Assembly (NCBI RefSeq): GCF_014041935.1 | Contig: NZ_CP059491.1 | Coordinates: forward strand, 3,596,001 to 3,660,000 | DNA: 64,000 bases | Direction of reading: 5' to 3' | Source of the DNA: Gordonia jinghuaiqii | GTDB lineage: Bacteria > Actinomycetota > Actinomycetes > Mycobacteriales > Mycobacteriaceae | Part shown: in pieces, positions 1-64,000 of the stretch | How positions within the stretch are numbered: position 1 is the stretch's first letter | Layout of the letters: every line of letters begins with the position of its first letter | Position numbers and translations under genes: made by a program | The notes under the pieces: model-generated | Seen by the model: only the letters and a program-made list of their open reading frames with translations | Told to the model about the DNA's origin: nothing | The model's database searches: none

Positions 1-81
1 CGCCGTGCCCACCTCGGCCGCGAGATCGAGGTAGAGCTGGTCGACAGGACCGGACGAGCAATAGACGCAGACGGCACTCAC
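1..81 (-). CDS. LOG-family (TIGR00730) protein, 5' end only
   Basis: The first 27 codons of a gene that continues beyond the window edge. It starts with GTG and reads VSAVCVYCSSGPVDQLYLDL, the typical N-terminus of LOG (lonely guy, Rossmann-fold, cytokinin-riboside 5'-monophosphate phosphoribohydrolase-like) proteins. Its GTG overlaps the TGA of the upstream LOG gene (GTGA), so the two are translationally coupled paralogues. LOG enzymes release a nucleobase from a nucleoside monophosphate. The PGGxGTxxE signature lies outside the window, so activity cannot be judged. Confidence 0.75.
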   Translation of the reverse strand, partial: MSAVCVYCSSGPVDQLYLDLAAEVGTA

Positions 82-935
82 CGCGCCATCGTGCCATCGA
101 CGTCGGATCCGGTCTGGAGCGGCCCGGAATCAGATCCGGCCCCGGCGGCCTCGATGGCGGCCACCACGTCGCCGGGATCGTCGACGACGGTCAGCAGATC
201 CAGGTCCTCGGGCGAGATCATCCCCCGGGCAGCCAGGACGTCCCGCATCCAGTCGAGCAGGCCACCCCAGAAGTCGCTGCCCACCAACACGATCGGGAAG
301 CGCACCACCTTCTTGGTCTGCACCAGGGTGAGCGCCTCGAAGAGTTCGTCGAGGGTTCCCATCCCGCCCGGCAGACAGACGAAGGCCTGCGCGTACTTCA
401 CGAACATCGTCTTGCGGACGAAGAAGTAGCGGAAGTTCATCCCGAGGTCGACCCACGGGTTGAGACCCTGCTCGAACGGCAACTCGATGTTGAGGCCGAT
501 CGACTGCGCACCGGCCTGGTGGGCGCCCTGATTGACGGCCTGCATCGCGCCGGGACCGCCGCCGGTGATGACCGCATAGCCTGCCTCGCCGAGCGCGCGA
601 CCGACCCGCACGCCCAGCTGGTACTCCGCCGACTCCGGGGCCAGCCGGGCCGACCCGAAGACCGTCACCGCCTCGGCGACCTCACTCATGGCGTCGAAAC
701 CGGCGACGAACTCCGACTGGATGCGCAGCACACGCCACGAGTCACGCATGGTGCGGTCGGCGCGGCGCTGCGCATCGCGCGGATCCACCCATTCCAGGAG
801 CCGGCGGTCGGTGGTCTCGCCCCGCTGGCCCTGACGGATTCGGATCGGACCGACATAACAGACATCGGCGTCGTTCTCGGCGCCCGCCGGGCCGGACGTG
901 CCGGCGCCGGAAGTGCTGGGGTCCGGGTTGGTCAT
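78..935 (-). CDS. LOG-family / TIGR00730 Rossmann-fold nucleotide hydrolase
   Basis: About 285 residues. The central region carries VFGSARLAP, GGGPGAMQAVNQGAHQAG and the LOG signature PGGMGTLDELFEALTLVQT, which in characterised members binds the phosphoribosyl group and supplies the catalytic Arg/Glu. A disordered Thr/Ser/Gly-rich N-terminus (about 30 residues) and C-terminus flank the domain. The ATG at 935 is preferred over the in-frame GTG at 944: a TAGCGT box (43-48 bases past 900, minus strand) ends exactly 7 nt before the ATG, giving a leaderless start, and the GTG would lie inside that box. It overlaps a second LOG gene downstream, so two paralogues form an operon. The probable role is nucleotide or purine salvage hydrolysis; the substrate is unknown. 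Confidence 0.88.
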   Translation of the reverse strand: MTNPDPSTSGAGTSGPAGAENDADVCYVGPIRIRQGQRGETTDRRLLEWVDPRDAQRRADRTMRDSWRVLRIQSEFVAGFDAMSEVAEAVTVFGSARLAPESAEYQLGVRVGRALGEAGYAVITGGGPGAMQAVNQGAHQAGAQSIGLNIELPFEQGLNPWVDLGMNFRYFFVRKTMFVKYAQAFVCLPGGMGTLDELFEALTLVQTKKVVRFPIVLVGSDFWGGLLDWMRDVLAARGMISPEDLDLLTVVDDPGDVVAAIEAAGAGSDSGPLQTGSDVDGTMAR

Positions 936-978
936 GCCGGCCACGCTAGCAGCGGCCCGGCCGGGCCCCCGGCGATCG

Positions 979-2079
979 TCAGGACAGGTACGCGCGCAGC
1001 AACTCGGTGACCGCGTGGATCTGTTCGGTCGGTACCCGCTCGTCGACGCGGTGCGCGAGGTTGGGGTCGCCGGGGCCCAGGTTCACCGCGGGGATGCCGA
1101 GCGCGGAGAACCGGGAGACGTCGGTCCAGCCGTACTTGGCGCGGAAACGGCCGCCGGCGGCGTCGACGAGTGCCGCCGCGGCCGGATGACCCAGCCCGGG
1201 CAGCGCCCCCGCCGCCGAATCGGTGACCTCGAGGGAGACGGTGCCGTCGCCGAGGTCCGCGGCGAACACCTCGCGGACATGGTCGAGGGCCTGCTCGACG
1301 GAACGGTCCGGGGCGAAGCGGAAGTTGACGTCGACGTGGGCCGCGTCGGGGATCACGTTGCCGGCCACCCCGCCGCCGAGCGCGACCGCGGAGAGCCCCT
1401 CGCGATATTCACAGCCGTCGATGTCGACGCGGCGGGGCTCGTAGGCGGCGAGCGTCGTCAGCACCCGGCCGAGTTTGTGGACGGCGTTGTCCCCCATCCA
1501 CGACCGGGCCGAATGCGACCGTGTCCCCGACGTCGACAGCCGGACGCGCAGCGTCCCCTGACACCCCGCCTCGATGAGGCCGGCCGTGGGTTCGCCGAGG
1601 ATGGCGACGTCACCGGCCAGCCACTCGGGCAGGTCGCGTTCGATGTCGTTGAGACCGTTGAACTCCGCCGCGATCTCCTCGCAGTCGTAGAAGATCAGGG
1701 TGAGGTCGTGGGCCGGTTCCTCGAGGGTGGCGGCGAGATGCAGGAAGACCGCATCTCCGGACTTCATGTCCACGGTCCCGCAGCCGTGCAGGACATCGCC
1801 CTCCTCCGGGTGCGTCTCGCGGCGATGCGGAAGGTTCCCGGCGACCGGCACGGTGTCGAGGTGCCCGGCGAGGATGACCCGCTGCGCCCGACCGCGGTCG
1901 GTGCGGGCGAGGACGCGGTTGCCGTGTCGGCGGATCTCGAAACCGGTCGTCTGCTCGCGCAGGGCGGACTCCACGGCGTCGGCGATCGCCGCCTCGTCGC
2001 GCGACTCACTCGAGATGTCGACGAGGGCCGCGGTCAGTTCGACGGGATCGGCGGCGAGATCGAGGGCTGGGATGCTCAC
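979..2079 (-). CDS. dapE: Succinyl-diaminopimelate desuccinylase
   Basis: A 366-residue M20-family zinc peptidase homologue. It hydrolyses N-succinyl-L,L-2,6-diaminopimelate to L,L-DAP and succinate in the cytosol, in the lysine and peptidoglycan DAP pathway. Visible metal and catalytic motifs are [11 protein letters not shown] (His and Asp), [11 protein letters not shown] (bridging Asp), [13 protein letters not shown] (paired Glu) and ILGEPTAG (second Glu-Pro). The length suits the actinobacterial DapE type. GTG start; a GGGAG lies close upstream and a TACGGT box lies 6 nt before the start, so it may be read leaderless. It lies near dapD (divergent, with the DM13 gene between them) and dapC, so the window holds three enzymes of the succinylase branch. 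Confidence 0.93.
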
Positions 2080-2112
2080 GCTCCCACCGTAATGGGAGGG
2101 TTTCCACGGGGT

Positions 2113-2697
2113 TCAGCCGGCGGCGGGCGGCGCGGTGAGCTCGGCGGCGCCGAAGGAGACGCTGAACTTCACGCACCACAGAAAGACGGCCCGATACTCG
2201 CCGAGGTCGACGTCGGCGGGTATCTCGTAGACCTGGTTGCCCTTGTTGCCCTTGATCATGCCGAGGTCGACGTGTGGGGCGTCGGCGGCGGTGCGCCACC
2301 CGCTGAAGCCGTCGACCACCTCGGCCCGCGACAGCCAGACGTGGACGTCGGGGCCGGTGGTGGTGTCGAGATCCTCGATCGCCAGAATCCTGGTGCCATC
2401 CGGTTTCTCGATGACGGACACCGCACCGGAGGTGGAGTGCTCGTGACTGATCAGGTCCCCGGCGGCGAGCACAACCGGTCCGGCAGCCGGCGGCCGGCCG
2501 GGCTCCGACGTCGTCGGCGTCACCGCGACGGGGATGGCGTCGTCGATCTCGGTGTCGACGAAGATCAGCCACGGCTGGAAGATCACCGCTCCCACCGCTA
2601 CGCCGACCACCACCACCACCACGCCCAGCCCGCCGAGCACCCACGGCCACCGACGTCGGCGTCGTGGCGGTGCGGGAGGCTGTGCAGGTCCGGTCAC
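2113..2697 (-). CDS. Membrane-anchored DM13-domain protein
   Basis: About 194 residues from a GTG start. A Pro/Arg-rich cytoplasmic N-terminus is followed by one transmembrane helix (WPWVLGGLGVVVVVVGVAVG) and an extracytoplasmic C-terminal DM13 domain, recognised from DLDTTTGPDVHVWLS, IKGNKGNQVYEIP and the final VFLWCVKFSVSFGAAEL with its conserved Cys. DM13 domains are proposed to be redox or electron-transfer modules in secreted and membrane proteins; the function here is unproven. The longer open frame to 2802 is rejected because it would run into the dapD promoter. It is transcribed toward dapE and divergently from dapD. Confidence 0.8.
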   Translation of the reverse strand: MTGPAQPPAPPRRRRRWPWVLGGLGVVVVVVGVAVGAVIFQPWLIFVDTEIDDAIPVAVTPTTSEPGRPPAAGPVVLAAGDLISHEHSTSGAVSVIEKPDGTRILAIEDLDTTTGPDVHVWLSRAEVVDGFSGWRTAADAPHVDLGMIKGNKGNQVYEIPADVDLGEYRAVFLWCVKFSVSFGAAELTAPPAAG

Positions 2698-2810
2698 GAC
2701 TCGACGATAGGAGCCGGGAACCGCGCCGACCAGGGCATTGAGCCGTTTGGATGACGGATGTGCGCCGCATGTGCGACGGGTGGTCGCCGGGCGGCGGACC
2801 ACCGATCACC

Positions 2811-2816
2811 TACACT
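2811..2816 (+). promoter_or_regulatory. -10 box for leaderless dapD
   Basis: TACACT ends 8 nt before the dapD GTG, with no purine-rich ribosome-binding site between. The spacing predicts transcription starting at or within a base or two of the start codon, a leaderless mRNA as is common in actinobacteria. Confidence 0.5.
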
Positions 2817-2824
2817 CAGGTCTC

Positions 2825-3790
2825 GTGACAACTACTGGCGCACACGCAACCGGCATCGCGACCGTCATCGACGGTGGCTCGACCCCGGGAGTCGTCCTCG
2901 ACGTGTGGTTCCCCGCACCCGAACTCGACGGCGTCGAGAAGGCGGAGACCGTCACCCTCGACACCGACTCCACCCCCGAAGAGCTGCGCGACCTGGTGGG
3001 TGTCGACCGGGCGCGCGGCGTGAAGACCGTGGCCGTCCACACCGGCATCGCCGATCTCAGCGCCGCACCGGTGGACGCCTACGACGTCTACCTGCGCCTG
3101 CACCTGCTGTCGCATCGCCTCATCGAACCCCACGGCGCCAACCTCGAGGGCATGTTCGGGATGCTCACCAATGTGGTGTGGACCAACCACGGCCCCTGCG
3201 CCATCGAGAACTTCGAGTCGGTGCGCGCGAAGTTGCGCGCCCGCGGTCCGGTCACGGTGTACTCGATCGACAAGTTCCCGCGCATGGTCGACTACGTCGT
3301 CCCCGGCGGTGTGCGCATCGGCGACGCCGACCGCGTCCGCCTCGGTGCCCACCTCGCCGCGGGCACCACGGTGATGCACGAGGGCTTCGTGAACTTCAAC
3401 GCCGGCACGCTGGGGTCGTCGATGGTCGAGGGCCGCATCTCGGCCGGCGTCGTCGTGGGCGACGGTTCGGACATCGGAGGCGGCGCCTCGACGATGGGCA
3501 CCCTGTCCGGTGGCGGCAAGGAGATCATCGCACTGGGCAAGCGTTGTCTGCTCGGCGCCAACTCCGGCTGCGGCATCCCGCTCGGAAACGACTGCGTCAT
3601 CGAGGCAGGCCTGTACGTCACCGCCGGCACCAAGGTGACCGGCCCGGACGGCGCCGAGATCAAGGCGCGTGAGCTCTCCGGACAGTCGAACCTGCTGTTC
3701 CGTCGCAACAGCCTGACCGGCGCGGTCGAGGTCGTGCCGTGGAAGGGCGACGGCATCGCCCTGAACGAGGCGCTGCACAAGAACGACTGA
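2825..3790 (+). CDS. dapD: Tetrahydrodipicolinate N-succinyltransferase
   Basis: 321 residues; transfers succinyl from succinyl-CoA to tetrahydrodipicolinate, the committed step of the succinylase lysine/DAP branch. The C-terminal half is a left-handed beta-helix of hexapeptide repeats, visible as runs such as [40 protein letters not shown] and [20 protein letters not shown]. The N-terminal half is the actinobacterial-type DapD domain rather than the shorter E. coli form. GTG at 2825 is chosen because [14 protein letters not shown] begins the conserved protein and a TACACT box sits just upstream; the frame extends further upstream only by chance. A strong hairpin follows the stop. Confidence 0.94.
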
Positions 3791-3818
3791 TCCACGTAGC
3801 CAGACAACGTACAGGGCA

Positions 3819-3874
3819 GCCAGACGCACAGGGCGCCGGACGAGTCATCGTCCGGCGCCCTGCGTGCGTCTGGC
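3819..3874. terminator. Bidirectional terminator hairpin
   Basis: Two arms of about 25 nt pair almost perfectly: GCCAGACGCACAGGGCGCCG begins the left arm and its complement, with one 2-nt bulge, forms the right, around a 4-nt loop. It sits between the convergent dapD and the 3882-6056 gene and probably ends both transcripts. Confidence 0.85.
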
Positions 3875-3881
3875 TACGTCC

Positions 3882-6056
3882 CTACCGTGATGCCGACGCG
3901 ATTTCGGCGTCGTCGGCCACCGCGGTCTTCTCGTCGACCGCGTCCTGGGACACCGGTTGCCCCGGGATCGGTTGCGGCGGCCGGGCGAAGAACCTGTCGA
4001 GGATCAACAGTGCGGCGAACGACGCCACCGCCCAGATCCCGAACGTCAGCAGGTGCGTCGACGTGACGTCTCCACCGAAGTACAGGATCGACCGCGCCGA
4101 CTCCACCGCCGCAGGCAACGGCAGCACGTCGTGCAGGAACCGGAAGATGTCCGGCGTCATGTAGACCGACAGCCCGCCACCCGAGGCCGGAACCCCGAGG
4201 AACATGAGCACCGCCACCACCGGTAGCACTGCGAGCAGCCCGATCATCCGCGTGAACACGGTGGTGAACAGCGCGGTGCTGAAGATGGCCGCGAGCCCCA
4301 GCCCGAACAGGGGCAGGAAGTGGCCGTCGATCGCGCCGACGATGAGATCGGCGATCACCCACAGCACCACCGACATGAAGACCGACCAGCCGGCCATGAT
4401 CGGGACCAGAATCCGCTTGCGCATGAGATCCGGTGCCGCATTGGCCAACACGATGATTAGCAGGAAGCCGGACATGATCCAGCCGATCGCGAGATAGAGA
4501 CTGACGGTGCCCACCGAGTCCTGCGAATCGAGCGGGGTGAGATCGGTGATGTTCAGCGTCATCCCCTGGCTCTGGGCGACTTGCCCGAACACCGTCTGCA
4601 CGACCTGCTGCGCACTCATACCCGCAGCACCGTTGGTGATCAGGGTCGCCGACGGATTCTCCGCCGACGGCAGGACGTAGGCGGCCACGATCTCCCGGTC
4701 ACGCACGGCTGCTTCCGCATCGTCGGCAGAGGTCGTCGCAGTCAGCTCGAACAGGCCCGGCATGCTGCTCTGGAAACCGTCCCTGGCCTGCTCGGCCTGC
4801 GCCTCCGACGAGCCGACGACCGCGACGGGCATGTTCCGCGGTGTCGGTTCGCCCATCCCGCCGAGCATCGCCGACAACATCATCGCGACCATCGCCAACG
4901 GGAAGAACGCGAGGAGGGCGTACCGCACCCAGGTCTTGGGCGGCTTGACGCCACCGGTCATCGACACCATCGACTGCACGGGTTCTTCGTGGTTGCGGCG
5001 ACGCTTCACGGCGTCGATCCCGGCGACTGCGGCCAGCGCCAGCACAGCACCGATCACGAGGACCACGAGGTGCCCCCCGACGCCGTTGCCGTCGAAGTAC
5101 ATGACCGAGCGGAACGCCTCGCCTGCTGCCGGCGTCGGTAGGAAGCCGTGCAACCACGGGAAGATGCCGGGCATCGTGTAGACCGACATACCCATGTTCG
5201 ACGCCGGGATGCCCAGCACCATCAGGAACAGCATGCCGGCCAGCACCGCGAGCGGGCCGAGGATCCGTGTGAGGAACAACTGGACCGCGCCGACCGCGAA
5301 CACGGCCAGCCAGCCGATGCCGAGCACCTCCCAGGCGCTGCCCTGCGCTGCACCGAGGACGGGTCCGGCGATGATCCAGGTCAGCAGACTGGCGATACCC
5401 GACCACGCCGCCAGGATCGGCACGATGCGGCGCAGCCGCAGAAGCTCTGGGGCCGAGGAGAGCAGCAGACTCAGCGGCATGTAGCCGGCGAGGATCAGGG
5501 CGGTCACCATGAACATCGGCGCCAGTCCGGCCGAATCCTCGGCAGGTAGCGGCACCAGATCCTCGGACTGGATCCGCAATCCCTCCGCCGCCAGATGCGG
5601 CGCCACGAGTCCAGTGACCGCCGTCGCCTGGGAGGCACCGGCAGAGCCTGCGGTGTACACGGTCGCCGAGGTGTCGTCGACCGCGGTGGGCAGCACGACG
5701 GCACCCGAGGCCTCGCGGTCGACGACCATCTGGCGCGCGGTCTCCGCGGAGTCGACCACCCGGATGTCCACGGCGTCGGCGCCGGCGTTCTCCAGGGTCG
5801 CCGCGAACCGCTCGGCGTCCGGGGTCGAGCCGGCCACGGCGATCGGCATGTCGTTGGGCTGCGGGTCGTGCATGGACCCGAGGTAGCCGGTGATCATCAT
5901 GACCACCATCAGGAACGGGAACACGAACGCGAAGCCGTAACGCCCGATCTTCATCTTGCGCGCCTGTTTGGCGGCTTCGAGTTCGGCATCGGTGGCGTCG
6001 TGCGCCGAGACCGTGTCGTCGGACTTGTCGGTGTGGGCCGGTGAGGGCGTGGCCAC
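3882..6056 (-). CDS. Tandem-duplicated YhgE/ABC-2-like membrane protein
   Basis: 724 residues made of two homologous halves. Each half has a short cytoplasmic basic stretch (KMKIGRYGFAFVFPFL; KTWVRYALLAFFPLAM), one membrane helix, a 150-residue extracytoplasmic domain starting near NDMPIAVAGS or RNMPVAVVGS, and five more helices ending in MSVYTMPGIFPWLHGFLPTP or LSVYMTPDIFRFLHDVLPLP, followed by the shared A(G/V)E(A/S)xRSxxYF. This topology resembles the YhgE/Pip and ABC-2 permease-like families, whose roles are mostly unknown (some in export or phage adsorption). GTG at 6056 is preceded by a perfect AGGAGG; the longer frame upstream is not needed. A divergent TetR gene probably controls it, which would suit a stress- or drug-induced exporter. 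No ATPase gene is adjacent. Confidence 0.72.
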   Translation of the reverse strand: MATPSPAHTDKSDDTVSAHDATDAELEAAKQARKMKIGRYGFAFVFPFLMVVMMITGYLGSMHDPQPNDMPIAVAGSTPDAERFAATLENAGADAVDIRVVDSAETARQMVVDREASGAVVLPTAVDDTSATVYTAGSAGASQATAVTGLVAPHLAAEGLRIQSEDLVPLPAEDSAGLAPMFMVTALILAGYMPLSLLLSSAPELLRLRRIVPILAAWSGIASLLTWIIAGPVLGAAQGSAWEVLGIGWLAVFAVGAVQLFLTRILGPLAVLAGMLFLMVLGIPASNMGMSVYTMPGIFPWLHGFLPTPAAGEAFRSVMYFDGNGVGGHLVVLVIGAVLALAAVAGIDAVKRRRNHEEPVQSMVSMTGGVKPPKTWVRYALLAFFPLAMVAMMLSAMLGGMGEPTPRNMPVAVVGSSEAQAEQARDGFQSSMPGLFELTATTSADDAEAAVRDREIVAAYVLPSAENPSATLITNGAAGMSAQQVVQTVFGQVAQSQGMTLNITDLTPLDSQDSVGTVSLYLAIGWIMSGFLLIIVLANAAPDLMRKRILVPIMAGWSVFMSVVLWVIADLIVGAIDGHFLPLFGLGLAAIFSTALFTTVFTRMIGLLAVLPVVAVLMFLGVPASGGGLSVYMTPDIFRFLHDVLPLPAAVESARSILYFGGDVTSTHLLTFGIWAVASFAALLILDRFFARPPQPIPGQPVSQDAVDEKTAVADDAEIASASR

Positions 6057-6272
6057 AGAACCTCCTGGATGTTCGGAAAGGGGCCGCTCGCACTCGCCGA
6101 CCGCGCACCTTCGACGGCACGGGAAACTGGCACGCACGAGTTCGCGGCGACTTCCATAATTTACGCCACATGTCTTAAAATAACGAATACAGTGCGGAGT
6201 GATCTTCGTCGTAGGCTCTCTGCGGCGAGACATACCGCGGACCAGCGATGACGAGAACAAGGCGGCGACCCG
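6057..6272. promoter_or_regulatory. Divergent promoter region, membrane protein / TetR
   Basis: 216 nt separate the two divergent genes. It holds the AGGAGG of the minus-strand gene at 6062-6067 and an unusually AT-rich stretch around 6157-6195. I see no clean palindrome; ATGTCT near 6170 and AGACAT near 6230 are a weak, widely spaced inverted pair. The TetR operator is expected here. Confidence 0.4.
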
Positions 6273-6932
6273 ATGGGACGACACGGCGAGGCGGCACGCC
6301 GCGCGCTACTGGACGCGGCGGAGGAACTATTCGCCACGCAAGGGATCGACTCGGTGTCCAACCGGCGGATCTGCGTGCACGCGGGTAACGCGAACCACTC
6401 GGCGGTCAGCTACCACTTCGGCGGCCGCGAGGCGATGCTCCGCGAGCTCGTCGAGCGCCACACCCAGCGGACGCGTGTGCTGCGTGCGGAGATGATGGCC
6501 GCGTTGCCCGCCGAGCCGCTCATCGCCGACCTCCTGCGTTGCCTCATCCAGCCGGTCACGCAAACCCTCGACGGCCTGCCGTTGCCGTCGTGGCGCGCGC
6601 GATTCGTACTCCAGGCGCGCGATGTACCCGCACTCGCCACCCTCGTCGCCGAAGTCGCCAAAGCCGATTCGGTGGTCGACGAGATGGTGACCGCGATCGC
6701 ACACCAGATGTCCTGGTTGCCCGGAGACGTCATCCGGGGACGCATCTGGATTCTGGCGCGCATGGTCGTCGACGTGTGCGCCGAGTACGAGGCTGCGATC
6801 GCCGCCGGGAAGACCGATCCCCAGTGGGCCGCCTTCGGAGGTTTCCTCACCGACGCGGCCGCCGGGATGCTCTCGGCACCGGTGACGGAACCGAGCTCGT
6901 TCAGCCCCGCCTCACCGGGGGTGCTGCTCTAG
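6273..6932 (+). CDS. TetR-family transcriptional regulator
   Basis: 219 residues. The N-terminal helix-turn-helix is plain: RRALLDAAEELFATQGIDSV, then NANHSAVSYHFGGREAMLREL, the usual TetR YHxFGxKexL recognition segment. The C-terminal ligand domain is not assignable to a subfamily. It is divergent from the duplicated membrane protein, the usual arrangement for a repressor of an exporter gene. Confidence 0.88.
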   Translation: MGRHGEAARRALLDAAEELFATQGIDSVSNRRICVHAGNANHSAVSYHFGGREAMLRELVERHTQRTRVLRAEMMAALPAEPLIADLLRCLIQPVTQTLDGLPLPSWRARFVLQARDVPALATLVAEVAKADSVVDEMVTAIAHQMSWLPGDVIRGRIWILARMVVDVCAEYEAAIAAGKTDPQWAAFGGFLTDAAAGMLSAPVTEPSSFSPASPGVLL

Positions 6933-6956
6933 CCCCGCCTGGCCGGTACGACGCGG

Positions 6957-8099
6957 TCAGGCCGCCAGGCGCTCGGCGGCGCTGCGGATGCGCTCATCGG
7001 TGGCCGTCAACGCCATCCGAACGTGCCGGCGCCCGGCAGGTCCATAGAAATCGCCTGGCGCACAGAGGATTCCGCGTTCCGCCAACCACGCGACGGTGTC
7101 GCGGCACGGCTCGTCGCGGGTGGCCCACAGGTACAGTCCGGCCTCGGAGTGATCGACGCGGAAACCCGCCGCCTCGACAGCGGCGAGCAGCATGCGGCGC
7201 CGGGCCGCGTAGCGCTCACGCTGTTCGTCGACGTGGGCGTCGTCGCGCAGCGCCGCGGTCATCGCGCCCTGGATCGGGAACGGCAACATGAGGCCCGCAT
7301 GCTTGCGGACGGCGAGCAGCTCGGCGATGAGGTCGGTGTCGCCGGCGAAGAAGCCCGCACGGTACGACGCGAGATTGGAGATCTTCGACAGCGAGTGGAC
7401 GGCGAGCAGCCCGGTGTGGTCGCCGTCGCACACCCGCGGGTCGAGAACGGAGAGCGGTTCACCCTCCCAGCTCAGACCCAGGTAACACTCGTCGGAGACC
7501 ACCACGGTGCCCCGTTCGCGTGCCCAGCCGACCACCTTGCGCAGGTGGTCGAGACCCAGGATCTTGCCCGTCGGGTTCGACGGTGAGTTGATGAACATCA
7601 ACGCCGGGTTCATCGGGCCGAGCGCGATGGTCGAGTCGGCGCGCACCGCGCGCGCACCCGCGAGGAGTGCACTGACCTCATAGGTCGGATAGGCGACCTC
7701 GGGGATGACCACGTCGTCGCCGGGGCCGAGCCCGAAGGTCGACGCCAGACCCGCGATGGCCTCCTTGGTCCCGATGACCGGCAGGATTCCCGACTGGTCG
7801 AGACCGGTGACCCCGTGACGCCGCATCAGCGACTCCGCCGCCGCCTCGCGCAGCTCGGTGGTGCCCGTCGTCGTCGGGTATCCGGGGAATGCCGAGGCGT
7901 CGGCGAGCGCCTCGCGGATCAGCGTCGGGACCGGATCGACCGGGGTGCCGACCGAGAGGTCGACGATGCCGTCGGGATGTGCGCGTGCGGCGGCCTTGGC
8001 GTCGGCGATCGTGTCCCACGGAAAGTCCGGCAGGCGCCGGCTCACACGTGTCGTCGACACGCGAAGCGGCGCTGCTGCACGGGACACCGGGGTGCTCAC
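6957..8099 (-). CDS. dapC: Succinyldiaminopimelate aminotransferase
   Basis: 380 residues, PLP-dependent class I/II aminotransferase that makes N-succinyl-L,L-DAP from N-succinyl-2-amino-6-ketopimelate and glutamate. Visible features are SVGTPVDPVPTLI, the PLP-phosphate region GTKEAIAGLASTFG, NSPSNPTGKIL (substrate and PLP Asn), SDECYLGLSWEG (Asp and Tyr), and the Schiff-base segment HSLSKISNLASYRAGFFAGD with its Lys. Start GTG 8099 (VSTPVSRAAAPLR) lies 26 nt after the fdxA stop; longer frames would overlap fdxA. The fdxA-dapC pairing is also what I recall from mycobacteria, supporting DapC rather than a generic aminotransferase. Confidence 0.91.
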   Translation of the reverse strand: MSTPVSRAAAPLRVSTTRVSRRLPDFPWDTIADAKAAARAHPDGIVDLSVGTPVDPVPTLIREALADASAFPGYPTTTGTTELREAAAESLMRRHGVTGLDQSGILPVIGTKEAIAGLASTFGLGPGDDVVIPEVAYPTYEVSALLAGARAVRADSTIALGPMNPALMFINSPSNPTGKILGLDHLRKVVGWARERGTVVVSDECYLGLSWEGEPLSVLDPRVCDGDHTGLLAVHSLSKISNLASYRAGFFAGDTDLIAELLAVRKHAGLMLPFPIQGAMTAALRDDAHVDEQRERYAARRRMLLAAVEAAGFRVDHSEAGLYLWATRDEPCRDTVAWLAERGILCAPGDFYGPAGRRHVRMALTATDERIRSAAERLAA

Positions 8100-8125
8100 T
8101 GCGGGTTCCCCATGGCGCGTCTCGG

Positions 8126-8452
8126 TCAGTCCTCGGCGTTCATCGGCGGCAGAGCTTTGATGAAGGCCGGATCGGCGTCGGTCTTGCCGACCTTGCTCGC
8201 GCCGCCGGGCGAGCCCAGGTCGTCGAAGAAGTCGGCGTTCGCGCTGACGTAGGGCTCCCACTCGTCGGGAACATCATCCTCGTAGAAGATCGCTTCGACC
8301 GGACACACCGGCTCGCACGCACCGCAGTCGACACACTCATCCGGCTGGATGTAGAGCATGCGTCCACCCTCGTAGATGCAGTCGACGGGGCATTCCTCCA
8401 CGCAGGCCTTGTCCAACACGTCGACGCAAGGCTCCGCGATGATGTAGGTCAC
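8126..8452 (-). CDS. fdxA: 7Fe ferredoxin FdxA/FdxC
   Basis: 108 residues; a small cytosolic electron carrier. The N-terminal cluster region is PCVDVLDKACVEECPVDCIY and the second is CVDCGACEPVCPVEAIF, giving the [3Fe-4S]/[4Fe-4S] cysteine set of mycobacterial-type ferredoxins. Two GTGs are adjacent; the second (8452) gives the usual TYIIAEPC start and sits 6-7 nt after AAGGAG. It is immediately upstream of dapC in the same direction. Confidence 0.93.
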   Translation of the reverse strand: MTYIIAEPCVDVLDKACVEECPVDCIYEGGRMLYIQPDECVDCGACEPVCPVEAIFYEDDVPDEWEPYVSANADFFDDLGSPGGASKVGKTDADPAFIKALPPMNAED

Positions 8453-8730
8453 CACTCACTCCTTCGCTAGGGAAGATCGTTGTCGGCGCGACAGGGATGA
8501 GCGGTTCGGCGTCGAACAACTCTCCGGCATCGGCACCGGTGCGATCCGAGGGCTGGTCGAACCGCAACCCACAGTATCCGCCCCGCAGATACCCAGGACG
8601 AAATCACCCCCGGCTCCAGAGCGCACAGGACGCCCTGTTGTAACGAGAATCACATCGTGAGCGAGTCACACGTCCACATCGAACCCGGGGTCGACGTCGC
8701 AGGCGGCCTGCCGCCTCGTATGCCCCAACT
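8453..8730. other. Intergenic stretch upstream of fdxA, no gene seen
   Basis: 278 nt between fdxA and a tautomerase remnant. It carries the AAGGAG of fdxA. Short open frames here have no recognisable protein features. It marks the left edge of the accessory sulfur/flavin island. Confidence 0.5.
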
Positions 8731-8856
8731 CTAAGTGCGCAGGTCCCGGACGATGACGGTGACGTGGTCGCGCGGGATCCGGAACGCGGTGACCAGCACG
8801 GAATGGACGGTCTCGATGAGACCTTCCTCGACGTCGTCAGGGTGTTCGGTTCGCAC
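8731..8856 (-). pseudogene. Tautomerase-like remnant or very short gene
   Basis: From a GTG at 8856 the frame gives 41 residues: VRTEHPDDVEEGLIETVHSV then LVTAFRIPRDHVTVIVRDLRT. The second half matches the helix-strand core of 4-oxalocrotonate tautomerase-like proteins (I-x-x-V-x-x-V ... P-x-x-x-V-x-V-I-V-R-D). The invariant N-terminal Met-Pro, whose proline is catalytic, is absent, and a stop lies shortly upstream in frame. Most likely a decayed gene; alternatively a divergent small protein. Confidence 0.4.
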
Positions 8857-8923
8857 TCGATGACTGAGCTCGGCATTGCCCAGCTACCCCGAGTCCGCTC
8901 TGGATGCCTCCGAATAGCCGCGA

Positions 8924-9475
8924 CTATCGGAGCCGGAGGAATCCGTTGTTTCGGAAGATCAGCGGCGACGCCGCACGCTCATGGCCGACGGACAGCACCT
9001 CAAAGGTGACGATTGTGTGATCACCGGCCGGTGCAGTGCCGGCAATCGCACACTCCATCCACGTCGACGCGTCATTGACGAAAAGCGCACCGCCGGGAGT
9101 GACAGTCGTGTCCAGCCCCGCAAAGCGGTCGCCATCCTGACCGGCGAGCTTCCGGCACACGGGCCCCTGATCCTCGGTGAGAACGGAGATGCCGATCCGG
9201 TCTGCCCGGCTGAGGATCGGCCATGTCGTGGACTCGTTGCGGACGGAGAATGAAACCATTGGTGGCGCATAGGACACACCCACCGCCAACGACGTGGCCG
9301 CCAGACCTCGCGGCTCACCGTCAACGACCGCACACAGCGCGCCGACAGCCGCCGGGAAGGCGCTGAACGCGGTCATGATCTCAACGGAATGTGAACGGAC
9401 AGAAGCCATCGCACTGGCAGAATCGCCGAATGTGCTCGGCACGGCATGGCGTGGAATGTCATCGACTTGAGACAC
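8924..9475 (-). CDS. FMN-binding flavin reductase domain protein
   Basis: 183 residues of the flavin reductase-like (split-barrel) family, with the usual FSAFPAAVGALCAVVDGEPR, GLAATSLAVGVSYAPPMVSF and a C-terminal FEVLSVGHERAASPLIFRNN. Such proteins use NAD(P)H to reduce free FMN for a separate monooxygenase. GTG 9475 follows AAGGAAG. It is the last gene of the minus-strand island after the LLM monooxygenase and the YeiH exporter, so it is the natural reductant source for the LLM enzyme. Confidence 0.85.
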   Translation of the reverse strand: MSQVDDIPRHAVPSTFGDSASAMASVRSHSVEIMTAFSAFPAAVGALCAVVDGEPRGLAATSLAVGVSYAPPMVSFSVRNESTTWPILSRADRIGISVLTEDQGPVCRKLAGQDGDRFAGLDTTVTPGGALFVNDASTWMECAIAGTAPAGDHTIVTFEVLSVGHERAASPLIFRNNGFLRLR

Positions 9476-9559
9476 GGTTCTTCCTTGTCTTGTGAGAGTG
9501 GAGTGTGGGAACTCGGCGCCGAGCACAGGTGATGGACCGGCGCTCGGCCCCGGTGGGGG

Positions 9560-10630
9560 TCACCGAACGAGAACGAAGACGCCGAGGAGAGACAACCCGG
9601 AAATGAGTGCCGTGCCGGTGAAGGCCAGGAGCACCGGACGCCAGCTGGAGCGGAACAGGGTCCGGAGATTCACGCCGGCCCCGAGTCCGAACATCGCGCC
9701 GGCGAGGATCGCCGTCTGCCAGGTCTCGACGACGTCGAGAAAGCCGGCGGGCAGCACTCCGGTCGACCGAACCCCCGCGAACACGAGGAACGCGATCACG
9801 AACAGCGGGATCAGTGGTGGCCGTTTACGAGTGTCATCAGCATCCGCCTGATCTAACTCCTCGAAGCCGAGCACCGACGGCCACTTCCAGCGGAGCACAC
9901 CGATCATCGCAACGATCGGCGCGAGGAGGACGACCCGGGTGAGCTTGACCAGGATCGCCACCCCCAACGCCACTGACCCGGCTGTACTCGCCGCCGCCAC
10001 CACCTGGCCGACCTCATGAGTGCTCGAGCCGACCACGATGCCGTAGCCACGGTCGCCGAGCCCGAGCACCGGCTGCAGGAGCGGCCAGGCGAACATGACC
10101 GCGGTTCCGAACAGAGTGATCAGTCCGATCGCGAGGCCTGCATCGTTGTCGTCCGCGTCGGTCTGGTCACGCACCCCTGCGATCGCCGAGGCGCCACAGA
10201 TCGACGTGCCGGCGGCGATGAGGATGGAACCAGACGGGGCGATGTTCAGCCGTCTGCCCAGCCAAACCATGACGACGAACGTGATAACCGTGCTGAGGAC
10301 CGCGGTCGCGACTACTCCCCAACCGAGACCCGCGACGGCCTGCAGAGGCAAGGAGAACCCCAGCAAGGCGACTCCGAATCGGAGCGTCACCTTCGTCGCC
10401 TTCGCAAGACTGTCACCGAGGTTCTCCGGCACCAGACCGAGATTGGCCATCGCGATGCCGATCACCACAGACCAGGTCAGCGTGCCGAACACGCTGATCT
10501 GGGTGTGGAGATACGTTCCGATGCACACCCCGGCCGCCAGGAATCCGGCTGCGCGCAGAAGATTCATGAGACCGGCGGAACGACTCGGAGAGCCTGGTAC
10601 AGGTTCGGGCAGGGTTTCGGTCGCGGTCAA
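9560..10630 (-). CDS. YeiH-family putative sulfate/sulfite exporter
   Basis: 356 residues, about ten transmembrane helices, of the UPF0324/YeiH family. Characteristic segments are ILIAAGTSICGASAIAGV, GSSTHEVGQVVAAAS and FGLGAGVNLRTL. The family is called a putative sulfate exporter because members sit with organosulfonate degradation genes; transport has rarely been shown. The start is a TTG at 10630 whose bases overlap the TGA of the monooxygenase gene (TTGA), an unusual start codon but with strong coupling. In context it may discharge the inorganic sulfur product of the monooxygenase. Confidence 0.8.
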   Translation of the reverse strand: MTATETLPEPVPGSPSRSAGLMNLLRAAGFLAAGVCIGTYLHTQISVFGTLTWSVVIGIAMANLGLVPENLGDSLAKATKVTLRFGVALLGFSLPLQAVAGLGWGVVATAVLSTVITFVVMVWLGRRLNIAPSGSILIAAGTSICGASAIAGVRDQTDADDNDAGLAIGLITLFGTAVMFAWPLLQPVLGLGDRGYGIVVGSSTHEVGQVVAAASTAGSVALGVAILVKLTRVVLLAPIVAMIGVLRWKWPSVLGFEELDQADADDTRKRPPLIPLFVIAFLVFAGVRSTGVLPAGFLDVVETWQTAILAGAMFGLGAGVNLRTLFRSSWRPVLLAFTGTALISGLSLLGVFVLVR

Positions 10631-11940
10631 GACTCCAGGAGGTGGTCGCGGAGCGTGGCCCCGGTGTACTGGGTGCGGTAGCGCCCGCGCCGCTGGAGCT
10701 CGGGAACAACCATGTCGACGAACTCCTCATAGCAACCCGGCGTATAGGTCGCGATCAGCATGAAGCCGTCTGCGCCGCCTCCGTCGGCGTATGCCTCGAG
10801 CTGATCGGCGATCTCCGCCGGAGTTCCCACCAGGACCGGCATACCCATTCCCATCGCGTAGATCTGAGCAGCCTCACGAACCGTGACGGGCTCGCCACCC
10901 TTGGCGTACAGGATGGATTCGAACAGACCCTGGATACCCGGCACCTCGATGTCCTGCACGAAGTCTTCGAGATCGATCGTGGAGAAGTCGAGACCGAAGT
11001 GTCCCGAGATCCAGGCCAGCGCACCCTCGAGCGGGATGCACGACCTGATGCGCTCGTACTTCGCGACGGCTTCGTCGTGGGTCTCGGCGACAACGGTCTG
11101 GACTCCGAAGAAGTACTTCACGTCACCGGGCGCACGGTCGAACGTCACCACTCGGGCATCCAGGTCGGAGGTGTACTCCTTCATACGCTCGATGTTCGGA
11201 TGCACCGCGAAGATCGCCTCTGCATGCTTGGCGGCGAAATCGCGACCACGAGGAGACCCGCCCGCCTGCCACAGCACCGGACGGCCCTGGGGAGACGGCG
11301 CGACGAAGTGCCGGCCACGGCACTGGTAGTACTCACCCTTGTGGTCGACGACCGCGACCTTGTCCGGGTCCGCGTAGACGCCGCTCTCGGCGTCGGCGAT
11401 GATCGCGTCGGGCTCCCACGAGTCCCAGAGCTTGTAGCACACCTCCATGTACTCCTCGAGGCGGTCGTAGCGATCGCCTCGTGGTGCCATCTCCTGGCCG
11501 TATGCGTCCCACTCGCTCTTCGAGTACGACGAGACCACGTTCCAGGCCACGCGTCCTCCCGAGAGGTGGTCGAGACTCGAAAGACGCCGGCACATCGAGT
11601 ACGGGTGCTCGAATGCCGTCGAAAGCGTGACGCCCACGCCCAGGTGCTCCGTCGCTCCGGTGATGATCGGGACGATCGTCGAGGGTTCATGGGTCGGGCA
11701 CTGCACGGCGTACTTCACCGTTGCGTCCGAGCTGTCCTGGTACGTGTTGTAGGGCGCGAGCTCATCAGCGATGAACACGCCGTCGAACAGGCCACGCTCC
11801 ATGACACGGGCCATGTGCTCCCAGTACTCCGGGTCCGTGAACTTCCAGTTGACCTTGTCACGCGGATGACGCCACATTCCGGTCGCGTGACTGTTGACGC
11901 CGTTCTGGATGAATCCCAGCAGGTGGATATTCTTGGACAT
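10627..11940 (-). CDS. NtaA/SnaA/DszA-type FMNH2 monooxygenase
   Basis: 437 residues, class C (LLM, bacterial luciferase-like) flavin monooxygenase. The start NIHLLGFIQNGVNSHATGMW, then LSSLDHLSGGRVAWNVVSSY and LWQAGGSPRGRDFAAKHAEA, are hallmarks of the NtaA/SnaA/DszA/DmoA subgroup. These are two-component enzymes that use reduced FMN from a partner reductase to cleave C-S or C-N bonds (dimethyl sulfide, DBT sulfone, chelators). The partner reductase is two genes downstream, with a YeiH exporter between them. The sulfur-related neighbours favour an organosulfur substrate; the exact compound cannot be read from sequence. The start ATG is preceded by GAGGAGCGACAAAG. Confidence 0.85.
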   Translation of the reverse strand: MSKNIHLLGFIQNGVNSHATGMWRHPRDKVNWKFTDPEYWEHMARVMERGLFDGVFIADELAPYNTYQDSSDATVKYAVQCPTHEPSTIVPIITGATEHLGVGVTLSTAFEHPYSMCRRLSSLDHLSGGRVAWNVVSSYSKSEWDAYGQEMAPRGDRYDRLEEYMEVCYKLWDSWEPDAIIADAESGVYADPDKVAVVDHKGEYYQCRGRHFVAPSPQGRPVLWQAGGSPRGRDFAAKHAEAIFAVHPNIERMKEYTSDLDARVVTFDRAPGDVKYFFGVQTVVAETHDEAVAKYERIRSCIPLEGALAWISGHFGLDFSTIDLEDFVQDIEVPGIQGLFESILYAKGGEPVTVREAAQIYAMGMGMPVLVGTPAEIADQLEAYADGGGADGFMLIATYTPGCYEEFVDMVVPELQRRGRYRTQYTGATLRDHLLES

Positions 11941-11974
11941 CTTTGTCGCTCCTCAAATTTCTGAGTGGATGGAA

Positions 11975-12005
11975 AGAGTGCGCCGCCGGAGAGCTTCGGC
12001 ACTCT
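11975..12005. other. Small intergenic hairpin before the monooxygenase
   Basis: AGAGTGC and GCACTCT flank a 17-nt loop just after the stop of the small membrane gene and 34 nt before the monooxygenase start. It may be a weak terminator or processing stem that sets different expression levels for transport and catalysis genes. Confidence 0.35.
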
Positions 12006-12006
12006 C

Positions 12007-12354
12007 CTACGGCTCGACGGTGACGATTTCGGTCGTCTCAGTCGGTTTGGGTTCCGAGGGTTGGGATTTCGCGTCGACCCGGAACGCCGAGATGACCGCG
12101 ACGGCACTGCCCATGCTCAGCGCCGGCAGGAGATACCAGCCCCAGCCGGTATAGCTGATGATGAGGAGACAGCCCGTGGAAGCCGCAACTCCCCCAATCG
12201 CTTTGACCGCAAACGATCCGACCGCACTCACGGGTTCCGCGGGCACACCGTCACCGGCGCTCGACCGCAAGCGGCGGAACTCGGTGATCATGTGCGAGAC
12301 GTAGAGAACCGCGATGATGATCGCGACGGGTACGGCAATCCAGAAGAGTGTCAT
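12007..12354 (-). CDS. Small membrane protein partnering the SSS symporter
   Basis: 115 residues with an N-terminal helix (TLFWIAVPVAIIIAVLYVSH), two further hydrophobic segments (about 45-65 and 68-90) and an acidic/Thr-rich tail. Its ATG overlaps the TGA of the symporter (ATGA). I do not recognise the family. By analogy with other solute/sodium symporters that have a small second membrane subunit, it is probably an accessory subunit; this is inference from coupling and topology. Confidence 0.65.
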   Translation of the reverse strand: MTLFWIAVPVAIIIAVLYVSHMITEFRRLRSSAGDGVPAEPVSAVGSFAVKAIGGVAASTGCLLIISYTGWGWYLLPALSMGSAVAVISAFRVDAKSQPSEPKPTETTEIVTVEP

Positions 12355-13859
12355 GACTGCGCCTCCGAAGCACTCGAGCCGATGAGGTCTTCCGACTCGC
12401 CGGCGGCAAGTCGGTCGCCACCCTTGTCGAGGCGGCTGAAGTCATAGTTCGTTTTCGTCATCAGGCTGACGGTAACGACGATGAGGATCGAAAGACCGAT
12501 AAGCGTTGCGGTACCGGCCAATTCGTTCACGGTCTCACGGACATAGAAGCCCACCGCCGCCGACACCAAGACTCCGAGAATGAAGGCCCATGCGTTCATC
12601 CGACGCCAGAAGATCGCGGCGCCCAGCGGAACGATCAGGGAAGCCTTGAAGAAGTAGATCGTGTTGACGGTCGTGATGTAGTCACTGCTCGCGAGAACGA
12701 CCACACCGCCGATGATTCCGCCGGCGACGATGCTCGCCTTGGTGATCTTCAGGAGGTTGCGGTCCGACATGGACGGCCAGCGGCGGCGGACGATGTCTGT
12801 GGCCACCAGCGAGGACAGCGCGGAAAATGCTCCGTCGACGGTGGAGTAGCACGCCTGCAGAATGATCATCACGTAGAGGACGATGATGATCACGGGCAGA
12901 CCCATGTGCGTCACCACATAGGGCCCGATCGCTCCGGCACCGTTGGCACCGAGGTCGTCGGCGCTGACGCCCATGGAGATGCCCACCAGACCCAGCAGGC
13001 CGAGCGTCAACGGAATCGGATAGAACCACAGGCCCGCCCACAGGAAAGTGCGAGCCATGGTCTTCGGCTTCATCGACCATGCCTTCTGCCAGAAAGTCTG
13101 GTCGGCCATCGTCGAGGCGAGTAGGCCGAGTGCCAGGGTGATACCGAAGCTCACCGCCGCGGCGGGGGCGAACGGTTCCAGGTTTTGCGGGTCGGCGTCG
13201 CCGACCTTGCTGAACACGGCCTCGGCGCCACCGGCCTTGCCGAGGACATACAGGACGACCAGCGCCGCAGGAACGGTCGTCCCCAGGGTGCATAGCGCTC
13301 CGGTGATGGCCGATGTCCAGATACCGCCGAAGTACGAGTACACGGTGACGACGATCAGCGCGACCACCAGAACCGCAGTGGCCGGTAACCCGAAGACCAC
13401 ATCCATGACCAGCACGATCCCGAACAGGTTAATCAGGATCTCGCAGATGATCATGGCGATCATCACGACGAGCATCAGGCTCGCGACCAACGGATTGTCG
13501 AACCGTTTCCGGATGAACTCGACGATCGTGTAACCCTCTGGCATCCGGCGTCGGAGGAGAACGGCGAACGGGATCATCAGCATGACCGCGAGTCCGTTCG
13601 GAACGACGAACCACAGCAGTCCGCTGGTACCGAAGCTGAAAGCTTGAGCCGAGGACATCATCACCGCCATGGACCAAGTCCACACCGCGATGATCGATCC
13701 GACTCCGAAGCCGAATCCGACGCGACGGCCGGCGACGATGAAATCTCCGGTGTCGTGTACGAGCTTCTTCACAACGAGCGCGATTGCCAACAGGCATGCT
13801 CCGAGCCCGATGAGCAGGCAGTAGCCAAGCTCGGGTGACAGTGTCATAAGCGTTCCCAT
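12351..13859 (-). CDS. SSS-family sodium:solute symporter
   Basis: 502 residues, about thirteen transmembrane helices. Family features include DFIVAGRRVGFGFGVGSIIA near the N-terminus, SYFGGIWTSAITG, MADQTFWQKAWSMKP and a GAFSALSSLVATDIVRR segment of the SSS core. It takes up a small organic solute with Na+. It opens the operon-like run symporter, small membrane protein, monooxygenase, exporter, reductase, so it probably imports the monooxygenase substrate. ATG 13859 is used; an internal ATG four codons later is also possible. Confidence 0.85.
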   Translation of the reverse strand: MGTLMTLSPELGYCLLIGLGACLLAIALVVKKLVHDTGDFIVAGRRVGFGFGVGSIIAVWTWSMAVMMSSAQAFSFGTSGLLWFVVPNGLAVMLMIPFAVLLRRRMPEGYTIVEFIRKRFDNPLVASLMLVVMIAMIICEILINLFGIVLVMDVVFGLPATAVLVVALIVVTVYSYFGGIWTSAITGALCTLGTTVPAALVVLYVLGKAGGAEAVFSKVGDADPQNLEPFAPAAAVSFGITLALGLLASTMADQTFWQKAWSMKPKTMARTFLWAGLWFYPIPLTLGLLGLVGISMGVSADDLGANGAGAIGPYVVTHMGLPVIIIVLYVMIILQACYSTVDGAFSALSSLVATDIVRRRWPSMSDRNLLKITKASIVAGGIIGGVVVLASSDYITTVNTIYFFKASLIVPLGAAIFWRRMNAWAFILGVLVSAAVGFYVRETVNELAGTATLIGLSILIVVTVSLMTKTNYDFSRLDKGGDRLAAGESEDLIGSSASEAQS

Positions 13860-14053
13860 GGTGCGTGTGGTGTCTGTCGACGCCTGGGCTCCGATGCCGA
13901 GTCGTCGAAATGTTCACCTGGTTGATGTATGGACCCGGTGCGTCGCCGATGACGGACGGGTGCGAACCGGGGCGATGCGTGATCCGTTGAGAGGAACCAG
14001 ATCTCGTCGCGCCCGAGGCACCCCCTGTTTGTAGGGCAAGTGCTGCGGTCGGC

Positions 14054-14078
14054 ACACATCGACGTGTTGCGGATGTGT
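14054..14078. promoter_or_regulatory. Inverted repeat between lysR and the symporter operon
   Basis: ACACATC (14054-14060) and GATGTGT (14072-14078) are spaced by 11 nt in the 232-nt region upstream of the symporter and just after the lysR stop. It could be a LysR-type binding site (T-N11-A style dyad) or an RNA stem. The rest of 13860-14053 shows nothing clear. Confidence 0.35.
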
Positions 14079-14091
14079 TACCGGCCGCGGA

Positions 14092-15030
14092 TCACCGTCT
14101 GAAACCGCGGCGTTCCGCAACCTCGAGTAGGTGACGCGCAGGCTCGGTGAGGGCATTGTTCCGCGGCGACCACACGGCCGTGATGTTGCGGATCAAGCGT
14201 GTGTTTTTGATCGGGATCACCTGCATGCGGCCCGACTCGATGTCGTCTCGCACAATGAGCACGCTGAGCACAGCGGGACCGGTTCCTCCGATCACCGCGG
14301 TCTTGACGGCCGCGTTCGTCGGGAGTTCCAGCGCGGGAGGTGCGATCGCGGTCCCGGGCAACCGTGACTGAACCATGCGCTCGTAGCTGAGCCGTGTACC
14401 CGATCCGATCTCCCTCGTCACCAGCGGAGTCGCGGCGAGCCGGGCGAGCGAGACACCTTCGGCGTCTGCCCCGGTCCGATGCCCCGAGGCCCACGGATGG
14501 CTGGGCGCGACGACCAGGACCAGCTCATCCCGCGACACCTTCCGGCTGCGCAGATCACCTGGCAGATCTGGCGTTTCCACAAAGCCCAGGTTGTGCCCAC
14601 CACTGCGCACCAGTTCAAACACCGTGCTGCTGTTCGCGGCTGTGACAGCCGCGGCGTCTCCGAACAGTTCGCGGAGCTGAACGAGCCAGCGCGGGAAGAG
14701 GTACTCGGTGACGGTCAGGCTGGCCGCGACGCGCACGACCGCGTGGTCGCCACCACGTAAGGAGCCCATCGTCGTGTCGATTCGTTCGACGACTCCGAGC
14801 AGTTCCTCCGCCATCCCGGCAAGGGTGACGCCCGCCGGGGTGAGCACTGACCCGAAGCGGGTTCGCGACACGAGCTGCTGGCCGACCGAACGCTCGAGAC
14901 GTTTGATTCGAGCCGACACAGCCTGCTGGGTCATGTTGAGACGATCGGCGGCCTGGCTGATGCTCTGGGACTGCCCGAGAACCGAAAGGGTTTCCAGGAG
15001 GGGTACATAGTGTATCGCCGATGTTTCCAC
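14092..15030 (-). CDS. LysR-family transcriptional regulator
   Basis: 312 residues. The N-terminal winged helix is typical: YVPLLETLSVLGQSQSISQA, ADRLNMTQQAVSARIKRLER, then TRFGSVLTPAGVTLAGMAEE. The C-terminal periplasmic-binding-like effector domain follows. GTG 15030 is chosen for the GGGAGG seven bases upstream and because the helix-turn-helix begins right after it. It lies between the RibB-like gene and the symporter operon on the same strand and probably regulates the island in response to its substrate or to sulfur status. Confidence 0.87.
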   Translation of the reverse strand: METSAIHYVPLLETLSVLGQSQSISQAADRLNMTQQAVSARIKRLERSVGQQLVSRTRFGSVLTPAGVTLAGMAEELLGVVERIDTTMGSLRGGDHAVVRVAASLTVTEYLFPRWLVQLRELFGDAAAVTAANSSTVFELVRSGGHNLGFVETPDLPGDLRSRKVSRDELVLVVAPSHPWASGHRTGADAEGVSLARLAATPLVTREIGSGTRLSYERMVQSRLPGTAIAPPALELPTNAAVKTAVIGGTGPAVLSVLIVRDDIESGRMQVIPIKNTRLIRNITAVWSPRNNALTEPARHLLEVAERRGFRR

Positions 15031-15143
15031 CGCCAACCCTCCCGAATTAGAATTTGTATGAGCACAACCATTGTTTGTGGCGCTACGTTCGATCGTAGTT
15101 ACCTTCGGCTGGTGCTGCCGTTCAGACGAGGGGGCCGAACTGT

Positions 15144-15854
15144 TCACGAGTCCTGCGCCGCGGATGCCGGCACGAAGTTGTGATGATCCCGACCGAGACC
15201 ACTGACATCGACCACCTGGATTCCGAGACGTCGCGCAAAGGCGGACAGGAACTCCGCATCCAGTTCCTCCACTCCATTGACGACCGATGCCGTAGCCACG
15301 ACCCCACTCAGTCCCGCGGACGAACTCATTGCCCAGATTGAGTCATAGATCGACCATCGGACGGCGCTGAAAGCACCACCGACAGCGATGGGCACTACAT
15401 GGCCGGGCCGCACGAAATGCTCCGCTCGTGCTCCGGGATCGGCGAGGAGACCTATCGTGTGGGCACGATCCGCCCCGGAGATACCCGTAGTGATTCCGGA
15501 GGAAGCATCGACTGCAACACAGAACCGGCCACTGTCCCGGTCGAACCCGGGCGTCATCAGCATCAACCCTGCGCTCGTCATGACGTTTTTCGGGACCGTT
15601 GCGAGCACGAATCCCGACGTATGACGCACCAGGAATGCGGCAGCGTCAGCTCCGAACGACTCACCCGCGAAACACATCTGGGCCTCGAGGCCGGCGTTCC
15701 CGTGTCCTGTGACGATCACAGGCCTACCGGATAGGAAGGCTTCGGAAATGGTCGCGGAGTCAGCGTGCGCACTCGCAGTCGGATCACCCGCCCGATCTGC
15801 ATCGTTCTCTCGCTCAGCGGATTGTGCGGTGATAGTCGTAGCTGATGCATTCAT
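15144..15854 (-). CDS. RibB-like (DHBP synthase fold) protein with altered active site
   Basis: 236 residues, homologous to 3,4-dihydroxy-2-butanone-4-phosphate synthase. Conserved framework segments are SSGITTGISGADR (residues 118-130) and RPGHVVPI (149-156). In canonical RibB the loop after the first strand is DREN-E-GD with catalytic Arg/Glu/Asp; here it reads GHGNAGLEAQM (50-60). The later catalytic GHTEA motif is replaced by RWSIYDS. The metal and catalytic acids and the histidine are therefore largely missing, so ordinary RibB activity is unlikely. The first 35 residues are low-complexity. It is the first gene of the minus-strand flavin/sulfur island, with a perfect hairpin just before its ribosome-binding site (GAGGTGG). 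Its function is unknown. Confidence 0.7.
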   Translation of the reverse strand: MNASATTITAQSAERENDADRAGDPTASAHADSATISEAFLSGRPVIVTGHGNAGLEAQMCFAGESFGADAAAFLVRHTSGFVLATVPKNVMTSAGLMLMTPGFDRDSGRFCVAVDASSGITTGISGADRAHTIGLLADPGARAEHFVRPGHVVPIAVGGAFSAVRWSIYDSIWAMSSSAGLSGVVATASVVNGVEELDAEFLSAFARRLGIQVVDVSGLGRDHHNFVPASAAQDS

Positions 15855-15869
15855 CGTGTGCCACCTCGT

Positions 15870-15893
15870 GTCGGGACCGGTTACGGTCCCGAC
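15870..15893. promoter_or_regulatory. Perfect hairpin/operator upstream of the RibB-like gene
   Basis: GTCGGGACC and GGTCCCGAC, a 9-bp perfect inverted repeat around a 6-nt spacer, end 16 nt upstream of the minus-strand start codon, next to the GAGGTGG ribosome-binding site. It could be a dimeric repressor operator or an RNA stem affecting translation. No FMN-riboswitch consensus is present. Confidence 0.5.
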
Positions 15894-16024
15894 TATCGAC
15901 ACCACCGCAGCCACGAGCGAATTCCCGGGTTACAGCGGTGTGACAACCGACATGACCTCGGACACGCAACGGGCGACTTTCGCTCACTGTGCCGACAACT
16001 CTCGACGAGCGTCGACCTGTTGGG

Positions 16025-16030
16025 CATTCT
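16025..16030 (+). promoter_or_regulatory. Possible -10 box for the leader peptide
   Basis: CATTCT ends exactly 7 nt before the ATG at 16038, the spacing of a leaderless start. A TCGACG lies 17 nt further upstream as a weak -35. The box is non-consensus at its first base. Confidence 0.35.
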
Positions 16031-16037
16031 CGTCGGC

Positions 16038-16142
16038 ATGGTCGTCGTGAATCCGGTCGCTGTGGGGCGCCCTCTCACCAGCCTGTGGGCTGTGTCGGGG
16101 CTCGAGCCGGCGTCGCGGGCCATGTGTATGTGCTGTCGCTGA
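16038..16142 (+). CDS. Cys-rich leader peptide before cysteine dioxygenase
   Basis: A 34-codon frame from a potentially leaderless ATG ending in Arg-Ala-Met-Cys-Met-Cys-Cys-Arg-stop (cysteine codons TGT, TGC, TGT at 16125-16136). A shorter start at 16122 would give MCMCCR alone. It ends 44 nt before cysteine dioxygenase, in the same direction. Cysteine-rich short ORFs upstream of sulfur genes are known in mycobacteria as cysteine-responsive attenuators: slow translation at the Cys codons changes downstream initiation. The placement ahead of a cysteine-degrading enzyme suits that model. CCCCGC just before the dioxygenase ribosome-binding site can pair with GCGGG at 16115-16119, inside the leader frame. 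Expression is unproven. Confidence 0.55.
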   Translation: MVVVNPVAVGRPLTSLWAVSGLEPASRAMCMCCR

Positions 16143-16186
16143 CCTCGGTTCCGACCCGCACGTCCACTCCCCGCAAGGATCTCCTC

Positions 16187-16717
16187 ATGACCTCGACTCT
16201 CGCCCGTCCCGCAGCGCGCTCACTCACCCACCTCCCCACCCGGCTCCGGCCGGCCGACCTGCTGCGCATCACCGACCAGGGCGTCGCCGACGTTCTCGAC
16301 GGCCGCTATGACGCGCTGCTCCCCGCCGAATGGGACACCACGCACCGCTGGTCGACGCGACTCCACGCCGACGACGACCTCGACGTATGGCTCATCAGCT
16401 GGACTCCCGGCGAGGCCACCGAACTGCACGACCACGCCGGCTCGCTCGGCGCGCTGACCGTCCTCTCGGGTTCCTTGCGCGAGTACCACTGGACGGGGGA
16501 CGATCTGGCTGTGCGTGTCCTCGATGCCGGTGACCAGGCAGCCTTCCCTCTCGGGTGGGTGCACGACGTCCTGAAAAATCCCACGATCGAGGTGGCCGGT
16601 CCCACCCTGAGCGTCCATGCCTACTCCCCGCCACTGACCGCGATGTCGTATTACGAGATCGCCGACGGCGGTCACCTGCGTCGTACGCGCACCGTCCTCA
16701 CCGACGAACCCGAATGA
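16187..16717 (+). CDS. Cysteine dioxygenase, type I
   Basis: 176 residues, cupin-fold non-haem iron enzyme that oxidises L-cysteine to cysteine sulfinate. The iron ligands are visible: ELHDHAGSLGALTVLSG gives His81 and His83, and GWVHDV gives His126. The C-terminal SVHAYSPPLTAMSYYE matches the conserved HxYSPP and tyrosine region. Bacterial members lack the Cys of the mammalian Cys-Tyr crosslink, as here. AAGGAT precedes the ATG. It overlaps a rhodanese gene by ATGA, so cysteine oxidation and sulfur transfer are co-expressed. Confidence 0.92.
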   Translation: MTSTLARPAARSLTHLPTRLRPADLLRITDQGVADVLDGRYDALLPAEWDTTHRWSTRLHADDDLDVWLISWTPGEATELHDHAGSLGALTVLSGSLREYHWTGDDLAVRVLDAGDQAAFPLGWVHDVLKNPTIEVAGPTLSVHAYSPPLTAMSYYEIADGGHLRRTRTVLTDEPE

Positions 16718-17100
16718 GCGACGGCAGGCCGGCGCCCCGCACCATCGACGAGATCCTCGCCGACGCGCGTGCACGCCTCGAGCGGATCGACGCCGCGACG
16801 GTGCCCGACGAACTCGCGGCGGGCGCGATCCTCGTCGACATCCGGCCCGCCGCGCAGCGCGCCGAGGAGGGTGAGGTGCCGGGGGCCCTGGTGATCGAGC
16901 GCAACGTCCTCGAGTGGCGATGCGATCCGGCGGGTGATGCGCGGATTCCACAGGCGATCGATCACGACGTGCGGTGGATCATCCTGTGTTCGCAGGGTTA
17001 CACGTCGAGTCTCGCCGCGGCGGCGTTGCAGGACCTCGGGCTGCACCGGGCGACCGATGTGATCGGCGGCTACGAGGCACTCGCACCGTTCCTCGACTGA
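16714..17100 (+). CDS. Rhodanese-domain sulfurtransferase
   Basis: 128 residues, a single rhodanese domain: ILVDIRPAAQRAEEGEVPGA, then the active-site loop CSQGYTSSLAA with the persulfide cysteine, and DVIGGYEALAPFL at the end. It probably moves or disposes of sulfane sulfur, alongside cysteine dioxygenase with which it overlaps (ATGA). The stop is followed by the convergent cofG gene. Confidence 0.9.
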   Translation: MSDGRPAPRTIDEILADARARLERIDAATVPDELAAGAILVDIRPAAQRAEEGEVPGALVIERNVLEWRCDPAGDARIPQAIDHDVRWIILCSQGYTSSLAAAALQDLGLHRATDVIGGYEALAPFLD

Positions 17101-17133
17101 TCACTGGTCGCGGTCCGCGACCCTGCGCGCACC

Positions 17134-18381
17134 TCAGGCGACGGCCGGCCAGGGGCGCGGCGCGGGGCGGGTGTCGACGGCCAGCCCGGTCGCCGGGTCC
17201 GAGAGCGCCGACACGTGGCGCGCCAGTGCCGGGTCGATCCAGTCGTCGCCGGCGAGCACATACCGCGGCTGTGCCGTGATCCGTTCGGTGAGAACGAAAC
17301 CCGACTCCGCGGTGCGCGCGGCGAGGGCGTCGAGGTTGGGCCACGGGCGTTCGGGGTTGACGTGGTCGGGGGTCAACGGCGACACACCACCCCAGTCGTC
17401 GACGCCGGAGGCGATCAGCGCGGCGCATTCCGCGGGCGAGACCAGGTTCGGCGGAGCCTGGATGCGCATGTGCGGTCCACAGACGATGCGGGCCACGGCG
17501 ACTGCCGCGAGGAACTCGGTCATCTCCGCGTCGGGGGTCGAGCGCATCGCGGTGTCGGGTTTCGCGCGGAAGTTCTGCACGATCACCTCCTGGATGTGTC
17601 CGCCCCGGGCGTGCACGTCGGCGATCGCGAGCAGCGACTCGGCTCTCTCGTACAGTGATTCGCCGATCCCGACGAGGATGCCGGTGGTGAACGGGACGCG
17701 CGCGGTACCCGCATCGCGCAGCACCTGCATGCGGACCAGCGGGTCCTTGTCGGGGCTGCCGTAATGCGGTTGCCCTTTCTCGGTGAACAGACGGCGCGAG
17801 GTGGTCTCGAGCATCATGCCCATCGACGGCGCCACCGGGCGCAGGTGCCGGAGCTCCTCGAGACTCATCACGCCCGGGTTCAGATGCGGCAGCAGGCCGG
17901 TTTCGGACAGCACTGCCACCGCCGCCGCTCGCACATAGTCCAGCGTCGAGGCGTAGCCGCGCTCCCGGAGCCAGTCACCGGCCTGCGACCAACGGTCCTC
18001 GGGCCGGTCCCCGAGGGTGAAGAGTGCTTCCTTGCAACCGAGTTCGGCCCCGCGGCGGGCGAGGTCGACGACCTCGTCGAGCTCGAGGTACATTCCCTCG
18101 CCTGCGCGGGCGAGCTTGCCCGGCACGGTGACGAAGGTGCAGTAGTGGCATTTGTCGCGGCACAGTCGGGTCAGCGGGACGAACACCTTGCGCGAGTAGG
18201 TGACCTGCCGCGGCCGGCCCGCCGCGGCGAGTCCCTCGTCGCGGATCTGCCCGGCGATGCCCTGCAACTCGGCCAGATCGTCACCGGCACAGGACAACAA
18301 CGCAACGGCGTCGTCGATCCCGATCGGTGTGCGTGCGCGGGCGGCGGACAGTGCCGCCGCGATGGTGGCCGGTTCGGTCAT
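17134..18381 (-). CDS. cofG: FO synthase subunit 1, CofG-type radical SAM enzyme
   Basis: 415 residues. The radical SAM cluster motif is CRDKCHYC (Cys74, Cys78, Cys81) inside [20 protein letters not shown], typical of CofG and the N-terminal half of FbiC. Further matches are [50 protein letters not shown] and [18 protein letters not shown]. CofG closes the deazaflavin ring of 7,8-didemethyl-8-hydroxy-5-deazariboflavin (FO), the core of F420. In most actinobacteria CofG and CofH are fused as FbiC; here they are separate genes with a Baeyer-Villiger monooxygenase between them. ATG 18381 shares one base with the monooxygenase stop (TGATG). Confidence 0.9.
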
Positions 18382-19931
18382 CACTGTCCCTCTGCGAGTT
18401 CGGAATCGGTGGTCACGCTCGGTTCGACCGCCAGATACGGGGACGGGTCGAAGGTGCCGTTGCGTTCTCGGAACGACGCCGCCGTCCCCGGCCACAGCAG
18501 CGTCAAGCGCCCGCTGTCGGGGTCGACGTACCAGCTGTCACACCCGGTCAGCCAGACCGTCGACTCGCTGCGTTCGTCGATCTCACGGGTGTAGGCGGCC
18601 TCGGCCTCCGGTGAGACCTCGAGGGCACGGACCGCGGTGTCGGCCATGAAGTCCAGTGCACCGATCACGTAGTCGAGCTGGGTCTCGATCATGTAGATCG
18701 CCGAGTTGTGGCCGAGGGCCGCGTTCGGGCCGTCGAGGACGAACATGTTGGGGTAGCCGCTGACGACGGTCGAGGCGTAGGACGTCATGCCCGACGACCA
18801 GTGGTCGGACAATCGACGACCGGCACGCCCGACGATGCGCGTCGCCGCCGGCGGACGCGCGGACTCGAATCCCGTCGCCATCACCAGGACGTCGAGGTCA
18901 TAGGTGTGGCCGCTGCGTGCGGTGGCCTTGGACTCGGCGACCGACGTCAACGCACTCGGCTCCAGGACGACGTTGGACCGCTGTAGCGCGGGATAGAAAT
19001 CGTCGCTGAGAAGGATTCGCTTGCAACCGATCTCGTAATCGGGTGTGAGCTGTTCGCGCAGCACCGGATCGGCGACCTGTGCGTGCAGGTGATCGCGTGC
19101 GCGGGCGCGGATCTCGTCGATGTCCGGATGGAGGCCGAGGCGCTGACGGAACGCGCCGTCGGCCTCGGTGAGCAACCGGTTGCGGACCTCGCGCGCGACA
19201 TCGGGATCGAGCAGGGCGGAGCGTTCTTCCGCGGTGTAGGCACGGTCCTCACGCGGCACGACGTAGGGAGGTGTCCGGCAGAACACGACCAGCTCCTCGG
19301 CGACCTGCGCCAGGTGCGGGACGACCTGCACCGCCGACGCCCCCGTGCCGACGACACCGACCCGTGCGCCGGACACCACCACACCGTCGTGCCAGGCGGC
19401 GGTGTGGACGATCTGGCCGGGGAAGGTGCCGAGGCCGTCGACGTCGGGGATTCGCGCGTCGGACAACCGGCCCACGGCCATCACCAGCGAGCGGGCGCGG
19501 AATGTGCCCGACGGTCCGCCCGGCGCGCCGGCGGTGATCTGCCAGCACGCGCGCTCGTCGTCCCAGAGCGCTTGTCGCAGTTCGCAGTTGAGCTGGATAC
19601 GATCGTCGATGCCTTCGTCGAGGGCGGTCTGCTCGAGGTAGTCACGGATCTCGGAGCCGCGCGGGTAGCGCGACGCCCAGTCCGCCGGCGGACGGAACGA
19701 GAACGAGTAGAGGTGTGCGGGGATGTCGCAGGCGATGCCCGGATAGGTGTTGTCGCGCCATGTACCGCCGACCGCGCCGGCCCGCTCGAGGACGACGAAG
19801 GATTCACGCCCGCGACGGGCGAGTTGGGTGGCCATGCCCAGACCGGCGAATCCCGCCCCGATGATCGCGACGTCCACGTCGGTCAGGTGTCCGTACGGCC
19901 GGTCTTGGCCGTGCACCGCGGCGCCGGTCAC
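18381..19931 (-). CDS. Baeyer-Villiger-type flavoprotein monooxygenase
   Basis: 516 residues. An N-terminal FAD Rossmann motif ([20 protein letters not shown]), the BVMO fingerprint FxGxxxHxxxW as [11 protein letters not shown], and a second NADPH Rossmann motif ([18 protein letters not shown]) define a type I BVMO, which inserts oxygen next to a ketone with NADPH, FAD and O2. Further family marks are [19 protein letters not shown] and [14 protein letters not shown] 19931 overlaps the stop of the upstream CofH-like gene (GTGA), and its stop overlaps cofG, so all three are one translationally coupled operon. The substrate is unknown; its place inside a deazaflavin locus is unexplained. Confidence 0.88.
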
Positions 19932-21067
19932 GAACGCACCTGCGGGATCGGCAGCTGTCGGTGCGGTTCGGGCTGGTGGTAGCGGGTGGTGCGTTGACGC
20001 GGCGTGCGTCCGGCGCGGGCAGCGATGTCGACGAGGGTGTCGACGTCGAGGACGCGTCCCGCCTCCGGTCCGGCCTCCGGCATGAGCCGGCCGTCGAGCA
20101 GCAGGCCGCCGATGTCGTCGGCACCGCCGCGCAGCAGGAGGTCGACGGTGTCGGTGTCCAGCTTGGTCCAGGCGACCTGCAGGTGATCGATGAGCCCGAC
20201 GGACATCAGTCGGGCGACCGCGTGCAGGGCCCGGGTCTCCCGCTGCGACGCGGTCGACGTCGCGGCGCCGACCAGATGCGGCGGCGTGTTGGAGGCGACC
20301 ATCGGCATCAGGATCAGCTCGGTGAATCCGCCCGTGCGGCGCTGGATTCCGAGCAGCGTCTTCAGGTGCGCAACCTGCTGCTCGGGGGTCTCGACGTGCC
20401 CGTAGACGATGGTGGCCGTCGAGAAGAGACCGACGCCGTGCGCGGCCTCGATCACCTCTGTCCACTCACTCACCGGTGCGGACCCCGTCGGCGACAGGTA
20501 TCCGCGGACGGTGTCGTCGAGGATCTGGGCGGCGGTCCCGGGAATCGACCCGAGGCCGGCGGCGCGGAGCCGGCGAAGGTGGTCGGCGACGGAGACGCCC
20601 GAACGGACCGCGCCGTCGACGATCTCCGGCGGGCGGTAGGCGTGCAGGTGCAGGCCCTCGGCCGCAGCGGTGATCTCCTCGACCAATCGCACGTAGTCGT
20701 CGGCGGGCAGGCCCGCGGGCAACGGGCCCTGCATGCACACCTCGGTGGCACCCAGCTCGACCGCCTCGGTGACCAACTCGGCCAGGGTCGGCCCGTCCGG
20801 GCCCAGCCGACTGACGATGCCGGTGTCGAAGTTGCGGTTGACGACGAAGGTCAGCGACCCGGGATCGGTGACGCGCACCCGCACGGCGTCGGCGAGCGCA
20901 CAGAGCTCCTCCAGCTCCTGTCCGGAGGCACCGAGCAACGCGACCCAGCCCTGATCGTCCAGGACATCTGGGCCGAGGGCTGTCGGATCGTCACGAACAC
21001 GGCGCAGTGCTGCCGTGACGCGCTCGGTCGGGGCCGTGATGTCGTCGGCCCACGCGCGCAGAACCAT
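19928..21067 (-). CDS. CofH-like protein lacking the radical-SAM cysteines
   Basis: 379 residues. It aligns along its length with CofH / the FbiC C-terminal half: FVVNRN (74-79), ELGATEVCMQG (104-114), GLGSIPGTAAQILDD, YGHVETPEQQVAHL, GGFTELILMPMV, GGADDIGG and the closing GRTPRQRTT. In CofH the NRN is followed by a roughly 34-residue segment holding CxxxCxxC. Here only about 15 residues (FDTGIVSRLGPDGPT) lie before the next conserved helix, and no cysteine is present; the only early cysteines are Cys56 and Cys111. It therefore cannot bind the SAM-cleaving [4Fe-4S] cluster in the normal way. ATG 21067 is supported by a TAGAGT box 7 nt upstream. Inference: a pseudo-CofH with a structural or new role. 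Confidence 0.8.
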   Translation of the reverse strand: MVLRAWADDITAPTERVTAALRRVRDDPTALGPDVLDDQGWVALLGASGQELEELCALADAVRVRVTDPGSLTFVVNRNFDTGIVSRLGPDGPTLAELVTEAVELGATEVCMQGPLPAGLPADDYVRLVEEITAAAEGLHLHAYRPPEIVDGAVRSGVSVADHLRRLRAAGLGSIPGTAAQILDDTVRGYLSPTGSAPVSEWTEVIEAAHGVGLFSTATIVYGHVETPEQQVAHLKTLLGIQRRTGGFTELILMPMVASNTPPHLVGAATSTASQRETRALHAVARLMSVGLIDHLQVAWTKLDTDTVDLLLRGGADDIGGLLLDGRLMPEAGPEAGRVLDVDTLVDIAARAGRTPRQRTTRYHQPEPHRQLPIPQVRS

Positions 21068-21074
21068 GTCACAC

Positions 21075-21080
21075 ACTCTA
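21075..21080 (-). promoter_or_regulatory. -10 box for the CofH-like operon
   Basis: On the minus strand TAGAGT ends 7 nt before the ATG at 21067, predicting a leaderless transcript separate from the upstream mshB run. Confidence 0.5.
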
Positions 21081-21147
21081 ACGTCCGGCATCTGCGGCCT
21101 TGCGGCTGCAGCGATCGCCGACCGCGGTCCAGCGTCGGACGCGGCGG

Positions 21148-21561
21148 TCAGCGAGGTTCGGGCAGGCGGTTGGTCCAACTCAGGGCGACCGCCGGCCCCA
21201 CCCCGAGAGCGAGCAGCAACACGGTCTGCACCAGGTAGTCACCGCCCGGGGTGAGGATCACGTCGCCGCCCGGCCCCGGGACGGCGCCCGCGACGAGCAC
21301 GACGAGCCCCCAGGCGCCCAGCGGCCCGTAGCGCAGCGGCGTCGAGGTGAAACCCGCCGCGAGCCAGAGCAGCACGGCGTTGACCACCCCGGCCAGCACC
21401 GCCGCGACCGGCAGGGCCACACCACCGAACCGCTGGTAGGCGAAGGCCACGCTGAGCAGCCCCACCGCGAGTCCGTCGATGATCAGGAATCCGAGCAGCA
21501 GCCGATCAACGAGGCTGTTACGTGAGGAGTCGCTGCGCGCAGGCCGGGAGGGTCCTGCCAT
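21148..21561 (-). CDS. Conserved four-helix membrane protein next to mshB
   Basis: 137 residues with four hydrophobic segments (LLLGFLIIDGLAVGLLSVAF; VALPVAAVLAGVVNAVLLWL; YGPLGAWGLVVLVAGAV; YLVQTVLLLALGVGPAVAL). Its ATG overlaps the mshB stop (TGATG), and a small hypothetical gene at this place is also what I recall beside mycobacterial mshB. No function is known. A GTG one codon earlier is an alternative start. Confidence 0.7.
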   Translation of the reverse strand: MAGPSRPARSDSSRNSLVDRLLLGFLIIDGLAVGLLSVAFAYQRFGGVALPVAAVLAGVVNAVLLWLAAGFTSTPLRYGPLGAWGLVVLVAGAVPGPGGDVILTPGGDYLVQTVLLLALGVGPAVALSWTNRLPEPR

Positions 21562-22469
21562 CACTCGGCCCAGGTGATACCGGCGAACAGGTCCGACTCA
21601 CGCTTGCCCTCGAGCGGATCGTGCCGGTCGGGTTCGGTGAGGATGAAGTGTTCGTGATCGGAGATGGGTTGCAGGATGTTGTTCGACAGCGCGTATTCGG
21701 TTCCCGACGCCGCGACGGTCACCTGGGTGGCGTGCGCGGCGAGTGCCGCGACCTTCTGCGCGTAGTGGGCGCGGATGTCGATCTCGGTGGTGATCGCCTC
21801 GTCGGGGTAGCTCGGCAGCTCCCCCGGACCGGGCATGCGCCACCCGGCGGGCACATCGGCCACACGGGCGAGGCCTGCGGCCAGTGCGCTCCGTTCGGTG
21901 ATCGACTCGTAGAGCTTCACCGGCCCGCCGCCGGATTCCCGGGCCCGTGCCACCGCGGCGACGGTGACCTCGTGCACGAGTCGGTGATCGGGGTGTCCGT
22001 AGGTGCCCGAGGCGTCGTAGCTGACGACCACCTGTGGGGCGAAGTCGATCAGGACGTCGAGGAGCGCACGGACCGGATCGTCGAACGGCGCCCCGACGAG
22101 CGCGCGCGGATGGTTCGCCGACGGGGCGCCGGCCATACCGGAGTCGCGCCAGCGCCCGGCGCCGCCGAGGAAGCGCGGTGTCAGCGTCGGACCGTCGGTG
22201 GGGCTCAGCGCCCGCAGTGCCCGGGTCAGCTCGAGGATGCGATAGCCGCCGAGCTGATCGGCTCCGCCGTCCGCGACGAGCTGCGCCCACTCGTCGCCGA
22301 TGACCTCACCCTCCTCGCCGAGTGTGAACGTCAGCACCCGCACGTCGACGCCTTCGGCGAGGTACCGGGCGATGGTGCCGCCGGTCATGATCGTCTCGTC
22401 GTCGGGATGCGCATGGACCAGCAACAGCCGCCGGCCCGGCGTGGATCCGGAGTCCGCGATGGGTGTCAC
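21561..22469 (-). CDS. mshB: Mycothiol deacetylase (GlcNAc-Ins deacetylase)
   Basis: 302 residues, PIG-L/LmbE-type zinc deacetylase acting on 1-D-myo-inosityl-2-acetamido-2-deoxy-glucopyranoside in mycothiol synthesis. The zinc motif AHPDDETIMTGG is near the N-terminus and the third ligand lies in YDASGTYGHPDHRLVHEV. Both match MshB rather than the related Mca by length and context. GTG 22469 overlaps the stop of the lpqW-like gene (GTGA). The longer frame upstream is inside lpqW and is rejected. Confidence 0.92.
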   Translation of the reverse strand: MTPIADSGSTPGRRLLLVHAHPDDETIMTGGTIARYLAEGVDVRVLTFTLGEEGEVIGDEWAQLVADGGADQLGGYRILELTRALRALSPTDGPTLTPRFLGGAGRWRDSGMAGAPSANHPRALVGAPFDDPVRALLDVLIDFAPQVVVSYDASGTYGHPDHRLVHEVTVAAVARARESGGGPVKLYESITERSALAAGLARVADVPAGWRMPGPGELPSYPDEAITTEIDIRAHYAQKVAALAAHATQVTVAASGTEYALSNNILQPISDHEHFILTEPDRHDPLEGKRESDLFAGITWAE

Positions 22470-24427
22470 GAGAGTTCCCAGTCGACCGCGGTCCCGAAGA
22501 TCGACACCTGGATGGGACCGGTGAGAGGCACGTCGCGCACGGCGGGCGTGACGCCGACGACCATCGAATCCTGGTACAGCGGAAGGTAGATCGCCTGTGC
22601 GGCGAGCAGCGGCTCGGCCTCGTCGAGGGTGTCGGTCGGGTCCTCCTCGGACAGCGCGGTCCGCGCGAGTTCGATCAGGCGGGGATCGCACAGCCCCGAG
22701 ACGTTGCTGGCATAGCTGTCACCGGCATCGGTGCCGCCGGGTGCGACGCTGGTCGGCGTGGGCGGCGTGGCAGGTGACGGCTCGGTCCCGGGCTTGGGCT
22801 GGTTGCAGTCGACCTGCGAGGCCAGCGACGCGGCGGGCGGCACACCCAGACCGTTCCAGCCGACGACGAGGTCGACCCGCTTGGTGGTGAGCGCGGACCC
22901 GTACAGCTCGCCGTTGGGCATGGTGACGACCTGCGCACGCACCCCCGCGCCGCGCAACTGGTCGACGATGCTCGCCGCGGCCGAGGTGGCGCGCGGGTCA
23001 CCGGCGACGGCGCCCACCCGCACGATCAGATCCTGGCCGTCCTTCTGGACCGGCAGCAGCCCCTCGGGCAGCTCGGGGACCTCGACCGCACCGGGAACCG
23101 GTGTCTGGCTGGGACCGGACGACGATCCGGCAGCCGACGGCGCCGGAGACGACGAAGCTGACGACGAGGGTTCTGACGCAGAGGGCACCGGCGACGCCGA
23201 ACCGACGGGCTCGGGTGCGGCCCGCCGGTATCCGGCGGCGGCCAGCAGAGCATCCACCTCGGCGGGGCGCGGACGGGGTCGCGAGACCGGGCGGTACCCG
23301 GGATCCGACGGTGCGAACACCGTGTTGGCATACGGTTCGACGACCCAGTCACCCGCACCGGCGAAGGTGGTCAGGCGCGGATCGATCAGGCCGAGGACCG
23401 CGCGCCGGACATCGAGTGAACTCATCGCCTCGGTGCGCGCGTTCACGCTGACACCGAGCGACCGGGACGTCAGACTGCGTGCGGTCTCCAACCCCGGCAG
23501 CGCGACCAGCTCGGCGTCGGTCGCCGGGGAGGCACCGAGGGCGACGATGGCCGAGTCGCCCGAGCGGACGGAGTCGAGCATCTGTGCCGAGCTGCCCGCA
23601 CGGCGCAGGACGATCTGGTCGAGCCGTGGCGGCTTGACCCAGTACCGGTCGTTGCGGGCCAGGCGCACCTCGTCGCGCGTCTTGTCGATCCCGACGATCG
23701 CGAAGGGTCCCGCCGACACCGGCTTACCGGCGTCCATCCCGGTCTGGAAGCCAGCGGGCGCGCCCTTGAGGACGTGGCTCGGCAACAGACCGGTGAACAG
23801 CTCACGCCACGCCGGATACGGACGTTCGAACCTGACCTCGACAACCTTCCCGCCCGCACTGGACGCGACGGAGTCGATGAGCCGGTAACCCGCGGGCGCC
23901 ACGACATTGGGCTGGCGTGACATCTGCTGCCACAGGTAGCTGAAGTCGTCGCCCGTCACCGGCAGGCCGTCGGACCACTGCGCGTCGGTGTGGATCCGAT
24001 AGGTCACGGTGAACGGCTGACGTGAGGTCACCTCGGCGGAGGTGACGAAGGAACTCTGCAGTTCCCACACCGTGCCGCCGGGCGTCTGCACCGGCGCGAA
24101 CGCACTGGGCAGCGTCATCGCCGCGACCGCGGTGGTCACCGGGTTCTGATCCGCCGCGATGTGCGGGTTGAACCCGGCGCCCACCGAGTCGGTGGCGATG
24201 TAGATCGTCTTCTCCACCGGATATTCGGTCGGCGTGGGCGGCGGCCCGGTGTCGCGGACGGGCGGCGGCGGGTCGGACATGCACGCCGTCAGGACGACGA
24301 GCAGTGCGACGCCGCACGAGAGCAGCCCGAGCGTCCGGCGCCGGACCCGGCTCCCGGATTCGCGGCCCGGTGCCAGGCCCTCCGCCGAACGCTCTTGCCT
24401 CGCGCGATTCACCTCGGATACCCCCAT
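22466..24427 (-). CDS. lpqW: LpqW-like lipoprotein, family 5 solute-binding fold
   Basis: 653 residues. A lipoprotein signal (LLSCGVALLVVLTAC, lipobox LTAC) is followed by a peptide/nickel solute-binding (SBP family 5) fold: VTYRIHTDAQWSDGLPVTGD, FAIVGIDKTRDEVRLARND, then a long Ser/Pro low-complexity linker in the C-terminal half. In mycobacteria LpqW influences the balance of polar phosphatidylinositol mannosides and lipomannan/lipoarabinomannan and is not part of a transporter; no permease is adjacent here. It lies between typA and mshB, in the order I recall from M. tuberculosis, which supports the name. ATG 24427 is one of several possible starts. Confidence 0.78.
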   Translation of the reverse strand: MGVSEVNRARQERSAEGLAPGRESGSRVRRRTLGLLSCGVALLVVLTACMSDPPPPVRDTGPPPTPTEYPVEKTIYIATDSVGAGFNPHIAADQNPVTTAVAAMTLPSAFAPVQTPGGTVWELQSSFVTSAEVTSRQPFTVTYRIHTDAQWSDGLPVTGDDFSYLWQQMSRQPNVVAPAGYRLIDSVASSAGGKVVEVRFERPYPAWRELFTGLLPSHVLKGAPAGFQTGMDAGKPVSAGPFAIVGIDKTRDEVRLARNDRYWVKPPRLDQIVLRRAGSSAQMLDSVRSGDSAIVALGASPATDAELVALPGLETARSLTSRSLGVSVNARTEAMSSLDVRRAVLGLIDPRLTTFAGAGDWVVEPYANTVFAPSDPGYRPVSRPRPRPAEVDALLAAAGYRRAAPEPVGSASPVPSASEPSSSASSSPAPSAAGSSSGPSQTPVPGAVEVPELPEGLLPVQKDGQDLIVRVGAVAGDPRATSAAASIVDQLRGAGVRAQVVTMPNGELYGSALTTKRVDLVVGWNGLGVPPAASLASQVDCNQPKPGTEPSPATPPTPTSVAPGGTDAGDSYASNVSGLCDPRLIELARTALSEEDPTDTLDEAEPLLAAQAIYLPLYQDSMVVGVTPAVRDVPLTGPIQVSIFGTAVDWELS

Positions 24428-24484
24428 GGAGAAGCTTGTCGGTCCAACAGACGTGCCGACACCATGGTCGGCCTGCGGACGCAC

Positions 24485-26410
24485 TCAGCCGACAGCGGCA
24501 TCCCGGGACTTGGCCCGCGAACGCTCGCGTGCACGCGTGTTCGAGTCCAGGTGCACCTTACGCACCCGCACGACCTCCGGTGTCACCTCGACGCACTCGT
24601 CGGCGGCACAGAACTCCATGGCCGCCTCGAGGTCGAGCTGCATCGGCTTGGCCAGGGTCTCCATCACGTCGGCCGAGGACTGACGCATGTTCGTCAGCTT
24701 CTTCTCGCGGGTGACGTTGATGTCGAGGTCCTCATGGCGCGGGTTGATGCCCACGACGTGTCCCTCGTAGCTGTCGTCGCCCGGGTTGACGAAGAACGTG
24801 CCGCGATCGGCCAGCTGGATCATCGCGAACGGGGTCACCGTGCCGGCGCGGTCGCTCACCAGTGAGCCGGTGTGGCGGGCGCGGATCTCGCCGGCCCAGG
24901 CGTCGTAGCCGTCGAAGACGGCGTTGGCGATACCGGTGCCGCGGGTCTCGGTGAGGAAGTCGGTTCGGAAACCGATCAGGCCACGCGAGGGCACGATGAA
25001 CTCCATCCGGACCCAGCCGGTGCCGTGGTTGTTCATCTGCTCCATGCGGCCCTTGCGGGCGGCCAGCAGCTGGGTGACCGCACCGAGGTATTCCTCGGGC
25101 ACGTCGATGGTCAGCTGTTCGAAGGGCTCGTGCACCTTGCCGTTGACCTGACGGGTGACCACCTGCGGCTTGCCGACGGTGAGCTCGAAACCCTCGCGAC
25201 GCATCTGCTCGACCAGGATGGCGAGCGCGAGCTCACCACGACCCTGGACCTCCCAGGCGTCCGGACGACCGATGTCGAGCACGCGCAGCGACACGTTGCC
25301 GACCAGTTCGGAGTCCAGGCGCTGCTTGACCATGCGGGCGGTCAGCTTGTGACCGGACACGCGGCCGGCGAGCGGCGAGGAGTTGGTGCCGATGGTGACC
25401 GAGATGGCCGGCTCGTCCACGGTGATCCGGGGCAGCGGCTGCGGGTTCTCGAGGTCGGCCAGGGTGTCGCCGATCATGATCTCCGGCATACCGGCGACGG
25501 CCACGATGTCGCCGGCCGACGCCGACTCCGCGGGTGCGCGTTCGACGCCGATGGTCGCGAGGAGTTCGGTGATCTTGGCGCGCTCGACGACCGGCTCCGC
25601 TGTTCCGTCCTCCTTGACGATCTCACGGCACCACGACACCTGCTGACCCTTGCGGAGGGTGCCGTTGTGGATGCGGACGAGCGCGAGGCGGCCGAGGAAG
25701 GCCGACGCGTCGAGGTTGGTGACGTGCGCCTGCAGCGGGGCCTCCGGGTCACCCTTGGGCGCCGGGACGTGCTCGAGCAGGACGTCGAAGAAGTCGTCGA
25801 GGTTCTCCCCCGCCGGGACCTCACCGTTGGCGGGCTGGATGGTGCTGCACTTGCCCGCACGACCCGATGCGTAGAGCACCGGGAGTTCGAGGACCAGCTC
25901 GGCGGCCTTGGCCGCCTCGTCGCTGAGGTCCGAGGCCAGGTCGAGGAGCAGATCCTGCGTCTCGTCGACGACCTCTTGGATGCGTGCGTCGGGACGATCG
26001 GTCTTGTTGACCACCACGATGACCGGCAGCTCGGCGGCGAGCGCCTTGCGGAGCACGAAGCGGGTCTGCGGCAGCGGGCCCTCGGAGGCGTCGACGAGCA
26101 GCACCACACCGTCGACCATCGACAGGCCGCGCTCGACCTCACCGCCGAAGTCGGCGTGGCCGGGGGTGTCGATGACGTTGATGACCACCTCGGTGCCATC
26201 CGGCTGGCGCCGGTGGACCGCGGTGTTCTTGGCGAGGATGGTGATGCCCTTCTCACGTTCGAGGTCACCGGAGTCCATCACCCGGTCGACGACCTCGGCA
26301 CGTTCACCGAAGACGCCGGACTGGCGCAGCATGGCGTCGACGAGGGTGGTCTTTCCATGGTCCACGTGTGCGACGATCGCGACGTTGCGGAAGGTGGGGA
26401 CAGCGCTCAC
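24485..26410 (-). CDS. typA: Translational GTPase TypA/BipA
   Basis: 641 residues. G1 AHVDHGKTTLVDAM, switch/G2 region ending in EREKGITILAKNTA, G3 DTPGHADFGGEVERGL and G4 VVNKTDRPDAR are intact, followed by EF-Tu-like domain II, EF-G-like domains and the TypA C-terminal domain (SRGLIGFRTDFLTETRGTG). TypA is a ribosome-binding GTPase involved in assembly and stress adaptation. GTG 26410 gives VSAVPTFRNVAIVAHVDHGK, the family start; the frame upstream is non-coding. Confidence 0.95.
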   Translation of the reverse strand: MSAVPTFRNVAIVAHVDHGKTTLVDAMLRQSGVFGERAEVVDRVMDSGDLEREKGITILAKNTAVHRRQPDGTEVVINVIDTPGHADFGGEVERGLSMVDGVVLLVDASEGPLPQTRFVLRKALAAELPVIVVVNKTDRPDARIQEVVDETQDLLLDLASDLSDEAAKAAELVLELPVLYASGRAGKCSTIQPANGEVPAGENLDDFFDVLLEHVPAPKGDPEAPLQAHVTNLDASAFLGRLALVRIHNGTLRKGQQVSWCREIVKEDGTAEPVVERAKITELLATIGVERAPAESASAGDIVAVAGMPEIMIGDTLADLENPQPLPRITVDEPAISVTIGTNSSPLAGRVSGHKLTARMVKQRLDSELVGNVSLRVLDIGRPDAWEVQGRGELALAILVEQMRREGFELTVGKPQVVTRQVNGKVHEPFEQLTIDVPEEYLGAVTQLLAARKGRMEQMNNHGTGWVRMEFIVPSRGLIGFRTDFLTETRGTGIANAVFDGYDAWAGEIRARHTGSLVSDRAGTVTPFAMIQLADRGTFFVNPGDDSYEGHVVGINPRHEDLDINVTREKKLTNMRQSSADVMETLAKPMQLDLEAAMEFCAADECVEVTPEVVRVRKVHLDSNTRARERSRAKSRDAAVG

Positions 26411-26584
26411 AGGCTCTCTTTCATGTGGTTGGCGATCGGCATCGGCGGCCGGCGCTCGGCGCACGGCCGAACAGCCCTGACCGGTGTCTCGAGCAGATCA
26501 CCTAGGGATTCAAGGTGACAGAGTATCGGTTCTGGCGGTGAGACCGCGATCACAGCTCCCGAAACGCTCCGACTTAGGGTCTGC

Positions 26585-26590
26585 TAACCT
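26585..26590 (+). promoter_or_regulatory. -10 box for a leaderless small gene
   Basis: TAACCT ends 6 nt before the ATG at 26597, and there is no ribosome-binding site between them. This predicts a leaderless mRNA. Confidence 0.5.
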
Positions 26591-26596
26591 CGCGAT

Positions 26597-26773
26597 ATGG
26601 GCAAGGTCGACGCGGCGAAAGTGGGCTCTCTGAAGCCCAAGAAGAAGTGCTGCAAGAGTTCCACACGGTGCGTGCGCTGCCCCGTGGTGATCCACCGGAT
26701 GCGCAAGCTCGACACCTCGGACATGTCGAAGAAGGAACTTCACAAAGCCCTGAAGAAGGCGCGCGCGGCCTGA
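26597..26773 (+). CDS. Small Lys/Cys-rich conserved protein
   Basis: 58 residues starting MGKVDAAKVGSLKPKKKCCK, with a second cysteine pair in RCVRCPVVIHRMRKL and a Lys-rich tail ending KALKKARAA. The CC-x6-C-x2-C spacing suggests a small zinc site, and the charge suggests a nucleic-acid or ribosome-associated protein; both are inference. The -10 box spacing supports a leaderless start here. It is divergent from typA. Confidence 0.75.
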   Translation: MGKVDAAKVGSLKPKKKCCKSSTRCVRCPVVIHRMRKLDTSDMSKKELHKALKKARAA

Positions 26774-26777
26774 GCCG

Positions 26778-27698
26778 TCAGCCCGGCGGGATCTCCTGTT
26801 CGTCCCGGTCGACCGACCCCTCCGCGTCCCGGTCGACCGACCCCTCCGCGTCTCTGTCGACCGACCGCACAGCGACGGCGAGCGCGACCGCCGCGATGCC
26901 GACCGCCTCGAGCGGCCGGGGAACCTGGCCCAGCGCGATCAGCCCGATCACCGACGCCGTCACCGGCAGCAGCGCCAGCAGGAGCGCGAAACGCGCCTGA
27001 CCCACCCGCCGCAGCACGATCTGGTCGAGCGCGTAGGGCACCGCCGTCGACGCCAGTCCCAGGACCAGCCCCTGACCGAGCACCACGGGCAGCGACGCCC
27101 CCTCGCGCACCGCCTCGGCCACCCACCAGGCGAGCGGTGAGGTGATCAGTGCGGCGACGACGAAACCGGTCGCCAGATCCTCCACGCCCGCGCCGCGGGC
27201 CGCGACCCGCTTGCCGAGCACGATGTAGCCGGCCCAGCAGGCAGCGGCGGTCAACGCGAGAGTCACCCCCAACGGAGTCCCCGACCAGCGGACGTCGGCG
27301 ATGAGGACGACCCCGACCGTCGCCAGCGCCAACGCAGCCACATCTCGTCGTGTCCGAGAACCCAGGGCCGCCACCACGATCGGGCCGAGGAATTCCAACG
27401 CGACGGTCGTGCCCAGCGGGAGGTGCGCGAGTGCCTCGTAGAACGAGATGTTCATGCCCGCGGTGATCAGGCCGAAGCTCCCGGCCAGGCGCAGCCGGTC
27501 CGGGCGCCATGCCGCCCGCGGCGGACGCACCCAGATCAGCAGTACGAGAGCCGCTCCGGCGATCCGCAGCCAGGCGACGGCGACCGGCGAGATCTCGTCG
27601 AACAGTCCGACGGCGACGGCGGCGCCGAGGTACATCGACGTCGCACCGATCACCATCAGACCCGGTGGGAGCAGCAGGTCCCGGCGCGCGGTGTTCAC
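26778..27698 (-). CDS. EamA/RhtA-type drug-metabolite exporter
   Basis: 306 residues, ten predicted membrane helices in two EamA repeats. Features are ISPVAVAWLRIAGAALVLLI, AGMNISFYEALAHLPLGTTV and VPYALDQIVLRRVGQARFAL, as in RhtA-like amino-acid exporters. The C-terminus carries an 8-residue tandem repeat (SVDRDAEG) encoded by a 24-bp DNA repeat. It ends convergently just after the small cysteine protein. Confidence 0.85.
   Translation of the reverse strand: MNTARRDLLLPPGLMVIGATSMYLGAAVAVGLFDEISPVAVAWLRIAGAALVLLIWVRPPRAAWRPDRLRLAGSFGLITAGMNISFYEALAHLPLGTTVALEFLGPIVVAALGSRTRRDVAALALATVGVVLIADVRWSGTPLGVTLALTAAACWAGYIVLGKRVAARGAGVEDLATGFVVAALITSPLAWWVAEAVREGASLPVVLGQGLVLGLASTAVPYALDQIVLRRVGQARFALLLALLPVTASVIGLIALGQVPRPLEAVGIAAVALAVAVRSVDRDAEGSVDRDAEGSVDRDEQEIPPG
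26803..26865. repeat. 24-bp tandem repeat in the EamA C-terminus
   Basis: Two perfect 24-bp units beginning TCCCGGTCGACCGACC, followed by a 15-bp third partial copy with two changes. It is in frame and encodes SVDRDAEG repeats in the cytoplasmic tail. Confidence 0.85.
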
Positions 27699-27728
27699 GA
27701 ACAGTCCCGGTTCACGATCGGTCCCGGC

Positions 27729-28802
27729 TCACGATCCGATGACCGCGACCCGTTCGGGCACCAGTCGCACCCGCACCCGGTCCCCGATGGCAACCGAATC
27801 GGTTGCCATGGCGTCGATTTCGCCGACGACGGTGTCGATGCGGACCCGCGGACCGGCCGGGAGTTCCGCGACGAGCATCACGGTGGCATCCATTCCCGCG
27901 GAGTCGGAGTCGGAGTCGGAGTCGGGGTCGCCGCCCGCCCGGTAGACCTCGACCGATTCGGGCCGCAACCCGAGGCGTCGGGAACCGTCGGGCAGGTCGA
28001 GGGGTATCTCGCCGAGCACGGTGTCGGCGACACCGGTACGGATCTGCGCGTCGACGATGGTGGTGGCGCCCAGGAACTGAGCGGTCCACTCGTCGGCGGG
28101 CCGCCGCCACAGCACTGCGGGAGCCGCGGTCTGCACCATCGCACCGTTGCGCATGACCGCGATCTCGTCGGCCATGGTCGCGGCTTCGGCGTGATCGTGG
28201 GTGACGACCAGCGTGGGCACACCGGATGCTCGCACTATTTCCGAGATCTGTACGGCCAGTTCATCCTTGAGCCGACGATCAAGGGCGGCGAGTGGTTCGT
28301 CGAGCAACAGCAGCCGCGGGTGGGGCGCCAGTGCCCGGGCGAGGGCCACGCGTTGCGCCTGACCGCCCGACAAGGTGTCGACGGGGCGTTTCTCGTAGCC
28401 GGGGAGGCCGATCACGTCGAGCAGTTCGGTGACACGATCGGCGATCCGTCGCCTCGACCAGCGGCGCATCCGCAATCCGTAGCCGATGTTGGAGGCGACG
28501 CTTCCGCCGAAGAGCTGTCCGTCCTGGAACACCACGCCGAAATCGCGGCGGTGGACCTCGACGCCGGCGAGGTCGGCGCCGTCGAAGCGCACGCTGCCCC
28601 TCACCGGACGTTCGAGGCCGGCGACCGCGCGGATCAGCGTCGACTTGCCGCATCCGGAGGGACCGAGGATCGCGGTCACCAGCGCCCCCGATCCGCCCGC
28701 GCGCCACGACAGACCGTCGATCACGGCTTCATTGCCGTAGGAGACGACCAGGTCCGAGATCTCGATGACCCCGTGCTGTTGTTGTCCCGGTTGCGATGTC
28801 AC
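27729..28802 (-). CDS. ABC importer ATPase, thiamine/iron type
   Basis: 357 residues. Walker A GPSGCGKST, Q-loop FQDGQLF, signature LSGGQAQRVALARAL, Walker B LLLLDEPLAALD and the H-loop VVTHDHAEA are intact. A C-terminal regulatory TOBE-like domain contains an Asp-Ser dipeptide run from a (GAGTCG)4 microsatellite at 27901-27924. GTG 28802 overlaps the permease stop (GTGA). With the fused permease and binding protein upstream it forms a three-gene importer of the ThiBPQ/FbpABC class. Confidence 0.88.
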   Translation of the reverse strand: MTSQPGQQQHGVIEISDLVVSYGNEAVIDGLSWRAGGSGALVTAILGPSGCGKSTLIRAVAGLERPVRGSVRFDGADLAGVEVHRRDFGVVFQDGQLFGGSVASNIGYGLRMRRWSRRRIADRVTELLDVIGLPGYEKRPVDTLSGGQAQRVALARALAPHPRLLLLDEPLAALDRRLKDELAVQISEIVRASGVPTLVVTHDHAEAATMADEIAVMRNGAMVQTAAPAVLWRRPADEWTAQFLGATTIVDAQIRTGVADTVLGEIPLDLPDGSRRLGLRPESVEVYRAGGDPDSDSDSDSAGMDATVMLVAELPAGPRVRIDTVVGEIDAMATDSVAIGDRVRVRLVPERVAVIGS

Positions 28803-30436
28803 AGCAAAGGCACCTCCGAGCGGGGGCGCGATGCCTCGACCGCGATCACCGCGACCGTCGTCGCGAGGACCAGGACCACCGATGCTGCCATCGCCGTCGC
28901 GAGGTTGTCGGCGCCGGGCCGGTTGAGTGTCGACCCGATGAGCACGGGCAGCGTGGTGGTGTCCGCCCGGGCAAGGAAGCTCGTCGCCCCGAACTCGCCG
29001 AGCGCCATCACGAAGGCGAAGCCGCCAGCCGCACCCACCGATCGCCCGATGATGGGCAGATCGACCGTGGCGAAGACCCGGGCGGGACGCGCGCCGAGGG
29101 TGGCCGCGGCCTGACGCAGGCGGACGGGCACCGACTCGAGCGCGGGCAGCATGATGCGGATCACCACCGGGATCGCGATGAGCGCCTGGACCAGCGGGAT
29201 CACCGCGGGTGACGCCGCGATCTCATACGGCAGGGTGGCCAGCACGATCAGATACCCGAACCCCAGGGTGACCGCACTGATTCCGAGCGGCACCATCGAG
29301 ATGGCCGAGCCGATCGCGCTGATGAGGCCACGCGAGCGATGCAGGGCCACCGCGGCAAGCGTCCCGACGACCACGGCGATGACGGTCGCCGCCGCCGCGG
29401 TCACCAGCGAGTATCGCAGACTTTCGAGCGGGGTCACTCCGTTGACCGGATCGGCGAGCGCGCGGTAACCGGCCAGCGTCCACCCGGCGTCGGCGACGGG
29501 GCGCACCGACCGCAGCATCAGCACGACGACCGGCGCGACGAGCAGCGCGGCGGTCCACACGCTCACCGCCAGCACGGCGGGCCGGGCCCACCGCCCGTGG
29601 GTCGGTGCCGACCGGCGCTGTCCGCCCCGCGCCGAACCCGACCCGGCCGAATCGGTGAACACGCGCGTGAGGAGGAGCGCCGCGACGACGACGACGATCT
29701 GCAGCATCGACAACGCCACCGCCTCCGGGATTCGGAAGTAGCCGATGGCCTGGGTGTAGATCTCGGTCTCCAGGGTGCGCAGTTCGCCGGCCCCGAGGAT
29801 GATCACGACGCCGAAGCTGGTGGAGCAGAACAGGAAGATCAGGGCGGCGGCGGCGGCGATCGCGGGCACCAGCCGGGGCACCACCACCGTCATCGTCGCC
29901 CGGAGGCGACCCGCTCCCAGTGACCGGGCGGCCTCGACGAGCCGGGGGTCGAGAGTGCGCCAGGCCGCGCCCACCACACGCACGACGACGGCGACGTTGA
30001 GGAACACGTGGGCGGCCAGCACCGCAGGCAGCCCGGACTCGATGTGCAGGAACGACAGCGGACCGGTCAGCAACGACCGGAAGGCGACGCCGACGACGAC
30101 CGTCGGCAACACGAAGGGCACCGTCACCACCACGGCGAGGACGACCGCGGTGGTTCCCCGGACCCGCGCGAACAGCCACGCGATCGGCGCGGCCGCGACG
30201 AGCGCGAGCACGGTGGAGGCGGCCGCCTGCCCGAGCGTCACCCCGAGCAGGCTGAGGGCGTCGGTGCGCTCGAGGAGCTCGGCCAGACCCGAACCGGATT
30301 CGCCGGCGATGCGAATCGCGCGACGGATCAGTGCAACGACCGGCCAGGCGAACAGCACCGCGATGAACAGTGCCGGGATCAGCCGTAGCGCGATCCGGCC
30401 CGTCATCGGCCAGACTCGTGTCCCGGCACGCGTCAC
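28799..30436 (-). CDS. ABC importer permease, fused two-domain ThiP/FbpB type
   Basis: 545 residues with about twelve membrane helices in two BPD-type halves. Each half has the EAA loop: VEAARSLGAGRLRATMTVVV and RQAAATLGARPARVFATVDL. This single-chain double permease is the layout of thiamine (ThiP) and ferric iron (FbpB) importers. GTG 30436 lies 7 nt after the binding-protein stop with AGGTGA upstream. Confidence 0.87.
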   Translation of the reverse strand: MTRAGTRVWPMTGRIALRLIPALFIAVLFAWPVVALIRRAIRIAGESGSGLAELLERTDALSLLGVTLGQAAASTVLALVAAAPIAWLFARVRGTTAVVLAVVVTVPFVLPTVVVGVAFRSLLTGPLSFLHIESGLPAVLAAHVFLNVAVVVRVVGAAWRTLDPRLVEAARSLGAGRLRATMTVVVPRLVPAIAAAAALIFLFCSTSFGVVIILGAGELRTLETEIYTQAIGYFRIPEAVALSMLQIVVVVAALLLTRVFTDSAGSGSARGGQRRSAPTHGRWARPAVLAVSVWTAALLVAPVVVLMLRSVRPVADAGWTLAGYRALADPVNGVTPLESLRYSLVTAAAATVIAVVVGTLAAVALHRSRGLISAIGSAISMVPLGISAVTLGFGYLIVLATLPYEIAASPAVIPLVQALIAIPVVIRIMLPALESVPVRLRQAAATLGARPARVFATVDLPIIGRSVGAAGGFAFVMALGEFGATSFLARADTTTLPVLIGSTLNRPGADNLATAMAASVVLVLATTVAVIAVEASRPRSEVPLL

Positions 30437-30443
30437 CAGACGG

Positions 30444-31535
30444 TCACCTGCCGACGGCGGCACGCCACTGGTCGAGCCACATCTCGCGATTGTCCGCGAT
30501 CACCGACGGCGGCAGTGACGACATCCAGGACGGCACCGCCGCGCGCGCGGGCCAGCCCTCGGGCAGCGGGGTGTCGCGCTGCACCGGGTAGACGTACATC
30601 GACTCCGGAAGAGCCTCCTGGACAGTCGGACTCAGCATGAAGTCGACGAGTTTGCGTGCGCCGGTGGAGTTCCGGGTGCCTTTGAGGATGCCGATGTACT
30701 CGACCTGCGGGAAGCAGCTGTCGAGAAGGGCGCTGGTGTCCGGGGTCGCCGCGGGCGACGACGCGTAGGACAACACGATCGGCTTGTCGCCGCGGCCCTC
30801 ACCCGCGGTGAACAACTGGTTGTAGGCGATCTCCCAGCCGGAGACGATCGTCGCGCCCCCGGCGCCGACCCGCTTCCAGTAGTCCTGCCAACCGTCGCCG
30901 AGCGCCCCGACCGTGGTGAGCAGGAAAGCGGTTCCCGGCGACGAGGTCGCCGGGTCCATCAGGGCGGCCTGAGCTGCGTACTCGGGTTTGGTCAGGTCCC
31001 GGAACGTCGCCGGCGGGGTGAGTGACCGCGAGGCGTACCAGGCGTTGTCGATGTTGAGGCAGACGTCGCCGCGGTCGACCGCCGTCAGCTGGTCGGTCGC
31101 GCCGGGGACGGCGTATTCGGAGGCACCGCCGGCCGCGGCGGGCGAGGCGTAGGACTCGAGAGCCCCGGCGTCGATGGGCCGGGAGGCGAAGGTGTTGTCG
31201 ATGCCGAACACCGCGTCACCCTTGGGGGCACCGGGTGTCAGCGACACCGTCGACGCGAGCTGTCCGGCGTCACCGGACTTCACGATCTTCAGTGTGAGAC
31301 CCGTGTCCTGACGGAAGGAGTCGATCACCGACTCGGGCAGGTCGAAGGAATCGTGGGTGAGCAGCGTGACCTCGCCGCCCGAGGTCGACCCGTCGGCACA
31401 GGCACTCCCCGTCACGACCATCGCGGCGGTCGCGATGAGGACCAGGCCTCGCCCGAGCCCCCGGCGCCCAAACCCCTGGGGCGGAAATTTCCGGCGTCGG
31501 CGACCGGTGGTGGCACCGGTCGGCTGCTCAGTCAC
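30444..31535 (-). CDS. ABC substrate-binding lipoprotein, ThiB-like
   Basis: 363 residues. After a basic N-terminus a lipobox VTGSAC sets the mature start. The fold is a thiamine/iron-type binding protein: LLTHDSFDLPESVIDSFRQD, KGDAVFGIDNTFASRPID, and YWKRVGAGGATIVSGWEIAY. The GDAVFGIDN segment favours ThiB over iron-binding homologues. GTG 31535 follows GAGGAG. No thiamine-pyrophosphate riboswitch is visible upstream, so thiamine as substrate is only likely. Confidence 0.78.
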   Translation of the reverse strand: MTEQPTGATTGRRRRKFPPQGFGRRGLGRGLVLIATAAMVVTGSACADGSTSGGEVTLLTHDSFDLPESVIDSFRQDTGLTLKIVKSGDAGQLASTVSLTPGAPKGDAVFGIDNTFASRPIDAGALESYASPAAAGGASEYAVPGATDQLTAVDRGDVCLNIDNAWYASRSLTPPATFRDLTKPEYAAQAALMDPATSSPGTAFLLTTVGALGDGWQDYWKRVGAGGATIVSGWEIAYNQLFTAGEGRGDKPIVLSYASSPAATPDTSALLDSCFPQVEYIGILKGTRNSTGARKLVDFMLSPTVQEALPESMYVYPVQRDTPLPEGWPARAAVPSWMSSLPPSVIADNREMWLDQWRAAVGR

Positions 31536-31843
31536 ATCAGTCTCCTCACACCGCGTCTGCCCTGCCGTCCACTTCATCCAACCAGGTGCCGGATCAGGGC
31601 ACGACTCGTCACCCTCTACGACACTTCAGTAACAATTTCATCAATAACCACAACAATCACACCCGTAACACTGCCGGTGCCTGGACATTGGAGCCTGACG
31701 GGGGCTTAGAATGACCCGCGACGACCCGGGTGGGATGATCGACTGTCCGCTGGACCTCATACCCGGGCGGACGACAAGACCACGAGGCGCACACAGGCTG
31801 TCTTCACACGCAGACGCGGCGCCACGACCGATAGGACACACCA
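31536..31843. other. Divergent intergenic region, ABC importer / secreted protein
   Basis: 308 nt with a locally AT-rich core around 31626-31672. A TAGAAT at 31707-31712 (plus) is a possible -10 for the secreted protein gene. No riboswitch consensus, palindrome or small gene was recognised. AGGACA before 31844 serves as the ribosome-binding site. Confidence 0.4.
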
Positions 31844-32677
31844 GTGCGTTTCACCCGGCCACTGAGGTTGCGATCCGGCAGTTCCCGAGCTCATCGACCC
31901 CGGGCCGCTCGCCTCCTCGTCGCCGCGTCGGCACTCGCGGCCGCCACCTCCCTCGCACTGCCGGTCGCCGCGCAGGCCGCCCCGGCTCCGAAGATCGATC
32001 AGCGCGTGCTGGATTCGCTCGGCGCGTTCGCTCCCGCGATCATCGGTTCGGTGGCCACCCCGGGACCGGACGGCAAGATCGAGGTGGCACTCCTCAAGCA
32101 GGCCGAGACCTTCGCGACGACTCCCGGCATGCCGCCCGAGGTCACCAAGATCTGGCGTTCGATCGCCGATTTCCTCGGTGAGCCCGGCCGCAAGCAGGTC
32201 ACGCGCACGCTGGCCGCCGAGGCCAAGCCCGGCGACCCGGAGATCCCGCGTGGCCCGAATGCGCCCAAGATCCAGGAATTCCTGTACCCGACGTTCGGCC
32301 TCGGCTGCATCCCCGGCGGCGGCTCGCTGGGACGCGCCCTGGTCACCGCCGGCCCGCAGGAGGCACCCGCCCCCGGCCCCAAGCGCGGCGAGAGCGGCTA
32401 TGTCTACACCTCGCTCGGCACCGGCCCGGCCATCGACAACAAAGCCGCACCGCTCACGGTCAGCTGGTTCAACGTCGACACCGGCCGCACCGGCACCACC
32501 CAGCTCAAGCGCAACGCGAAGATCAACGTGAAGGAAGGCCCCGGCACCTTCACCGGTATCGCGCGGACCGGCAAGGGACGCGTCATCTCGGCCATCCACG
32601 GCAACGTGACCACCAAGACGAAGGGCGAGGTCGTGTCCTGCACGATCGTCCCGGTGATCGGTCTCGCCATCATCTGA
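31844..32677 (+). CDS. Secreted Ala/Pro-rich protein, copy 1
   Basis: 277 residues with a long Arg-rich Sec/Tat-like signal ending AAQAAPAP. The mature protein has only two cysteines (GLGCIPGGG and VVSCTIVPVIG), probably a disulfide, and a core VSWFNVDTGRTGTTQL. It shares the pattern Y-x(n)-V-x-WFN-x2-T-x3-G ... TG-x-G-x3-SA-x2-G ... C with the next gene (32914-33816), so the two are tandem paralogues, comparable to paired secreted proteins I recall near Rv1157c/Rv1158c. Function unknown. A perfect terminator follows. Confidence 0.75.
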   Translation: MRFTRPLRLRSGSSRAHRPRAARLLVAASALAAATSLALPVAAQAAPAPKIDQRVLDSLGAFAPAIIGSVATPGPDGKIEVALLKQAETFATTPGMPPEVTKIWRSIADFLGEPGRKQVTRTLAAEAKPGDPEIPRGPNAPKIQEFLYPTFGLGCIPGGGSLGRALVTAGPQEAPAPGPKRGESGYVYTSLGTGPAIDNKAAPLTVSWFNVDTGRTGTTQLKRNAKINVKEGPGTFTGIARTGKGRVISAIHGNVTTKTKGEVVSCTIVPVIGLAII

Positions 32678-32694
32678 CCTTTTCCCTCTCACAG

Positions 32695-32731
32695 AAGACG
32701 GCACCCCGGCCCTGCGCCGGGGTGCCGTCTT
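32695..32731 (+). terminator. Perfect 16-bp terminator hairpin
   Basis: AAGACGGCACCCCGGC pairs without mismatch with GCCGGGGTGCCGTCTT around a 5-nt loop, followed by GTTT. It lies 18 nt after the stop of the first secreted protein. Confidence 0.88.
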
Positions 32732-32867
32732 GTTTCCGTGCCGGCTCAGAATGCCCAGGTCGTCCGCTATGTCGGTATCTCCCCGGTCGCGCCCATGTCA
32801 CAGGTCGGACTCGCGACTTGCCCGGCTTGTCCCACTCGTGGTCTCTTTAACACAAGTCCCATCTGTC

Positions 32868-32892
32868 ACACCCGCCACACGTGGCGGGGTGT
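32868..32892. promoter_or_regulatory. Hairpin in the 5' leader of the second secreted protein
   Basis: ACACCCGCCAC and GTGGCGGGGTGT form an 11-bp stem with one bulged G and a 2-nt centre, ending 22 nt before the start codon and just ahead of AAAGGAGA. It could be an operator or an RNA stem controlling translation. Confidence 0.45.
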
Positions 32893-32913
32893 TGGGTTGT
32901 CCAAAGGAGAGCC

Positions 32914-33816
32914 ATGTCCATCTCGTCCCGATTCGCGCGTCCCGCCCTCGGGCGGCGGGCAATCCAGCGCTGCGGCGCAGGCATCGTCGGCGTGACGATC
33001 GCGGCGGCGGCACTGGTCGCGACGCCGCCCGCTCCCGCCTCGGCCGAGCCGCTCATCCCCTCCAACATCATCACCTTCCCGCCCATCCCGTTCGACGCCG
33101 AGCTCGCGGGCGCCGTGCGCATGCTGAAGGCCGCCGGGGTCGACCAGATGGCCCTGCAGGCCGCCCAGGCGGTCATGGGCAGCGCCGGCCAGCTGTCGGT
33201 CGAGGACGTCGTCGGACGGGCCGGCGCACTGCCGCTGCCGGCCGCGAAGCCCGTCTCCGAGGCGAAGCCCGTCTCCGACGGGAAACCGCAACCCGCCGCG
33301 ACGACCGACCCGACCGCCCTGTTGAAGACCCTGGGCATCCAGACGCTGACCCCGTCGGTGGCACCGTTCTGTACGGCGCCGACCGCGAACAACCCACTCG
33401 GGCTCGTGACCGCGGGTGCGGGGGCCGTTGCCGGTCCGTGGCCGATGAAGACCGATCCGCTGACCGGGCTCAAGCCGCTGCTCGACATGATCCCGGGCGT
33501 GAAGATCCCGGAGAATCTCAATCTCGTCGACAAGGGCGAGACGGCCTACGCCTTCGTGCCGGCCTCCCCCACCGCGGGCAGCGGCGGCAAGATGCAGGTC
33601 GCCTGGTTCAACACCAGCACCCTGCAGGGCGGATTCGCCGACCTCGCACCGATCTCCGACAAGACCGCCCTCACCGCGCTGCCACTGCTGTCCGGCGTCC
33701 GCCTCGCCCCGGTGAAGACCGGCAACGGCACCATCCTGTCCGCCGTCTTCGGGACCGCGCAGAACGGTGCGCAGAACTGCTGGTTCCTCCCCGCGGTCGG
33801 CATCGTCAACGCCTGA
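32914..33816 (+). CDS. Secreted Ala/Pro-rich protein, copy 2
   Basis: 300 residues. The signal peptide ends at APASAEPL. The mature protein has a helical N-terminal part, a short repeat (AKPVSEAKPVSDGKP) and a C-terminal half homologous to the previous gene: VAWFNTSTLQGG, TGNGTILSAVFG and a final NCWFLPAVGIVNA, with a partner cysteine at FCTAPTANN. AAAGGAGA supports ATG 32914. It is probably exported to the cell envelope. Function unknown. Confidence 0.78.
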   Translation: MSISSRFARPALGRRAIQRCGAGIVGVTIAAAALVATPPAPASAEPLIPSNIITFPPIPFDAELAGAVRMLKAAGVDQMALQAAQAVMGSAGQLSVEDVVGRAGALPLPAAKPVSEAKPVSDGKPQPAATTDPTALLKTLGIQTLTPSVAPFCTAPTANNPLGLVTAGAGAVAGPWPMKTDPLTGLKPLLDMIPGVKIPENLNLVDKGETAYAFVPASPTAGSGGKMQVAWFNTSTLQGGFADLAPISDKTALTALPLLSGVRLAPVKTGNGTILSAVFGTAQNGAQNCWFLPAVGIVNA

Positions 33817-33894
33817 TCAGCGGCTCACGCAACGCATTTCATCCACGCCGTCGGCCGGGACACCACCGGCCGACACAGAACGAATAGACGACAC

Positions 33895-35157
33895 ATGAAC
33901 ACGCACGGCACCACCTCCGCACGCCGGAGTGCCCCCGTCACCCGCACCGTCGCGCTGGTCGCGGCACTGATGATGGCCGGCGGCCTCGCAGCCACCGCGC
34001 CGGCCGCGGCCGTTCCCACACCGGGACCGGGCACCTCCTCCCCCACCCCCGCGACGCCGGCCGAGCCGGGCGCACCCGCCGATGACAACGCGGGCACCAT
34101 CGATACACGCGGCCCCGGCCAGGCACCGGGCGTGGTCTACGCCAACCGGGAACTGTCCCGGGCACGGATGCTCCCGGGCGCCGCCTCGGGCAACGACTTC
34201 ACCTACTGGAGCACCGGCGCCGACGACAAGGCACATCTGTCGTCGGGCGTGCTGATGATCCCCACCGGTCGCGCCCCCGCAGGTGGCTGGCCGATCGTCG
34301 CCTGGGCGCACGGCTCACGCGGCATCGCCGACAAGTGCGCGCCGTCGTCGCGCCCGATCAAGGACGACACCGTCGAGATGCGGCGCTGGCTGGAACGCGG
34401 CTACGCCGTGGTCAGCACCGACTACGCCGGCGTCGGCACCCCGGGCACGCCGCAGTACTACGACCTGGAGGCCACGGCCCGCAACATCGTCGACGCCGTG
34501 CGCGCCTCGCGCGACATCGGCGACAACCTGTCCCGGTCCTGGGCCGTCGTCGGCGAGGGTCAGGGTGCCGCCGCGGCGATCACGCTGGCGCGTCTGGCGC
34601 CCCGCCTGCAAGGCAACGCGCTCGACTTCAAGGGCGCGGCAGCGACGTCGATCCCGGCCGAATTCGGTTCGCTCGTGGCCAATCTCGGGCCGTCCTCGAC
34701 CGCGATGCCCGCCGGGCTGGCGACCGACGCGCTGTACACGCTGAGCGCCATCCGCAATGCGCGGCCCGACATCGATGTCGCGTCGTACCTGACCGACACC
34801 GGTAAGCAGTGGCTGGCCAATGCCGCCGAGAACTGTGTCACCGAACTCAGGCGTGAGGTCGACGGTCTGGCGATCGGGTCGTTGTTCAGCAAGCCGCTGT
34901 CGGGCAACACCGAACTCACCGGCCTACTGAACCGCGCGACCGCGCTGCCGACCGCCGGCTTCAGCCGGCCGGTCATGATGACCCAGGCGCTTCAGGACAC
35001 CTCGGTGGTCGTCCCGCTGACGTTGAAGTACCTCAACGAGAGTCGTGTCGCCGATCGTCAGGTGGACGCGCGAATCTACTTCACCTTCGCCGAGTCGCAG
35101 GCTGATCAGTACTCCGACAACGACATCCGCGCGTTCTTCACCCGCATCCTTCGATGA
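33895..35157 (+). CDS. Secreted lipase-fold protein lacking the catalytic Ser
   Basis: 420 residues. The signal peptide ends near APAAAVPTP and a Pro/Thr-rich linker precedes an alpha/beta-hydrolase domain of the secretory lipase (LIP) family: VAWAHGSRGIADKCAPS (oxyanion region, residues 136-151), GYAVVSTDYAGVGTPGTPQY, and the elbow. The nucleophile elbow should read GxSxG; here it is GEGQG (220-224), with Gly222 where the Ser belongs. A hydrolytic role is therefore unlikely unless another residue substitutes. The C-terminal ADQYSDNDIRAFFTRIL keeps the late-helix region. It follows two secreted protein genes and overlaps the YhhN gene by ATGA. Confidence 0.8.
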   Translation: MNTHGTTSARRSAPVTRTVALVAALMMAGGLAATAPAAAVPTPGPGTSSPTPATPAEPGAPADDNAGTIDTRGPGQAPGVVYANRELSRARMLPGAASGNDFTYWSTGADDKAHLSSGVLMIPTGRAPAGGWPIVAWAHGSRGIADKCAPSSRPIKDDTVEMRRWLERGYAVVSTDYAGVGTPGTPQYYDLEATARNIVDAVRASRDIGDNLSRSWAVVGEGQGAAAAITLARLAPRLQGNALDFKGAAATSIPAEFGSLVANLGPSSTAMPAGLATDALYTLSAIRNARPDIDVASYLTDTGKQWLANAAENCVTELRREVDGLAIGSLFSKPLSGNTELTGLLNRATALPTAGFSRPVMMTQALQDTSVVVPLTLKYLNESRVADRQVDARIYFTFAESQADQYSDNDIRAFFTRILR

Positions 35158-35906
35158 GGCCTGCGCTCTCGGTGGCCTATGTGGCCGCGGCTGCGGCCGC
35201 CACGGTCACCGGCGCGCTGGGTCCGCGGCGCGCGGCAGCGATCACCAAACCCCTGCCGATGCTGATCCTGGCGGCACACACCGTCGCCGGTGCCAAACGT
35301 CGCGGAGTCGCCGAGAACGCGGCGCTGGCCGGCATTCTCGGCTTCTCGATGGCGGGCGACCGGCTCATGCTCGCCGAGGAGTTCGAGCCCCCCGCGTCTG
35401 AGTCCCCAGAGTCCGGGTCCCCGACCCCCGGCACCGCCGGGCTCGACGCGAAGGACCGTTACCTTCGCTGGGGCGCAACGTTGTTCGCCGGGGCCCAGCT
35501 GAGCTACGCCGCGACGATGTGGCGGGCGGGCGCCCGGCCGTCGGTGGCGACGATGGCGCCCCGCGTCGCCCTCCTCGCCGAGTCGGCGACGGTACTGGCC
35601 CGGAATCGTCCCGGTCTGCTGCCGGTTCTCGGCGGCTACGGCAACACCCTGGCGACGATGTCGGCGCTGGCGTCGGACATGCCCGGACCGCAACCGCGGA
35701 TGCGGGCGGGTGGCTGGGCCTTCCTGTTGTCGGATCTCGCGATCATCAATCGCCGCCATCTGGTGACCGAGCCACGGCTCCGCGTGGCCGGTGAGGCCTG
35801 GGTGCTGGCGAGTTACTTTGCCGCGCAATATCTGCTTGTCGGCGGACTCACCGATCCGGCGGTCACGCGACCGCGCGTCCCCGGCACGTCGAATACTGCG
35901 GGTTGA
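35154..35906 (+). CDS. YhhN/TMEM86-family membrane protein
   Basis: 250 residues, about eight membrane helices. Family marks are ITKPLPMLILAAH, SMAGDRLML and LLSDLAIINRRH. TMEM86 members are lysoplasmalogenases that hydrolyse the vinyl-ether bond of lysoplasmalogens; for bacterial homologues the substrate is uncertain. An acidic/Pro-rich insert (about 80-100) lies in one loop. ATGA overlap with the lipase-fold gene. Its 3' end overlaps the convergent secreted gene by 44 nt. Confidence 0.8.
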   Translation: MRPALSVAYVAAAAAATVTGALGPRRAAAITKPLPMLILAAHTVAGAKRRGVAENAALAGILGFSMAGDRLMLAEEFEPPASESPESGSPTPGTAGLDAKDRYLRWGATLFAGAQLSYAATMWRAGARPSVATMAPRVALLAESATVLARNRPGLLPVLGGYGNTLATMSALASDMPGPQPRMRAGGWAFLLSDLAIINRRHLVTEPRLRVAGEAWVLASYFAAQYLLVGGLTDPAVTRPRVPGTSNTAG

Positions 35907-36396
35907 CCATCGGGCTGAAGGCCAGTGCGCCGATCTTCTGCCTGATGGTGAACACGACGGGCCCACTCCCCGGATGCAGGTCGACCTGCCATTTGACGGT
36001 GAACCCGCGTCCGGGGACCTTCGTCACGCCGGTCCGCCCGGTACGGAGATTGCGCCACGACACCGCGACGTCGTAGGTGTATTCGAGCGCGACGCGTTTG
36101 GCGCGATCGGTGCCGATGAGCGCAATGGCCGGGCCGGGCAGTCCGTCGGCGGGGAACCGGATCTGGTTCAACACGTCGACGCGAACCTTGATCGGTCCGG
36201 CAGGCCACGGATTGGCGCTGTCACAGACGAGGGTCGTGACGTAGTTCGGCTCGGGTTCGGCCGGGACGGCCACCGCGGTGCCGGCGCCGAACGCCGCCGT
36301 CACCATCCCGACCACCATTCCCGTCACCATGCCGAGGACCATCGACACGGTCCCGACACGCATTCCCCGCCGCCTGCTGCTCTCCCCGCTGACCAT
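35863..36396 (-). CDS. Small secreted protein, possibly related to the WFN pair
   Basis: 177 residues. The signal peptide ends GTAVAVPAEP. The mature protein has two cysteines (TTLVCDSANPW and YSTCRGR) and a strand VSWRNLRTGRTGVTKV close to VSWFNVDTGRTG of the secreted protein at 31844. It may be a distant third member of that family; this is inference from a short motif and the two-cysteine layout. It overlaps the end of the YhhN gene convergently. No known function. Confidence 0.65.
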   Translation of the reverse strand: MVSGESSRRRGMRVGTVSMVLGMVTGMVVGMVTAAFGAGTAVAVPAEPEPNYVTTLVCDSANPWPAGPIKVRVDVLNQIRFPADGLPGPAIALIGTDRAKRVALEYTYDVAVSWRNLRTGRTGVTKVPGRGFTVKWQVDLHPGSGPVVFTIRQKIGALAFSPMVNPQYSTCRGRAVA

Positions 36397-36445
36397 GGGG
36401 GCAGTCTAGAGCGGCACACCTCCGGCGTCTGCCAGAATCGAACCC

Positions 36446-37027
36446 ATGCCGAAGATCCAGATCGCCCAGGACGCCGCGGCCGACGAACTCCTCTCGACCG
36501 ATTCGTTCGCCCTCCTGACGGGGATGCTCCTTGATCAGCAGTTCCCGATGGAGCGCGCTTTTGCCGGTCCGGCGAAGATCCGCGACCGCTTCGGCACGAT
36601 GGACCCCGTCGAGATCGCCGACGCCGATCCGGAGGCCTTCGCCGATCTGTGCTCCACTCCCCCGGCGATCCACCGCTACGGCCGTTCGATGGCCGGGCGC
36701 GTGCAGGCGCTCGCGAAGGTCGTCGCCGAGGAGTACGGCGGCGACGCCTCCCGCATCTGGACCGAGGCGAGCAGCGGCGCCGACCTGATGGCTCGGCTGC
36801 GCGCGCTACCCGGGTTCGGCGAACAGAAGGCGAAGATCTTCGTCGCGCTCGTCGCCAAACAACTCGATGTGAAGCTGTCAGGCTGGACCACAGTTGCCGG
36901 CGACTACAGCAAGAAGGGTTACCGGTCGGTCGCCGACGTGACCGACCCGGACTCGCTGCAGAAGGTCCGTGACTTCAAGAAGGCGGCGAAAGCCGCGAAG
37001 GCCGGCAAGGACGCGGACTCGGCGTAG
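36446..37027 (+). CDS. HhH-GPD base-excision-repair-like protein (TIGR03252 type)
   Basis: 193 residues. The helix-hairpin-helix is LRALPGFGEQKAKIFVALVA, preceded by a helical domain with LLTGMLLDQQFPMERAFAGP, as in the uncharacterised actinobacterial HhH-GPD family. The tail is Lys/Ala-rich. It may act on damaged DNA bases, though no activity is established for this family. CAGAAT ends 7 nt before the ATG, so the start may be leaderless. Confidence 0.85.
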   Translation: MPKIQIAQDAAADELLSTDSFALLTGMLLDQQFPMERAFAGPAKIRDRFGTMDPVEIADADPEAFADLCSTPPAIHRYGRSMAGRVQALAKVVAEEYGGDASRIWTEASSGADLMARLRALPGFGEQKAKIFVALVAKQLDVKLSGWTTVAGDYSKKGYRSVADVTDPDSLQKVRDFKKAAKAAKAGKDADSA

Positions 37028-37078
37028 CCGGGTCACGATTCCGCCGAGCCTGTCCACTCATCGCGATCGGGTGGCCTA

Positions 37079-38062
37079 GTGTCGGACACCATGGAGTCCC
37101 TCCCTGATCAGCCCGTCTCTGATCGGCCCATCTCTGATCGGCGCCGCCCGGACCGTCGCAGGCCGGCGGTGGCAGAGCCGGGTCGCGCCCTGGTCGAGAT
37201 GCCGTTCCGGCTCGGCTTCGCGGTGACCGGTGTGGTGCTGAGCGCGGCCGAGTCTGCCGTCACGATCGCGCGGATCACGGCCAGCAGTGTGCAGCACGAG
37301 CTCGCCCAGGCCGTCGGCGTCGACGTGGACGAGCTCGGCAGCGCGCGCACGCCGCTCGCCCTGCTCAACCAGTTGTCGGAGCTACTCGGGCCGGACCGTC
37401 CGTTCGGCCGCATCCTCGCCAATGGTGGTCCGCTGGAACGATTGCTGAATCCCAACGGCGTCGTCGACCGGCTCACCGCACCCGACGGCCCGTTGGAGAA
37501 GCTCACCGCGAAGGGCGGTCTGCTCGACCAGATGGCCGACGAGCGCGGCATCCTGATGCGGCTGACCGCGCGGGACGGGCCCCTGGATCGGCTGACCCGG
37601 CCCGGCGGCGTGGTCGACCAGTTCACCGAGAACGAGGGCATCCTCGAACGTCTCACCTCCGAGGGCGGGATCGTCGACAAACTCACCGCACCGGACGGAG
37701 TGCTGGAGAAGGTCACGGCGGCCGGCGGAATCCTCGACCGTCTCGCCGACGACGACGGGCTCCTCGATCAGCTGCTCGGCGACAACGGCGCCGTCGAACG
37801 CGCAATTGCGCCGGGTGGACCGCTCGACCGGATCACCGAACTGACCGAGGTTATCGGGCAGCTCGCCCCCAATCTGCTGGCGATGCAGGACACCGTCCAC
37901 GAACTCGCCGAGACCGTCGACCTGCTCAATCAGACGGTCGCACCGCTCGGTGGGCTCGCCGACAGGCTCCCGAAACGACTCACCCGCGGCGCCAAGGGCA
38001 CCGGCGGCAACGGCAGCGGCAACGCCGCCCCCTCCGATACCAACGGCTACCCGAGGCCGTAA
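37079..38062 (+). CDS. Protein with fourteen 10-residue repeats
   Basis: 327 residues from GTG 37079. An ATG four codons later (37091) lies 8 nt after a TAGTGT box and is an equal candidate. After an Arg/Asp-rich tail and an amphipathic stretch (residues 40-70), residues 116-255 are fourteen perfect-length decads of the form xG(G/P/I/V)(L/V)(D/E)(R/K/Q)(L/M)(T/A)xx, for example DGPLEKLTAK, GGLLDQMADE and RGILMRLTAR. A helical region (LAPNLLAMQDTVHELAETVD) and a Gly/Asn-rich tail follow. I do not recognise a family. The regular spacing with alternating charge suggests a repeat solenoid or filament-forming protein; this is inference. Confidence 0.8.
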   Translation: MSDTMESLPDQPVSDRPISDRRRPDRRRPAVAEPGRALVEMPFRLGFAVTGVVLSAAESAVTIARITASSVQHELAQAVGVDVDELGSARTPLALLNQLSELLGPDRPFGRILANGGPLERLLNPNGVVDRLTAPDGPLEKLTAKGGLLDQMADERGILMRLTARDGPLDRLTRPGGVVDQFTENEGILERLTSEGGIVDKLTAPDGVLEKVTAAGGILDRLADDDGLLDQLLGDNGAVERAIAPGGPLDRITELTEVIGQLAPNLLAMQDTVHELAETVDLLNQTVAPLGGLADRLPKRLTRGAKGTGGNGSGNAAPSDTNGYPRP

Positions 38063-38106
38063 ACCCTAGCCTGCGCCGTCGGAACACCGCCGTCGGAACA
38101 GCGCCG

Positions 38107-39888
38107 TCAGAACGGCGGCTTCCCGTCTGCCGGCGCGGGTTGGGACACCCGCTCTGCCCGGTCCGCCTGCTCGGCCTGCAATGCCTCGCGACGTTCCTTG
38201 TTGCGGGCACGCTCGGCCCGCCGCCGTGCGTGTTTGGCGGCGGTGCGGTCGGTGGTGGGACGCGGTGTGCGGTCCGGCCCGATCACGCGCGGTGACGGCG
38301 GGGCTTGGGAGGCCTGTTCGAAACGGATACGCCGCAGGTTCGGGAACAGATCTTCGAGGGTTTCCGCCTCGCCAGGGATGGTGAACCCTTCAGGGGTGAC
38401 GTACTCGGTGACCAGGCGCCCGTCGGCGTCACGGTACTGCACATCCACCCAGTCGCCATGAGTTTTCAGCAGGTGCCCGGCCCGGCATTTCGCGTTGAGG
38501 TTCTCACTCGACGTCTTCCCGCCCTGACGCGGAAAGACACGATCGTATTCGACGACATGATCGACATCGGCGTCGAACGCCGACCGCGTGCAACCCGGCT
38601 CGGTGCAATAACCGTCCCGCACCCGCACAAAATCGACACACGACGCGGTCGGCCGATACGGATCGCCCGGCTGCGAACCCGGATACACCACCACAACACC
38701 ATCACGCTCGGTGCCCCGATCCGGTTCCGGTTCCGGTTCCGGTTCCGGTTCCGGTTCCGGTTCCGGTTCCGGTTCCGGTGCATACGACTTCGGCTGCGGA
38801 GCAGCGAGATGCTCTGTTCTCGAGGTGTCGTCGGTGTCGTCGGTGTTGGTCGTGCGGTCGGCGGCGACGATGCTTGTCGGCGGTGTCCGCACCGGGGTGA
38901 CGGGCCTGATGACCGCGTCCTTGCGGGCGGCGAGGTCACGGACGTGGTCGTCGCAGATGACGCCGTGACCATCCACCCATCCCGGTCCGGAGGCCCCGGC
39001 CAGGGTGGCGGCGTCGGTGACGACGTGGATGACAACCTCGGTACTCACTGATCTGTCCACCGAACTCGGGTCGGGGATGGTGGCGGTGCAGTCATCTCGA
39101 CCGCACAGGCACTCGAATCCGGTGCCGGTCAGCAGGGCGAACATGGCATCGGAGCTACGTTGGCTGCGGGTGCGCCCATCGTCGGCACAGACTGCATCGG
39201 CCAACGCGCGCACGGCTGTGGCCGCGATACGGATGTTTTCCGCGGCCATCACCCCGGTGATCTCACCGGTGCCGTCGGCCAGGGTACGAGTCCACATGCC
39301 ACGTTTGTCCAGTGCCTCGCGGCGGCGTTCGCGTACCCCGTCGGCATCGCAGCCGAGCACCAGGCGGTCGACCATGTCCCGCAGCCCGGTCGTCGACCAC
39401 GACCCGGCCCGGTTACGGAGCAGGTCGGCGATCGATTCGTCGAGGACCGCGATGATCGGCCGGCTGTCGGGATCGTCGGGGTCCAGCCGGTCGCCGTCGC
39501 AGACCAGGTTGGTGCGGGCGATGATGTCCTGCACCTGTGTGCGGGAGGTGATGCCCTCACCCAACGTGGCCAACACGTGCGGTAGCCGGTCGCGAAGGCA
39601 CAGTGCTTCGTTGACGAGTAGCTCTGCCTGGTAGCGGGTGATCGCGGCTTCCCGGCCGACACGGGCCACCACGTCGGCGAAACCATCTGTGATGTAGCTG
39701 TTTGCGGCGGGGGTGAACAGACGGTCACACAAGATGAGGATCGTGTCGTAACGACACCAGGCGAGATAGGATTCCCCGGCCCGGATCGCACCCAGGGCGG
39801 CCATGTGGGTTGTGGTGTCGGACTGGGCCGACCGGGCACGATCGATACCGGCGATGAACTCGCCGGGTAGATCGGTCCATGCCGTCAC
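38107..39888 (-). CDS. DUF222 / HNH endonuclease domain protein
   Basis: 593 residues. An N-terminal DUF222 domain (LAWCRYDTILILCDRLF; RYQAELLVNEALCLRDRLPH) is followed by a C-terminal HNH motif: CTEPGCTRSAFDADVDHVVE with the catalytic His, then SSENLNAKCRAGHLLKTHG. A Glu-Pro repeat encoded by a hexanucleotide microsatellite separates the two. Such genes (13E12-like) are multicopy in many actinobacteria and often regarded as mobile-element related; the natural role is unknown. GTG 39888 is chosen for CGGAG 5-6 nt upstream; the frame could begin earlier at 39966. The tail is Arg/Ala/Glu-rich. Confidence 0.85.
   Translation of the reverse strand: MTAWTDLPGEFIAGIDRARSAQSDTTTHMAALGAIRAGESYLAWCRYDTILILCDRLFTPAANSYITDGFADVVARVGREAAITRYQAELLVNEALCLRDRLPHVLATLGEGITSRTQVQDIIARTNLVCDGDRLDPDDPDSRPIIAVLDESIADLLRNRAGSWSTTGLRDMVDRLVLGCDADGVRERRREALDKRGMWTRTLADGTGEITGVMAAENIRIAATAVRALADAVCADDGRTRSQRSSDAMFALLTGTGFECLCGRDDCTATIPDPSSVDRSVSTEVVIHVVTDAATLAGASGPGWVDGHGVICDDHVRDLAARKDAVIRPVTPVRTPPTSIVAADRTTNTDDTDDTSRTEHLAAPQPKSYAPEPEPEPEPEPEPEPEPEPDRGTERDGVVVVYPGSQPGDPYRPTASCVDFVRVRDGYCTEPGCTRSAFDADVDHVVEYDRVFPRQGGKTSSENLNAKCRAGHLLKTHGDWVDVQYRDADGRLVTEYVTPEGFTIPGEAETLEDLFPNLRRIRFEQASQAPPSPRVIGPDRTPRPTTDRTAAKHARRRAERARNKERREALQAEQADRAERVSQPAPADGKPPF
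38721..38779. repeat. (CCGGTT)n hexanucleotide microsatellite
   Basis: Nine perfect CCGGTT units plus a partial tenth. In frame it encodes the (Glu-Pro)10 linker of the HNH protein, so copy-number change alters linker length without a frameshift. Confidence 0.92.
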
Positions 39889-39994
39889 GGGAACTCCGAA
39901 AGTGCTGTGGCCCGGTCTGGTTGACCGGTCATCCGATAACACCAAGGTAGACCCGACCACCGACAAGAACGCCGCACTCGACGGTCTGATCGCC

Positions 39995-41281
39995 TCAGGC
40001 CCTCAACGCCCGCGTCAGTATCTCCACATATCGATCGACATCGCCCATCACGTCGGGACCCGTGGTGACCGACACCGCGACCCTGTCGCCGATGCCGTGT
40101 ACGCCGTGCGTCAGGCCCTGCAGCGGCGACAGCGAGGGAAACCCGGCGGTGAACAGGATCTCGCCGCCGTCGAGGTCCATGTCGGGCGCTCCATGGTTCA
40201 CCGACGAGACCACGGTGACACCGGTGACCGACTCGGGCTGGATGTCGAGATCGAATGACCTTATCCCCCAATGGGTCAGGATCGCCGGGGTGGCCTGCGA
40301 CGCTCGACGCTGCGCGATCTGCACCGGATCGGCCTCGAGCACGCGGGCACGGTCGATCTCGGCACCGATGCGATGCGCCCGCTCGTCGAGGTCGTCGACC
40401 TCGGTGTGCAGGTCGATACCGGCATTGCGAAAGTGATTACGCGCATGCGGTTTCCCGGATCGACCGATCGTCAACTCGACGCCGAGCCGGCCCGGCGAAG
40501 TTCCCAGGTAGTGCGGCAGCGCGACCGAGATCGCGGTGAGTGCGCCGGCGGTCACGGATCGACCGCCTCGGGTCAGCGCCGCCCGGTCGACGACGATCAC
40601 GCGCAACATCCGGCGCCGGCCGGCCGGTCTGTTGAGGGTCGTCAACGCGAAGCCGGGACGCGGCGGATCACCCTGTCGCTGTGCACGCGCCGCCGTGACA
40701 CCGCGGCGGGCCGTCGTCAGGAACTCGCCGGGGAATCGCAGGACGCCGCCGGTGAAAGTCACGACGTCCCGCAGTATCCCCGGCATACGTGACCGCGGAC
40801 GGGACTTCTCGACGGCAGACGCCGCGAACAACTCGCGGGCGATCTGCGATGCCCGTCGTCCGTCGGCGAGCGCGTGGGAGATCTGCAGCACCACAACAAC
40901 AACCGGACCCGTACTGCGCGGCGCGCCGGTCACCGGGCCGAACAGGTGCAGGCGCCACGCCGCCGCCGAGGGTACGAGCGGTTCGTCGATGAGGTCGGCG
41001 ACGCGTTCCAGACACGACGACCACGTCCGCATCGTCGGATCGACACGAACCTGCCCGGATGAGGGGTGCGCGGCGATCCAGTACGGACGGTCGGCCGAGG
41101 CCGGGACGTCGTGGACGCGCAGGCACAGGTCGTCGACGCGGCTCGCGCGGCGGAGTAGCCGTTCACCGCATTCGCCGAGTGAGACATCAGGTGCGGCAAA
41201 GCAATACAGCAGGAACTGGTCGTCGGGGATGCGTTGCGCCATCCAGTACGACGCGGCGTCGTCTGCGGCCATCCTGTGCAT
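39995..41281 (-). CDS. WS/DGAT-like acyltransferase family protein
   Basis: 428 residues. The condensation-type motif is SHALADG, where wax ester synthase/diacylglycerol acyltransferases have HHxxxDG; the second His and the Asp remain. Later segments VELTIGRSGKPHARNHFRNA and VVSSVNHGAPDMDLDGGEIL, with a GFPSLSPLQGLTHGVHGIGD end, match the WS/DGAT C-terminal domain. It would acylate an alcohol or diacylglycerol with acyl-CoA for storage lipid, but identity to active enzymes looks low. The start is uncertain (ATG 41281 or 41272). It is followed by the DUF222/HNH gene. Confidence 0.72.
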   Translation of the reverse strand: MHRMAADDAASYWMAQRIPDDQFLLYCFAAPDVSLGECGERLLRRASRVDDLCLRVHDVPASADRPYWIAAHPSSGQVRVDPTMRTWSSCLERVADLIDEPLVPSAAAWRLHLFGPVTGAPRSTGPVVVVVLQISHALADGRRASQIARELFAASAVEKSRPRSRMPGILRDVVTFTGGVLRFPGEFLTTARRGVTAARAQRQGDPPRPGFALTTLNRPAGRRRMLRVIVVDRAALTRGGRSVTAGALTAISVALPHYLGTSPGRLGVELTIGRSGKPHARNHFRNAGIDLHTEVDDLDERAHRIGAEIDRARVLEADPVQIAQRRASQATPAILTHWGIRSFDLDIQPESVTGVTVVSSVNHGAPDMDLDGGEILFTAGFPSLSPLQGLTHGVHGIGDRVAVSVTTGPDVMGDVDRYVEILTRALRA

Positions 41282-41300
41282 GGCCGCCAGCGTAGCGAGG

Positions 41301-42524
41301 CTACTTCGTGCCGGCACTCCAGGCGTACGGCAGGTCCGTGCCGTTGAGGATGTGATCGCCGACGGCCTGCAGTTTGAAGATGAGCGGGTTGTGCACCGAG
41401 ATCACCCGCGCGTTGCGCCAGTGCCGGTCGAGGCGAAGACGCTCGGAGGTGATCGACGCACCGCCGACCTCGAAGAGCTGCGTGGCCGCGTCGAGGACGC
41501 TCGGGATGACCGCGGCCTGCGCGCGGGCCACGTCGAACTCGACGAGATCGAGGAGTTCCTCGTTGTCCCAACCGGTCTGGGCGAGACGGTCGAGCTTCTC
41601 GGCGATGTCGAGCACGATGGTGCGAGCGGAGTAGGCGGCCGCCGACACCCGGCCGATGACCTGCTGCACGAGCGGGTCGTGACGGGGCAGGTCGGCGGTC
41701 GAGTGCGTGAAGGTACGCGTGCGGTCGCGCACCCACCCGACGACGTCGTCGGTGGCCCGGGCGGCGATGCCCGCCAGCACCGCCAGCTGGACGAGCTGCA
41801 GGTACGACGTCGCATAGGTGCGGCCGGGGGCGCCGTAGCCCGCGCCGAGGACGCGGTCGGCGGGCACCTGCACGCCGGTGAACTCGGTGGTGCCGCTGGC
41901 GGTGAGGCGCTGCCCGAAGCCGTCCCAGTCGTCGTGCTGGGTGACGCCCTCGGCGTCGGCGTCGACGAGCACCGAGACCCGTTCCCCGTCGCGGTCGGCG
42001 GCGACGAGAATGTGGTCGGAGTAGAGGCTGCCGGTGCTGTAGTACTTGGTGCCGTCGAGCCGGAAGCCGCCGTCGGAGCTGTCGGGATCCGAGGTCAGCC
42101 GGGTCTGGTAGCGGTCGATGGCGCCGACCCCCGGCTCGGTGATCGCGTTGCCCACCAGCGTCCCCTCGGCGACCTTCCGCAGCCAGCGTTCTGCTTCGGG
42201 GTCCGGCAGCGCTGTCAGCTGATCTTCGACGAAGGACCAGTGCACGCGCAGCGCCTGCGGCAGATTCGACTCCGCGGCCGCGAGATCGATGAGCAACCGG
42301 AACAGCTGGCGCACCGACGCCCCGTAGCCGCCCAGCTCGACGGGCACACGCAGGGCACCGAACTTCGCGTCCCGCAGCCACGACACCTCGTCGTGGGCCA
42401 GTCGGCGGTCGTCCTCGCGCGCCACCGCACCCTCCGCGATGCGCGCGAAGATCGGCGCGAAGATCTCGTCGAGCCGTTCATCAGATGTTCCCGACGAGGC
42501 GCTGGTGGGCAGGGTGGACGTCAT
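41301..42524 (-). CDS. DszC/SfnB-like flavin oxidoreductase (acyl-CoA dehydrogenase fold)
   Basis: 407 residues. It has the acyl-CoA dehydrogenase fold but with the signature of the monooxygenase branch: LPQALRVHWSFVEDQL, FRLDGTKYYSTGSLYSDHIL and HWRNARVISVHNPLIFKLQA near the end. This branch includes DszC, SfnB and related FMNH2-dependent enzymes for sulfur or aromatic substrates. AAAGGAAC precedes ATG 42524. It is divergent from the thiolase-like fusion gene. The FMN would come from a reductase, for example the one at 8924. The substrate is unknown. Confidence 0.78.
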   Translation of the reverse strand: MTSTLPTSASSGTSDERLDEIFAPIFARIAEGAVAREDDRRLAHDEVSWLRDAKFGALRVPVELGGYGASVRQLFRLLIDLAAAESNLPQALRVHWSFVEDQLTALPDPEAERWLRKVAEGTLVGNAITEPGVGAIDRYQTRLTSDPDSSDGGFRLDGTKYYSTGSLYSDHILVAADRDGERVSVLVDADAEGVTQHDDWDGFGQRLTASGTTEFTGVQVPADRVLGAGYGAPGRTYATSYLQLVQLAVLAGIAARATDDVVGWVRDRTRTFTHSTADLPRHDPLVQQVIGRVSAAAYSARTIVLDIAEKLDRLAQTGWDNEELLDLVEFDVARAQAAVIPSVLDAATQLFEVGGASITSERLRLDRHWRNARVISVHNPLIFKLQAVGDHILNGTDLPYAWSAGTK

Positions 42525-42700
42525 CGATGTTCCTTTCGATCGCAGTCTTCTCGGCGAGAAGTGTCGTCGTCGCGAGGCCCACCGACCACGATTGGAACCG
42601 CGCTGAACGCAAACTTCGTTTCGGGGGCGCCCGCCCTCACACTCGCGCTGGGGCAGAGCGTGGGCGACCTCCGATGAGACCCCCGTCACGGCGTGTGTCA

Positions 42701-45109
42701 ATGTTTGGTATGCACACTTCGCTCGCTGATCTCGATCCGAACACCCCCGTCGTCGTCGGCGTCGGACAGGCCTCGGAGCGTCTGACCGATCCCGGGTACG
42801 AAGCGCTCGGTGAAGCGGACCTCGCGGCGCGCGCCGTCACAGCCGCCTTCGATGACGCAGGTGCATCCGACATCGCCTCGACCATCGACACGATCGCCGC
42901 GATCCGCTCCTTCGAGATCTCGAGCCCGCTGTCGTCGTCGCCGCTGGGTCGGCCGGACAACATGCCTCGGGCCGTCGGCTCGCGGGTCGGGGTCGATCCT
43001 CGTCGCGCCGTGCAGGCCGTCACCGGCGGTCAGACCCCGCAGACCATGCTCACCGAGCTCGCCGGCGTCATCGCCGCCGGCGACTCCGAGGCCGCGGTGA
43101 TCTTCGGCGTCGAGGTGATGTCGACGGTGCGTCATCTGATGGCCAAACCCGAGGGTGAACGGCCGAGCTTCGCCGAGGAGGTCGGCGGTCAGCTCGAGGA
43201 CCGCGGATTCGGTCTCAAGGGGATCATCACCGTCGCCGAGATGCGCCACGGTCTCGCCTCGGTGATCCCGCAGTACGCGCTGCTGGAAAATGCCCGACGC
43301 CACAACACCGGCCTGGGCCGCGATGCCTACATCGCCACCATGGGTGAGCTGTTCGCCCCGTTCACCGAGGTCGCCGCGGCCAACCCGCATTCGGCGGCCC
43401 CGACCGTCCGCGCCGCGGCCGAGCTGGTCACGGCCACCGCGGAGAACCGCGTGGTCGCCGACCCGTTCACCCGCTACGTGGTGGCGCGCGATCAGGTCAA
43501 TCAGTCCGCGGCCGTCGTGGTGATGTCGGTACGCGCCGCGCAGGCCGCCGGGATCGACCCGTCGAAGTGGGTGTTCCTGCACGGCCACGCCGCGACGGTG
43601 GAACGCACGTCACTCGCACGCCCCGACCTGGGTTCGGCGCCGGCTGCCCCGGCCGCGGTCCGTCACGCGCTGAAGGTCGCCGGGATCGGCCTGGACGACA
43701 TCTCGGTCCTCGACATCTACAGCTGCTTCCCCATCGCGGTCTTCAACATCCTCGACGGGCTCGGCATCGCGCCCGACGATCCGCGCGGCCTCACCGTGAC
43801 CGGCGGCCTGCCCTTCTTCGGCGGCCCCGGCAACAACTACTCGATGCATGCCATCGCCGAAATCGTTTCGCGCGTAAGGCAATCGCCGGGCGAGTTCGGA
43901 CTCGTCATCGCCAACGGCGGGGTCATGAGCAAGCACGCCGCAGGGATCTATTCGACGACGCCGGCACCGTGGCGGCCCGACACCAGCGCCGACGTGCAGG
44001 CCGCGCTCGACGCGGTGCCGACCGTGCCGACCATCGCCGACGCCGACGGCGCCGCGATCCTGGAGACGTACACGGTCATCCCGAGCAAGAGCGGAAAGCG
44101 GACAGGCGTCGTGGTCGGTCGCCTCGTCGACGCCACGGCACCGGACGGCCTCGGTGCCCGCTTCGTGGCGAATCTCGATTCCGACGACGACGAGTTCTTC
44201 GAGCTACTGCTCACCTCCGACGACCCCGCGGGCACCCCGATCGTGGTGCGCTCCTTCGACAAGGGCAACCGTGTCAAGCTCACCGAGGAGGCGATGTCGG
44301 CCAAGTACCCGGCGATCGCTCCGGCGTTCCGGGATTCCTACGAGCACATCGAGATCCGGCGCGACGGCCGCCTGCTCGAGGTGACCATCAACCGGCCGGA
44401 CGCCCGCAACGCACTAAACCCGGCCGCCAACGCCGAACTCGACTCCGTCTTCGACGCCTACTTCGCCGACCCCGATCTCTGGGTCGCGATCCTGACCGGC
44501 AAGGGCGACAAGGCATTCTCGGCCGGAAACGATCTCGCGGCCACCGCGAGCCCAGCTGCGCTGTCGGTGCCGAAGAACGGTTTCGCCGGGCTCACCGCAC
44601 GCCGCAGCCTGCCCAAGCCGGTCATCGCCGCAGTCAACGGTTTCGCCCTCGGCGGCGGTTGCGAGATCGCGATGGCCTGCCACATCGTCATCGCCGACGA
44701 AGAGGCCTCGTTCGGTCTGCCTGAGGTGAAGGTCGGATTGGCGGCCGCCGCAGGTGGTTTGGTCCGCCTGCCGCGACTGGTTCCGCCGGCGCTGGCGCGC
44801 GACATGATCCTCACCGGTCGTCGGATCTCCGCCGCCGAGGCCGCCGCCGCGGGTCTGGTGAGCCGAATCGCCCCGACCGGAAAGGTTCTCGAGACCGCGC
44901 GCGGCGTGGCCGAGGAGATCCTGGCCGCCTCCCCCACGTCGGTGCGTGCCTCGATCGCCACCATGGAGCAGTCCGACGCCATCACCGACACCGTCGACGC
45001 GGTCGTCGCCAGCGGCTCGGTGCTCGACTCGCTGATCATCAGCGGTGACACCCTCGAGGGCATCATGGCGTTCGTGATGAAGCGGACGCCGGAGTGGAAG
45101 GGCCGCTAA
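42701..45109 (+). CDS. Thiolase-like protein / enoyl-CoA hydratase fusion
   Basis: 802 residues. Residues 1 to about 540 are a thiolase-like protein type 1 with its extra C-terminal domain (VLDIYSCFPIAVFNILDGLG; NGGVMSKHAAGIYSTTPAPW; LETYTVIPSKSGKRTGVVVG). The usual nucleophile region reads VTGGQTPQTML without Cys, so classical thiolysis is unlikely. Residues from about 545 are a crotonase domain with the oxyanion loop KAFSAGNDLA, GGGCEIAMACHIVIADEEAS and FGLPEVKVGLAA, keeping both Glu positions used by hydratases. Fusion of a TLP1 protein with a hydratase on one chain suggests channelling in acyl-CoA or steroid side-chain breakdown. ATG 42701 or 42710. Confidence 0.85.
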   Translation: MFGMHTSLADLDPNTPVVVGVGQASERLTDPGYEALGEADLAARAVTAAFDDAGASDIASTIDTIAAIRSFEISSPLSSSPLGRPDNMPRAVGSRVGVDPRRAVQAVTGGQTPQTMLTELAGVIAAGDSEAAVIFGVEVMSTVRHLMAKPEGERPSFAEEVGGQLEDRGFGLKGIITVAEMRHGLASVIPQYALLENARRHNTGLGRDAYIATMGELFAPFTEVAAANPHSAAPTVRAAAELVTATAENRVVADPFTRYVVARDQVNQSAAVVVMSVRAAQAAGIDPSKWVFLHGHAATVERTSLARPDLGSAPAAPAAVRHALKVAGIGLDDISVLDIYSCFPIAVFNILDGLGIAPDDPRGLTVTGGLPFFGGPGNNYSMHAIAEIVSRVRQSPGEFGLVIANGGVMSKHAAGIYSTTPAPWRPDTSADVQAALDAVPTVPTIADADGAAILETYTVIPSKSGKRTGVVVGRLVDATAPDGLGARFVANLDSDDDEFFELLLTSDDPAGTPIVVRSFDKGNRVKLTEEAMSAKYPAIAPAFRDSYEHIEIRRDGRLLEVTINRPDARNALNPAANAELDSVFDAYFADPDLWVAILTGKGDKAFSAGNDLAATASPAALSVPKNGFAGLTARRSLPKPVIAAVNGFALGGGCEIAMACHIVIADEEASFGLPEVKVGLAAAAGGLVRLPRLVPPALARDMILTGRRISAAEAAAAGLVSRIAPTGKVLETARGVAEEILAASPTSVRASIATMEQSDAITDTVDAVVASGSVLDSLIISGDTLEGIMAFVMKRTPEWKGR

Positions 45110-45110
45110 A

Positions 45111-45166
45111 CCGCTGACACCTCAGCCCGCCCCGACGGTGGTGGGTGGGCGGGGTGATGTCAGCGG
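45111..45166. terminator. Imperfect hairpin after the fusion gene
   Basis: CCGCTGACA and TGTCAGCGG flank a GC-rich imperfect stem (CCCGCCCC with GGCGGGG) directly after the stop codon. It is a likely terminator of the plus-strand gene. Confidence 0.65.
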
Positions 45167-45209
45167 CCGAGTATGCAATCGCAACGATCACGCACCGGTG
45201 GTCGAAACA

Positions 45210-45248
45210 GAACGAGCGCAGCGAGAGTGACTCTCGCTGCGCTCGTTC
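45210..45248. terminator. Perfect 18-bp terminator hairpin
   Basis: GAACGAGCGCAGCGAGAG pairs perfectly with CTCTCGCTGCGCTCGTTC around TGA. It lies 15 nt beyond the hsaF stop and separates the convergent fusion gene and the hsaEGF operon. Confidence 0.88.
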
Positions 45249-45263
45249 GTCTCTGAGGAACTA

Positions 45264-46304
45264 CTAGCCCGCCTGCGCAACCTCCGCGGCAGCGAGATCC
45301 AATGCGATGTCGACGATCATGTCTTCCTGTCCGCCGACCAGCTTGCGCTCGCCCGCCGCGAGCAGGATGCTGCGCACGTCGATGCCGTAGCGGGCACTCG
45401 CCGCCTCGGCGTGACGCAGGAAGCTCGAGTACACACCGGCATAACCCAGGGTGAGCGTCTCGCGGTCGACGCGAACCGGGCGGTCCTGCAGCGGACGCAC
45501 GATGTCGTCGGCGGCGTCCTGCAGGGCGAACAGGTCGCAGCCGTGCTGCATACCCTTGATGTTCGCCACGGCGATGAAGGCCTCGATCGGGCAATTGCCC
45601 GCGCCCGCACCGTGTCCGGCGAGCGACGCGTCGACTCGGTAGACCCCGTTCTCCACCGCGACCACCGAATTGGCCACCGACAGAGACAGATTCTCGTGTG
45701 CGTGGATACCGATCTCGGTGCCCGCGTCGAGGACGTCGCGGTAGGCCCGAACCCGGTCGGCCACCCCGTCCATGGTCAGCCGGCCACCGGAGTCGGTGAC
45801 GTACACGCAGTGGGCGCCATAGCTTTCCATCAGCTTGGCCTGCTCGGCCAGCTTCGCAGGCTCGGCCATGTGGCTCATCATCAGGAAGCCCGAGACGTCC
45901 ATCCCGATCTCGCGCGCCTTGGCGATGTGCTGGGCCGACACGTCGGCCTCGGTGCAGTGGGTCGCCACCCGCACCGAGCGGACGCCCAGGTCGTAGGCGT
46001 GCTGGAGCTCTTCGATGGTGCCCACACCCGGCAGGAGCAGGGTGGTCAGGCGCGCGTTGGTGATGTTGGCCGCGGCGGTCTCGATCCACTCCCAGTCGGT
46101 GTTGCTGCCCGGGCCGTAGTTGAGCGAGCCACCGGCCAGACCGTCACCGTGGGCGACCTCGATGGCGTCGACGCCGGCCGCGTCGAGCGCGCGCACGATC
46201 TTGCCGACGTTCTCCGGGGTGATGCGGTGACGAACGGCGTGCATACCGTCACGCAGGGTCACGTCCTGGACGAAGATCTTGCTGCCGGTTGCGTTCTCAC
46301 TCAT
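45264..46304 (-). CDS. hsaF: 4-hydroxy-2-oxovalerate (or -hexanoate) aldolase
   Basis: 346 residues, DRE-TIM metallolyase that splits 4-hydroxy-2-oxo acids to pyruvate and an aldehyde. The metal and catalytic motif is [26 protein letters not shown]-like [19 protein letters not shown] and [15 protein letters not shown] carry the metal histidines. Its partner dehydrogenase gene overlaps by ATGA and the two form a channelling complex in the family. Position hsaE, hsaG, hsaF matches the steroid/aromatic meta-cleavage lower pathway. Confidence 0.92.
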
Positions 46305-47275
46305 CGTGCGTTGTCCTTCTGCTGCGCGATCCGCTCGGCGACCTGCAGGCCGGCCGAGGTCATGATGTCGAGGTTCCCGGCGTAGGCGGGCAGGTAGTGC
46401 GCCGCGCCCTCGACCTCGAGGAACACCGACACCTGATGGGTCGGGGTGATCTCGGCGCCGTCGGCCAGCAACGTGTGCACCGGCTGGTCGTCCGGGATCG
46501 GATTGATCTGGATCTCCTGCTTGAGGCGGTAGCCCGGCACGTACGCCGCGACATCGCCGATCATCTTCTCGATCGACGACCTGATCTCGTCGTGGGTGCC
46601 CTCGTCCGGGGCGTCGACGAGGCAGAACACCGTGTCGCGCATGATCAGCGGCGGCTCAGCGGGATTCAGGATGATGACCGCCTTGCCGCGGCGCGCACCG
46701 CCCACCGAACAGATCGCGTTCGACGTGGTCTCGGTGAACTCGTCGATGTTCGCCCGCGTACCCGGGCCGGCCGAGCGCGACGAGATCGACGCGACGATCT
46801 CGGCGTAGGCGACCGGCGCGATACGCGAGACCGCGGCGACGATCGGGATCGTCGCCTGACCACCGCAGGTCACCATGTTCACGTTCTCGGCGTCGATGTT
46901 CTCGGCCAGGTTGACCGCGGGAACGACGAACGGGCCGATGGCCGCGGGAGTCAGGTCGATCATCCGCTTGCCCAACGGACGCAGCAGGGCGTCATTGGCG
47001 ATGTGCGCCTTGGCCGACGTGGCGTCGAAGACGATCTCGATGTCGTCGAAACCCTCCATGCGCGTAAGGCCTTCGACGCCCTCATGCGTGGTGGGCACAC
47101 CCTTGGCGGCGGCGCGGGCCAGGCCGTCGGAATCCGGATCGATACCGACCATCGCACCCATCTCCAGGTACTGCGACTGCTGCAGCACCTTGATCATCAG
47201 GTCGGTGCCGATGTTGCCCGACCCGATGATCGCGACCTTGGTGCGCGGCGACCGGGATGTCGCTTCTTCACTCAT
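46301..47275 (-). CDS. hsaG: Acetaldehyde/propionaldehyde dehydrogenase (acylating)
   Basis: 324 residues; oxidises the aldehyde from HsaF to acyl-CoA with NAD+ and CoA. The Rossmann motif is [19 protein letters not shown] and the catalytic cysteine lies in [23 protein letters not shown] 47275 is the family start; a long frame upstream is spurious. It overlaps hsaF (ATGA). Confidence 0.93.
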
Positions 47276-47296
47276 GTGTTCCTCAATTCGACGTTC

Positions 47297-47327
47297 TTCA
47301 GTTCTGGGGTTGTTCAGTTCTGGGGTT
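47297..47327. repeat. Short tandem direct repeat between hsaE and hsaG
   Basis: TTCAGTTCTGGGGTT occurs twice with a 16-nt period in the 53-nt gap. On the minus strand this gives two AACCCCAGAACTGAA copies upstream of hsaG. It probably arose by local slippage; it could affect hsaG translation. Confidence 0.75.
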
Positions 47328-47328
47328 C

Positions 47329-48153
47329 TTATTCCGACGCTGCGCTGGAGAAATGTGCTGTGACCGAGCCCAATTCGCCGATCTCGGCGGTCACGCTGGC
47401 ACCGGGGGCGACCGGCCGCATCGGACCCAGGGCGCCCGACAGGATCAGCTGGCCCGCACGCAGCGGTTCGCCGAACTGACGCGCCCGACGGGCGAGCCAC
47501 ACGACGGCATTGAGCGGATCCCCGAGGCACGCGGCCCCGTTGCCCTCCGAGACCACCTCACCGTCGATCGTCATACGCATCGTCGAGTCGACCGGCGAGT
47601 ACTCGTCGAGGCTGCGCCGGGATGTTCCGACGACATAGACGCCCGCGGAGGCGTTGTCGGCGACGGTGTCGGCGAAGGTGATGTCCCAGTTGGTGATCCG
47701 GCTGTCGACGATCTCCAGCGCCGGGGTGGCATAGGCGATCGCGGCGCGACACTGCTCGACGTCGAGGTCACCGTCGGCCAGATCACGCTCCAGCATGAAG
47801 GCGATCTCGGCTTCGGCCTTCGGCTGCAGCAGCCCGCTGATGGGGACCGTCTCGCCGTCGCCGAAAGCCATGTCCTCGAACAACACCCCGAAGTCGGGCT
47901 GGTCGACGCCGAGCTGGGTCTGCACGGCCTCCGAGGTCGCCCCGATCTTGCGGCCGACCACCCTCGCGCTCCGACCCTCGTTGAACAGCGTCTGGATGCG
48001 GTAGGCGGAGGCGATGTCGTCGGGCGCGATCAGGTCCCTGATCGGCGCGCACGGCACGCGGGTGGCCAGCGCCTGGCCCAGTCGCTGTGCCGCGGCCACG
48101 ATCGCAGCGTCGAGGTCTGCGGTCGGTGCGGGGGTCGGTGTCGGGGAAGTCAT
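47329..48153 (-). CDS. hsaE: 2-hydroxypentadienoate / 2-hydroxyhexa-2,4-dienoate hydratase
   Basis: 274 residues, 2-keto-4-pentenoate hydratase family (fumarylacetoacetase-like fold). Features are [20 protein letters not shown], the metal acids in [14 protein letters not shown], and [20 protein letters not shown]. It hydrates the dienoate left by meta-cleavage to the 4-hydroxy-2-oxo acid used by HsaF. ATG 48153. The divergent IclR gene and the palindrome upstream are the likely control point. Confidence 0.92.
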
Positions 48154-48215
48154 GTCCTGCCTTGCTGTGCGGTCGTGTGTTCTGGCGTGGTGTACGACCC
48201 ATCTTCGGACGCCCC

Positions 48216-48255
48216 TACACTCGTGGTCGAGCGTCACGTTCCGATCAGCGGAACG
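48216..48255. promoter_or_regulatory. Promoter and palindromic operator, hsaE / IclR
   Basis: TACACT (48216-48221) is a -10 for the IclR gene. CGTTCCG (48237-48243) and CGGAACG (48249-48255) are a perfect 7-bp inverted repeat with a 5-nt spacer, placed where a repressor would block that start. A 13-19 bp dyad suits IclR-family operators, so autoregulation and control of hsaEGF are likely. Confidence 0.65.
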
Positions 48256-48287
48256 CGCGAGAAGGAATCCTGCAGAGGAGATCGTCG

Positions 48288-49088
48288 ATGGCCGAGGACC
48301 CGCTCGACCGCTCGAGCGTGCTGGGAAAGGCCATCACGCTGCTGCAGGCGTTCGGCGCCGAGGACCACGAGGTCACCCTCGCCGAACTCGCACACCGCAC
48401 CGGACTACCGAAGACGACGGTGCACCGGCTGGCCGGCCAGCTGGTCTCGGCCCACCTCCTCGCGCGCACGCCCGGCGGCTACGCACTCGGGAGCGGACTG
48501 TTCGAACTGGGTATGCGCGCATCGCCCGAACGCGGCCTCCTCGAAGTCGCCACACCCTTCATGCAGGATCTCTACGTCCGCACCGGCGAGACGGTCCACC
48601 TCGGCATCCTCGAGGACTCAGAGGTGGTGTACGTGTCCAAGATCGGCGGACACCGGCAGGCGGCCGCGCCGTCGCGCCTCGGTGGTCGGATGCCGTTGTA
48701 CTGCACCGCCATCGGAAAGATGCTCCTGGCCACCTCGGCGGAGAGCGTCATCGCCGAACACCTGTCCCGTCCCCTGCCGCGCCGGACCCCGCACACCATC
48801 GTCGCGCCGGGCCTGCTCCGCCGTCAGCTCACCCAGATCGCCGAGGACGGCGTCGCTTTCGAATTCGAGGAGTCGACCATGGGGCTCGTGTGCGTCGCCG
48901 CACCGATCCTCGACGACGCCGACGCCCCGCTGGCCGCCATCAGCGTGACCGGTCCGGTACACCGGTTCCAACCCCGGACCCATGCCACCGCGGTACGCGC
49001 CGCGGCGGCCGGCGCCGCATCGACGCTCGCCCGCCGCGCCCGGATCCTCGGGCGATCCGCCGGGCATGCCGCGCAGCCAGATCGCTGA
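48288..49088 (+). CDS. IclR-family transcriptional regulator
   Basis: 266 residues. The N-terminal winged helix-turn-helix is LGKAITLLQAFGAEDHEVTL, AELAHRTGLPKTTVHRLAGQ; the C-terminal IclR effector domain has GETVHLGILEDSEVVYVSKI and MPLYCTAIGKMLLA. AGAGGAG precedes ATG 48288. Divergent from hsaEGF, it probably senses a pathway intermediate. Confidence 0.9.
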   Translation: MAEDPLDRSSVLGKAITLLQAFGAEDHEVTLAELAHRTGLPKTTVHRLAGQLVSAHLLARTPGGYALGSGLFELGMRASPERGLLEVATPFMQDLYVRTGETVHLGILEDSEVVYVSKIGGHRQAAAPSRLGGRMPLYCTAIGKMLLATSAESVIAEHLSRPLPRRTPHTIVAPGLLRRQLTQIAEDGVAFEFEESTMGLVCVAAPILDDADAPLAAISVTGPVHRFQPRTHATAVRAAAAGAASTLARRARILGRSAGHAAQPDR

Positions 49089-49193
49089 CCGGGCTCCGGC
49101 CGCGTCGCTGAAACGTCGGCGGACGACCGCGCGGTGGGTGAACACTTGGGGCAGCCAGGCACGCCCGGCGTCGGACGGAGAAAGGCTCCCACC

Positions 49194-50372
49194 ATGCGCA
49201 GTCGCGGCTCGGCCGACCCGAAGAAGCCCACCAAGGACGCTCCGGCGCCCACCTACCGCGCCGATCCGCCCGACTGGACACTTCCGCGCGGCACGATCGT
49301 CCTGCTCACCCTCGCCGGTCTGGTGGTCGCGATCGGCGGCATCAAGGCGGTCGCGTCGATCGCCGCACCGGTGTTCCTGGCGCTGATGCTGACCGTTGCC
49401 GTGCAACCGATCCCGACATGGTTGCGCAAGAGAGGATTTCCGCGCTGGGCGGCGTTCCTGACGACCGTCGCACTCGTCTACGGCATCATGATCGGGCTGT
49501 TCGCGTCGCTGGTGTTCTCGGTGGCGCGGCTCGCGTCGATCCTGCCGAACTACGACGACAAGTTCAACGACATCATCACCGACTTCCAGGAGTTCCTCAC
49601 CAGCCACGGCGTCAGTCAGGACAAGGTGCACGACATGATCTCCCATGTCGACACCAGCAAGGTCGTCGACGTGGTGACCGACGTGTTGTCCAGCACGCTG
49701 AGCGTCGCGTCGTCGTTGGTGCTCGTACTCGCGCTGCTGCTCTTCATGGCTGCGGACTCGGTGGGCTTCGACGACCGGATGGCGCACCTGAGGAGCATCA
49801 GACCCGACATCGCGTCCGCATTCGGCGCGTTCGCGCAGGGCACCCGCAGCTACCTGTGGGTGTCGACCGTCTTCGGGTTGGTCGTCGCCGTCCTGGACAG
49901 CGTGGCGCTGGCGATCCTGTCGGTCCCGTTGCCGATCCTGTGGGGTCTGCTGTCGTTCATCACCAACTACATCCCGAACATCGGCTTCGTGATCGGACTG
50001 GTCCCGCCCGCGCTCCTGGCGCTGCTCGACGGCGGACCCGGCAAGATGCTGATCGTCATCGCCGTCTACAGCGTCATCAACGTGATCATCCAGTCGGTGA
50101 TCCAGCCGAAGTTCGTCGGCGACGCGGTCGGTTTGTCGACGACCCTGACGTTCGTGTCCTTGATCTTCTGGGCCTGGGCGATCGGTCCACTCGGCGCGAT
50201 CCTCGCCGTGCCGTTGACCTTGCTGGCCAAGGCGCTGCTGATCGACATCGACCCGGCAACCCGCTGGGCCGATGTGCTGCTGTCGTCGTCCCGCCCCGAG
50301 CACGATGCCGCGAGCACGCCGGATCCACCCCCGGACGGGAAGACGGACGTCACACTGGAACCCGATTCGTGA
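49194..50372 (+). CDS. AI-2E (TqsA/YhhT) family membrane transporter
   Basis: 392 residues with about eight helices. The N-terminal pair (LLTLAGLVVAIGGIKAVASI; APVFLALMLTVAVQPIPTWL) and the C-terminal bundle (LSFITNYIPNIGFVIGLVPP; QPKFVGDAVGLSTTLTFVSL) are the family core. Despite the name, members have diverse or unknown substrates, including Na+/H+ exchange and metabolite export. ATG 49194 is preferred over 49134. Confidence 0.87.
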   Translation: MRSRGSADPKKPTKDAPAPTYRADPPDWTLPRGTIVLLTLAGLVVAIGGIKAVASIAAPVFLALMLTVAVQPIPTWLRKRGFPRWAAFLTTVALVYGIMIGLFASLVFSVARLASILPNYDDKFNDIITDFQEFLTSHGVSQDKVHDMISHVDTSKVVDVVTDVLSSTLSVASSLVLVLALLLFMAADSVGFDDRMAHLRSIRPDIASAFGAFAQGTRSYLWVSTVFGLVVAVLDSVALAILSVPLPILWGLLSFITNYIPNIGFVIGLVPPALLALLDGGPGKMLIVIAVYSVINVIIQSVIQPKFVGDAVGLSTTLTFVSLIFWAWAIGPLGAILAVPLTLLAKALLIDIDPATRWADVLLSSSRPEHDAASTPDPPPDGKTDVTLEPDS

Positions 50373-50462
50373 GGCGGACTACGCCCCACGGGGATCATTG
50401 GGTAGATTCGCTGTCGACCCCAATCTGACCACAACCGTTTACAGATAGGTTGCGCACCGCTC

Positions 50463-51695
50463 ATGGACATGAACTGGTCTCCGGACGACGCCGCGTTTCG
50501 CGACGAGGTCCGCGCGTTCCTCGACGAGAAGCTGACCCCGGATCTGCGAGCGGCGGGCACCCTACGCACGTCGGTCTACTCCGACCACGAGGCCGCGATG
50601 ACGTGGCAGGCCATCCTGCACGAGCGCGGCTGGGCCGCGCCGGCCTGGCCGGTGGAGTACGGCGGCTGCGACTGGTCCCAGTCCCAGCACTACATCTTCA
50701 GCCGCGAGTCGATCCTGGCCGGTGCGCCATCGCTGTCACCGATGGGTATCCGCATGGTGTCGCACGCCATCATGGCGTTCGGCACCGAGGAGCAGAAGAA
50801 CTTCTTCCTCCCGGGCATCCTCGACGGCAGCGTCTTCTTCTGCCAGGGATACTCCGAACCCGAATCCGGCTCCGACCTCGCCTCCCTGTCGATGGCCGCG
50901 GTCAGCGACGGCGACGACCTGGTCGTCACCGGCTCCAAGATCTGGACCACCCACGCGGCGGAGGCCAACTGGATCTTCTGCCTGGTCCGCACCTCCCGGC
51001 AGGAACGCAAACAGCAGGGCATCACCTTCCTGCTCATCGACATGAACAGTCCAGGCATCGAGGTGCAGCCGCTGGTCTTCGCCTCCGGCGAGCAGGTTCA
51101 GGCGCAGGTGTTCTTCGACGGTGTGCGCGTCCCCAAGAAGAACGTCCTGGGCAAGATCGACGACGGGTGGACGGTCGCCAAATACCTGCTCGTCTTCGAG
51201 CGCGGCGGCGGCGCCGCGGCACCGGCCCTGCAGGTCATGGCCGAGAACCTCGGGCGCGAGGCGGCGTCGGTGACGGCCCCCGACGGCGGTCCCCTGTCGG
51301 AGGACCCGGCTTTCGCGGCCAAGCTCACCGACATCGCCGTCCGCGCGAAGATCCTCGAGGTCCTCGAGTACCGCGCCCTCGCCGCGATGAGCTCGGGCAA
51401 GGACCCGGGATCGATCGCGTCGATGCTGAAGATCCTGGGAACCGAACTGAGCCAGGACATCACCACGCTCAGCCTGGAAGCAGCGGGTCCGCACGGGCGC
51501 GTCTTCCAACCGCATGCCACCAAGCCGGGCGGACCGATCTTCCAGTACACCCCGCCCACCGACGGTTACGTCAGCGGCGAACCGTGGCAGGCCGTCGCCC
51601 CGCTGCACTACTTCAACGACCGTGCGGGTTCGATCTACGCGGGCAGCAACGAAATTCAACGAAACATCCTCGCCAAAGCGGCTCTGGGTCTCTGA
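50463..51695 (+). CDS. Acyl-CoA dehydrogenase, first subunit of a pair
   Basis: 410 residues. FAD/substrate segments CQGYSEPESGSDLASLSMAA, VTGSKIWTTHAAEANWIFCL and the C-terminal GSIYAGSNEIQRNILAKAAL are typical FadE. It is followed 20 nt later by a second, shorter acyl-CoA dehydrogenase. Paired genes of this kind in actinobacteria form alpha2beta2 enzymes for steroid side-chain or branched acyl-CoA oxidation (ChsE type), with split active sites. The substrate is unknown. Confidence 0.87.
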   Translation: MDMNWSPDDAAFRDEVRAFLDEKLTPDLRAAGTLRTSVYSDHEAAMTWQAILHERGWAAPAWPVEYGGCDWSQSQHYIFSRESILAGAPSLSPMGIRMVSHAIMAFGTEEQKNFFLPGILDGSVFFCQGYSEPESGSDLASLSMAAVSDGDDLVVTGSKIWTTHAAEANWIFCLVRTSRQERKQQGITFLLIDMNSPGIEVQPLVFASGEQVQAQVFFDGVRVPKKNVLGKIDDGWTVAKYLLVFERGGGAAAPALQVMAENLGREAASVTAPDGGPLSEDPAFAAKLTDIAVRAKILEVLEYRALAAMSSGKDPGSIASMLKILGTELSQDITTLSLEAAGPHGRVFQPHATKPGGPIFQYTPPTDGYVSGEPWQAVAPLHYFNDRAGSIYAGSNEIQRNILAKAALGL

Positions 51696-51715
51696 CGGGT
51701 CACGGGAGAAAACTG

Positions 51716-52867
51716 ATGGACTTCACACTCACACCCGAACAGCAACTGCTGTCCGACGGTCTCAACAAGTTCCTCGACGCACGGTACGACCTGCAGGTCA
51801 GCCGCGACGCGGCCAAGGTCGGCGAGGGCTGGCAGCCCAAGATCTGGAAGGCGTTCGTCGAGGACCTCGGCGTCGTCGGCGCCTGCCTCCCCGAGGACAT
51901 CGGCGGATTCGGCGGCGGCCCAGAGGAATTGATGGTCGTCACCGAGGCACTCGGCCACGCGCTGGTCATCGAGCCGTTCGTCGACTCGGTGGTCCTCGGC
52001 GCGGGATTGCTGCACTCGACCGGCAACCCGGTCGCACTCGAAGCCGCGAGCCGCATCGCCGGCGGCGAGGCGCTCAGCGCCCTCGCCGCACTCGAGGACT
52101 CCTCGGGCGGCGTGCTGTCGCGCATCGACACCAGCGCCGACAAGTCCGGCGACGAGTGGATCCTCAACGGCAGCAAAGCGGTCGTCACCACGGCACCGAT
52201 CGCCGACTACCTGATCGTCAGCGCCCGCACCGCGGGCGAGCCGCATGACCCGGCGGGGCTCTCGCTGTTCCTGATCGACCTGGCCGACGGCGCCCCGCAG
52301 GGCCTCGAGATGCACAGGCTGCGGACCATCGACGACCGCCAGGCCGCCGACATCACCTTCACCGACGTACACCTACCTGCCGACGCGCTCATCGCCGACG
52401 ACGGTGCCGTCGAGCTGCTGGAGAAGGCCTGGGACACCGCCATCGCCGCGGTCGTCTCGGAGGCGGTCGGCCTGATGCGCAAGGTGTTCACCGACACCGT
52501 CGAGTACGCCAAGCAGCGTGAGCAGTTCGGCGTCCCGATCGGCAGCTTCCAGGTGCTGCAGCACCGGATGGTGGACATGCACCTGCAGCTCGAACAGTCA
52601 GTGGCGGGACAGTATTTCGCCATCCTGTCACTCGAGGGCTCCCCCGCCGAGCGGGCCGCCGCGGTGTCGGCGGCCAAGGCGACGATCAGCCGGGCCGCGC
52701 GCTTCATCGGACAGAACGCGGTGCAGTTGCACGGCGGCATGGGCATGACCGAAGAGCTGGCGATCGGCCACTACTTCAAACGCCTCACCGCGATCGAATA
52801 CGAATTCGGTACCGCCGACGCCCATCTGGCGCGTTTCGCCACGGCAACCGCGCAGATCGACGCCTAG
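51716..52867 (+). CDS. Acyl-CoA dehydrogenase, second subunit of a pair
   Basis: 383 residues. It keeps EYAKQREQFGVPIGSFQVLQ and QLHGGMGMTEELAIGHYFKR. The N-terminal half is divergent (GGGPEELMVVTEALGHALVI; LEDSSGGVLSRIDTSAD), the pattern of the partner subunit in heterotetrameric FadE enzymes. GGGAGAA before ATG 51716; the frame continues open upstream inside the first gene but is not used. Confidence 0.87.
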   Translation: MDFTLTPEQQLLSDGLNKFLDARYDLQVSRDAAKVGEGWQPKIWKAFVEDLGVVGACLPEDIGGFGGGPEELMVVTEALGHALVIEPFVDSVVLGAGLLHSTGNPVALEAASRIAGGEALSALAALEDSSGGVLSRIDTSADKSGDEWILNGSKAVVTTAPIADYLIVSARTAGEPHDPAGLSLFLIDLADGAPQGLEMHRLRTIDDRQAADITFTDVHLPADALIADDGAVELLEKAWDTAIAAVVSEAVGLMRKVFTDTVEYAKQREQFGVPIGSFQVLQHRMVDMHLQLEQSVAGQYFAILSLEGSPAERAAAVSAAKATISRAARFIGQNAVQLHGGMGMTEELAIGHYFKRLTAIEYEFGTADAHLARFATATAQIDA

Positions 52868-52875
52868 ACACCGAC

Positions 52876-53667
52876 TCAGCTGTCGGTCCATACCGGCGGG
52901 CGCTTGGCCAGGAACGCCGACATACCCTCCTGCGCATCACACGTCATCGCGTTGGTCGCCATCGTCTCGCCCATCTCGTCGTAGGCGGCCGACTCGTCCA
53001 GCTCGATCTGACGATAGAAGGCCTGTTTGCCGATCGACACGGTACGTGCGCTCGATCCCGCGATTCCCAGCGCCAGTTCACGCACGGAGCCGGTGAGATC
53101 GGCGTCGTCGACGACACCGCTGAGCAGACCCCACTCCGCGGCCGTCTCCGCATCGATCGCCTCGCCGGTGAGCAGCATGTGCATCGCTCGCTTGCGACCG
53201 ATCGCGCGTGTCAGCGCGACCATCGGCGTCGAACAGAACAGTCCGATGCGCACCCCCGGCGTGGAGAACGTCGCGCTGCGGCCGGCGACCGCGAGGTCGC
53301 ACGTCGCGACGAGCTGACAGCCGGCGGCGAACGCCATCCCGGCCACCTCCGCGATGACCGGCTGCCGCACGTCGTGCACGGTCCGCATCAACTCGGTGCA
53401 GGTGGCGAAGACGGCACGCTCGTCCTCGAGTGTGCGATCGGTGAGTTCACCGAGATCGTGTCCGGCGGAGAACGCCGGACCGACCGCGCGGATCACGATG
53501 ACCCGCACCCGCGGGTTCGCGTCGAAGCTGCGCAGTCCCGCGGTGACGGCGCGCATCGTGCTGGTGGACAGCGGGTTCCGACGCCGCGCATCACCGAGCG
53601 TGATCACGCCGAGCGGGGCATCGACCTCCACCGACACCGCTTCCCGGGTTGTCGTCGAATCGTTCAT
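52876..53667 (-). CDS. Enoyl-CoA hydratase/isomerase family protein without catalytic Glu
   Basis: 263 residues, crotonase fold: PAFSAGHDLGELTDR (oxyanion loop) and GMAFAAGCQLVATCDLAVAG. The two Glu positions of hydratases are replaced: GCE is GCQ, and the FxxPE segment is FSTPGVRIGL. This pattern is shared with the ECHDC3-like group, whose activity is unclear. GAGGTG before ATG 53667. It is convergent with the acyl-CoA dehydrogenase pair. Confidence 0.8.
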   Translation of the reverse strand: MNDSTTTREAVSVEVDAPLGVITLGDARRRNPLSTSTMRAVTAGLRSFDANPRVRVIVIRAVGPAFSAGHDLGELTDRTLEDERAVFATCTELMRTVHDVRQPVIAEVAGMAFAAGCQLVATCDLAVAGRSATFSTPGVRIGLFCSTPMVALTRAIGRKRAMHMLLTGEAIDAETAAEWGLLSGVVDDADLTGSVRELALGIAGSSARTVSIGKQAFYRQIELDESAAYDEMGETMATNAMTCDAQEGMSAFLAKRPPVWTDS

Positions 53668-53738
53668 CACCACACCTCTTTCCGGGGTTGCCGTCCCGTA
53701 GATCATCGCCTATCCGCCCCGGGGATGACCCAGATGTG

Positions 53739-54995
53739 TCAGGTCTCGGTTGTCGCGACCGGGCTACGACGCCGACGTATGATCCCGGTGACGACGGCGA
53801 CGATCGAGCCGACAGCGAGGACCACCGCGGATGCGAACGGCAACGCGGTGTCGATGAAGCCGACGATCAGCACCACCGGGATCGCGAGCGCCGGCCAGGG
53901 GAACACCGTGCGCCAGTTGCTCGAACTCCACCCGAGGATCGCGCACACCCCTGCGATGAACAGCACCAACCCGCCACACAGAACCCAGCGTCCGGCGGGA
54001 CTCATCTCACCGATCGGGTGCAGCACGTACTGCTCGATCCCGACTCCGAGGAGCGCGGCCCCCAAGGTGAGTGGTAGGTGTCCGTACACGTAACCGTCGG
54101 CGCGGCCGCTGCCGATCGCGTGCTCGTCGTCCTGGATCTCGGTCTTCGCCTCGGCGCCGCCGATGTCGAAGTACATCCACCACACGGCAGCGGCGATGGT
54201 GAAGCCCAATGCGGCCACGGACAACGACGACCACGCCCAGTGCGTGTCGTGCATGCCGAGCACGATCGCCGAGATCGACTCCCCCAGCACCAGGATGACG
54301 AACAGGCCGAAGCGTTCTGGCAGGTGCTCGAGGTGCAGGGGTACGTTCGGCCCCCAGCGCGTGGCCGCGAGCGGGGCCAACGCCTCGATCCCGATGCCCA
54401 CGGCCCACAGAATGTAGGTGGTCGGCGAGCTGGTGAACAGCGAGACGCCCCAGACCACGGCACTGATGACCGTCGCGGCGAAGTACAGGTTGATGGTGAC
54501 CCGCGCGTCGGCGATGTGCCGCCAGGCCCGCAGATACAGGCCGGCCAAGATGAGTCGGGTCGCGATGTACCCGACCCCGAAGGCCACTGTGCCATCGCCG
54601 CCGACGGCGGTCGAGGCACTGGCCGCCATCACGGCCACCGCGAAGGTGGCCGCCAGTTTGAGAACTCGGTAGACGACGTCGTTGGTGTCGAAGCGGTTGG
54701 CGTAAAGAGTGGTGGTCACCCACGACCACCACGTCACCGCGAACAAACCGGCGAAGACCAGGACCCCGTCCCACCCCAGGTCCTCCTTCAGGGCGACGGC
54801 GAGCTGATGGATGATCAGCACGTAGGCGAGGTCGAAGAAGAGCTCGAGTCTTGTTGCCGCGCGGTCGTCCTCGGTGCGTAGGCGTGGTGGCGCCAGCAGC
54901 GGGGTACGCTGCCCTCCCCTGACGGCGCCGTCACCGTCGACAGGATCGCCGTCGTCGGACGACTCATCCGAGAACTCCGCTTCGCCATCGACCAT
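53739..54995 (-). CDS. LtrA-family (low temperature requirement A) membrane protein
   Basis: 418 residues, about eleven helices. RAATRLELFFDLAYVLIIHQ is the family's N-terminal signature and LPERFGLFVILVLGESISAI the central one. LtrA was named from Listeria growth at low temperature; its molecular role is unknown. An acidic N-terminal extension precedes the membrane part. The start is uncertain (54995 or 55022). It is divergent from the Old Yellow Enzyme gene. Confidence 0.85.
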   Translation of the reverse strand: MVDGEAEFSDESSDDGDPVDGDGAVRGGQRTPLLAPPRLRTEDDRAATRLELFFDLAYVLIIHQLAVALKEDLGWDGVLVFAGLFAVTWWSWVTTTLYANRFDTNDVVYRVLKLAATFAVAVMAASASTAVGGDGTVAFGVGYIATRLILAGLYLRAWRHIADARVTINLYFAATVISAVVWGVSLFTSSPTTYILWAVGIGIEALAPLAATRWGPNVPLHLEHLPERFGLFVILVLGESISAIVLGMHDTHWAWSSLSVAALGFTIAAAVWWMYFDIGGAEAKTEIQDDEHAIGSGRADGYVYGHLPLTLGAALLGVGIEQYVLHPIGEMSPAGRWVLCGGLVLFIAGVCAILGWSSSNWRTVFPWPALAIPVVLIVGFIDTALPFASAVVLAVGSIVAVVTGIIRRRRSPVATTET

Positions 54996-55077
54996 GGTGC
55001 GGGGCAATACCCCCGCGCCCATCACCGCAAACCGGCCGGCAAGGGAATACCATGCGGCATGATCGGTTGACTGACTG

Positions 55078-56163
55078 GTGACGAGTACCGCACTTTTCGA
55101 ACCCATCATCATTCGCGACGTCGAGATCGCCAACCGGATCTGGCTGGCCCCGATGTGCCAGTACAGCTGTTTCGCCTGCGACGGCGTACCCACCGATTGG
55201 CATCTCACCCATCTCGGCGCCCGCGCCGCCGGCGGCTTCGGACTCATCCTCACCGAGGCGGCCGCCGTCGTCCCGGAGGGCCGCATCAGCCCGCAGGATG
55301 CCGGGCTCTGGAACGACGAGCAGGCCGTGGCGTGGCGTCGAATCGTCGATTTCGTGCACTCGCAGGGCACGGTCATCGGTACCCAACTCGCCCACGCGGG
55401 CCGCAAGGCATCCACCTACTCCCCCTTCGACGAGAAGTCCGGCTCCGTTCCGGTCGACGAGGGCGGGTGGGACACGGTCGGACCGTCCGAGGTCGCCTTC
55501 GAGGGCCTGCGGGCGCCGACCGCGATGACGACGACGCAGATCGCCGACGTCGTCGACGCCTTCGCCCGGGCTGCACGACGCGCCGACCAGGCCGGATTCG
55601 ACGTCGTGGAGATCCACGCCGCGCACGGCTACCTGCTGCACGAGTTCCTGTCACCGTTGTCCAATCACCGCACCGACGCCTATGGCGGCGACTTCGCCGG
55701 GCGGACGCGCCTGTTGCTCGAGGTCACCGACGCGATCCGTGCGGTGTGGCCGTCGTCCAAACCGCTCTTCGTCCGGGTCTCCGGTACCGAGTGGACCGAG
55801 GGCGGCTGGGATGTCGCCGACAACGCGCGTCTCGCCGGCCTGCTCGCCGAACGCGGTGTCGACCTGATCGACGTCTCCTCGGGTGGCAACGTGGTCGCAG
55901 ACATTCCCGTCGGCCCGGGCTATCAGGTGGATCTGGCACGCGCGGTCCACCGCGACTCGGGCGTGCCGACCGCCGCGGTCGGCCTCATCACCGAACCCGA
56001 TCAGGCCGAGAAGGTGGCCGGCGACGACGACATCACCGCGGTCTTCTTCGGCCGGGTGGCGCTGCGCGAACCGTCGTGGCCGTTGCGTGCCGCGCACGAA
56101 CTGGGCGTCGACCGCCGCGAGGCGCCGTACCCGCCGCAGTACCGCCGGGGTTCCTGGCACTGA
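55078..56163 (+). CDS. Old Yellow Enzyme, YqjM/NamA class
   Basis: 361 residues, FMN TIM barrel ene-reductase. It has the YqjM-class cysteine in WLAPMCQYSC, the FMN segment GGFGLILTEAAAVVPEGRIS, the substrate His pair in FDVVEIHAAHGYLLHEFLSP with SNHRTDAYGG, and an Arg-rich C-terminus. It reduces activated C=C bonds with NAD(P)H. GTG 55078. Confidence 0.9.
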   Translation: MTSTALFEPIIIRDVEIANRIWLAPMCQYSCFACDGVPTDWHLTHLGARAAGGFGLILTEAAAVVPEGRISPQDAGLWNDEQAVAWRRIVDFVHSQGTVIGTQLAHAGRKASTYSPFDEKSGSVPVDEGGWDTVGPSEVAFEGLRAPTAMTTTQIADVVDAFARAARRADQAGFDVVEIHAAHGYLLHEFLSPLSNHRTDAYGGDFAGRTRLLLEVTDAIRAVWPSSKPLFVRVSGTEWTEGGWDVADNARLAGLLAERGVDLIDVSSGGNVVADIPVGPGYQVDLARAVHRDSGVPTAAVGLITEPDQAEKVAGDDDITAVFFGRVALREPSWPLRAAHELGVDRREAPYPPQYRRGSWH

Positions 56164-56184
56164 GTCCGACCCCGACGGCCCTCC

Positions 56185-56814
56185 TCACGCCTCGCGCGGC
56201 CCTCGGTCGTCGCGCGGCGCGAGGAGGGCCAGCGACGCCGACGTTGCGGCGTCGACGATCGAACTGAGGGGCGCCCCGGCTTCCACGGCGCTCGCCGTCA
56301 GCTCCCGGATACCTCCCCACAGGAACACCGCCCGTTGCCGGTCCATCGGCAGCACGCCCGCCGCAGCCATGACCGGCGTCGAGGTGAGCCCGACGAACAA
56401 CTCGATCCACTCCTCCATGGCCTCGTTTTTCACCAGCTCGGCCGACCGCCCGAGTGCCGGGAGCTCGCGAATCCAGCTCAACATGAGTCCCGGATATCTG
56501 TCCCCGGCGGCGATGTAGGCCGAAACCGCTTGCCGCACCTGCACACCCGGCTCCGCCGCGGGATCGACGCGCTGTGCGATCTCGTCGATGGTGAGCCGCG
56601 TCGTCTTGCGCACCAGCGCGAAGAAGCACTCCTGCTTGTCGGCGAACTCCTGATAGAAGGACCGCCGCGAGGTACGTGCGACGCGCACGATGTCGGCCAC
56701 CGTCGTGTCGCGATACCCGGACTCGGCCACACGCTGCAGCATCGCCCCGAGCAGACGTTCCCGCGTCGAGGACGATTCGTCCGGCGAGAGCATCGTGTCC
56801 ACGGGTCCGATCAT
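56185..56814 (-). CDS. TetR-family regulator divergent from a P450
   Basis: 209 residues. The helix-turn-helix is ESGYRDTTVADIVRVARTSR then RSFYQEFADKQECFFALVRK. The ligand domain has no subfamily match I can name. ATG 56814. It lies back to back with a cytochrome P450 and two palindromes between them. Confidence 0.88.
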   Translation of the reverse strand: MIGPVDTMLSPDESSSTRERLLGAMLQRVAESGYRDTTVADIVRVARTSRRSFYQEFADKQECFFALVRKTTRLTIDEIAQRVDPAAEPGVQVRQAVSAYIAAGDRYPGLMLSWIRELPALGRSAELVKNEAMEEWIELFVGLTSTPVMAAAGVLPMDRQRAVFLWGGIRELTASAVEAGAPLSSIVDAATSASLALLAPRDDRGPREA

Positions 56815-56832
56815 ATGCCTCTTGCCCACCGG

Positions 56833-56874
56833 CGGTACGCCGACGTACCGTCGGTGGTACGCGTCCGTACCACC
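56833..56874. promoter_or_regulatory. Double palindrome, probable TetR operators
   Basis: CGGTAC (56833-56838) with GTACCG (56845-56850), and GGTGGTACG (56853-56861) with CGTACCACC (56866-56874), share the core GGTAC and lie side by side in the 86-nt divergent region. They are probably two sites for the TetR dimer, controlling both genes. Confidence 0.75.
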
Positions 56875-56900
56875 GTCCGCAACGAGGAGTGCCGAGTCCG

Positions 56901-58211
56901 ATGACGAATTCACCCGTCCTGGGCAGCAGGGGCCACCTGCCGCCTGCCACCCGACTCCCGTCGGCCGTCCAGGGCATCGGTGCCATCGCATCCCGACGCC
57001 ACTTCTTCGGTCACCTGCACGATCGTCACGGACCCGCCTTCACCGTGCGCCTGCCAGTCTTCGGCCCGGCGGTGGTGATCTCCGACGCCACACTCGCCCG
57101 ACAGCTGTTCACCGCGGGCGACCAGGTGGCCAACGTGGCGCCCAACCTCGGTCGCATCCTCGGGTCCGGATCGATGTTCGCCCTCGAGGGAACCGCCCAC
57201 CGTCGTCGTCGCAAGCTCCTCACCCCTCCGCTGCACGGCAAACGGATCAGACGCTACGAGCAGATCGTCGAGGAGGAGGTCCGCGCCGAGACCTCGACGT
57301 GGCCCACACGCACCGAGTTCGCCGCCATGGAACCGATGATGCGGATCACTCTCGACGTCATCCTGCGCGCGATCTTCGGCGCACATGGCGACGATCTCGA
57401 TCAGCTCCGGCGGATCATCCCGACAATGGTGACCGTCGGATCGCGCGCAGCCACGTTCCCGGTACTGCCCCGCCCCTTGCGGATGCTCGATCCCAATGAC
57501 CGCTTCACCCGGATGCGCAGTGAGTACCGCACGTTCATCGACGGCCTGATCACCAAGGCCCGCAACGATTCACACCTCGCCGAACGCGACGACATCCTCG
57601 CCATGATGCTGTGCAGCCGCCACGACGACGGCACCCTGATGGACGACGACGAGATCGCCGACGAGCTGCTGACCATGATCGCCGCGGGACACGAGACCAC
57701 CGGGACGACGCTGGCGTGGGCGCTCGAACGGTTGCGGCGCAATCCCGACATCCTGGCGCGGCTCGTCGCCGAGGTCGATGCGGGCGGCCACGAATACCGG
57801 CACGCGACAATTCTGGAAACCCAGCGCAGCCGCCCGGTCATCGATTTCGCCGGACGGCACGTGGTGGCCGACGAGCTCGAACTCGGCGAGTGGCGCATCC
57901 CTCGCGGATACAACGTCCTGGTCTCGATCGCGCTGCTCCACGACGACAGTCGCGCGTTCACCGACCCCGAGCGCTTCGATCCGAGCCGCTTCCTCGGCAC
58001 CACTCCGCCCCCGGCCTGGCTGCCGTTCGGCGGAGGTACGAGGCGCTGCATCGGTGCCGCATTCGCCACCATGGAGATGGACGTGGTCTTGAAGACACTG
58101 CTCCGCGACTACCGACTGCTCGCGACCGACGCCCCCGCCGAACGCTGGTTCTCGCGCGGGGTGGCCTACGCCCCCGCGCGGGGCGGGCGCATCGCGGTCA
58201 TACCACGCTGA
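56901..58211 (+). CDS. Cytochrome P450
   Basis: 436 residues. The I-helix oxygen motif is AGHETTGTTLAWALERLRRN; the haem-binding loop PFGGGTRRCIGAAFATMEMD carries the thiolate Cys. The K-helix ExxR has an unusual reading (ETQRSRPVI) but is present. No ferredoxin gene is adjacent. The substrate is unknown; control by the divergent TetR through the double palindrome is likely. ATG 56901. Confidence 0.9.
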   Translation: MTNSPVLGSRGHLPPATRLPSAVQGIGAIASRRHFFGHLHDRHGPAFTVRLPVFGPAVVISDATLARQLFTAGDQVANVAPNLGRILGSGSMFALEGTAHRRRRKLLTPPLHGKRIRRYEQIVEEEVRAETSTWPTRTEFAAMEPMMRITLDVILRAIFGAHGDDLDQLRRIIPTMVTVGSRAATFPVLPRPLRMLDPNDRFTRMRSEYRTFIDGLITKARNDSHLAERDDILAMMLCSRHDDGTLMDDDEIADELLTMIAAGHETTGTTLAWALERLRRNPDILARLVAEVDAGGHEYRHATILETQRSRPVIDFAGRHVVADELELGEWRIPRGYNVLVSIALLHDDSRAFTDPERFDPSRFLGTTPPPAWLPFGGGTRRCIGAAFATMEMDVVLKTLLRDYRLLATDAPAERWFSRGVAYAPARGGRIAVIPR

Positions 58212-58235
58212 GAGCAACCTCCAACGCCACAACAA

Positions 58236-58368
58236 GTGACCGGTCACACATTTGCACTGTGACCTTCGTCATCGAACATGCCCGAACATCCGCCCAGCAC
58301 CCGCCGGACGGAATGCCGCGATGCGCTGGGGTTTCACCCCAAAGGTAACGCCGTTATCTCAGCGTTAC
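58236..58368. promoter_or_regulatory. Palindrome-rich upstream region of rpf
   Basis: The 275-nt leader of the Rpf gene contains GTGACCGGTCAC (58236-58247, perfect palindrome), an overlapping GTCACA/TGTGAC pair, and GTAACGC (58345-58351) with GCGTTAC (58362-58368). GTCAC/GTAAC-type boxes are bound by MtrA or Crp-family regulators at rpf genes in relatives; assignment here is inference. No c-di-AMP (ydaO) riboswitch consensus was found. Confidence 0.45.
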
Positions 58369-58399
58369 GGAAATCGTGCAGGTCACAACGACGACGTGA

Positions 58400-58819
<420 letters not shown>

Positions 58820-58835
58820 CACCCGTCACACGCAC

Positions 58836-58869
58836 AAGGCCGGCGGACTCTTCCGAGTCCGCCGGCCTT
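58836..58869. terminator. Perfect 15-bp terminator after rpf
   Basis: AAGGCCGGCGGACTC pairs perfectly with GAGTCCGCCGGCCTT around TTCC, 17 nt after the rpf stop and before the convergent gene. Confidence 0.88.
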
Positions 58870-58887
58870 CGGCGTCAGTGGATGAAA

Positions 58888-59295
58888 CTAGGACTCGTCG
58901 TCGGAGTCCCCGACCTCGACGTCGAGCGCGCTCACCGCGATCCCGTACGGCAGGAACCGCACGTTGCGGCGCGGGTCGGTGTTGGTCTTGTTGGCACGCA
59001 GGGCGTCGAGTTCGGTGGCGTAGACCTGCTCGACGCGCGCCCCGCCGTCGTCGTCGACGACGAACACGGCCCAGACGCCTGATCCGGTTTCCCCGGCGGT
59101 CTCCGGCCGCGGTTGGGTCCGGGTGCGTCCCCGAGCCTCGTCGAAGAACGTCGAGAAGGCAGCAGGGCCCGCCTGGCCCTCGAAGAGCTTGCCGAACACC
59201 TCACGCAAACCGTCGCCGGCCTCCCGCGCGAAGCGGTCGAAGTCCTCGGGGCCGAAATTGAACGAGCCGCCGCCGAATCCGCTGTTGTCGGTCAT
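58888..59295 (-). CDS. Conserved hypothetical cytosolic protein
   Basis: 135 residues. Gly/Phe-rich start (TDNSGFGGGSFNFGPEDFDR), a charged helix, then VWAVFVVDDDGGARVEQVYA and NVRFLPYGIAVSALD at the end. It has no signal or membrane segment and no family that I recognise. It lies between rpf and a small membrane-anchored protein. Confidence 0.65.
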   Translation of the reverse strand: MTDNSGFGGGSFNFGPEDFDRFAREAGDGLREVFGKLFEGQAGPAAFSTFFDEARGRTRTQPRPETAGETGSGVWAVFVVDDDGGARVEQVYATELDALRANKTNTDPRRNVRFLPYGIAVSALDVEVGDSDDES

Positions 59296-59346
59296 GGTGT
59301 TCCCTTCCCTGATCGACCGTCGTGGCCGACCACGCCACCAGTGTCC

Positions 59347-59526
59347 TCAGGATCGGTCGGCTCCGCCACCTGCCTGTTCGGATTCCTCTAGCCGCTGATG
59401 AAGCCGAGCGCGAACATCGTCGGCCGAATACGAGTTCCGCTGTCGCTGATTCCGGGCGACCATCACCCCGCCGGTCGCCACCCCGACAGCACCGGCCAAT
59501 CCCAGCCACTTCCAGAGATTCTTCAT
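59347..59526 (-). CDS. Small single-helix membrane protein
   Basis: 59 residues, MKNLWKWLGLAGAVGVATGG followed by a basic segment ARNQRQRNSYSADDVRARLH and an acidic end. One N-terminal transmembrane helix with a cytoplasmic tail. A TATCCT box ends 6 nt before the ATG on this strand, giving a leaderless start. It is in the same direction as the 58888-59295 gene. Function unknown. Confidence 0.6.
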   Translation of the reverse strand: MKNLWKWLGLAGAVGVATGGVMVARNQRQRNSYSADDVRARLHQRLEESEQAGGGADRS

Positions 59527-59532
59527 TCGGGC

Positions 59533-59538
59533 AGGATA
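59533..59538 (-). promoter_or_regulatory. -10 box for the small membrane protein
   Basis: On the minus strand TATCCT ends 6 nt before ATG 59526, with no ribosome-binding site; a leaderless start is predicted. Confidence 0.45.
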
Positions 59539-59591
59539 GATCGTGCGGGCAGGTGGTGACCGCCGACGCCGCGACGCACTAGCCTTTCCCC

Positions 59592-60332
59592 GTGCCCACC
59601 AGCAGAAATCTGATCGGCCGGGATCGCGCTGAGGCGGGGATCTCGTTGACCGAGGCCCTCGACGCCACGCGCACCGGCGACGTCTGGTTGTTCCGCGGCC
59701 GTTCCGGCCCCGACCGGGCCATCCGCACGCTGACCAACGCTCCGGTGAATCACGTCGCGATGGCGGTCTGCGTCGACGACCTGCCGCCCCTGTTGTGGCA
59801 CGCCGAGCTCGGCGAGCGGCTGACCGACGTCTGGACCGGCTCGAACCATCGCGGCGTACAGTTGCACGACGCGCGGGAAGCCGTGGAGCAGTGGATGATC
59901 CGCTACAAGCAGGCGTGCTGGATTCGGCAGCTGACCCCCGACGTCACCCGGGCGCAGGAGAACGACCTGCTCAAGGTGATCGCCCGGCTCGACGGAACAC
60001 CGTTCCCCACCACCGCCCGCCTGGCCGGCCGCTGGTTCCGCGGTCGCCTCCCCAACTCCGCTGACCTCGTACGCGGAATCCCCTACCTCGACCGCAAGGT
60101 GCGGCAACGGCGCGACGAGCGGCAGCAGGAGTTCGGCGACGCCCACGACCCGGTCGGCCTCGAGGCCGCCTACTGCGCCGAGGTCGTCGCGATCACCTAC
60201 CGCGACATGGGGATCCTCGATGTGTCCAAGGACTCCAACTGGTTCGATCCCGGCCGGTTCTGGAGCGGCGACCGCCTCCCGCTGCGTGCCCCGCACCAGC
60301 TGGCCACGGAGATCGCCGTCCACCTCGACTGA
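59592..60332 (+). CDS. Permuted papain-like (YaeF/YiiX-type) cysteine hydrolase
   Basis: 246 residues of the permuted NlpC/P60-papain class: the His comes first, in TNAPVNHVAMAV, and the Cys later, in LEAAYCAEVVAITYRDMG. GDVWLFRGRSGPDRAIRTLT opens the domain. These enzymes act on amide or lipid-thioester bonds; the substrate is unknown. TAGCCT ends 6 nt before GTG 59592, so the start is probably leaderless. Confidence 0.75.
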   Translation: MPTSRNLIGRDRAEAGISLTEALDATRTGDVWLFRGRSGPDRAIRTLTNAPVNHVAMAVCVDDLPPLLWHAELGERLTDVWTGSNHRGVQLHDAREAVEQWMIRYKQACWIRQLTPDVTRAQENDLLKVIARLDGTPFPTTARLAGRWFRGRLPNSADLVRGIPYLDRKVRQRRDERQQEFGDAHDPVGLEAAYCAEVVAITYRDMGILDVSKDSNWFDPGRFWSGDRLPLRAPHQLATEIAVHLD

Positions 60333-60363
60333 GGCATCGACGCCCAGGGCGGCGCGAATCCGC

Positions 60364-61056
60364 CTAGATCGTCATCGCCTCGCGGACGGTGGCCTCGGCG
60401 GCCGCGCCACCCTCGCCCGACGAGGTGACCCGGCCGCTCTCGAGCACGTAATACTGTTGAGCCGCTTCCAGAGCGAAGCCGATGTGCTGTTCGACGAGCA
60501 GCACGCCGAGTCCGCCGCGCCGGGTGAGCGTGGAGATGGTGTGCTCGATCTCGGCGACCACCGACGGCTGGATGCCCTCGGTGGGTTCGTCGAGGATCAG
60601 CATCCGTGGTTCGGTGATGAGCGCCCGTGCGATGGCCAGCTGCTGCCGCTGGCCACCCGAGAGGAGGCCGGCGCGGCGGGTGAGCAGCTCCTTGAGAGCC
60701 GGGAACATGTCCAGCATCTCGGCGATGAGTTCCTTGCCCCGCTTACGCCCGTCGGCCACCACCTGCAGGTTCTCGGCGGTGGTGAGATGCCCGAAGCTCT
60801 GCTGGCCCTGGGGAACATAGGCGATGCCGTGTTTGACGCGGGTGCTCGGACGTGCCCGCGTGATGTCGACGCCGTCGAAGGTGATGGTGCCCCTGGTGGT
60901 CTTGACCAGGCCCACCGCGGCGCGCAACAGCGTCGTCTTGCCCGCCCCGTTGTGGCCCATCACCGCCACGACGCCATCGGTCGGCACCTCGATGTCGACG
61001 CCGTGGATCACCTCGGTCCGGCCGTACCCGGCGTGGACCCCGGAGAGTTGCAGCAT
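60364..61056 (-). CDS. urtE: Urea ABC importer ATPase UrtE
   Basis: 230 residues, LivF-type ATPase. Walker A GHNGAGKTTLLRAAVGLVKT, signature LSGGQRQQLAIARAL, Walker B MLILDEPTEGIQPSVV. The EPTEGIQPS wording is typical of UrtE among LivF-like proteins. It is the last gene of the minus-strand urtBCDE operon, 3 nt after urtD. Brings urea into the cytosol as nitrogen source. Confidence 0.9.
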   Translation of the reverse strand: MLQLSGVHAGYGRTEVIHGVDIEVPTDGVVAVMGHNGAGKTTLLRAAVGLVKTTRGTITFDGVDITRARPSTRVKHGIAYVPQGQQSFGHLTTAENLQVVADGRKRGKELIAEMLDMFPALKELLTRRAGLLSGGQRQQLAIARALITEPRMLILDEPTEGIQPSVVAEIEHTISTLTRRGGLGVLLVEQHIGFALEAAQQYYVLESGRVTSSGEGGAAAEATVREAMTI

Positions 61057-61059
61057 GGT

Positions 61060-61944
61060 TCAGTCCTTCTTCTCGACGGACGGCGCGTGTTCTTGGGTGT
61101 CCGCGGCGTCGACCTCGGCGGCTATCTCCTCGAGTTCCTCACCGCCGGCGGCCGTTCCGAGATAGACCTCCTGAACCTTCGGATTGGCCTGGACCTCGGC
61201 GACGGTCCCCTCGGCGAGCACCTGACCGCGGGCGAGCACGGTGACCGACGTCGCGAAGGCGCGCATGAAGTCCATGTCGTGTTCGACGACGACGACGGTG
61301 CGTTCGCCACCGATGCGCCGCAGCAGGTTCCCGGTCTCTTCCCGTTCCTCGTGGCTCATGCCGGCGACCGGCTCGTCGAGCAGCAACACCGAGGCGTTCT
61401 GCACCAGCAGCATCCCGATCTCCAGCCATTGCTTCTGGCCGTGTGCCAGCACCCCGGCCGGGGTGTCGCGCAGGTCCTGCAGACCGATGGTCTCCAGGGC
61501 CTGGGCGATCGAGTCCGGGATCTGCATCGGGCGACGCCGGAGCATCGTCCAGACCGACCGTCCCGCACCGGCGGCGATGTCGAGGTTCTGCAGCACGCTC
61601 AGTTCCTCGAAGACGCTGGCGGTCTGGAAGGTTCGCCCGACACCGAGTCGCGCGATCTGGTGCACCTTCTTGCCGACCAGTTCGACCCCGGACTTCTGGA
61701 TCGATCCCGTGGCCTTCGCCAGACCGGTGATGGCGTCGATGATGGTGGTCTTTCCGGCACCGTTGGGTCCGATGAGGAATCGCAGATCACCCTGCATCAG
61801 AGTGAGATTCACATCGGTGACCGCTTTGAAGCCGTCGAACTCCACGTTGAGGCCGCGCACCTGCAGATAGTCGCTGGCCATACCGGCGTTGCCGCCGGTG
61901 ACCGGGTCATGCTCGACGACGGCCGCCGAGTCGGATGTGCTCAT
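61060..61944 (-). CDS. urtD: Urea ABC importer ATPase UrtD
   Basis: 294 residues, LivG-type ATPase. Walker A GPNGAGKTTIIDAITGLAKA, Walker B VLLLDEPVAGMSHEEREET, with the AGMSxEE(x)xxT wording of UrtD. Its signature region is diverged: VLAHGQKQWLEIGMLLVQ replaces LSGGQ. An N-terminal extension with VRGLNVEFDGFKAVTDVNLT and a Glu-rich tail are present. ATGA overlap with urtC. Confidence 0.9.
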   Translation of the reverse strand: MSTSDSAAVVEHDPVTGGNAGMASDYLQVRGLNVEFDGFKAVTDVNLTLMQGDLRFLIGPNGAGKTTIIDAITGLAKATGSIQKSGVELVGKKVHQIARLGVGRTFQTASVFEELSVLQNLDIAAGAGRSVWTMLRRRPMQIPDSIAQALETIGLQDLRDTPAGVLAHGQKQWLEIGMLLVQNASVLLLDEPVAGMSHEEREETGNLLRRIGGERTVVVVEHDMDFMRAFATSVTVLARGQVLAEGTVAEVQANPKVQEVYLGTAAGGEELEEIAAEVDAADTQEHAPSVEKKD

Positions 61945-63053
61945 GAGGGCGCTCCTACCTTGCTGGCGGCGTGTTCGTCGATGTCCCCGGTGGGAGACGG
62001 ATCACGAGATTTCCTGTTGCGCCACTTGAACATCGCGGCGACACCGGCCAGCCCCGCGGGGAAGAACCCGACGACGACGATGAACAGCACACCCTGCGCG
62101 TAGGTCCAGCCGGACGGCCAGTTCTCCGAGAGGCTGGTCTGCGCCCAGGCGACCGCGATGGCACCGAGCACCGGGCCCAGCAGCGTGCTGCGGCCACCGA
62201 TCGCGACGCCGATGAGGAAGGCGATCGAGGGCACGATGCCGACATCGGCCGGCGAGATGATGCCGACGATGGGTACGAACAACGCGCCGGCGATGCTCGC
62301 GAAGAGTGCTGCGACGGCATAGGCGACGACCTTGACGTTGGCCGGGTCGTAACCGAGGAAGCGCACCCGCTCTTCCTGATCGCGCACCGCGACGAGGAGT
62401 TCGCCGTACCGGCTGTTCATCAGCTGCCGGACGATGGCGACGACCGCGAGCAACACCGCGGCGGTGATGAAGAACAACAGCTGCCGGTTGACCGGGTCGT
62501 TGAGAGCGAGGCCGAAGAAGCTGCGGAACCGGTTGAGTCCGTTGCTGCCTCCGGTGGTCTGCTGACCGATGAGCAGGATCGCGAAAGCAGCGGCGAGTGC
62601 CTGCGAGAGGATCGCGAAGTAGGCGCCCTTGACCCGGCGTTTGAACACGCCGAGGCCCAGCAGGATCGCGAGAAGTGTGGGGATCAACAGGATTCCGAGG
62701 ATCGTGAGGACCGGCGAGGCGAACGGCGTCCAGTATCCGGGCAGTTCGCGGATACCCGCGATCTGCATGAAGTCGGGCACGTCGTCGCCGCGCAGCTCGG
62801 CGTCGGAGATCTTCAGGTGCATCGCCATGATGTAGGCGCCGAGACCGAAGTACACACCCTGCCCGAGGGTGAGCATCCCGCCGCGGCCCCAGGCCAGGCC
62901 GATACCGACCGCGACGATGCCGAAGCACAGGAACTTGCCGAGCAGGTTGAGGCGGAAGTCGGACAGGACCGCGGGGGCGACCGCGAACAGCAGGATCGCG
63001 GCGACCCCGAATCCCGCCCAGACCTTCCAAGAACCGCTGAAATAGTCCTTCAC
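61941..63053 (-). CDS. urtC: Urea ABC importer permease UrtC
   Basis: 370 residues, LivM-like permease with about nine helices. GLAWGRGGMLTLGQGVYFGL and RVRFLGYDPANVKVVAYAVA, then SENWPSGWTYAQGVLFIVVV, are characteristic of UrtC. GTG 63053 overlaps the urtB stop (GTGA). Confidence 0.9.
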   Translation of the reverse strand: MKDYFSGSWKVWAGFGVAAILLFAVAPAVLSDFRLNLLGKFLCFGIVAVGIGLAWGRGGMLTLGQGVYFGLGAYIMAMHLKISDAELRGDDVPDFMQIAGIRELPGYWTPFASPVLTILGILLIPTLLAILLGLGVFKRRVKGAYFAILSQALAAAFAILLIGQQTTGGSNGLNRFRSFFGLALNDPVNRQLLFFITAAVLLAVVAIVRQLMNSRYGELLVAVRDQEERVRFLGYDPANVKVVAYAVAALFASIAGALFVPIVGIISPADVGIVPSIAFLIGVAIGGRSTLLGPVLGAIAVAWAQTSLSENWPSGWTYAQGVLFIVVVGFFPAGLAGVAAMFKWRNRKSRDPSPTGDIDEHAASKVGAPS

Positions 63054-63937
63054 ACGAGACTCCTCGACTGGACCGTGAACAGACCCTGCGGGCGGATCTG
63101 CAGGAAGATCACGATGATGACGAACACGGCGACCTTGGCCACCGAGGCCGTGGTGTTGTATTCGATGAACGAGTTCAGGACACCGAGCGCGATGGCGGCG
63201 ATGACCGCTCCCTTGATCTGGCCCAGCCCACCGATGACCACGACGAGGAATGCGTCGATCAGATAGGACATCCCGGTGTTGGAGCTGGTGGAACCGATCA
63301 GGGTCAGCGCCACGCCCGCGACACCGGCCAGGCCCGAACCGATGAAGAAGGTGGTGATGTCGGTGCTGCGGCTGGAGATGCCGCTGGTCTCCGCGAGGTC
63401 ACGATGCTGCACGACCGCGCGGATACGACGCCCCATCGAGGTGTATTTCATCGTCACGGCGATCGCGGTCACCGCGATGACGGCGAGCAGCATGATGAAC
63501 AGGCGGGTCTTGGGAACCACCGCGCCGAGGATGTCGACCCCGCCGGACAGCCAGGACGGGGCGACCACGTCGACCGCGGGCGCGCCGAAGATGTCGCGGG
63601 CCAGCTGCTGCAGGATCAGGCCCACACCGAACGTCACGAGCAGGGTGTCCAGTGGACGGTCATACATGCGTTTGATCAGGGTCACCTCGAGCATCACACC
63701 CATGAGGCCACCGACGAGGAAACCGATGACGAGCGAGACCAAAAGGGACACACCGGCATCGGAGATCAGGTACTCCTGCACCGAGTACGCGGTGTAAGAA
63801 CCGGCCATGATGAATGACCCGTGGGCCATGTTGATCACGCCCATCTGACCGAAGGTCAGGGACAGACCGAGTGCCGCGAGGAGCAGGATCGAACCGAGGC
63901 TGAGCCCGGTGAAGAGCTGTCCGATAACGGTTTCCAC
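63050..63937 (-). CDS. urtB: Urea ABC importer permease UrtB
   Basis: 295 residues, LivH-like permease. GLSLTFGQMGVINMAHGSFI, MYDRPLDTLLVTFGVGLILQ and TSSNTGMSYLIDAFLVVVIG identify UrtB. This is the shorter UrtB form without a long N-terminal extracytoplasmic domain. GTG 63937. The binding protein urtA is expected immediately upstream beyond the window; 63938-64000 shows no coding sequence. Confidence 0.9.
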   Translation of the reverse strand: METVIGQLFTGLSLGSILLLAALGLSLTFGQMGVINMAHGSFIMAGSYTAYSVQEYLISDAGVSLLVSLVIGFLVGGLMGVMLEVTLIKRMYDRPLDTLLVTFGVGLILQQLARDIFGAPAVDVVAPSWLSGGVDILGAVVPKTRLFIMLLAVIAVTAIAVTMKYTSMGRRIRAVVQHRDLAETSGISSRSTDITTFFIGSGLAGVAGVALTLIGSTSSNTGMSYLIDAFLVVVIGGLGQIKGAVIAAIALGVLNSFIEYNTTASVAKVAVFVIIVIFLQIRPQGLFTVQSRSLV

Positions 63938-64000
63938 GTCACTATCCGTTCATCGTCGGTGGTGGAGAACAGGCAGCACGCGTGACCCGTCCCGCGCAGG

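Follow-up and report, generated by a model that had tools for sequence, protein, structure and literature searches.

On its reverse strand, the window (the whole stretch of 64,000 nucleotides of Gordonia jinghuaiqii DNA that was analysed) carries three coupled genes encoding a homologue of CofH, a Baeyer-Villiger-type monooxygenase (BVMO) and CofG; their order and the GTGA and TGATG overlaps reported in a preliminary description are present in the sequence. The features are the following:

19928..21067, (-) strand: CofH*, a CofH homologue without the radical SAM motif CxxxCxxC; ATG start, 379 aa
20786..20830, (-) strand: remnant of the cluster loop in CofH*, residues 80-94 after NRN, from the alignment
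19928..19931, (-) strand: GTGA overlap of the CofH* stop and the BVMO start, translational coupling, from the sequence
18381..19931, (-) strand: BVMO, a type I Baeyer-Villiger-type flavoprotein monooxygenase; GTG start, 516 aa
19392..19424, (-) strand: BVMO fingerprint [11 protein letters not shown], from the sequence
around 18381, (-) strand: TGATG, coupling of the BVMO stop and the CofG start, from the sequence
17134..18381, (-) strand: CofG, an intact radical SAM enzyme; ATG start, 415 aa
18139..18162, (-) strand: CofG cluster motif CRDKCHYC, from the sequence
21148-21564, (-) strand: small protein without a Pfam match, context that marks the fbiC site
21561-22691, (-) strand: PIG-L deacetylase, presumably MshB-like, context that marks the fbiC site common to FbiC-type relatives

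A 4-base overlap between the CofH* and BVMO genes recurs in 23 of 29 relatives, with start codons picked by script. FbiA of the same genome lies about 28 kb from CofG, outside its neighbourhood, with an FbiB-like gene after it; adjacency to fbiA/fbiB is encountered in relatives.

CofH* retains NRN, GATEVCMQG, IPGTAAQILDD and PRQRTT, all as originally described. The same description had about 20 residues missing, CxxxCxxC included; the loss of the motif and of its cysteines holds, while the length needs correcting: compared with FbiC, the segment between NRN and the following helix is short by about 17 residues and contains none of the three cluster cysteines. The motif is absent from all 30 CofH* proteins of Gordonia trios (our own genome and 29 of 29 translated related loci) and from all 120 database homologues among the matches listed, one of which is nearly identical to the protein of the window. 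Absence on this scale, in 29/29 relatives and 120/120 homologues, rules out a sequencing error; CxxxCxxC is also missing from every relative examined that has this gene order. A pseudogene or a strain-specific deletion was likewise rejected, because the absence is common to relatives and dN/dS is low (ten pairs: 0.10-0.23 for CofH*, 0.07-0.18 for BVMO and 0.06-0.11 for CofG).

CofH* has the CofH/MqnE barrel fold. It stays below the cut-offs of TIGR03551 (CofH; 290.3 bits against 374.1) and Pfam Radical_SAM (28.5 against 29.5) and barely passes that of PF19288, the CofH/MqnC C-terminal region (27.6 against 27.0). Of the 49 alignment columns common to CofH, MqnC- and MqnE-type rows, CofH* lacks eleven: the cluster loop accounts for seven, and the others are the G and P of GG..P, the Glu after PGTAA and one further Glu. 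Thirteen of 68 CofH-specific columns persist throughout the 30 CofH* rows; the other 55 do not, and some of these are kept in none. The polar CofH-specific residues His156, Asp201, Glu265, Arg294, His297 and Lys317 (numbering of the cropped L063 domain) show no variation across the 30 rows. As judged from its sequence, CofH* has kept the barrel but not the motifs for the cluster, for SAM and, putatively, for ribose. Database names for CofH* proteins are often 'FO synthase' or similar, which hides the variant.

Across a sample of 49 Gordonia genomes, our own included, 30 carry the CofH*-BVMO-CofG trio, 19 a fused FbiC and none both (E <= 0.001). This exclusivity reflects few evolutionary events according to the CofG tree, and the genome counts are not independent tests. 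Conservation of the three-gene order, which the preliminary description had proposed to check, extends to all 30 CofH* loci, which share one arrangement of CofH*, BVMO and CofG; one genome (G022) has a split BVMO frame. A BVMO orthologue is present in all 30 trio genomes (69-100% identity) and in none of the 19 FbiC genomes, where the best match is at most 42% identical and two genomes have no match at E <= 1e-90. The 30 trio loci and all 11 of the 19 FbiC loci that were examined for chromosomal site occupy the identical position, beside mshB-oppA-like genes. FbiA and Fgd, the F420-dependent glucose-6-phosphate dehydrogenase, score above their curated cut-offs in all 49 genomes, trio and FbiC types alike. 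CofH activity elsewhere, one of the explanations first offered, is not supported: the search of the single-contig 5.18-Mb genome, which rejects a second cofH/fbiC, found no further CofH or FbiC at E <= 0.001, a threshold that a highly diverged copy could escape, and a single CofG at E <= 0.01.

The BVMO carries FxGxxxHxxxW between two GxGxx[GA] motifs, the hallmark of type I BVMOs, and its fingerprint is intact, as first noted. D69, K304 and R305 are invariant across 18 rows and align with steroid monooxygenase; we take R305 and D69 to be the conserved active-site Arg and Asp of type I BVMOs. The closest solved structures are steroid, cyclohexanone and phenylacetone monooxygenases, with which the protein shares the two nucleotide-binding motifs, FxGxxxHxxxW and the invariant Asp and Lys-Arg; unlike known type I BVMOs, the CofH*-linked enzymes form a separate clade (monophyletic, 18 rows, SH-aLRT 99) and are co-inherited with CofH*. 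We know of no type I BVMO that acts in cofactor biosynthesis. G041 has two sister BVMOs (49% identity), whose neighbours gave no clear hint of a substrate; the neighbours with NCBIfam matches include an alcohol dehydrogenase, a glutamate dehydrogenase-like protein, a molybdopterin oxidoreductase-like protein and a mycofactocin-coupled SDR, among others. CofG retains CRDKCHYC as described, scores 454.2 bits against TIGR03550 (cut-off 213.35) and has 71-76% identity to the CofG halves of 11 FbiC proteins from Gordonia. The FbiC model NF006687 (cut-off 1018 bits) is reached by neither CofH* nor CofG, which are separate genes with one cluster motif.

Beyond Gordonia, CofH* forms a monophyletic clade (32 rows, SH-aLRT 100) that extends into other families, and BVMO adjoins CofH* at 35 of 35 loci in the scan of named genomes. 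Eight Williamsia-type genomes have CofH*-BVMO away from CofG; five of them encode CofG alone and three an 829-aa FbiC in which the CofG half is intact and the CofH half degenerate (dN/dS 0.06-0.11 versus 0.30-0.36). CofH* is found in 3 of 341 genomes of another family, all of one distant genus, and in 0 of 35 genomes of a further family; at least 2 of 296 genomes in an even sample of the class, with six candidates scored per genome, have a clear match, namely our own and one other Gordonia. All three genomes of the distant genus, only one of which is >90% complete and <=5% contaminated, have BVMO and CofG beside CofH*. In one (L175) cofG-cofH*-bvmo directly adjoins fbiB-fbiA, in another (L177) fbiA-fbiB lies about 1.3 kb from bvmo, and in the third, on a 9.1-kb contig, fbiA/fbiB were not seen near the trio.

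The CofG of the trio groups (SH-aLRT 99) with the native FbiC CofG sequences found in Gordonia and its family, and the native CofH clade of the Gordonia family (SH-aLRT 99) excludes CofH* in a tree that, like all those used here, is a quick build with long branches. Since CofG thus lies among native CofGs and CofH* outside the native CofH clade, uptake of the whole trio from afar is not favoured; the trees suggest gain of a CofH*-BVMO cassette by a genome that kept its native CofG.

Taken as genomic evidence, these observations make it very probable that CofH* and BVMO replace the canonical radical SAM CofH within F420 biosynthesis. The 'new pathway' of the preliminary description survives as a new route; its separation from FO/F420 does not, in view of the shared fbiC site, FbiA and Fgd in 49/49 genomes and the distant trio beside fbiB-fbiA. 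In the mechanism that we propose, BVMO would use NADPH and O2 to convert a carbonyl compound derived from tyrosine, with 4-hydroxyphenylpyruvate as the likeliest candidate and 4-hydroxyphenylacetaldehyde as an alternative, to a 4-hydroxybenzyl ester, which would collapse to a p-quinone methide. The CofH* barrel would hold 5-amino-6-ribitylaminouracil and steer its C5 onto this electrophile, yielding a 5-(4-hydroxybenzyl) adduct identical to the product of CofH and at the same oxidation level. Ring closure to FO would fall to CofG, which is unchanged as a radical SAM enzyme, and FbiA and FbiB would then convert FO to F420. The full account, a trio that is a complete FO synthase with its CofH step replaced in just this manner, has in our estimate a little under an even chance. 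We are less sure of what BVMO acts on, of the quinone methide as intermediate and of CofH* as a catalyst, and a second, O2-dependent FO route, in which a tyrosine catabolite gives rise to a quinone-methide-type electrophile and a former radical SAM enzyme, free of iron and SAM, couples it in a polar reaction, is possible rather than probable.

The whole evidence for replacement fits other chemistries equally well. BVMO might N-oxygenate tyrosine, with N-hydroxytyrosine fragmenting to a quinone methide and 2-iminoacetate, or it might oxygenate another precursor or oxidize 5-amino-6-ribitylaminouracil. Tyrosine would stay the substrate in the N-oxygenation variant, and class B flavin monooxygenases do N-oxygenate amines; however, the type I fingerprint and the nearest solved relatives, which are ketone monooxygenases, leave this family of schemes rather unlikely. 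That CofH* is a non-catalytic scaffold or carrier of 5-amino-6-ribitylaminouracil, with FO formed by BVMO and CofG through a freely diffusing electrophile, would suit the loss of its cluster and SAM motifs, and quinone methides react with nucleophiles unaided, but the low dN/dS, the retention of CofH* in all trio genomes and the invariant polar CofH-specific residues make this quite improbable.

Other readings place the end product in doubt. The presence of a monooxygenase could indicate a modified deazaflavin, with an extra oxygen or an altered benzyl part and a cell that uses an F420 variant, and such variants exist, 3PG-F420 being one (PMC8498797). We consider this unlikely, given that FbiA and Fgd pass curated cut-offs in all genomes of both kinds, that CofG remains so close to the CofG half of Gordonia FbiC, and that ordinary FbiA/FbiB stand beside the trio in a distant carrier. 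It is harder still to sustain the view that FO is no longer made, the trio being unrelated or decaying and the F420 genes relics or fed by FO uptake: our search of the open PMC literature found no direct chemical evidence of F420 in CofH* organisms, yet CofG, FbiA and Fgd are kept in all 30 trio genomes, dN/dS is low and a distant trio adjoins fbiB-fbiA, so that we give this very little credence.

Compared with the known FO synthase, whether FbiC (NF006687) or CofG plus CofH (TIGR03550 and TIGR03551), the trio shares the chromosomal site, an intact CofG, the F420 genes of the genome, a homologous CofH barrel and part of the CofH-specific residues. It differs in that CofH* is free-standing, has neither 4Fe-4S cysteines nor SAM motifs and comes with a BVMO, in the order CofH*-BVMO-CofG, whereas FbiC is a CofG-CofH fusion. 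The aminofutalosine synthase MqnE (PDB 6XI9) works in menaquinone synthesis with a radical SAM cluster, which CofH* does not have. Among titles and opening parts of abstracts in open PMC, which excludes subscription journals and preprints, we found no cluster-less CofH and no BVMO in FO synthesis, and none of six papers naming both BVMOs and quinone methides does so in that setting; nor did the open PMC literature yield an FO/F420 measurement in a CofH* organism. A study of Gordonia alkanivorans (PMC11852219) mentions F420 once, in a table, where a nitroreductase-family protein carries the entry 'coenzyme F420 binding'.

In many Gordonia, and in some actinobacteria outside that genus, the deazaflavin core of F420 is apparently built without a radical SAM CofH. 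The operon implies a bypass of one of the two radical enzyme steps thought universal in F420 synthesis and, if this is true, a radical SAM enzyme would here have lost its cluster while a recruited oxygenase preserved its role in the pathway, which would be a rare event. PMC11917521 discusses the oxygen sensitivity of FO synthase as a limitation in FO production, and the trio would possibly offer an oxygen-tolerant CofH step for that purpose.

Overlaps join three genes of the Gordonia jinghuaiqii window, which are listed here with their neighbours on the CofG side:

21067-19928, minus strand: CofH homologue without the radical-SAM motif CxxxCxxC (cluster-less CofH)
19931-18381, minus strand: flavoprotein resembling Baeyer-Villiger monooxygenases (BVMO)
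18381-17134, minus strand: CofG
15989-17100, plus strand: cysteine-dioxygenase-like cupin and rhodanese-like protein, convergent to CofG
15144-15914, minus strand: DHBP-synthase (RibB-like) domain protein, about 1.2 kb past the operon's CofG end

CofG scores above its NCBIfam cut-off and has the motif CRDKCHYC. The CofH homologue matches CofH models strongly, with scores under their NCBIfam cut-offs; CxxxCxxC is absent from it, and it has about 17 fewer residues between NRN and the next helix than FbiC, the ordinary fused CofG-CofH FO synthase. The source genome (5.18 Mb in a single contig, completeness listed as 100%) holds a single CofH match (E <= 0.001) and a single CofG match (E <= 0.01). 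The RibB-like neighbour belongs to the riboflavin pathway, which has 5-amino-6-ribitylaminouracil in common with FO synthesis.

Among 48 same-genus relatives, 29 encode the cluster-less CofH, 19 a fused FbiC (appearing twice in genome G008) and none both. Loci were read out for all 29 of the former and for 11 of the 19 FbiC genomes, the remaining eight being assigned by open-frame length and identity only. CxxxCxxC occurs in none of the 30 cluster-less frames (the window's included) and in two copies in each of the 11 FbiC frames, and the order CofH-BVMO-CofG is constant in 30 of 30 loci. All 29 relatives with the trio have the CofG motif CRDRCHYC and the BVMO fingerprint; in genome G022 the BVMO is split between two frames (locus L033, 8482-9956), reflecting either an assembly error or a recent loss. 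Over ten pairs, dN/dS was 0.10-0.23 for the cluster-less CofH, 0.07-0.18 for the BVMO and 0.06-0.11 for CofG. In named Gordonia loci, the CofH homologue is 57-83% identical to that of the window and the gene order is the same. The trio is a stable family and no accident.

In the 30 trio and 11 FbiC loci, the FO synthase genes occupy one common site beside genes resembling mshB and oppA; a gene resembling typA lies further out in all loci examined except L068 (these three gene names are our own, the domain tested being PIG-L). FbiA (TIGR01819), which acts later in F420 synthesis, and the F420-dependent glucose-6-phosphate dehydrogenase Fgd (TIGR03554) score above cut-off in 49 of 49 genomes (G010 FbiA in two pieces), which are not 49 independent observations because ancestry is shared. 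An FbiB-like frame comes after FbiA in the source genome. A BVMO orthologue is present in all 30 trio genomes (69-100% identity); no match in the 19 FbiC genomes exceeds 42%, and two of these give none at E <= 1e-90. The trio very probably stands in for FbiC in Gordonia. Of the 30 trio loci, tblastn found the cupin in 28 and the rhodanese in 25; of the 11 FbiC loci, only one has both. The pair is probably a lineage marker.

Cluster-less CofH sequences (n=32) form one clade (support 100), as do the 18 operon BVMOs tested (99), separate from 11 paralogues, and trio CofGs all lie on one side of a branch in the CofG tree (n=33; SH-aLRT 89). Genome G041 encodes two additional BVMOs (L185, 4259-5806 and 14204-15715), 49% identical to the window's and sister to the operon BVMOs.

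Scanning named genomes yielded 35 cluster-less CofH loci in Gordonia, Williamsia, Quadrisphaera sp. INWT6, Streptomyces sp. NP160 and a record labelled Kitasatospora arboriphila. The BVMO adjoins in all 35; CofG follows on the same strand in 25, is convergent in two and lies outside the locus in eight. These eight genomes encode CofG elsewhere, five alone and three as an 829-aa FbiC in which the CofG half is intact and the CofH half retains CEPGCRYC and is without NRN, GATEVCMQGG, HAFSP and PGTAAEIL. Two of the three sequences of this CofH half were placed in the tree, where they join the native CofH proteins of Gordonia and its family (99), on a branch 1.63 changes per column long. Three comparisons between the three closely related sequences give a dN/dS of 0.30-0.36 in the CofH half versus 0.06-0.11 in the CofG half. 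An intact CofG, either alone or with a degenerate CofH half, is as expected if the cluster-less CofH and BVMO took over the CofH step with CofG still needed. The three 829-aa proteins (loci L165, L166 and L167) belong to the Williamsia muralis group; the Kitasatospora arboriphila record (L105/L167) shares these genes and probably comes from a Williamsia under a wrong label.

In another family, the cluster-less CofH occurs in three of 341 genomes, all of one genus, with BVMO and CofG alongside in each. In one, fbiB and fbiA directly adjoin the trio, and CofG, FbiB and FbiA score above NCBIfam cut-offs; in the second, about 1.3 kb separates the BVMO from fbiA/fbiB, and on the 9.1-kb contig of the third fbiA/fbiB were not seen. 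Rhodococcus sp. HNM0569, Saccharopolyspora montiporae and a Trebonia MAG provide further database matches, as sequences without genomic context. Among the listed homologues (P0004-P0123), public databases label many cluster-less proteins 'FO synthase' or with the CofH enzyme name.

BVMOs of the phenylacetone monooxygenase type insert oxygen beside a benzyl group, and therefore a BVMO acting on 4-hydroxyphenylpyruvate, the most likely putative substrate, would give a 4-hydroxybenzyl ester, which would ionise readily to a quinone methide. Normal CofH, as described in PMC8498797, splits tyrosine to a p-hydroxybenzyl radical, which adds to 5-amino-6-ribitylaminouracil before oxidation by the cluster. 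By our own arithmetic, the CofH adduct (C16H22N4O7) equals 5-amino-6-ribitylaminouracil (C9H16N4O6) plus p-quinone methide (C7H6O), so a two-electron route starting from the quinone methide would need neither iron nor SAM to arrive at this adduct. We put forward this specific quinone-methide mechanism from a carbonyl precursor tentatively, as the likeliest chemistry, its chances being slightly below even. In an open literature library, judged by titles and abstract starts, no description was found of a cluster-less CofH or of a BVMO taking part in FO synthesis. Overall, it is highly probable that the cluster-less CofH and the BVMO replace canonical CofH in FO synthesis.
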